Below are positions 1-22,757 of a stretch of 22,757 bases of DNA, in pieces. The position numbers and the translations under genes were made by a program. The stretch lies in the IMG/VR virus record IMGVR_UViG_3300031578_000362, positions 1 to 22,757 of that record; one strand, given 5' to 3'. Numbering within the stretch: the stretch's first letter is position 1; each line of letters opens with the position of its first letter. A model generated the notes under the pieces. It made no database searches and was not told where the DNA came from. It saw only the letters and a program-made list of their open reading frames with translations. Source of the DNA: a virus.

Positions 1-727
1 TCTTCGCCCAGGCCCCGAGCGTGAACTCCTCCACCCAGGTCGAGCCCGCACCAACGAAGTGGCTCGACCAGACACTGAAGAGGCGGTCCTGAATCACGAA
101 CTGGCGACCGTTTGAGCTTGCGACTAAGGCGGCGGGGAAGGGGAGGGACGTCGTCCCTCCACTGACCGGGTCGAAGCTGGTGCGGGGGGACTGGTTCGTC
201 TGCCCCGTCACGCAGAAGAGCAGGCCCTTGTAGACGATTGCTGTCCAAGTCGCGGTGGCGCTGTGCGCACCCGGCAGGTTGTGTGAGGTCCATGTCCCGT
301 TGACGCCCGTGTCCGGGTCGTATCTGTAAAAGTACGGGGTGGAGTTGTTGGTGAAGACAACCAGGTAGTCCTGATTGGCCGTGTTGACGGTGTAGAGCCC
401 GCTGAATGCCCCATTAGCTACAGGGTTGATAGTGGTCCCCCGACCGCCTTTGGCCGAGACTCCGGTGATCCAGTCGTCTGTGCCCCCCTCGTCGTAGACG
501 TAGATCGACCCCAGCGTCCCCGCAGTCACCCCAATGAAATAAAGCTGCCCACGGAACCGCGTAACAAGGTTGGAGGGCTCCATGAGGGCGACTCGGCTCG
601 GATCCCACCCACCAACGATGTCTGTTCCAATCTGCGTAAAAAACAGTCCGTCGGTCAGCACGCCAACGCGGGCTGGGCCGCCGACGGCTTGACCACGAAC
701 GTCTGCGCACAAAATAGTGGGTGGCAT
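1..727 (-). CDS. Propeller-like virion/tail protein, 3' end cut by window edge
   Basis: This reading frame starts at ATG 727-725 and stays open to base 1, so the C-terminus is missing; 242 codons are visible. A strong Shine-Dalgarno, AAGGAG, lies 5 nt upstream and fixes the start. The protein has recurring short beta-strand units rich in aromatic residues and Gly, such as GQLYFIGVTAG, SIYVYDEGG, YFYRYDPDTG and AIVYKGLLFCVTG. This spacing resembles beta-propeller (kelch-like) blades. No signal peptide or membrane segment is seen. It is the last of a run of virion-type genes, 15 bases after the preceding small gene. By position it may be a tail or receptor-binding protein; that role is inference, and I do not recognise the family. 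Confidence 0.8.
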   Translation of the reverse strand, partial: MPPTILCADVRGQAVGGPARVGVLTDGLFFTQIGTDIVGGWDPSRVALMEPSNLVTRFRGQLYFIGVTAGTLGSIYVYDEGGTDDWITGVSAKGGRGTTINPVANGAFSGLYTVNTANQDYLVVFTNNSTPYFYRYDPDTGVNGTWTSHNLPGAHSATATWTAIVYKGLLFCVTGQTNQSPRTSFDPVSGGTTSLPFPAALVASSNGRQFVIQDRLFSVWSSHFVGAGSTWVEEFTLGAWAK

Positions 728-732
728 AGCTA

Positions 733-738
733 CTCCTT
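733..738 (-). promoter_or_regulatory. Shine-Dalgarno AAGGAG for the gene starting at 727
   Basis: Read on the minus strand, AAGGAG lies 5 nt before ATG 727-725. It supports this start for an edge-truncated gene that has no visible stop codon. Confidence 0.7.
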
Positions 739-742
739 AGCC

Positions 743-940
743 TTAGAGGACCGGCAGGCAGACGCCTGGGCCGAGACATACACGGTCGGGTGGGGCAACG
801 TCACCGGCCCGCTTCAGGGTTGGCCCGTTCCCCTTGGGCACCATGACCATGACCATGGCGTCCGCATCCACGGACTGGACCGAGTTTGAGCCGCCGGGGT
901 TCAACTCGTGGGGACCAAGCGTAATCTCGATGTTTGCCAT
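743..940 (-). CDS. Small hypothetical protein (65 aa) in the virion cluster
   Basis: The ATG overlaps the TAA stop of the preceding gene (TAATG), which suggests translational coupling. GGAGG lies 11 nt upstream, a little far for a Shine-Dalgarno. The protein begins MANIEITLGPHELNPGGSNS, then has a short run of alternating Met and Val (MVMVMV) followed by PKGNG, and ends in a Pro- and Cys-containing tail (CLGPGVCLPVL). The beta-strand-like pattern and the tight packing between two structural-type genes suggest a small virion component. I do not recognise the family. The same bases are open in other frames, but only this frame fits the overlaps on both sides. Confidence 0.65.
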   Translation of the reverse strand: MANIEITLGPHELNPGGSNSVQSVDADAMVMVMVPKGNGPTLKRAGDVAPPDRVCLGPGVCLPVL

Positions 941-1428
941 TACGTTGCGAGCCTCCGCGCACTGAAGTCGATCTGGACGATAGCCAGCAAGTTGGCGCCA
1001 CCATCATAGGCGACGCCGTCTACGGAATCGTCCACCACCACACCGACGCGATTGATGGCCTGACCCGACGTTGGTTGACCGGGAGGACTCCCAGTGCTCT
1101 TGGACTGTGTGCCGCTACCAGCGGTCCCACTCACGATGATCTCGTCACCGACCACGAGTGTGAGACTGCCAACCAACCGGACAGGAACCTCAAGCCCAGC
1201 GAATGAACGGAGCGCACCTGTGACTCCATTGGCGACACCAGCCGTAGGCACCACGATTCCCATGGGGCGCGACGCGACCGCAGTCGGTGTAGTGATGTTG
1301 CACGCGACCATGCTCTTGGCGGACGCGCCGAGCGCCGCAATGGTGCCGCGAGGGAGCAGACCTCCGCTGGTATTCGTGCGGTCAGTGATGTCCAAGTTGA
1401 GTTGCTTAGTGCGCGGCCTGCTACCCAT
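940..1428 (-). CDS. Probable virion protein, beta-rich (162 aa)
   Basis: The gene starts at ATG two bases after the TAG of the upstream gene and ends in the TAATG overlap with the next. The protein is Gly-, Ala-, Thr- and Val-rich. Segments such as GLLPRGTIAALG, AGLEVPVRLVGS and LTLVVGDEIIVSG suggest a small beta-barrel. The C-terminal INRVGVVVDDS...LLAIVQIDF pattern is reminiscent of phage head-decoration or DUF2190-type proteins, in which a lumazine- or SH3-like barrel sits on the capsid surface. The likeness is by eye only. No catalytic motif, signal peptide or membrane segment is seen. Context supports a virion role. Confidence 0.75.
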   Translation of the reverse strand: MGSRPRTKQLNLDITDRTNTSGGLLPRGTIAALGASAKSMVACNITTPTAVASRPMGIVVPTAGVANGVTGALRSFAGLEVPVRLVGSLTLVVGDEIIVSGTAGSGTQSKSTGSPPGQPTSGQAINRVGVVVDDSVDGVAYDGGANLLAIVQIDFSARRLAT

Positions 1429-1430
1429 GC

Positions 1431-1985
1431 CTATTCGCCCTCAATCTCAAGCCAGGACCCGCAAATCAAGACAGGCTCCATCGGATTCTCGATGCCGCTG
1501 TCAACGGCTGCGGCCCGTTGCTCAGGTTCCATGCCTGAATGCAGCGCCACGTTGAGTGCGCACGTGAAGAACCCGTTGGCGTCAACATCACCAACGGGGA
1601 CATCAAACGAGAACCGCGTACTGGACGTGGACTCGTTGCTGATCGGAGCCGTGAACTGCTCCGTAGGATGTCCGCGCAGGGCCTGGTAGCGGAGTCGCAG
1701 CTTGTAGAGCGTGCTCAGATAACAGCCCTTGATCTCAAAGCACACCCGAAACTTGGAAAGCCGCATGCGCGGCACCATCACGGGTGTGAACGAGATGGTG
1801 CCGTCGGTAGTAACGAGAACACCAGTGGTCAGCCCCAAATTGTTGATGACCCACTCGATGCCCTCCGTGGTGAAGCACGGATGCAGTGTCCGAACAGGGT
1901 AGTGCTCTGTGTTGCGGAACTGGGACGCCTTCGGTCTCCCGCGACGTCCTCGCCCCCGCCGATCTCCTACAACCTGCTCGCTCAC
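1431..1985 (-). CDS. Virion-cluster hypothetical protein (184 aa)
   Basis: The apparent start is GTG 1985-1983, overlapping the TAG stop of the upstream gene (TAGTG). No good Shine-Dalgarno precedes it, so translation probably depends on coupling. The N-terminus is strongly basic (GDRRGRGRRGRPKAS), followed by a mixed alpha/beta body with scattered cysteines and a C-terminal segment PVLICGSWLEIEGE. The basic start could touch DNA or another virion protein; that is speculation. The next in-frame Met lies deep in the fold (MVPRMRL), so GTG is the best start I can propose. The family is not recognised. Confidence 0.75.
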   Translation of the reverse strand: MSEQVVGDRRGRGRRGRPKASQFRNTEHYPVRTLHPCFTTEGIEWVINNLGLTTGVLVTTDGTISFTPVMVPRMRLSKFRVCFEIKGCYLSTLYKLRLRYQALRGHPTEQFTAPISNESTSSTRFSFDVPVGDVDANGFFTCALNVALHSGMEPEQRAAAVDSGIENPMEPVLICGSWLEIEGE

Positions 1986-3385
1986 TACGACTCGTAGACC
2001 GCGATCAACTCATCGCTGGTGTCTAGGTCTGGTGCCGTCCCAGTGTTCGCCAACCACGTGATGGTTTGACCGCTGACCGAGTAGTCATTGCCAGCACCCT
2101 GCAGCAACAGGATGCCATTGAGGAACAGCTTCAACGAGGTAGCACTGACCGGCACGTTGTTCAGTGTGTCTGTGAGTGCCGTGTCCGTCCCAGTGATGTT
2201 CTGCGTCGTGACCAACTCTTGGTTTGGCGTTCCACCCGCTGATGCCAGTGCGTTGTCGATGCCGAGAAGGTGCGACGCGAGGTCTTTGATGTCAACGCCA
2301 GTACCGGAAATGGAGCGGGTGTAGTTGCTGGGGACTTGGTCCACCGAGACCACGTCACCGTTGATGCTCAAACCCGTGGACGCGACGACGACAGCCGCCG
2401 AATCGTCAGTAGCCGTTGTGTCGGGGAGAATCCGTAGCAGATGCTCATTGCCGCCGCCAGCAGTCTGCGCGAGGCCGTTACCCGCGATCTCACTCGCGTC
2501 AACTTGAAGGTCGTTGGCGTTGGCCTGAACACCCCTGTTGATGTCGCCGACGTTGATCGTGTTGGTGGTCTTGCTGAGGCCCGCTCCTGCGTTGATCTGC
2601 CCCACGCCCGTGAACTGAATCCAAAAGCCGGTAGGCACCGCACCGTCGAACACGTACCCGATGTTTTCGAAGACGCTGGGCGCCGTGTCCCCCGGAGGGC
2701 ACTGCACGAGAACCGCGTTTCCGTCGATGGCTTCCAGTGTGTTGCTGAAGTCACTGACCGAGCCGTTGATGGTTCCGGGGTCTGCGACCGACAACAGTAC
2801 CTTGCCCTCGTCAGCCGACGAAGTGAGCGGAGACAACAGCGTAGCCGTGGTCGAAACGATCAGGCGCAGCCCGTTGGGGAGCCTGCCAGCCACGTTGGCG
2901 TAGAGCAGCTTCCACGATGTGCCGTCGAACTCCGCGAGGTCACCGATGGCTAGTGCGTCCGACGATCCGGCGGTGGGCGTTGCGGCAGTCGTTGCGACTA
3001 CCGCGTCGCCGAGTGCGGGCGTGAGTCCGTTGATGACGACGACAGTGGCTTCACCGAAGAAGCCGACGACCTTAACGGTGTCCTTCCACTTAATTCCGGT
3101 AATCGCGGAGTCAAGTTGCCCCTTGTTGACTGCATCGTTAGCTCCGACGCCAGCCGCCAGCCCGGTGAGCTTGAACGACCCCATCGGAAGGTTGGCGGTC
3201 GGGATAACGCTTCCGTCTCGCTTCAGGAAGTTCGCGCCGTCAGCCAGCTTTGCCGATGGTATGGCCCCGGCAGCGAAAACAGTTCCAGCCAAGGTGGCGT
3301 CGAATAGACTAGCTCCAAACGGAGCGCGCCCTGCGGTCGTGGCACCAAATGTACCCGTGTCAACTTGTTTCGCGCGAATGCCCAT
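1985..3385 (-). CDS. Tail fibre/stalk protein with C-terminal fibre module (466 aa)
   Basis: Two ATGs lie side by side at 3388 and 3385. The Shine-Dalgarno AGGAG (3392-3396) is 3 nt from the first and 6 nt from the second, so the second is preferred. The N-terminal region contains LPMGSFKLTGLAAGVGANDA followed by VNKGQLDSAI. This is the typical repeat of phage tail fibres (G-x-K-I/L-T-x-L-A-x-P/G...D-A-x-N-K-x-x-x-D), which forms trimeric stalks. The middle is a long beta-rich region. The last ~60 residues (LKLFLNGILLLQGAGNDYSV...TITWL...DTSDELIAVY) form a compact module shared with the protein encoded just upstream. It is probably an adsorption or tail-stalk component; the exact receptor role is not visible. 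Confidence 0.85.
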   Translation of the reverse strand: MGIRAKQVDTGTFGATTAGRAPFGASLFDATLAGTVFAAGAIPSAKLADGANFLKRDGSVIPTANLPMGSFKLTGLAAGVGANDAVNKGQLDSAITGIKWKDTVKVVGFFGEATVVVINGLTPALGDAVVATTAATPTAGSSDALAIGDLAEFDGTSWKLLYANVAGRLPNGLRLIVSTTATLLSPLTSSADEGKVLLSVADPGTINGSVSDFSNTLEAIDGNAVLVQCPPGDTAPSVFENIGYVFDGAVPTGFWIQFTGVGQINAGAGLSKTTNTINVGDINRGVQANANDLQVDASEIAGNGLAQTAGGGNEHLLRILPDTTATDDSAAVVVASTGLSINGDVVSVDQVPSNYTRSISGTGVDIKDLASHLLGIDNALASAGGTPNQELVTTQNITGTDTALTDTLNNVPVSATSLKLFLNGILLLQGAGNDYSVSGQTITWLANTGTAPDLDTSDELIAVYES

Positions 3386-3391
3386 CATGGA

Positions 3392-3396
3392 CTCCT
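3392..3396 (-). promoter_or_regulatory. Shine-Dalgarno AGGAG deciding between two adjacent ATGs
   Basis: AGGAG overlaps the TAG stop of the preceding gene. Spacing is 3 nt to ATG 3388 and 6 nt to ATG 3385, which favours the second. Confidence 0.6.
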
Positions 3397-3859
3397 AGAA
3401 GATGTATACGATCTCGACGTTGTCTGTAGTATCAAACGCGAAGGACACATCAAGCCATGTAACTTGGTTACCGGCAACAGTGAAATCAGTTCCCACTAAG
3501 TACTTGATGCCGTTCGCGAACAGCTTCACATCGTTCGGGTCCTCCGGCGTGTCCGAGAGGTTGAACAATGTCTGACCTAGCGTGGGTGTGTATGCGTCAG
3601 TCCGCTCATTGACCACCACCGCGAACACGTTCCAATCACCGTTAGTGATGCCGCCCTTCAGTTGGTAGGTCGTGTTGTCGCTGACGACGTAGCACATCAT
3701 TCCGATAGTGCGTAGGTAGGAAGGGATCAGGTCGCGAGACGTGAGGTCAGCTACTTGCTTGTGCGTCCCCAACGACTCGGCAGTGCGGATGATCGGTGCT
3801 GGAGCACTGTTCTTGATTGAGATTGTGTTGATGACAACGACGTCGCCTGGTTGTGCCAT
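3395..3859 (-). CDS. Tail fibre-associated protein sharing C-terminal module (154 aa)
   Basis: The ATG overlaps the upstream TAA (TAATG). The N-terminal half contains HKQVADLTSRDLIPSYLR, then GMMCYVVSDNTTYQL and GGITNGDWNVF. I associate this pattern with phage tail or neck-fibre proteins that carry a small beta domain reporting 'surface-exposed text plus validation' sequences. The C-terminal ~60 residues (VKLFANGIKYLVGTDFTV...QVTWL...FDTTDNVEIVY) match the end of the protein encoded next at the level of hydrophobic pattern and the KLF-NG, V-G-TW and DT-D positions. This suggests duplication or exchange of a fibre tip or assembly module. The virion role is inferred. Confidence 0.8.
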   Translation of the reverse strand: MAQPGDVVVINTISIKNSAPAPIIRTAESLGTHKQVADLTSRDLIPSYLRTIGMMCYVVSDNTTYQLKGGITNGDWNVFAVVVNERTDAYTPTLGQTLFNLSDTPEDPNDVKLFANGIKYLVGTDFTVAGNQVTWLDVSFAFDTTDNVEIVYIF

Positions 3860-4965
3860 TAGGTGACCTGCACAGTCGTCGTGCCGAGGTTGATGAGCGC
3901 GCTCTCATACAATCGATAGCTGAGTGTGACCCCGAATGGGTTGGTCACAGACACCAATGTCGACGGCAGAAAACCGCCCTCGAAATTATTGACGAAGAAC
4001 GTGCCAGCACCGTAGGCATCAGGATACGCGTAGTAAATCTTATCGGTAGCGCCGGGGGTGGTCGTGAAAGTTCGCTGCCGATTGGCGGCGAGCGCTGAAC
4101 TAGCCAACGCTTCGATGAACGCCTCCGTGCTACCACCGGCCGGTCCAACTCCCCAGAAGGTTCTTGGAAGCCACGTGTGTGTGACTAGGTCATTCTGGTT
4201 CGGGTCGCCATCATTGGCCGTGACCGTGAATGACACAGACGCGCTAATCGTTGTTTTGACGTAGGTGTGTGGTCGCGTGATAGGGTTGGGCACGCCCAAG
4301 ATGTCCTGCACTGGGTTGCCGTCGTTGTCCGACAACTCAGAGAACACAGGCGGGACGGCGCCGCTGTAGAAGGCGTTGAAGGTCGGATTGACGGACGACT
4401 GCCCAAGCTCAAATGACGCATTAGCGGTGAGTGTGACACCAAACGCATCGCAGAGGTCGTTGATCGTCAAGCACTTCCACGACAGTACGCCGTCTGGTTC
4501 TTCGACCAATACCGGGGGCACACCACCGACAGAACCGATGAACGGCGGTAACCCGGCTGCAGACGCGACCGCTCGATCTAGTAGGCGATTGAAGTCCGCC
4601 GCCTGTGCGATGTATGGGTCGTCGACATTTGGGTTCGCTTGATCGAAGCGCGGATACTGGTAGTCGAACGACGGAAACGCGGGGGGCGTGGCTGGTATCC
4701 AGAACTGGATGTTCGCAGAATCGGCGGCGCCTGCCTTCTCCAGAAGAAGAGTACTGAACTGGTCGGTCAGTACTCCGGCTGGAACGGTGAAGTCAATTTG
4801 ATCATCCTGCCACAGCGTAACCGCAGCATCGATGTTGACGCCGAGCGGTGAGAACACCACTCGACCCGCCGCGACACCAAAGCCTTTTCCGGTGACCACT
4901 ACGGCAGTGGTCTCCGCGCCGCCGCGAGGCGTCACTGCGTCGATGACCATCGTGGACAGTACCAT
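3859..4965 (-). CDS. Virion protein with N-terminal IPT/TIG-like domain (368 aa)
   Basis: The gene starts at ATG 4965, three bases after the TAG of the upstream gene, with a GGGG-type Shine-Dalgarno 9 nt before it. Residues ~6-75 (VIDAVTPRGGAETTAVVVTG, KGFG, VVFSPLG, QIDFTVPAG) match the IPT/TIG immunoglobulin-like fold, which opens with 'P..G...G...V.I.G.GF' and is common in phage tail proteins. The rest is beta-rich with many Asn, Thr and Asp residues and no enzyme motif. Its place between two tail-type genes supports a tail or baseplate fibre role. No signal peptide is present. The IPT call is fairly firm; the rest is unassigned. Confidence 0.8.
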   Translation of the reverse strand: MVLSTMVIDAVTPRGGAETTAVVVTGKGFGVAAGRVVFSPLGVNIDAAVTLWQDDQIDFTVPAGVLTDQFSTLLLEKAGAADSANIQFWIPATPPAFPSFDYQYPRFDQANPNVDDPYIAQAADFNRLLDRAVASAAGLPPFIGSVGGVPPVLVEEPDGVLSWKCLTINDLCDAFGVTLTANASFELGQSSVNPTFNAFYSGAVPPVFSELSDNDGNPVQDILGVPNPITRPHTYVKTTISASVSFTVTANDGDPNQNDLVTHTWLPRTFWGVGPAGGSTEAFIEALASSALAANRQRTFTTTPGATDKIYYAYPDAYGAGTFFVNNFEGGFLPSTLVSVTNPFGVTLSYRLYESALINLGTTTVQVT

Positions 4966-4968
4966 ACG

Positions 4969-6075
4969 CTACAGCCCCTTGCGAGCGCGCTGCGCAGCTA
5001 GGTCGCGAATCATCGGAACAAACGTCTGACCCACATACTTCTCAGTGGCGCGAAGCACTTCACCCTCGTCGACTCTGAACCGACTGAACCCAGGCACCTC
5101 AGCCACGAACGAAACCAGCGCTTCAAACTGCCTGCCGCTGATCTGTCGTAGCAGTGGTGGGCTTTGATTCATCATATCCTGCACAGGGACACGCAGGATA
5201 GGAAACACTGGCGCATCTAGTCTAGGTCCACCATCAATCTGCGGCGGCGGGCCGAGTCGGCTCAAATCGCGCAGTGACTGAACCGAGAGCGCCTGTAGGG
5301 AGGGAAGCGCGGTCAACAACGCTCCTTTACGGTTGTAGACCCGCAACTCGATGCCCACACCTATCCTAGCCGTTGCAGGTACCTGCACGCTCAACTCATA
5401 GATACCGTTAAGGCCCACGACCATCGTCGTGTCGCGCACCTCAATCGAAAGCTCAGCGAACTCCTGCGTCGTCCACACCTCCGCTGGCTTAGGTGGTGCG
5501 ATGTCGTCCACGCCGACCAACTCAGCTAGCACGGTCGGTGCGTTTGTGCCGACGACTGAAATCGCTTCAAGTGCCAACGGTGTAGTCCATACACCAGCTT
5601 CCCAACGCGCGCGGGCGCGGGCTGCGATGTAGCTGTAGTTGGTCGGATCAAACCGCAACGCAAGCGTGACCTCCCAGAAAAGTTCGTCCTGAGTCGTGTC
5701 AAGCAGTTCGGTCGGCGCCTTCACCAGTATGAAAGAGCGTGCGTTGTGGCTGGCTAGGATGCCGCTTGGACTAGCTAGCACACCGCGCTCTGCGTACGGT
5801 GGACCACCAACAGTGGGCGAACGAGTGTAGTCCCACAGAGCCAGGCTATTGATGATTCGGTAGTAGGCATTGACGCTGGTCTCGGTCTCCGCACTCACGA
5901 GCCCGCCGCCATCGACGTCCAAAGCGAAGAATCCCCACAAGCCTGGTAGCGGTCCGTCCTGCTCGTCCGAGAAATTGAACGATGTCGGAGTGCCTGCGAT
6001 TGTCGACACGGGCTTAGCCGGGTCGAGTGGATCGTTACCACCCCACTGCGGCCCCCATCCTGCGCCAAATGTCAT
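4969..6075 (-). CDS. Virion/tail protein with N-terminal GWGPQWGG motif (368 aa)
   Basis: The start is ATG 6075, 65 bases after the helicase stop. No Shine-Dalgarno is visible, but a short hairpin sits just upstream. The N-terminus MTFGAGWGPQWGG carries the Gly/Trp-rich motif often found at the start of phage tail and fibre proteins. The next ~220 residues look like a jelly-roll or LamG-like beta sandwich (for example FWEVTLALRFDP, LSIEVRDTTMVVGLNGIYEL). The last ~120 residues are more helical and Pro-rich (LPSLQALSVQSLRDLSRLG, MNQSPPLLRQISGRQFEALV). A copy of the palindrome GCAGGTACCTGC lies inside the gene. It is probably the first gene of a tail operon; the precise role is unknown. Confidence 0.8.
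   Translation of the reverse strand: MTFGAGWGPQWGGNDPLDPAKPVSTIAGTPTSFNFSDEQDGPLPGLWGFFALDVDGGGLVSAETETSVNAYYRIINSLALWDYTRSPTVGGPPYAERGVLASPSGILASHNARSFILVKAPTELLDTTQDELFWEVTLALRFDPTNYSYIAARARARWEAGVWTTPLALEAISVVGTNAPTVLAELVGVDDIAPPKPAEVWTTQEFAELSIEVRDTTMVVGLNGIYELSVQVPATARIGVGIELRVYNRKGALLTALPSLQALSVQSLRDLSRLGPPPQIDGGPRLDAPVFPILRVPVQDMMNQSPPLLRQISGRQFEALVSFVAEVPGFSRFRVDEGEVLRATEKYVGQTFVPMIRDLAAQRARKGL
5375..5386. repeat. Palindrome GCAGGTACCTGC, copy 1 (intragenic)
   Basis: This is a perfect 12-base palindrome, 14 bases if the flanking T and A are counted. It lies inside the 368-residue tail gene, where it encodes part of VQVPAT. Identical cores occur at 8925-8936 and 20460-20471. It may be a protein-binding site or chance. 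Confidence 0.6.
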
Positions 6076-6082
6076 TCGGTCT

Positions 6083-6098
6083 GCCCGCTCACGCAGGC
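6083..6098 (-). promoter_or_regulatory. Short hairpin just upstream of a tail gene start
   Basis: On the minus strand GCCTGC-GTGA-GCGGGC forms a six-pair stem (one G-T pair) with a tetraloop, ending 7 nt before ATG 6075. There is no T-run, so it is not a terminator. It could tune translation of a gene that lacks a Shine-Dalgarno. No convincing promoter was seen in 6076-6140. Confidence 0.3.
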
Positions 6099-6140
6099 AT
6101 GGTATCGGATCAGTCGGGATACATGAAGGGCGCGGCTAAA

Positions 6141-8225
6141 CTACGCGACGCCTTGGTGGTCTAGCCCTAGTCCCTTGCGCACGCCGGGAACGGCAGTGAG
6201 CTTGGAGAAGAAGACGCTGGGGCGTGCCCGGTCCCCAAATGGGTTGACACGTGAATAGCTGACAAAAGCCTGCTGCGCTGCGCGTGTGATCGCGACATAG
6301 GCCAGTCGCATCTCTTCAGCGAAGATTCCGCGCGCATGCGGTAGTGTTCCGTGGCGCCAGCCAGGCAGAAAGCACACATCCCACTCCAGGCCCTTCGCGG
6401 CGTGAATGGTCGACAACATCACGCGCGGCTCTTTGGTGCGCTCACCGTTGTGGTTGCTGCGCTCCGCGTCGTAGTCCGCCGCGTAGGACATGAAGACCTC
6501 GACGTCCGCAACCGCTGTGGCGCACTCCGCGAGTGCCGTGATGTTCAGATCGGACTCGGTCTCGTCGTCCTCAGACGCCTTCTCATCCCGCGAGAATTTC
6601 TTCACGCCGACGTCGTTTGCGACATACCAGATGGCAGCTACCAGTCTTTGGGCATCCAAGAGCCCACGCACGTGGTCGATGTGTGGTAGCAACTCGGAGA
6701 GTCCGCGCCGCCATCCGGCGTTGAGCGCACGCCGCTTTGTGGTGTTACCGTAAGCCTCCCTGGCATCAGCCAGAGTCGCGAAGGCGTCGAAAAACTTGCG
6801 CCCCAGGTAGCGGTTCGGCGACTTGGCCGCGCGCTGAAACGCGTGGACGTCGGTCTCGTCACGCGCCGCCTGCAAATAGGCGACGACCGCGCGCACCTCC
6901 GAGCGTTCGAAAAACGATGTGCCAGCGACCTGGTAACGCACACCGCGCTTGATTAGCTCCACCTCGAATGGTGCGCTTTGCGAGTTCGCGCGCATCAGTA
7001 CAGCGATGTCATCAGGTGACGTCCCGCTCTCAATCAGCGAGGCCATGTCGGTGACGATTGACGCAGCTTCATCTTTGTCGTCGTTGTAGACATCGAGAGC
7101 AAGCACGCCTTCGTGCGCTTTGTCGTCGGTGCGACCCAACACCAAGTCACCCTCAAACAGACGGTCTTCGGCCATGTCCAGAATGACCTGACCACCGCGA
7201 AGGATGATGTCGGCGCTGCGAAAGTTCGCGGACATCTGGAGCACCCGCGCGCCGTGCTTGGAGATGAACTCACTGAGCAGTGAAGGTTGTGCGCCACGGA
7301 ACGCGTAGATCGACTGTTGGTCGTCGCCGACCATCACCAGGTTGGGGCCGTTCTCCGTCCAGGCGAGGTGACTCGCGACGATGTTCTGCGCGAGGTTGTT
7401 GTCCTGCGCTTCGTCCACGACAACGCGGTCGAAGTAACCGCGATAGGCTTCCATGAAGCTGCGGCCCTCCAGAATCCACCGCGCCGGGTAGGCGAGTTGA
7501 TCCTCAAAGCTGAACCATCGGACCTTGCCTATTTTGGATCGACGCTCATCACCGCGAAGGGGTCGGGGCAGTTGGTATTTGTCTGGGACGTCGTAGCCAG
7601 CGCTCTCGGGGTTGGCGGCGACCGCTTCCCATTTCGCATAGACGTCGGCGATGACCTCTGCGGTCAGGTCGACCTCAAGCGGCTCACGCCCGCGCGTGCG
7701 CGCCCACTCGACGTACGCCGGGAACTCATCGCCGTTCTTCGCCGTCCAGGCGTCGGGCCAGATGAGATGCGCCTTGGCGTTACCAATCTCACCGAAGATG
7801 ACTTGCTGTTTGGGGAGGAGGTTGTGCTGCGCCTTGGGAGTGCGCGCGCGCCACGCCTTCAACGCCTCGCGCACGATCTTCGTGACGTACCAGCCAAGGG
7901 GACTGCGCGGGCTCACGAGCAGTGGGTCACGCTTGCGTGAGAGTTCGCCCTCCATCGACCAGCCAACGCTGTTGAGAGTCCGCATCTCAATGGAGCGCGG
8001 CAAGCCAGCGCGGGCCGCGCGTCGCTTGAAGTCGTTCGCGGCCTTAGTGCTGAAGGTCGCCACGAGGATGCGCGACGCGGGCACGCCATGAATGGCGACC
8101 CAGAAGCGGCAAAGTTCGCATACGGTGTGAGTCTTGCCGCTTCCTGCGACCGAGCAGACGATGCACGGGCCTTTGTTGTGGGTTGCGGCGGCGAACTGTT
8201 CAGCGGTCAGTGGGAGATTAGCCAT
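6141..8225 (-). CDS. UvrD/Rep/PcrA-type superfamily 1 DNA helicase
   Basis: The 694-residue protein has the full SF1A motif set: Q-motif LTAEQ (6-10), Walker A VAGSGKT (26-32), motif Ia around 53-69, motif II DEAQD (271-275), motif III GDDQQSIYAFRGA (300-312), motif IV NFRS (334-337), motif V TIHAAKGLEWD (~606-616) and motif VI YVAITRA (~643-649). It should be an ATP-driven 3'-to-5' helicase acting in phage replication, recombination or repair. The length is close to that of cellular UvrD. It is a separate transcription unit: a hairpin terminator lies upstream and its own promoter abuts the ATG, implying a leaderless mRNA. GGGAG lies 1 nt from the ATG, too close to act as a Shine-Dalgarno. 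The family is sure; UvrD, Rep or PcrA orthology is not. Confidence 0.95.
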   Translation of the reverse strand: MANLPLTAEQFAAATHNKGPCIVCSVAGSGKTHTVCELCRFWVAIHGVPASRILVATFSTKAANDFKRRAARAGLPRSIEMRTLNSVGWSMEGELSRKRDPLLVSPRSPLGWYVTKIVREALKAWRARTPKAQHNLLPKQQVIFGEIGNAKAHLIWPDAWTAKNGDEFPAYVEWARTRGREPLEVDLTAEVIADVYAKWEAVAANPESAGYDVPDKYQLPRPLRGDERRSKIGKVRWFSFEDQLAYPARWILEGRSFMEAYRGYFDRVVVDEAQDNNLAQNIVASHLAWTENGPNLVMVGDDQQSIYAFRGAQPSLLSEFISKHGARVLQMSANFRSADIILRGGQVILDMAEDRLFEGDLVLGRTDDKAHEGVLALDVYNDDKDEAASIVTDMASLIESGTSPDDIAVLMRANSQSAPFEVELIKRGVRYQVAGTSFFERSEVRAVVAYLQAARDETDVHAFQRAAKSPNRYLGRKFFDAFATLADAREAYGNTTKRRALNAGWRRGLSELLPHIDHVRGLLDAQRLVAAIWYVANDVGVKKFSRDEKASEDDETESDLNITALAECATAVADVEVFMSYAADYDAERSNHNGERTKEPRVMLSTIHAAKGLEWDVCFLPGWRHGTLPHARGIFAEEMRLAYVAITRAAQQAFVSYSRVNPFGDRARPSVFFSKLTAVPGVRKGLGLDHQGVA

Positions 8226-8231
8226 GCTCCC

Positions 8232-8260
8232 AGTCTAAGTGACATCGGTCGCACCGTCAA
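8232..8260 (-). promoter_or_regulatory. Predicted sigma70-type promoter of the helicase gene
   Basis: The -35 is TTGACG (8255-8260), the spacer is exactly 17 nt and the -10 is TAGACT (8232-8237). Transcription should begin within a base or two of ATG 8225, which would make the message leaderless. The terminator immediately upstream supports an independent unit. Confidence 0.65.
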
Positions 8261-8294
8261 GTCACTCGAAACCGCCCCTAGCCGCGTACAAACA

Positions 8295-8338
8295 CCGACC
8301 CTCCTAAGACTACATGGGTGGGAGACTTGGAGGGTCGG
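8295..8338 (-). terminator. Hairpin terminator between the 130-aa gene and the helicase
   Basis: CCGACCCTCC (8295-8304) and GGAGGGTCGG (8329-8338) form a perfect 10-bp stem, extended by three more pairs (AAG/CTT) past one bulged A. On the minus strand it is followed by TGTTTGT, a moderately T-rich tail. It lies 19 bases beyond the stop of the 130-aa gene and ends the nrdJ-side transcript. Confidence 0.75.
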
Positions 8339-8356
8339 ACTGCTGTGTTGTGATGA

Positions 8357-8749
8357 CTAGGTCGTGACGGACGACTGCCCACCCTGATCCGGGTCCACCG
8401 CCTTGGGGATGTAGTGGACCACCCACGTCTCCACCACGCGCGCTGTGGCTGCACCTTCGGTGATTTCGGCAACGCCGCTCGCGCCTTTCAGCACGGCGCT
8501 CCAATCAGTGCCCTCCAGGGGGTACTGCGGATTGATGGCGGGGGCGATGCCCGTGGCAGTGGTGTAAGACTGAATCAGCGAGATGGACTCGGCGGGCTGA
8601 CTGAGCAACACCGTGGCGCCGGATCCTGGCCCCGTAATCTTCTCGATGATCGGGGCGTTGTTCAACGCTCCAGGTTCAATGGCCGACGAGGGGATCTTGC
8701 GATTCACGTCGGTGCTGTTGTCGATGGTGCGGCTAGAATCAACGGTCAT
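8357..8749 (-). CDS. Hypothetical protein (130 aa) downstream of nrdJ
   Basis: The start is ATG 8749, chosen because GGAGG lies 5 nt upstream; a longer frame reaches 8806 but has no ribosome site. The protein is acidic and Ser/Thr-rich at the N-terminus (MTVDSSRTIDNSTDVNRKIP). It then has PGSGATVLLSQPAESISLIQ and a C-terminal beta segment ATARVVETWVVHYIPKAVDP. No enzyme motif, signal peptide or membrane span is seen. It lies 57 bases after nrdJ and is followed by a terminator, so it is the last gene of that unit. It could be a small virion or assembly protein. The family is not recognised. Confidence 0.75.
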   Translation of the reverse strand: MTVDSSRTIDNSTDVNRKIPSSAIEPGALNNAPIIEKITGPGSGATVLLSQPAESISLIQSYTTATGIAPAINPQYPLEGTDWSAVLKGASGVAEITEGAATARVVETWVVHYIPKAVDPDQGGQSSVTT

Positions 8750-8754
8750 GGTGT

Positions 8755-8759
8755 CCTCC
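8755..8759 (-). promoter_or_regulatory. Shine-Dalgarno GGAGG fixing the start at 8749
   Basis: GGAGG is 5 nt from ATG 8749-8747. The in-frame upstream start at 8806 directly abuts the nrdJ stop and has no such site. Confidence 0.7.
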
Positions 8760-8777
8760 GTGATGTTCGTTGGGTCG

Positions 8778-8806
8778 AGTGTAGTATCTGGTCCAGCATC
8801 CCACAA
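8778..8806 (-). promoter_or_regulatory. Weak candidate promoter between nrdJ and the 130-aa gene
   Basis: TTGTGG (8801-8806) and TACACT (8778-8783) are separated by 17 nt. The -35 matches consensus at only three positions, so this is tentative. Read-through from nrdJ could serve the gene equally well. Confidence 0.25.
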
Positions 8807-11554
8807 CTACGAGCATCCGGTGGGAGTACCGCAGTTGATGCAGACGTAACAAGTCCCGCTGCGTTGTGTCATACCACCGCAGATAGGGCACATCTCCCCG
8901 TCATCCACGCGCCCAGCGTGCTCGGCAGGTACCTGCTCGGCCGCGCCGTCAGGCTTGATGTGCACCAAGTCAGTGCGGTCGAGATACTCAACGGCTAGCA
9001 TTCGAAACAAGTAGTCGATGATAGAACTGGCGTGCTTGATGTTGGGATGGCCTTTGACGTTTCCGTTGGGTGCGAAGTTCGTGAACGTGAACGCCTCGAC
9101 GAATTCCTCCAAAGGGACACCGTACTGCAGCGCGATGGACACCGCGATTGCGAAGCACCCGGTCATGCTCCGCATAGTGGCGCCTTCTTTGTGCATGTCG
9201 ATGAACACTTCACCGAGTCGACCATCCGGGTAGTTGCCGGTGCGCACGTAAATCTTCTGGCCCCCGACGACGGCCTTTTGTGTGAAGCCGGTGCGGCGAT
9301 TAGGGAGCGGCGCGCGCTCTCCGAGATTGATGGGCGCCTTGGCATCGCTAGAACCGGAGAGGACTTGACACACCTTGCTGCCGTCGCGGTAGATCGCGAC
9401 CGCCTTTAGTCCGAGTGCCCACGATTGTGCGTATAGATGCTCGATCTCATCAACCGATGTCTCGTGCGGCACATTGACGGTCTTGCTGATCGCACCGGAA
9501 AGGAACGGCTGCACCGCCACCATCATGCGAACGTGACCCATGGGCTTGATGTATCGCACACCGCTGCCGCACTTGTTTGCGCAGTCGAACACCGCGAGAT
9601 GTTCATCTCTAAGATGTGGTGCACCTTCTATCTGATCGTTCTCCTGCAAATAGAAAACGATCTCCTCGCTCTGCTGCGTCGAGTAGCCGAGATTGCCTAA
9701 CGCAGACATCACGGACTGGTTGACGATCCTGAACTGCCCGCCGCCTGCGAGCTTCTTGCGCTTGACCAACGCGAAGTCTGGCTCGACTCCAGTAGTGTCG
9801 CAATCCATGAGCAGGCCGATGGTACCAGTGGGTGCCAGTAGGCTCGCCTGTGCGTTGCGGTAGCCGAATCGCTCTCCCAGCGCCACCGCGTTGTCCCACG
9901 TACTGATCGCGGCTGCGCTGAGTGGTTGATCGGTGCCGATGTCTTGCTCAGCGTGCATACGGTGCTTGCGCATAACGGCAAGCATCGGCGTACGGTTGCG
10001 GGCGAACCCTTTGAACGGTCCCTTCGCCGCCGCCATGACTGCCGATTGCGCGTAGCTCTCACCAGTCATGATCGCGGTGATGGCACCCGCGAGAGCGCGG
10101 CCGGAGGACGAGTCGTATGGATGTCCCATGCGCATGAGCAGCGCGCCGAGGTTCGCGTAACCGATGCCCAGCGGCCTGTAGTCGTGGCTGGTCTCCGCAA
10201 TCTCTCGCGTCGGATAACTGGCGTAATCAATCAGGATTTCCTGCGCCGTGAAGATGACGCGCACGGCGTGCTTGAACTCGCGAACGTCAAACGTATTGTC
10301 TTCTCGCAGGAACTTGACGAGATTCAGACTCGCCAGGTTGCACGCTGACTCATCCAGAAAGACGAACTCGCTGCAGGGGTTTGAAGCGTTGATGCGCCCG
10401 GTGTTCGGGCACGTGTGCCAATCGTTCGTAGCCGTGTCGAACTGCATGCCGGGGTCAGCACACTGCCACGCGCTGTCGGCGATCTTGCGCATCGTGGCGC
10501 GGGCGCTCTTGGTCTCTGCTACCTCACCTGTGGTGCGGTAAATCGTATCGAACTTCCCGTCATCCTGCACAGCCTGCATGAATGCGTCGGTGACGCGCAC
10601 CGAGTTGTTTGCGTTCTGCCCGCTGATGGTGCGGTAGGCTTCTCCGTTGAAGTCGGCCGGGAATCCGGCCTCGATGAGAATGCGCGCCTTCGCCTCTTCG
10701 CGCGTCTTCCAAACAATAAACTCATCGATGTCTGGGTGATCGACGTCCACCACAACCATCTTCGCCGCGCGGCGCGTGGTGCCTCCGCTCTTGATGGCGC
10801 CAGCAGCCTTATCGAAGATGTCGAGGAAGCTCATCAAACCAGATGAGGCGCCCCCTCCTGCTAGTGCCTCCCCCTTGCCACGCAGCGCGGAGAAGTTCGC
10901 CCCAGCACCGGAGCCGTACTTGAATATCCGCATCTCACGCTTGACGTGCTCGGCGATGTCCATGAGATCGTCTTCGATCTTCTGAATGAAGCACGCCGAC
11001 ACCTGTGGGTTCGTGTAGCTGTCCTGCGCTAACTCGATGCAGTCAGTGGCTGGTGACCACCGCCAATTTCCGGCCGGGTTACCAGTGATCCCGTAGGCTT
11101 CAGCCAGCCCGCAGTTAAACCACACGGGCGAATTGAACGCCGCTCGCTGCGTGATTAGCAAGTACCGCAATTCGTCTTCGAACGCGGCGGCATCGGCTTC
11201 GCTCTGGAAGTACTCTTGACGTTCGCCAGCCTTGCGGATGGCGCTGGTGACGCGGCCGACCAACTGCCTCGCGCTCGTCTCAGTTCCAGTCGGGGAACCG
11301 ACCCCGGCCTTGCGGAAGTACTTGCTGGCAGCGATGTCTGTGGCAAGTTGACTCCAACTAGCGGGGACCTCGACGTCCTTCATCAAGAAGACGACGGCGC
11401 CGTCGCGCTCAGTGATGACAGCGTCTCGCTTCTCGTAGACAACGTGATCGAGTGGATCGCTGTAGCCCTCAGCGGTACGGTACTTCGCCGTGTGCACGCG
11501 CTCAAACATGAGCCCTTTGCTCGCGGCTACCGAATCCACCATGCGATCCACCAT
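8807..11554 (-). CDS. nrdJ: Class II (adenosylcobalamin-dependent) ribonucleoside-diphosphate reductase
   Basis: This 915-residue enzyme makes deoxyribonucleotides from ribonucleotides using a B12 cofactor to generate the thiyl radical, without oxygen or a small subunit. Visible features include NSPVWFNCG (141-149), the redox cysteine in VSACFI (C188), and the glycine-rich loop [16 protein letters not shown] (211-226). The active-site loop NPCSE has N392, the radical C394 and E396. C405 in [10 protein letters not shown] is the likely redox partner of C188. The C-terminus is Cys-rich (C889, C892, C902, C905, C908, C914), as in long NrdJ proteins, and probably binds zinc or shuttles electrons. 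The ATG at 11554 has AAGGA 6 nt upstream. The length matches bacterial long-form NrdJ, with no sign of an intein or frameshift. A GCAGGTACCTGC palindrome lies near its 3' end. Confidence 0.96.
8925..8936. repeat. Palindrome GCAGGTACCTGC, copy 2 (inside nrdJ)
   Basis: This is the same 12-base perfect palindrome as at 5375-5386 and 20460-20471. Over 16 positions it matches the intergenic copy at 14. In the reading frame it encodes EQVPAE. Confidence 0.6.
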
Positions 11555-11575
11555 GCGACATCCTTGCGCGTAGAC

Positions 11576-11600
11576 GTGTGAGTGAGTGAGTAGTGAGTGG
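11576..11600. repeat. Short (GTGA/GAGT) tandem repeat upstream of nrdJ
   Basis: The plus strand reads as repeated GTGA/GAGT units (GTGAGTGAGTGAG, TAGTGAGTGG) in the 46-base gap between the small membrane-protein gene and nrdJ. The minus-strand RNA leader is therefore CACU-rich and likely unstructured. No promoter hexamers are visible here. Confidence 0.5.
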
Positions 11601-11834
11601 TTAGGGACCAGATGCCCAGCGGAAGGCGCGAACCGAGAATCCGACTATAGCAGCGAGCGCAGGCAGGGCGATCCCCAAAGCCACTGAGACCGTAATGACC
11701 AGCGCCACCACGCGTTTGTCTCGGACTCCATCCACATCAACTTGTTGCTCCAACTCAGTGAGCACCTTTTCGCGCTCATCGTGTCGGACCTGTAGCTCTT
11801 GTAGATTTGGGGGATCGTCCTGCCCTAGCGGCAC
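11601..11834 (-). CDS. Small single-span membrane protein with N-terminal coiled coil (77 aa)
   Basis: The start is GTG 11834, three bases after the TAA of the upstream gene; a weak GGGG stretch precedes it. Residues ~10-32 ([20 protein letters not shown]) are charged and heptad-like. Residues ~42-66 form one hydrophobic span ([20 protein letters not shown] and onward), followed by a basic tail (VRAFRW). This layout resembles XhlA-type haemolysin or holin-accessory proteins and other small phage membrane proteins. A holin role is a guess because no endolysin is nearby. It lies immediately before nrdJ. Confidence 0.7.
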
Positions 11835-11837
11835 GGG

Positions 11838-12698
11838 TTAGCCCCGCAACTGCTGAAGGACGCGTGGAGTCGGGTGCTCTTTGTATGGGCCTAGATTGGC
11901 CGCATCCAACGCGTCGTCCAACGTCAACTCTGGGTCGGGGTCTAGGTTCAGGCACCACCGGAGCGCGATCAGTTGCGCGCGCGCCTTCTCGATGTCTTCC
12001 TCGATGGAGAAGACTTGCTCGCTCACCTCTTCTGGGACGTCTTCCTCACTTTCGTACGCTTCCTGCTCTTCCTGCTTGATTTCAAGCTGCGCACTCAACT
12101 CAACGAGTGTGGACTGCTTGCTACGCGCCACCGCAAGGCGCTCCAGCCACGGGCGGTCTTCGTGCCCTTCTGGGACGTCGACCGCACCACCAGTCGCACC
12201 ATCGGACCGTGAGGGTGAGGCTGAGGCTGAGGCGCCCGCGAGCTTCATTCCAACGTCTATGAGCCAGGCGTTCTTGATCTTCGCTTCCGCTAGCTTTCCA
12301 CCCACGCACGCGGCACGTAGTCTACCGACGGTGTTGTAGCCAAGCCGCACGAGCTTGCGCTCCAGCTTGGCATCGCATAGTCCAATGGTCGTGATAGACG
12401 CGTCGTCAAGCGCGTCGTTATCTGCGCCCTGCGGCGCGGTGGCGCCTGGGTTGTCACCGGTAACGGCGACTTGGTGTTCCTGCGCCTGCAGCGCGGCTGT
12501 CACGTCCGACATATCGCTCAGTTGGGTCATCAACTGCTGCACCTGAGTGCGTAGCGCCAAAAGCTCTTCGTTGTCGTCTTCCGGTGTTGACGCGGGCACG
12601 AACCCTTGGGCTGGAACACTCGCGGACTGTGGTCCGACAAGCACGCAAGCGATGTTGTGCTGCGCGGCAGCTTGCATAACGGCCTCGATGAACTGCAT
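11838..12698 (-). CDS. Protein with RNA-polymerase-alpha-CTD-like helix-hairpin-helix segment (286 aa)
   Basis: ATG 12698 follows the preceding stop by two bases, with GGGAG about 10 nt upstream. Residues ~43-75 are a Glu/Gln-rich coiled-coil candidate. Residues ~101-153 (SITTIGLCDAKLERKLVRLG, YNTVGRLRAA, then KIKNAWLIDVGMKL) follow the pattern of the bacterial RNA polymerase alpha C-terminal domain ('I..L.LS....N.L...GI.TVG.L....L........I...L'), a DNA- and activator-binding HhH fold. A low-complexity Ala-Ser linker follows (ASASASPSRS). The C-terminal third (~185-286) is acidic and helical with many Glu residues. It could bind DNA or the host polymerase, but function is unproven. The likeness is by eye. 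Confidence 0.75.
   Translation of the reverse strand: MQFIEAVMQAAAQHNIACVLVGPQSASVPAQGFVPASTPEDDNEELLALRTQVQQLMTQLSDMSDVTAALQAQEHQVAVTGDNPGATAPQGADNDALDDASITTIGLCDAKLERKLVRLGYNTVGRLRAACVGGKLAEAKIKNAWLIDVGMKLAGASASASPSRSDGATGGAVDVPEGHEDRPWLERLAVARSKQSTLVELSAQLEIKQEEQEAYESEEDVPEEVSEQVFSIEEDIEKARAQLIALRWCLNLDPDPELTLDDALDAANLGPYKEHPTPRVLQQLRG
12211..12234. repeat. Imperfect GAGGCT hexamer tandem repeat
   Basis: Four hexamers (GAGGGT, GAGGCT, GAGGCT, GAGGCG on the plus strand) encode the Ala-Ser linker ASASASPS. The tract sits between the HhH segment and the acidic C-terminal region of the 286-residue protein. It could expand or contract by slippage in whole codon pairs. Confidence 0.6.
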
Positions 12699-12700
12699 GA

Positions 12701-13195
12701 CTAATTCTCTCCCTTTTGCGCCGCGAAGGTTTTCCTCAGTGTGGCAATGCGTTTCTCAGCTTGTGCCTTGGACTCGGCGATGTATTGCTTGCGCTGCTCG
12801 CGTGCCTGCTTGCTGCGCGCGCGCGTCACTGACAAGCTCGGACTCAATCCGACGCGCACGGCTTTGTCGATCTTAATTTTCGCACCTATCGCCGCGTCGT
12901 AGACATCCGCAGTGATTCGGACGTTTGCGGCCAGTGTCTCTCGGTCGAACAGCTTGGCAAGTCGTGAAGGATCGACGACGGTGAAGGATCGACGCTCAGT
13001 AAACGCGGCCGATCCTGCTTCGGCGTCCACCTTAGAGAGTCCGATGTCCTCCATGAGAATGTGAATCCGCTTCTTGCGGACGTCGAGCATCTTCTCCAAC
13101 GCATCGATGCGATCTTTGATTAGACAATGCTCGGTAATGTTCTGGCGTAGCTCCACACTACGGTCGTCGGTAGCTGGTTTCTTGACTGCACCCAT
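12701..13195 (-). CDS. Hypothetical basic helical protein (164 aa)
   Basis: The start is ATG 13195, fixed by an excellent AGGAGGT 7 nt upstream; a TTG at 13249 is in frame but has no ribosome site. The N-terminal ~50 residues form a helical, charged segment (IKDRIDALEKMLDVRKKRIH). Then comes MEDIGLSKVDAEAGSAAFTE and RRSFTVVDPSRLAKLF, resembling the 'G..K......G.......V.V.D...L' pattern seen in several small phage DNA-metabolism proteins. The C-terminal ~45 residues are a long basic helix (ARSKQAREQRKQYIAESKAQ). It may bind nucleic acid. The family is not recognised. A promoter-like sequence precedes it, so it may start a transcript that continues to nrdJ. Confidence 0.8.
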   Translation of the reverse strand: MGAVKKPATDDRSVELRQNITEHCLIKDRIDALEKMLDVRKKRIHILMEDIGLSKVDAEAGSAAFTERRSFTVVDPSRLAKLFDRETLAANVRITADVYDAAIGAKIKIDKAVRVGLSPSLSVTRARSKQAREQRKQYIAESKAQAEKRIATLRKTFAAQKGEN

Positions 13196-13202
13196 AGCAA
13201 GC

Positions 13203-13209
13203 ACCTCCT
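13203..13209 (-). promoter_or_regulatory. Strong Shine-Dalgarno AGGAGGT for the gene at 13195
   Basis: AGGAGGT lies 7 nt before ATG 13195 and is among the best ribosome sites in the window. It rules against the in-frame TTG at 13249. Confidence 0.8.
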
Positions 13210-13222
13210 GTGAAGAGGGGAG

Positions 13223-13249
13223 CTTATACGGCGGCATTAGGACTGTCAA
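13223..13249 (-). promoter_or_regulatory. Candidate promoter upstream of the 164-aa gene
   Basis: The -35 TTGACA (13244-13249) is perfect and the -10 TATAAG (13223-13228) matches five of six positions, but the spacer is only 15 nt. The -35 overlaps the TGA stop of the preceding gene. Predicted initiation near 13216 leaves room for the AGGAGGT site. Strength is uncertain because of the short spacer. Confidence 0.5.
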
Positions 13250-13557
13250 GTTCGCAATGGAAACGTCGCCACGACAGTTAGCTCGCGCTCCACCACGTCA
13301 GCGGCTGTCAGTGCCGTGCAGTGTTCGATTAGCAACTGCAACGCGCGTTGGAGCGTGGCAGCATGTGCCGCGTTGCTGCGCAACGTGGCGACGGCTCGCA
13401 GCATCGCGCGCGCGGACACGTCTCCAAGCGGCACGCGCGCCTCCAGCCGTTCTGCGAAAGCGGTGTTAAACGCTCCAACGAATTCAACGTGCTCGTAGAA
13501 CTGGGCGCCGATGGCACTGGCAATCACTATGCACTCATTGCGCATGGCGTCGCCCAT
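13246..13557 (-). CDS. Hypothetical helical protein (103 aa) overlapping the resolvase gene
   Basis: The frame begins at ATG 13557 and overlaps the end of the RuvC-like gene by 23 bases; a second ATG at 13545 would shorten the overlap to 11. Neither has a clear Shine-Dalgarno, so translation may be coupled. The protein is mostly helical and Ala-rich (ARAMLRAVATLRSNAAHAAT, LQRALQLLIEH), with two cysteines and no motif I can name. It fills an otherwise empty stretch between two well-supported genes. I hold it as probable rather than certain. Confidence 0.55.
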   Translation of the reverse strand: MGDAMRNECIVIASAIGAQFYEHVEFVGAFNTAFAERLEARVPLGDVSARAMLRAVATLRSNAAHAATLQRALQLLIEHCTALTAADVVERELTVVATFPLRT

Positions 13558-14167
13558 ACACTGCCAGTAACGCCGCCTCGCAGTAGTCGCCGCACATCGT
13601 GCGTGCGTTAGGTTTGCGCTTGTCCTTCCAGTCCTGCCCAGGGAACAGCCTCATCGCAAGTGCGACAGCGCGCGCCTTCGCTTCTTTGGTGCGTTGGGTC
13701 TGGGTCTTGCCAGCGGCGGACTCGGCGCGGATGCCCATCTGCCCTTTCCAGGTGCGCGGGTGAACGGTCTCGAATGGAAGCCCAGCGGCAGTGAGACTCA
13801 TCTCCCACAGCATGTAGCCTCGTCCGATGTTGAAATTCGACACACCGCCTTGCTTGGGGTAAGCCTGCTGCCGCTCAAGCATTACAAACGCGCCGCGAGG
13901 GATGCTCCGAACCAATGCCCAGACGTGCGGGAGGTCGTAGTCGAGCTTGCCGCCGTTGCCGGTGGGGAAGGTTGGAATAGGCTCACCCCACAGCACGGCG
14001 TGACCGTCTGCGGGGATGCCCACGATGTAGCCCTGCTGTCCTGGGTCAATGCCGACGAATGCCGCGTCGTCGGGACACGCCCACTCAGGATGCGTCACCA
14101 CTACACGCTCGCGCACGCTGGCGGTCATCACATCGAAACCGTCCAACACCCCAAAGCGAGTACTCAT
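13535..14167 (-). CDS. RuvC-like Holliday-junction resolvase (RNase H fold)
   Basis: The 210-residue protein shows the RNase H-like nuclease pattern of phage RuvC-type resolvases. Strand 1 carries the first acid, AFVGIDPGQQGYIVGI (D41). A second acid lies in FVMLERQQAYPKQG (E98). The third acid is in the C-terminal CGDYCEAALLAVYG (D194, perhaps E197). Between them, a Lys- and Arg-rich segment (MGIRAESAAGKTQTQRTKEA) is typical of these enzymes. It should cut four-way and branched DNA, clearing concatemers for TerL. The start ATG forms an ATGA overlap with the preceding stop. The N-terminal ~33 residues before strand 1 are longer than in RuvC; a later start is possible but no better site is seen. 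Confidence 0.85.
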   Translation of the reverse strand: MSTRFGVLDGFDVMTASVRERVVVTHPEWACPDDAAFVGIDPGQQGYIVGIPADGHAVLWGEPIPTFPTGNGGKLDYDLPHVWALVRSIPRGAFVMLERQQAYPKQGGVSNFNIGRGYMLWEMSLTAAGLPFETVHPRTWKGQMGIRAESAAGKTQTQRTKEAKARAVALAMRLFPGQDWKDKRKPNARTMCGDYCEAALLAVYGRRHAQ

Positions 14168-14733
14168 TTGATCGGGGTCTTGTTGACTTGTTTCCAGTAC
14201 AGCTTGTCGCGCGCCGACATTACAAAGTCGGAGAACACCTTGTCGACAGCGTAGCCGCTCTTGTGCGCCTTGTCGGACTTGTCGGCGAGCTTCTTCATCT
14301 GCGCATCGCGCTGCTTTAGGTAGCTCGCCAGCGCGGGGCTGGGACTTCCTATCGCTGGCACGTTGAGGGGTATCCCCTCATACAGTTGGTCAGCGCGAAG
14401 CGCGAGCGTGTGTGTGCAGACAAATACACTCTCCTGCATGTCCTTTGTGATCTCTGGGATGCGAGAGAGCAACCGGTTCATGCCGCGATTGATGAGCTTT
14501 GCCAGACGCGTACTCTCGGGCCTACCCTCCATGGACAAGAGCGTGTGCGTCAAGGCAGTCATGAGTCGATCTAGCAACTTAGCGATGACAGCGCCGTTGA
14601 GCGTTGGTCGCGCAGTCTCGCCGTCCAATATCCGCGCGACATCAACGATGCGCATGTTCGCGTAGGGCACTGAGTCGAAGTGAAGGTGATGACTAATCAC
14701 AGCCTGTTCAATCAGGACGGCGTCTGGTTTCAT
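14164..14733 (-). CDS. Hypothetical protein (189 aa) between head and resolvase genes
   Basis: The gene overlaps its neighbours by ATGA on both sides, so it belongs to the head-gene transcript. The protein is predicted mostly helical. The N-terminus has a His-rich stretch (ISHHLHFDSVPYAN), and the middle holds long helices (AKLLDRLMTALTHTLLSMEG, RLAKLINRGMNRLLSRIPEI). The C-terminus is basic (KQRDAQMKKLADKSDKAHKS). No catalytic motif, membrane span or signal peptide is visible. A role in head assembly or DNA handling is inferred from position only. The family is not recognised. Confidence 0.8.
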   Translation of the reverse strand: MKPDAVLIEQAVISHHLHFDSVPYANMRIVDVARILDGETARPTLNGAVIAKLLDRLMTALTHTLLSMEGRPESTRLAKLINRGMNRLLSRIPEITKDMQESVFVCTHTLALRADQLYEGIPLNVPAIGSPSPALASYLKQRDAQMKKLADKSDKAHKSGYAVDKVFSDFVMSARDKLYWKQVNKTPIK

Positions 14734-15704
14734 CGTGGTGGCCTCCGTCGTCTCGGCGGTGCGACATGACGCGTGAGCGGCGTGCCACGGAACGGATCCT
14801 TAGCCACACCAGTGCGGCTCGGCACACGCCGACCGAGTCCTGATGTCGTTTTCAGTTCCTTGAGTTGCCCCACCATCGAGGATCTCTTCGTCAACTGCTG
14901 ACGCCGTCGCACAACCTCGTTGAGATTCTCGACGACTCGCACAAGCACGCGATGCCTGCAATTAGTCAGGCATTGAGTCGATCCGTCGCGCGGGACCGCT
15001 GGGATGGTGTCCTTCGGGAACGGGCTTCGCTCCATCATGAACTCGCAGCCCTCGCACACGGCGTCGTCTTCGTGCTTACGTGGTCCGGTCCAATAGAGCA
15101 GCACGTTGTCTGGCATGGCTTGGATGCGCGCGCTCTCATACATGAAGCGCAACGCCCTGACATAAGCGTCGATCCGTCTAGCGATGTCAGTGTTGCCCGC
15201 GCGGATGTCTTCCATGAACGAATGAAAGTAGCCAATCTCCTCGCGCACTGCCGTGCGAAACCACTTCTCCTCTTCGGAATAGAGCGTAGCGTCCGCCCCT
15301 AGTTGCTCCATCCCAGATGCTTGACGAGCGATCTCGCGTATGCGCTCGTACGACTCTCGAAATAGTTTCGCCGAGTTGATGCGCGCGTTTGCCCGTGTAC
15401 CACCACTGACTCGCCACGTGTCGATGATCTCGGTCAGACCACGGCGGTGCGCCTCATACACAGCGTTCAGCACACGCCCAATGTTCCTGCTGCCCAATGA
15501 GATGGCGTCACGAACGCGATACGGTGGGATCGTTCGCAGAACGTAGTCGCGTTCACCGACGTTGGCCTTGAGTTCTGCGGTGCCGATTGCTTTCGACTCG
15601 TGCAACGACAGACCAGCGAACGCGTCGTGCGACGACCCAGACGGAATGCCTGGATCGTTCTCAACGAAGAGCAGTCGGGTGTGCGGAATCGAGACGAACA
15701 TCAT
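14730..15704 (-). CDS. Phage head-morphogenesis / minor head protein (324 aa)
   Basis: The start is ATG 15704 (a second ATG follows at 15701), two bases after the stop of the 44-residue gene. An upstream in-frame GTG at 15770 would overlap that small gene and is rejected. The N-terminal two thirds are helical. The C-terminal part has VCEGCEFM (C217, C220) followed by IPAVPRDGSTQCLTNCRHRV (C245, C249). This matches the Cys signature of Mu gpF / SPP1 gp7-type head-morphogenesis domains, which bind portal and capsid and may bind zinc. The last ~40 residues are very basic (PPRRRRPPR). Position straight after portal agrees. ATGA overlap couples it to the next gene. Confidence 0.8.
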   Translation of the reverse strand: MMFVSIPHTRLLFVENDPGIPSGSSHDAFAGLSLHESKAIGTAELKANVGERDYVLRTIPPYRVRDAISLGSRNIGRVLNAVYEAHRRGLTEIIDTWRVSGGTRANARINSAKLFRESYERIREIARQASGMEQLGADATLYSEEEKWFRTAVREEIGYFHSFMEDIRAGNTDIARRIDAYVRALRFMYESARIQAMPDNVLLYWTGPRKHEDDAVCEGCEFMMERSPFPKDTIPAVPRDGSTQCLTNCRHRVLVRVVENLNEVVRRRQQLTKRSSMVGQLKELKTTSGLGRRVPSRTGVAKDPFRGTPLTRHVAPPRRRRPPR

Positions 15705-15706
15705 GG

Positions 15707-15841
15707 TCAGCCCAGTAGGAGTGAGCGCTTGCAGAGGGGGCAAGCACCCTTGCGATGATACACCTTGCACGGCGCGCAGTAGACCGCGAACTTAGCATCC
15801 TTCGTCTTCGACGTCTGCGGTTCTGTAGTCGCTTCGCTCAT
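15707..15841 (-). CDS. 44-residue zinc-ribbon-like mini-protein between portal and head-morphogenesis genes
   Basis: This frame begins with ATG 15841 overlapping the portal TGA (ATGA) and ends with TGA 15707, two bases before the next ATG. It thus fills the gap between two firm genes exactly. The protein begins MSEATTEPQTSKTKDAKFAV, continues YCAPCKVYHRKGACPLCKRS and ends LLLG. The two CxxC pairs (C22/C25 and C34/C37) are spaced as in a compact zinc ribbon or knuckle. The linker is basic. It may be a nucleic-acid or protein-binding accessory to portal assembly. The family is not recognised. It could also be missed by gene finders because of its size. Confidence 0.7.
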   Translation of the reverse strand: MSEATTEPQTSKTKDAKFAVYCAPCKVYHRKGACPLCKRSLLLG

Positions 15842-17697
15842 TTCTTAAAAATCTTCCCACTCGACACGAGGTTTCGCATCACGGTAGCGCGTGTTGTTCG
15901 CGAGCGCTCACGAAGTCGAAAGGCGTCATCGTTGTTGATGGCCTCGATTCGCGTCTTCGGATCAGTCGTGTTCTGCAGCGCAGAACTGACCGCCGCTTTG
16001 CGCTTTTCGGCGCTGGAATTGGTCCACTCGTCAATCGAGAGATTGCGCGACGGCTTCAACCGCTCGCGCTCATCGCTACAGCTAGACTCCAACACCAGAC
16101 CGGAGGTAGCGTTGAGAGAGCGCTCGGACACAGCCGGTGGGATCACACGCTTGAATCCCTCCTCTGCGCGCTCAATCGCCTCACGGAGCGCCCCCCTATC
16201 TGGTGCCGAGCCGTTCTTCTTGCCGTTGCCCTCGAAAGCGAAGGCGCTGCTGCTTGCTGCGTGGTCCGCTTCCGCGCCTTCCGCGCCTTTGTAGAGTGCG
16301 TTCACGACATCGTCTGGGAAGCCGCCGTAGGTGCGCAGCACGAACGGGACATAGAAATCCTGATTGAACTGGTTGTCGTTCCCAAGACGCAGTGCGCGCT
16401 CAAGGCGGTCGAGCTTCATCTGTATGACCTCATGACGCTCCATCTCAAGAATGGGGGACACAGGGGCCATGTGAAGAGAGAAGCGATGCGCCTCTGCGGT
16501 CGGGTCAAGTCCTTGGTAAGCCATGTCGATCATGCAAAGGCGCACAAGCTCATAGAGGTAGCTGCGCTGCAGTCTGCTAGCACGCTTGGCGAACGGTTGA
16601 TGCTGGCGTGATAGAGACTGCTCTGGATTGTAGCGACCCTCACCGCGCATGAAGCCGTGTGGGAAGCCGACACCGTTCGCGAGGTTGTTGTACATCATGT
16701 CCAGGTCGCGGAGCAGATCGTTCTGATTCGTCGCCGGGAAGTTATTGAACTCGGTGCCGTTGTTCGGGCCACGCGGGAGCACGACGTCCATCGCATCGTC
16801 CAGCGGGACGCCCTGCGACTGAAATGTTCCGCCGTCAGGATTGAGGTGCCACTCGCGATGCATGCGACGCTTGAGATCGTCGATGAAGAAGTTCGCGTCG
16901 TCGAACGACATGCCAGCCGTGTCAACCAACGTGAGCACGCGGTCGGGTCTGCGCAACAAACGCTGCACGACAACCTGATCGAGCATCAACTGAAGCATGC
17001 GCCACGTGATTCGCGCACCCCACAGAAACGACGACTCGCAGCCGTAGATGTTAGTGAGATCACGCGAGGGCAAACGGAAATGCGCGACCTTGTAGTAGGG
17101 GACGGCGTGCGTCTCGTCTTTCGACGGGTTGCCCCTGTCGTCAGCCGGTGCGAAACCGAGCAGACGACCAATGTCGTCCTCCATGCGCGCGACTTGCCAC
17201 GGGTCGTACGCCTTGAGCGAGATGATCCCTTCGCCCTTCGCCGCTGCCACGTGTTGGAACACGTCGCCGTCACGGGCAAGCGTTCGCATCGTGGGAAACG
17301 CCTTCTGATCGGTCTGCGTGCGATCTAGGCAGCGTGTGACGATCCGCTGTACCTCCGTGCTGTTTGCCTCGCACCAAACGATGCGACCCCGCTCAGGATC
17401 GGTCTGCGCGCCGTCTTCACCGAACGCGTCGAGCACCGCCGAGATGATGGCGTCATAGTCCATCTCTCGATAGTTCTCATACAGTTCGATGCGGGACTCT
17501 TCTTGTGCGTAGAGACCCAGCGCCTTGTAGATCGCCTGCGCCTGACCAGCGCCGCGCAGCGGGTCAACATCTTCCGGTCGGCGCTGATGCTTGCTGACGC
17601 GGCGGTCAGGAAGTCGGTCTAGATTCTGAATCTTCCGCAGATTGCTCCACGGGTGCAGGATCATTTCCGAGAGAGATTGTTTACGGCGCTTTGCCAC
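15838..17697 (-). CDS. Portal protein, T4 gp20-like
   Basis: The 619-residue protein forms the dodecameric vertex through which TerL pumps DNA and to which the tail attaches. The N-terminal region has YREMDYDAIISAVLDAFGED (76-95), the 'Y..M....I..ALDI..DE' block of gp20-type portals, then GRIVWCEANSTEV (104-116). The core motif HFRLPSRD...YG.S (206-222) and RRPDRVLTLVDT (249-260) are typical of the family and lie in the stem and clip. The C-terminal ~130 residues are helical and less conserved. The start appears to be GTG 17697, 6 bases after the upstream stop, without a Shine-Dalgarno; translation may be coupled. The next gene overlaps by ATGA. Confidence 0.9.
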   Translation of the reverse strand: MAKRRKQSLSEMILHPWSNLRKIQNLDRLPDRRVSKHQRRPEDVDPLRGAGQAQAIYKALGLYAQEESRIELYENYREMDYDAIISAVLDAFGEDGAQTDPERGRIVWCEANSTEVQRIVTRCLDRTQTDQKAFPTMRTLARDGDVFQHVAAAKGEGIISLKAYDPWQVARMEDDIGRLLGFAPADDRGNPSKDETHAVPYYKVAHFRLPSRDLTNIYGCESSFLWGARITWRMLQLMLDQVVVQRLLRRPDRVLTLVDTAGMSFDDANFFIDDLKRRMHREWHLNPDGGTFQSQGVPLDDAMDVVLPRGPNNGTEFNNFPATNQNDLLRDLDMMYNNLANGVGFPHGFMRGEGRYNPEQSLSRQHQPFAKRASRLQRSYLYELVRLCMIDMAYQGLDPTAEAHRFSLHMAPVSPILEMERHEVIQMKLDRLERALRLGNDNQFNQDFYVPFVLRTYGGFPDDVVNALYKGAEGAEADHAASSSAFAFEGNGKKNGSAPDRGALREAIERAEEGFKRVIPPAVSERSLNATSGLVLESSCSDERERLKPSRNLSIDEWTNSSAEKRKAAVSSALQNTTDPKTRIEAINNDDAFRLRERSRTTRATVMRNLVSSGKIFKK

Positions 17698-17703
17698 GGC
17701 GTG

Positions 17704-18114
17704 CTACGAGCCGTAGATCGCGGTGATGCTGACGGTCGCGCGTTGTGTGCCGTTGTTGACGATGGAGAGGTCAGACACCGGTAGACCGTTGATCGTCCCT
17801 GGCAGCAACAGGATGCCAGCCTTCATGAAGTTGAACGGCCCAACCGGAACGCCGAGAGCGTTCAGTGTGATGTCAACTCCAGAGACGCTGCACGTGACGA
17901 GGAAGAGCGTCTGACCATCGGGCGACGCGACAGGTCCGCCAAGATTCGTAGGCAGTGAGATTGCCTTGGTCTCTCCCGCATCAACCTTCGCGGTGGCTTG
18001 TTGATGTCCGTTCTGCGCGGTGAGCGAGTACGTGAGTGGAATGGTGGTGAGGGATCCTTGCTCAGTGGAGCCGGACAGTGAGCCGGAAAGGCCCACGCAA
18101 ATCGGTGTAGTCAT
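17704..18114 (-). CDS. Small beta-rich protein between TerL and portal (136 aa)
   Basis: The start is ATG 18114, overlapping the TerL stop (TGATG), with AGGAG 7 nt upstream; a TTG one codon earlier is less likely. The protein is rich in Ser, Thr, Gly and Leu with alternating hydrophobic residues (SLTTIPLTYSLTAQNG, LFLVTCSVSGVDITLNALG, RATVSITAIYGS). This suggests a beta-sandwich. No signal peptide or catalytic motif is present. Position between terminase and portal suggests a small head or neck component; it is not a recognisable small terminase. The family is not recognised. Confidence 0.8.
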   Translation of the reverse strand: MTTPICVGLSGSLSGSTEQGSLTTIPLTYSLTAQNGHQQATAKVDAGETKAISLPTNLGGPVASPDGQTLFLVTCSVSGVDITLNALGVPVGPFNFMKAGILLLPGTINGLPVSDLSIVNNGTQRATVSITAIYGS

Positions 18115-20261
18115 CAACTGGCTCCTGGTAAGTACTTGCTCACTTGACCTTGAATCAGAAATCTATTGAAGCGTTCGTCAACCGCCATGCGACTGCTCTT
18201 CGTGTGTTCGGGATTCTCGCCTGGGGACACGTCATCAAGCAAGCAACTAAATGCAGCACCAATCAGTGCGTCCGATATATCCTTGGATCCCTGCGAGCCA
18301 TCTGGATTGCGCTTGCGATGATCTACCTTGTCGTTTTGGACATTGTGCTCTAGTCCGATCATCTCGTTGAACAGGATACACCGACGTAGAGCCTCTTCGG
18401 GGGATCCCCAGCGTTCCGGCGTGTAACCCCTGGGATAAGGGATCGCAAGCCGCCCTTCGTTCATCACTTGGCGCACGGTCTTGTGGGGTTTGCTCGTGCG
18501 ATCCACCGACAACGGCTCGGTCGTGAAACCGATCTCGCGCAGACGCTGCAGCATGTCGAGGGTGTTCCAACCGTCTGCCGTTATCTTTCGGATCCAGAAG
18601 CCGGTTCGCCGCAGCCAGTCGAGAAAGAGGCGCACCTTGCGGAAGTCGATGGGCTCGTTGCGCGGGCCAGCGGTCAAGCGCAGGTAGAAGTCGCACTCGA
18701 CATCTTTCATGACGAGGGACTCGCCGACCTGTGCGTCGTCGTACGGATTGAGCGCCGTGTGCTTGCGCTCTTCTAGGTGATGCCCGCTCGGATGCACCAT
18801 TGCGATGCCAAACCAGTCGCGACCTTCACCACCCTTCGCGGGGTCGAGGTGGATGTAGCGCGGTGACTCAGGATGCCGAATCGGTGCGCGACGACCCATG
18901 AACACGTTGGTCACGCGCTGAAACGCGAACGTGTCCGAAAGTCTAAACGTACCCTGACCCTCGTAGCATCGAACCGTCTGCCGGTCGAGCGGGTTTATCA
19001 ACTCCTCGTGGAATGCGGCCTCCACGATTTGACGCCGCGAGAAGAACGGCGTGAACGTGCTTGACGGACAGTCAGCCTGAAGACGAAGAGCACCGTAGAG
19101 ATCATCGACGAAGCGTGAGTAATGGTTCACGGGGACGTAGATGATTCGAGACTCATCGGGAGAGTCCGCCGGGTCGGCAGGCTCGACCATCCACGACTCA
19201 TCGGGGCGGCGGTTCACTGTGTCGAGCACGCGCGGGTCGCTGGTCTCGCTGCCGCGATACACGCGGAAGCCTGGGACTTTGCCGACCATGGTGTCGACCA
19301 AGTACGGTGCTGCGCGCTGAGATTCTACAGTCGTGAGGCGCTTGTATGGGTCTGATGTTCCGCGTTCCCATCGAGGACCACGGTCGACGAGGACACGATC
19401 CGAGTCACGCTTGTCGCGCGCGCGTTGCTCTAGAAAGTCGGCTTCGGTGCGTGTTTGAGAAATGAAGACGGCGATGCCTGGGATGTCGCCGTAGTCGGTC
19501 AGGAAACGCGACTCCAAACGGGCTGAGCACTCCTCAACCACGTCGTGCGCATCCTCCGACGACGACTGCCCTTGCTCGAAATAGTTCAGTTCGTCCGCCG
19601 CGACAGCGAAGAGGGACAGACCCAGTGCGTGAAAGCTCTTTGACGCGGGCTCCACGAGGATGCGTTTCTCGCCGCGATCCCACGTGATCTGCTCTTTCCC
19701 AAACGGCACGCGCGGGAACACGTCCTTGTAGTAGGGCATGTTGTCGATGAGTTGGTCCCGCAGAAGATAGAAGCCGGTATTGCGAAGCTGACGCTTCGTG
19801 ACCATGTAGAGACCAAAGACGATCTGCGTCCTCGGCGCGAGTCCGTAAAAGCGCGCCGGGTCACGCATGCACGTCAAGCGCGTGAGCTTGTAGAGCAGCA
19901 TGAGCATCGCAGCCGCAGTTTTGCCTCTACCCTGCGCTCCCGTGAGAATGCACTCAGTGATACCGCTGTTGATGCGACACGCACGCTCGATGACCGGGAC
20001 CCAACCAGGGAAGACCACAAACCCAGTTCCCCCGACGTAGTCAGCGTGGGTCAGAAAGGTGGCGATGTCAGGCGGCACGCGCTCATAGTCGATGGAGTAG
20101 AGAGCGCGCACAGCCTCATCGTCAGTGAGCAACTGCCCGGCGCGGTCGAGAAAGAACTGACGACCCGCAGGAGTCAGGCGCTGGAACATTTCCGTGCTGC
20201 CAGCCTGTACGTTTTCCATGACGCGTAGTAACTGCTCTTGGCGGCGAGAAACATCGCTCAT
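18114..20261 (-). CDS. Terminase large subunit (DNA-packaging ATPase/nuclease)
   Basis: The 715-residue protein has both terminase halves. In the ATPase half, Walker A is LTGAQGRGKT (106-115) and Walker B is LFAVAADELNYF (218-229, D223 E224). In the RNase H-like nuclease half, YIHLDPAKGGEGRDWFGIAM gives the first acid (D473), ITADGWNTLDML a second (D563), and SKDISDALIGAAF the third (D661 or D664). It binds the portal, cuts concatemeric DNA and pumps it into the prohead. ATG 20261 has no Shine-Dalgarno; a promoter 21 nt upstream implies a ~14-nt leader. No small terminase gene is visible upstream. Confidence 0.95.
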   Translation of the reverse strand: MSDVSRRQEQLLRVMENVQAGSTEMFQRLTPAGRQFFLDRAGQLLTDDEAVRALYSIDYERVPPDIATFLTHADYVGGTGFVVFPGWVPVIERACRINSGITECILTGAQGRGKTAAAMLMLLYKLTRLTCMRDPARFYGLAPRTQIVFGLYMVTKRQLRNTGFYLLRDQLIDNMPYYKDVFPRVPFGKEQITWDRGEKRILVEPASKSFHALGLSLFAVAADELNYFEQGQSSSEDAHDVVEECSARLESRFLTDYGDIPGIAVFISQTRTEADFLEQRARDKRDSDRVLVDRGPRWERGTSDPYKRLTTVESQRAAPYLVDTMVGKVPGFRVYRGSETSDPRVLDTVNRRPDESWMVEPADPADSPDESRIIYVPVNHYSRFVDDLYGALRLQADCPSSTFTPFFSRRQIVEAAFHEELINPLDRQTVRCYEGQGTFRLSDTFAFQRVTNVFMGRRAPIRHPESPRYIHLDPAKGGEGRDWFGIAMVHPSGHHLEERKHTALNPYDDAQVGESLVMKDVECDFYLRLTAGPRNEPIDFRKVRLFLDWLRRTGFWIRKITADGWNTLDMLQRLREIGFTTEPLSVDRTSKPHKTVRQVMNEGRLAIPYPRGYTPERWGSPEEALRRCILFNEMIGLEHNVQNDKVDHRKRNPDGSQGSKDISDALIGAAFSCLLDDVSPGENPEHTKSSRMAVDERFNRFLIQGQVSKYLPGAS
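18122..18126 (-). promoter_or_regulatory. Shine-Dalgarno AGGAG fixing the start at 18114
   Basis: AGGAG lies 7 nt from ATG 18114-18112, inside the 3' end of the terminase gene. It favours ATG over the adjacent TTG. Confidence 0.65.
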
Positions 20262-20281
20262 AACGGGGTGCTCTACGGGGT

Positions 20282-20310
20282 GGTATAGAACTGCTACGCA
20301 GGGGTGTCAA
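20282..20310 (-). promoter_or_regulatory. Predicted sigma70-type promoter of the terminase operon
   Basis: A perfect -35 TTGACA (20305-20310), a 17-nt spacer and -10 TATACC (20282-20287) place transcription start near 20275, about 14 nt before the terL ATG. Host RNA polymerase with its main sigma factor would be expected to use it. Confidence 0.7.
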
Positions 20311-20457
20311 CGACGGTAACACGGTGCGGAGGGTTGAGGGAATTCATGAGGACTGTGAGAGGGGGCTGTGGGGGGTACACGTCATCGTGTGCCAGTTGGC
20401 ACCTTAATTTCAACAATGGTAAGTACATAAGTGTACACCCTGGGTCATGTCCCGGAA

Positions 20458-20473
20458 GAGCAGGTACCTGCTC
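20458..20473. repeat. 16-base perfect palindrome GAGCAGGTACCTGCTC (copy 3, intergenic)
   Basis: The full 16 bases are a perfect palindrome whose 12-base core GCAGGTACCTGC recurs at 5375-5386 and 8925-8936. An imperfect cousin (CGGTTACCTGTTC, 10 of 13 positions) lies 15 bases downstream on the plus strand. Its position ~150 bases upstream of the terL promoter suggests an operator or other protein-binding site. Confidence 0.6.
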
Positions 20474-20507
20474 ACCGCTGTTCGGCGGTTACCTGTTCGT
20501 TCAAGGT

Positions 20508-20543
20508 AGGCTCTCTGAGAGCCTCTGTGAGCGTTTGAGAGCC
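20508..20543 (-). promoter_or_regulatory. Alternative hairpins with repeated GAGAGCC arms
   Basis: AGGCTCTC-T-GAGAGCCT (20508-20524) is a near-perfect dyad. GAGAGCC recurs at 20537-20543, so in minus-strand RNA the first GGCUCUC or the second can pair with the single downstream GAGAGCC. No T-run follows, so it is not a classical intrinsic terminator. It may be a weak or factor-dependent end signal after the large upstream gene, or a switch. Confidence 0.35.
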
Positions 20544-20644
20544 GCGAACGGCACGCGGACCGCTTGGAGGGATTCCGTGGCCGTGAGCGTGCTTGCGAGG
20601 GCCTTCTCGTCTTCGTCGTCCACCGGACGACCAGCCTTCTTCGG

Positions 20645-22757
20645 TCACGTCTCTTTGAGTCGCGCCTTCGGCTTGACCAGGGACACCTTGACGGCACCGC
20701 TGCGCTGGGCTCGTTCTTCGGTCGTCACATCATAGTTGATCGCGCCGATGGAATTGATCTTCGGGTACTTCTTCTTCATCGCGTCGAGCAGATGCCCGAC
20801 CGCTGGGTGCATCATCCTGCCCCAGTGGATCATTTTCGCCTTTGGGTGGAGTCGGTAGAACTCCTCGATGATCTTGCGGATGTAGCCTTTGCCGCGCGAA
20901 TCGCTGCGAGACTTCATGTAGTTGAGGTAGTAGATGGCGCGCCCTGTGTCGGTCCAATCGGTCCAATCTAGGAACGCCACGATGCAGTTGTCTTTGACGC
21001 CGGGAATGATTTCGTCCAGCACTGGTTTCTTGAGACGCCTGCCCGTTTTCGTTCGGTGACGCCATCGCTCGATCTCCGCGAAGTAGACATCGCCTTTGTT
21101 TGGCGGATCCGTGACGCTGGTGTCGCAGAGCACAAGGCGATGCACGAGGCCACCACGGTGGTAGGTCAGCGGCGACTTGCCAGCGTCGCGAAACTCGATT
21201 GACTCATCGACCACCGACTCATCTTCAGCTTCGGTCTGAACGGTGAGCACTTTCCCTACCGTCTTGAAGTTGCGCTTACGCATGACTGTCTTGGAGATCA
21301 ACTCCATCATTCGCGTGTCGCGGTTGTACTCCAACACAAACGGAATGTTGATTTGGCTCGTCAGGTCTTTGATGACCGCTTCCCAGTTCGCGCCGTGTCC
21401 GACGATCTTCTTCGCGTAGCGCGTGTAGACCCTCTGGAAGATGTGAGCCAGTTCTTCGGTGGTGATCGGCTCACCGTTGCGGCTGTCATTGACTCGGTCG
21501 AAGAAGTGCCGAGTGAACTCAATGTCGAGCCCGGCCTGTTTGAACATCGCGTCTAGGAAACGCTCCAACTGTTGAAGCTCGTTGCGAGACACGTTCTCGT
21601 TGACTTTCAGGTTCAGGTTCTCCCGCCCCACAATCCGCGCGCTACTAGCGTGGAACACCGGACCAAAAGGTGGGCCATGACTCGACAACCGTTTCACAGA
21701 CCCATTCGGCTCGACGCGAAAGACGACCGGCGCACCACCCCACTTGTTGACTGCGCGCCGCGCGTAGGTCATCGCTGACACCACGTTAGATGTGAAGAAC
21801 ACGCGGTGCCTACGCTGAGTACGAATCTCTGTTTGCTTGCCTGTCTCACTAGCGGGCTGCAGCGACGTCATCCCGAGAGCAGTCGACGTCCCGTGGTAGT
21901 AGGTTAGTGCCGCTTCGTTCAGGTCGCGGCGCTTGAGCTTCTTCACCCAACGCGGCACACGGTCGACAGGACTGAGTCCGAGAATCTCTTTCGCCTCCGG
22001 CGAGGAGTACCAATCGGACTGCCCGCGCTTCTCCCATGATGGGAGATCGCGCCAGGTGTCCCAAGCCGCGCCAAGCTCCGCACGTGTGTCGACACCGAGT
22101 TGGCGGAAGCCTGGCGATGCGGTCGCGGCGGCTTCCGTGATCTGGTTTATGTAGCGGGCGCAGGAAGCGCCAAGCATGACGCTGCCGTCGTTCAGCTTTA
22201 CCTCGATGCGCTTCGACTTGAGCGCCTTACCGCACGCGGCGCAGCAGTCTTCTGTGGAGAACGCCGTGGTTGACTTACGCATCTTCACGAAGTGCGGCGC
22301 ACCGGCCAGTGCGTTGAGCAGTTCATCGTTGAACTCTTCGGTGCTCATGTTGAATGAGCGCACGTTCGTAGACTCGCTACGAGTGTCAACGCCGAGTTGC
22401 TTGAAGCCGGGCGATGCGGTCGCTGGGATCTTGACCTCATCCAAAACAGACTCGGCCTTGTTGATGACGGCTTCTAGCAGCTTGCCGTGCTTGTTGATGA
22501 ACAGGTGCTTGGCGTCTGCCGTCTCCCGCTTAGTAACGACACCACCAGACTCCAGCGCCATAAGCAAGACAGCATGAAACGTGATCCCATTCGCATACCA
22601 GATGTCGCCGTTCTGGAGTTGTATCGCTACCACTGTGCCGTCTGGGCGGTCACCCTTCGTCCATCTCTTTAGCTCGTAGCCACTCACCGTGGTGCTCTCG
22701 GCGCGCACGCCTTCTGTCTTGTCGCTCTTCGCTCGGTTGGTCTTGAACGACACGGCG
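20645..22757 (-). CDS. Multidomain protein: Cys cluster, ADP-ribosyltransferase-like, phage module, GNAT-like (5' end uncertain)
   Basis: A GTG at 22753 could start a 702-residue protein, but the frame is open to the window edge, so the N-terminus may lie outside. Residue numbers count from that GTG. Residues 111-125 and 210-224 are a repeated linker (ATASPGF[K/R]QLGVDTR). Between them is a Cys cluster (CCAACGKAL 170-178, GASCARY 195-201). Residues ~283-352 resemble Arr-type ADP-ribosyltransferases (YYHGTS, VFFTS, MTYARRAV, VFRVEPNG; H287 and Y330 are candidate catalytic residues). Residues ~411-497 (FTRHFFDRVNDSRNG ... INIPFVLEY ... KTVMRKRNFKT) are a module I associate with phage structural polyproteins. 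Residues ~580-675 are GNAT-like, with the acetyl-CoA loop SRGKGYIRKII. It may modify host proteins, possibly after injection; this is inference. Confidence 0.8.
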   Translation of the reverse strand, partial: AVSFKTNRAKSDKTEGVRAESTTVSGYELKRWTKGDRPDGTVVAIQLQNGDIWYANGITFHAVLLMALESGGVVTKRETADAKHLFINKHGKLLEAVINKAESVLDEVKIPATASPGFKQLGVDTRSESTNVRSFNMSTEEFNDELLNALAGAPHFVKMRKSTTAFSTEDCCAACGKALKSKRIEVKLNDGSVMLGASCARYINQITEAAATASPGFRQLGVDTRAELGAAWDTWRDLPSWEKRGQSDWYSSPEAKEILGLSPVDRVPRWVKKLKRRDLNEAALTYYHGTSTALGMTSLQPASETGKQTEIRTQRRHRVFFTSNVVSAMTYARRAVNKWGGAPVVFRVEPNGSVKRLSSHGPPFGPVFHASSARIVGRENLNLKVNENVSRNELQQLERFLDAMFKQAGLDIEFTRHFFDRVNDSRNGEPITTEELAHIFQRVYTRYAKKIVGHGANWEAVIKDLTSQINIPFVLEYNRDTRMMELISKTVMRKRNFKTVGKVLTVQTEAEDESVVDESIEFRDAGKSPLTYHRGGLVHRLVLCDTSVTDPPNKGDVYFAEIERWRHRTKTGRRLKKPVLDEIIPGVKDNCIVAFLDWTDWTDTGRAIYYLNYMKSRSDSRGKGYIRKIIEEFYRLHPKAKMIHWGRMMHPAVGHLLDAMKKKYPKINSIGAINYDVTTEERAQRSGAVKVSLVKPKARLKET
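22086..22126. repeat. Direct repeat copy B within the multidomain gene
   Basis: This 41-base stretch matches 22383-22423 at 35 of 41 positions and encodes TASPGFRQLGVDTR. It lies after the Cys cluster. Confidence 0.75.
22383..22423. repeat. Direct repeat copy A within the multidomain gene
   Basis: This is the partner of 22086-22126 and encodes TASPGFKQLGVDTR. It lies before the Cys cluster, so the two copies flank that segment. Confidence 0.75.

What the first reader, a model, noticed from the sequence alone, without database searches (positions are those of the whole stretch)
20645..22757. Phage fusion protein with ADP-ribosyltransferase-like and GNAT-like segments
Seen: one open frame carries YYHGTS...VFFTS...VFRVEPNG (Arr/ART-like order and spacing), a phage-type central module, and a C-terminal SRGKGYIRKII acetyl-CoA-loop-like motif, plus an N-terminal Cys cluster. 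Known: T4 packages ADP-ribosyltransferases such as Alt to modify host RNA polymerase, and polyvalent phage proteins fuse unrelated effectors. Inference: this could be a virion-carried, two-activity effector that takes over host proteins, or a defence-countering protein. I do not know a described protein with this exact combination.
Basis: partly seen in the sequence, partly recalled or inferred. Interest (0 to 1): 0.75.

Follow-up and report, generated by a model that had tools for sequence, protein, structure and literature searches.

The report
Cleavable phage multi-effector protein
This is the tail end of a giant phage protein that strings together at least six enzyme-like modules, and the same short cutting signal that T4-type phages use when maturing their heads sits in front of each module, which suggests that it is loaded into the virus head, cut into separate effectors and delivered into the host cell.

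Summary
The reading frame is real and identical in two other contigs. It is only the C-terminal half of a protein of at least 1,529 aa, still open at its 5' end. Residues 284-378 have an Arr-like ADP-ribosyltransferase fold (RB69ORF040c/Dmd-linked phage family), but two of three expected catalytic positions are altered. The C-terminus is a GNAT-type module. The central module resembles T4 RegB endoribonuclease. Upstream lie an HNH module and probable ParB-like and further ART-like segments, so this is a phage 'polyvalent protein'; ART+GNAT fusions of that kind are already published. The new part is at the joints. All six recognisable modules are preceded within five residues by hydrophobic-x-Glu, the T4 prohead-protease motif (chance about 1e-6). 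Across unrelated fused phage proteins the motif stands directly before the HNH module (8/8) and the RegB-like module (E in 18/22), while stand-alone HNH proteins lack it. The GNAT relatives carry capsid-targeting-like leaders ending in the same motif. The window has a T4-type portal. Best reading: a head-packaged effector polyprotein cut in trans by a gp21-type protease. No protease gene lies in this fragment, so cleavage is inferred.

The parts
20645..22756 (-). C-terminal 703 codons of a phage polyvalent protein of at least 1,529 aa (5' end outside the record)
   Evidence: extension in L002
22718..22756 (-). C-terminal edge of the HNH-type module (most of it lies upstream in L002: residues 767-826 of P0002)
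   Evidence: phrog_4590 6.6e-10; a homologous module scores Pfam HNH_3 1.5e-6
22379..22423 (-). repeated linker, copy 1 (ATASPGFKQLGVDTR; starts a few residues after VLDE)
22148..22255 (-). Cys cluster CCxxC...C, possible small Zn-binding segment
   Evidence: sequence; fold not tested
22082..22126 (-). repeated linker, copy 2 (ATASPGFRQLGVDTR; shortly after QITE)
21914..21931 (-). joint RRDLNE|AAL before the ART module (candidate prohead-protease site)
21623..21907 (-). Arr-like ADP-ribosyltransferase module (H288; F320 at the Arr Y49 position; S353 where most relatives have D/E)
21596..21610 (-). joint LKVNE|NVS before the central module
21236..21595 (-). central module, RegB-like fold (predicted endoribonuclease; invariant H416 aligns with RegB H48)
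21203..21214 (-). joint VVDE|SIEF before the GNAT-type module; aligns with the leader|module boundary of stand-alone relatives
20717..21202 (-). GNAT-type acetyltransferase module
18114..20261 (-). terminase large subunit (next gene; context)
15838..17697 (-). T4 gp20-type portal protein (context; implies a T4-type head)
   Evidence: Portal_T4 3.2e-22

Best explanation
The frame is the C-terminal part of a giant phage polyvalent protein encoded next to the terminase and portal genes, and most likely taken into the forming head. Its modules include an HNH module, an Arr-like ART, a RegB-like RNase and a GNAT, with further ART-like and ParB-like segments upstream. They are separated by hydrophobic-x-Glu sites of the kind that T4-type (gp21) prohead proteases cut. 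During head maturation the chain is cut at these joints, and the separate small effectors are ejected into the host with the DNA. There the ART and GNAT would modify host macromolecules and the RegB-like module would cut mRNA. Shown by computation: the domain folds, the head-gene context, and the conservation of the motif at module joints across unrelated fused phage proteins. Inferred: packaging, cleavage, enzyme activities and targets.
For: Domains: ART, RegB-like, GNAT, HNH. Joints: six of six recognisable modules have hydrophobic-x-Glu within 5 residues upstream (IHE, LDE, VTE, LNE, VNE, VDE; about 9e-7 by chance; the same test with ten other P1 residues gives 0-2 of 6). For the central module fused inside larger phage proteins, E stands at the joint in 18/22 and a hydrophobic residue two before it in 17/22, against backgrounds of 9% and 22%. 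For the HNH module 8/8 fused copies have it while the preceding 12 aa are unrelated (13% mean identity), and stand-alone HNH proteins start M-A-R-N-Y or similar without the E. The C-terminal module occurs elsewhere behind leaders such as MILLKKYIREVLAE|GIEFRE, and the E aligns with VVDE|SIEFRD. Central-module relatives start MKTFKQFSE|DIS, MRSFKEYILE|DVS, similar in form to the 10-residue IPIII propeptide that targets T4 internal proteins (PMC9026906). T4 Alt is cut at ITE-6 and LTE-619 (PMC5694885). Seven of 25 records, most of them carrying these modules, have a gp21-type protease, and gp23 propeptides in such phages bear the same hydrophobic-x-Glu sites. The window's portal is T4-type; the Immutovirus immuto, one of its closest named portal relatives, has a central-module gene upstream of terminase-portal-protease-gp23.
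Against: No gp21-type protease was found in the window and no capsid gene was recognised there; none stands close after the portal as it does in Immutovirus and Mel-JY01. Three of the six joint motifs have V at P3; the two T4 Alt sites quoted have I and L. The central and C-terminal modules in the window have lost the amphipathic leader and keep only the x-E end. The terminase is siphovirus-like, so the head is a mosaic. The anchor points for the 6/6 test were chosen after seeing the sequence. The true N-terminus, where a capsid-targeting sequence should be, is not in any contig found. ART catalysis is doubtful (F320, S353).
Confidence: 0.55

Rival explanations
1. An ordinary polyvalent protein that is packaged or expressed as one uncut chain; the x-E motifs are neutral linker residues or part of the module folds.
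For: Iyer 2017 notes N4 vRNAP and plasmid polyvalent proteins that travel unprocessed (PMC5512222). No protease is seen in the window.
Against: The motif is placed exactly at joints across unrelated fusions and is absent from stand-alone HNH copies.
Confidence: 0.25
2. The protein is an intracellular factor (toxin-antitoxin or superinfection-exclusion type) never packaged; the ART derives from the Dmd-linked toxin family.
For: RB69ORF040c sits directly upstream of dmd, matching the predicted ART-Dmd pair of Iyer 2022 (PMC9503650). In RB69 the ART gene is not in a head operon.
Against: Head-gene neighbours, leader-tagged relatives of the C-terminal and central modules, no dmd-like partner recognised next to it.
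Confidence: 0.1
3. The ART module is catalytically dead and serves as a binding or scaffold domain; only some modules act as enzymes. (This can be true together with the best explanation.)
For: F at the Arr Y49 position and Ser in place of the D/E of most relatives.
Against: H288 and the rest of the fold signature are kept; most of the phage family has the Y-to-F change and is conserved. How the catalytic acid maps onto Arr is not certain from the alignment.
Confidence: 0.35
4. One reading: one virion-carried effector with two activities that takes over host RNA polymerase as T4 Alt does.
For: ART and GNAT folds are real; phages use both against RNA polymerase (Alt; Rac, PMC7824862).
Against: At least six modules; the ART belongs to a different clade from Alt; no evidence on targets.
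Confidence: 0.08

Closest known systems
Phage polyvalent proteins (Iyer et al. 2017, PMC5512222)
   Same: Many conflict-type enzyme domains in one chain, next to terminase/portal genes; ART and GNAT together; ParB-like domains; weak Pfam hits to ART-PolyVal and LPD7
   Different: Processing there is ascribed to an embedded metallopeptidase; here no such domain was seen in the 1,529 aa and the joints look like sites for a T4-type prohead protease acting in trans; the module set (Arr-type ART, RegB-like, HNH) differs
T4 internal head proteins IPI-III and Alt with capsid-targeting sequence and gp21 site
   Same: Hydrophobic-x-Glu processing motif; the relatives' leaders resemble the IPIII propeptide; head-gene context
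   Different: T4 proteins carry one cargo each; here many cargos in one chain, and the leader is not visible before each module
RB69ORF040c / Dmd-linked phage ART (probably the 'p0068 ART + Dmd' pair of Iyer 2022)
   Same: Same domain family, about 35% identity
   Different: Stand-alone 105 aa gene beside dmd versus an internal module; Ser at the family's acidic position
Rifampin ADP-ribosyltransferase Arr (2HW2, 9IAF)
   Same: Fold, H19 equivalent, the only PDB sequence relatives
   Different: Y49 is F, catalytic-loop acid not evident, substrate unknown
T4 RegB endoribonuclease
   Same: Fold match in BFVD and alignment of the invariant His with RegB H48
   Different: Very distant (E about 0.002 in a pairwise profile test); RegB H68 has no equivalent, though it also varies among RegB homologues

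Membership tests
Phage polyvalent protein | two or more unrelated effector-type domains in one polypeptide | tested here: met
   ART, RegB-like, GNAT, HNH
Phage polyvalent protein | encoded with terminase/portal packaging genes | tested here: met
   TerL and T4-type portal downstream
Phage polyvalent protein | curated LPD/ART-PolyVal domain above cut-off | tested here: inconclusive
   LPD7 0.0077 and ART-PolyVal 0.024, both below cut-off
Arr-like ADP-ribosyltransferase | ART fold | tested here: met
   Foldseek 2.5e-4, probability 1.00 to Arr, model pLDDT 76
Arr-like ADP-ribosyltransferase | H-Y-[D/E/Q] active-site triad | tested here: not met
   H288 kept, Y to F320, acidic position S353
T4 Alt (R-S-E ART) | R-S-E active site, Alt sequence | tested here: not met
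   No hit to Alt families; Arr/H-Y type order
GNAT acetyltransferase | GNAT fold with acetyl-CoA loop | tested here: met
   Four relatives hit Acetyltransf_CG (best 3.8e-6); the listed PDB fold hits are nearly all GNATs, probability up to 1.00, E from 2.6e-3; the window copy alone has no GNAT Pfam hit
RegB/RelE-type endoribonuclease | RegB fold and catalytic His48 | tested here: inconclusive
   BFVD RegB match TM(target) 0.64; hhalign 0.0019, score 25.1 vs 19.0 best of 100 decoys; H416 aligns with H48
Prohead-protease substrate | hydrophobic-x-Glu at processed joints | tested here: met
   6/6 joints; conserved in unrelated fusions; that they are processed is not shown
Prohead-protease substrate | gp21-type protease in the same phage | not testable with these tools
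   Window is a fragment without it; present in longer records with related modules and in Immutovirus
Prohead-protease substrate | N-terminal capsid-targeting sequence | not testable with these tools
   N-terminus lies beyond every contig found

The most novel reading that the evidence does not exclude
Phages with T4-type heads encode cleavable effector polyproteins: chains of unrelated injected enzymes, each module fronted by a prohead-protease site, that are packaged as one protein and matured inside the head into a set of separate effectors. The same modules shuffle between this form and single leader-tagged genes.
Probability: 0.5. Interest if true: 0.78.

Novelty: new variant of a known kind. 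Interest (0 to 1): 0.6.

Why it matters
If the joints are cut, a short motif would let one predict, from sequence alone, which phage proteins are injected and where each effector begins and ends, for many phage genes now called hypothetical. It would also give a plain rule for how phages gather and swap early-infection weapons: any domain placed behind a leader or an x-E joint can ride in the head. It ties polyvalent proteins, whose release was ascribed to embedded peptidases, to the well-studied T4 maturation protease.

Tried and rejected
Alt-type ART: rejected (no Alt family hit, Arr-type order). Embedded metallopeptidase for self-cleavage: none seen in Pfam scans. NCBIfam naming of the whole protein: nothing. 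Search for the true N-terminus with P0002 and an exact 30-mer: only L002's own contig. C-terminal module in named phages and in 85,000 genomes: no relatives, so it looks restricted to uncultured phages. Joint alignment of ART and central-module relatives (A4) misaligned and was not used. A first local hhalign calibration was run with a wrong option and was repeated correctly. Sequence search of upstream ART-like segment 1 against PDB: nothing significant. The ParB-like segment and the two upstream ART-like segments are read by eye, with only weak profile support for the first ART.

Full report
What is there. The window is a complete IMG/VR record of 22,757 bases. The finding's frame covers 20645-22756 on the minus strand, 703 codons with no stop. 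Two other contigs encode the same protein at 100% identity. One of them, L002, continues the frame for another 826 codons and still has no start, so the protein has at least 1,529 residues. All residue numbers below are for P0001, where residue 1 is the codon at 22756-22754.

ART module (residues 284-378). It hits phrog_2110 at 2.7e-11 and small phage proteins including RB69ORF040c, which lies directly upstream of dmd, and an Acinetobacter phage protein annotated 'putative ADP-ribosyl transferase'. Single members of the family hit Pfam Arr-ms (best 8.2e-5) and the family profile finds only Arr in the PDB. The AlphaFold model (pLDDT 76) matches Arr with probability 1.00, E 2.5e-4. H288 is the Arr H19 equivalent. 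Arr Y49 falls on F320, and most relatives also have F there; where most relatives have D or E after the YRV strand, this copy has S353. So the fold is ART, but activity cannot be taken for granted. Iyer et al. 2022 describe a p0068-family ART paired with Dmd in enterophages (PMC9503650); equating that family with this one is my inference from the gene order.

Central module (388-507). In the viral fold library its matches include a RegB-type site-specific endoribonuclease (TM on target 0.64, E 3.7e-6). A profile comparison with a RegB family gives E 0.0019, score 25.1 against at most 19.0 for 100 shuffled decoys, and aligns the invariant H416 with RegB catalytic H48 (H48 and H68 as catalytic residues from PMC3014915). 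This is suggestive, not proven.

C-terminal module (519-680). No relatives were found in named phages or in the genome collection, but 44-65% identical relatives occur in five uncultured phage contigs. Four of them hit GNAT families (best 3.8e-6), and the PDB fold hits are almost all GNATs.

Upstream. P0002 holds an HNH module (phrog_4590; a homologue hits HNH_3). By eye it also shows a ParB-like segment and two ART-like segments, of which only the first has weak profile support (ART-PolyVal 0.024; LPD7 0.0077 elsewhere). The next gene downstream is a terminase large subunit, followed after one small gene by a T4 gp20-type portal (Portal_T4 3.2e-22). This is the setting and make-up of the polyvalent proteins of Iyer et al. 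2017, who also noted that one family of phage GNATs there typically neighbours an ART (PMC5512222).

The joints. Stand-alone relatives of the C-terminal and central modules begin with short leaders: MILLKKYIREVLAE|GIEFRE, MKTFKQFSE|DISKSDL, MRSFKEYILE|DVSKSDL. T4 internal proteins are taken into the head by a 10-residue propeptide in which residues 8 and 10 matter for processing (PMC9026906), and T4 Alt is cut at ITE-6 and LTE-619 (PMC5694885). In the window protein the residue aligned with the leader's last Glu is still Glu (VVDE|SIEF, KVNE|NVSR). All six recognisable modules have hydrophobic-x-Glu one to five residues upstream of their first motif; the chance value is about 9e-7, and the same test with ten other residues in the last position gives 0 to 2 of 6. 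Since I chose the anchor points, I looked for independent support. Among 22 non-redundant copies of the central module inside longer proteins, Glu stands at the joint in 18 and a hydrophobic residue two before it in 17, against backgrounds of 9% and 22%. Among 8 fused copies of the HNH module the motif is present in 8, although the 12 residues before it are unrelated (13% mean identity), while stand-alone copies start M-A-R-N-Y or similar without it. The Glu is therefore not needed by the HNH module; it belongs to the fusion.

Protease. Seven of the 25 records searched have a gp21-type protease, mostly the longest, and gp23 propeptides in such phages carry the same hydrophobic-x-Glu sites. In Immutovirus a central-module gene lies just upstream of terminase, gp20-type portal, prohead protease and gp23. 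In the window itself no protease is seen, and the genes after the portal are something else, so for this phage the protease is assumed.

Leader cassettes. L010, L011 and L127 show runs of neighbouring genes with an M-x-LLREYIRxLLxE leader in front of very different domains, and some of these genes have a second leader in mid-protein (L010 5263-6441, NLRRFVRGVLHE|GVEFRE). This looks like the same cargo set in single-gene form.

Conclusion. Domain identity is good for ART and GNAT, moderate for RegB-like, good for HNH. Packaging and cutting are inferred but rest on a pattern that held up in independent module families. I found no paper in the library that describes T4-type prohead-protease sites between polyvalent-protein modules, but most subscription journals are not held. 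I rate it a new variant of a known kind.

Noticed in passing
L010 4600-12000; L011 4500-10000; L127 350-8500: Runs of consecutive genes that share an N-terminal leader of the form M-x-LLREYIRxLLxE in front of unrelated domains (by eye 2H phosphoesterase-like, DnaQ-like exonuclease, HD-like, GNAT, nucleotidyltransferase); possible cassettes of head-packaged effectors.
   Followed up: partly
L010 5263-6441; L011 5590-6444: Genes with a second leader-like sequence in mid-protein just before the GNAT-type module.
   Followed up: partly
window 22379-22423 and 22082-22126: A linker (ATASPGF[KR]QLGVDTR[SA]E) occurs twice, flanking the Cys cluster; each copy follows closely on a hydrophobic-x-Glu site.
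   Followed up: no
L018, 853-aa frame: Another phage protein with a ParB-like segment, the same ART family and, by eye, two further ART-like segments; it starts with a leader-like MNKLSTTSIQKLINE.
   Followed up: no
L019, 193-aa frame: The leader-like INKFAQQ stands both before the ART and again before a second segment; a different leader type, perhaps matching a protease with another specificity.
   Followed up: no
L187, L200, L202, L219, L234: Phage proteins of about 1,000 aa or more (by eye in the three printed: nucleotidyltransferase-like start, basic helical part) ending in the HNH module, with many hydrophobic-x-Glu sites.
   Followed up: partly
window 15838-20261: Mosaic head genes: siphovirus-like terminase beside a T4-type portal.
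   Followed up: partly
window 8807-11554: Class II (B12-dependent) ribonucleotide reductase in the phage fragment.
   Followed up: no
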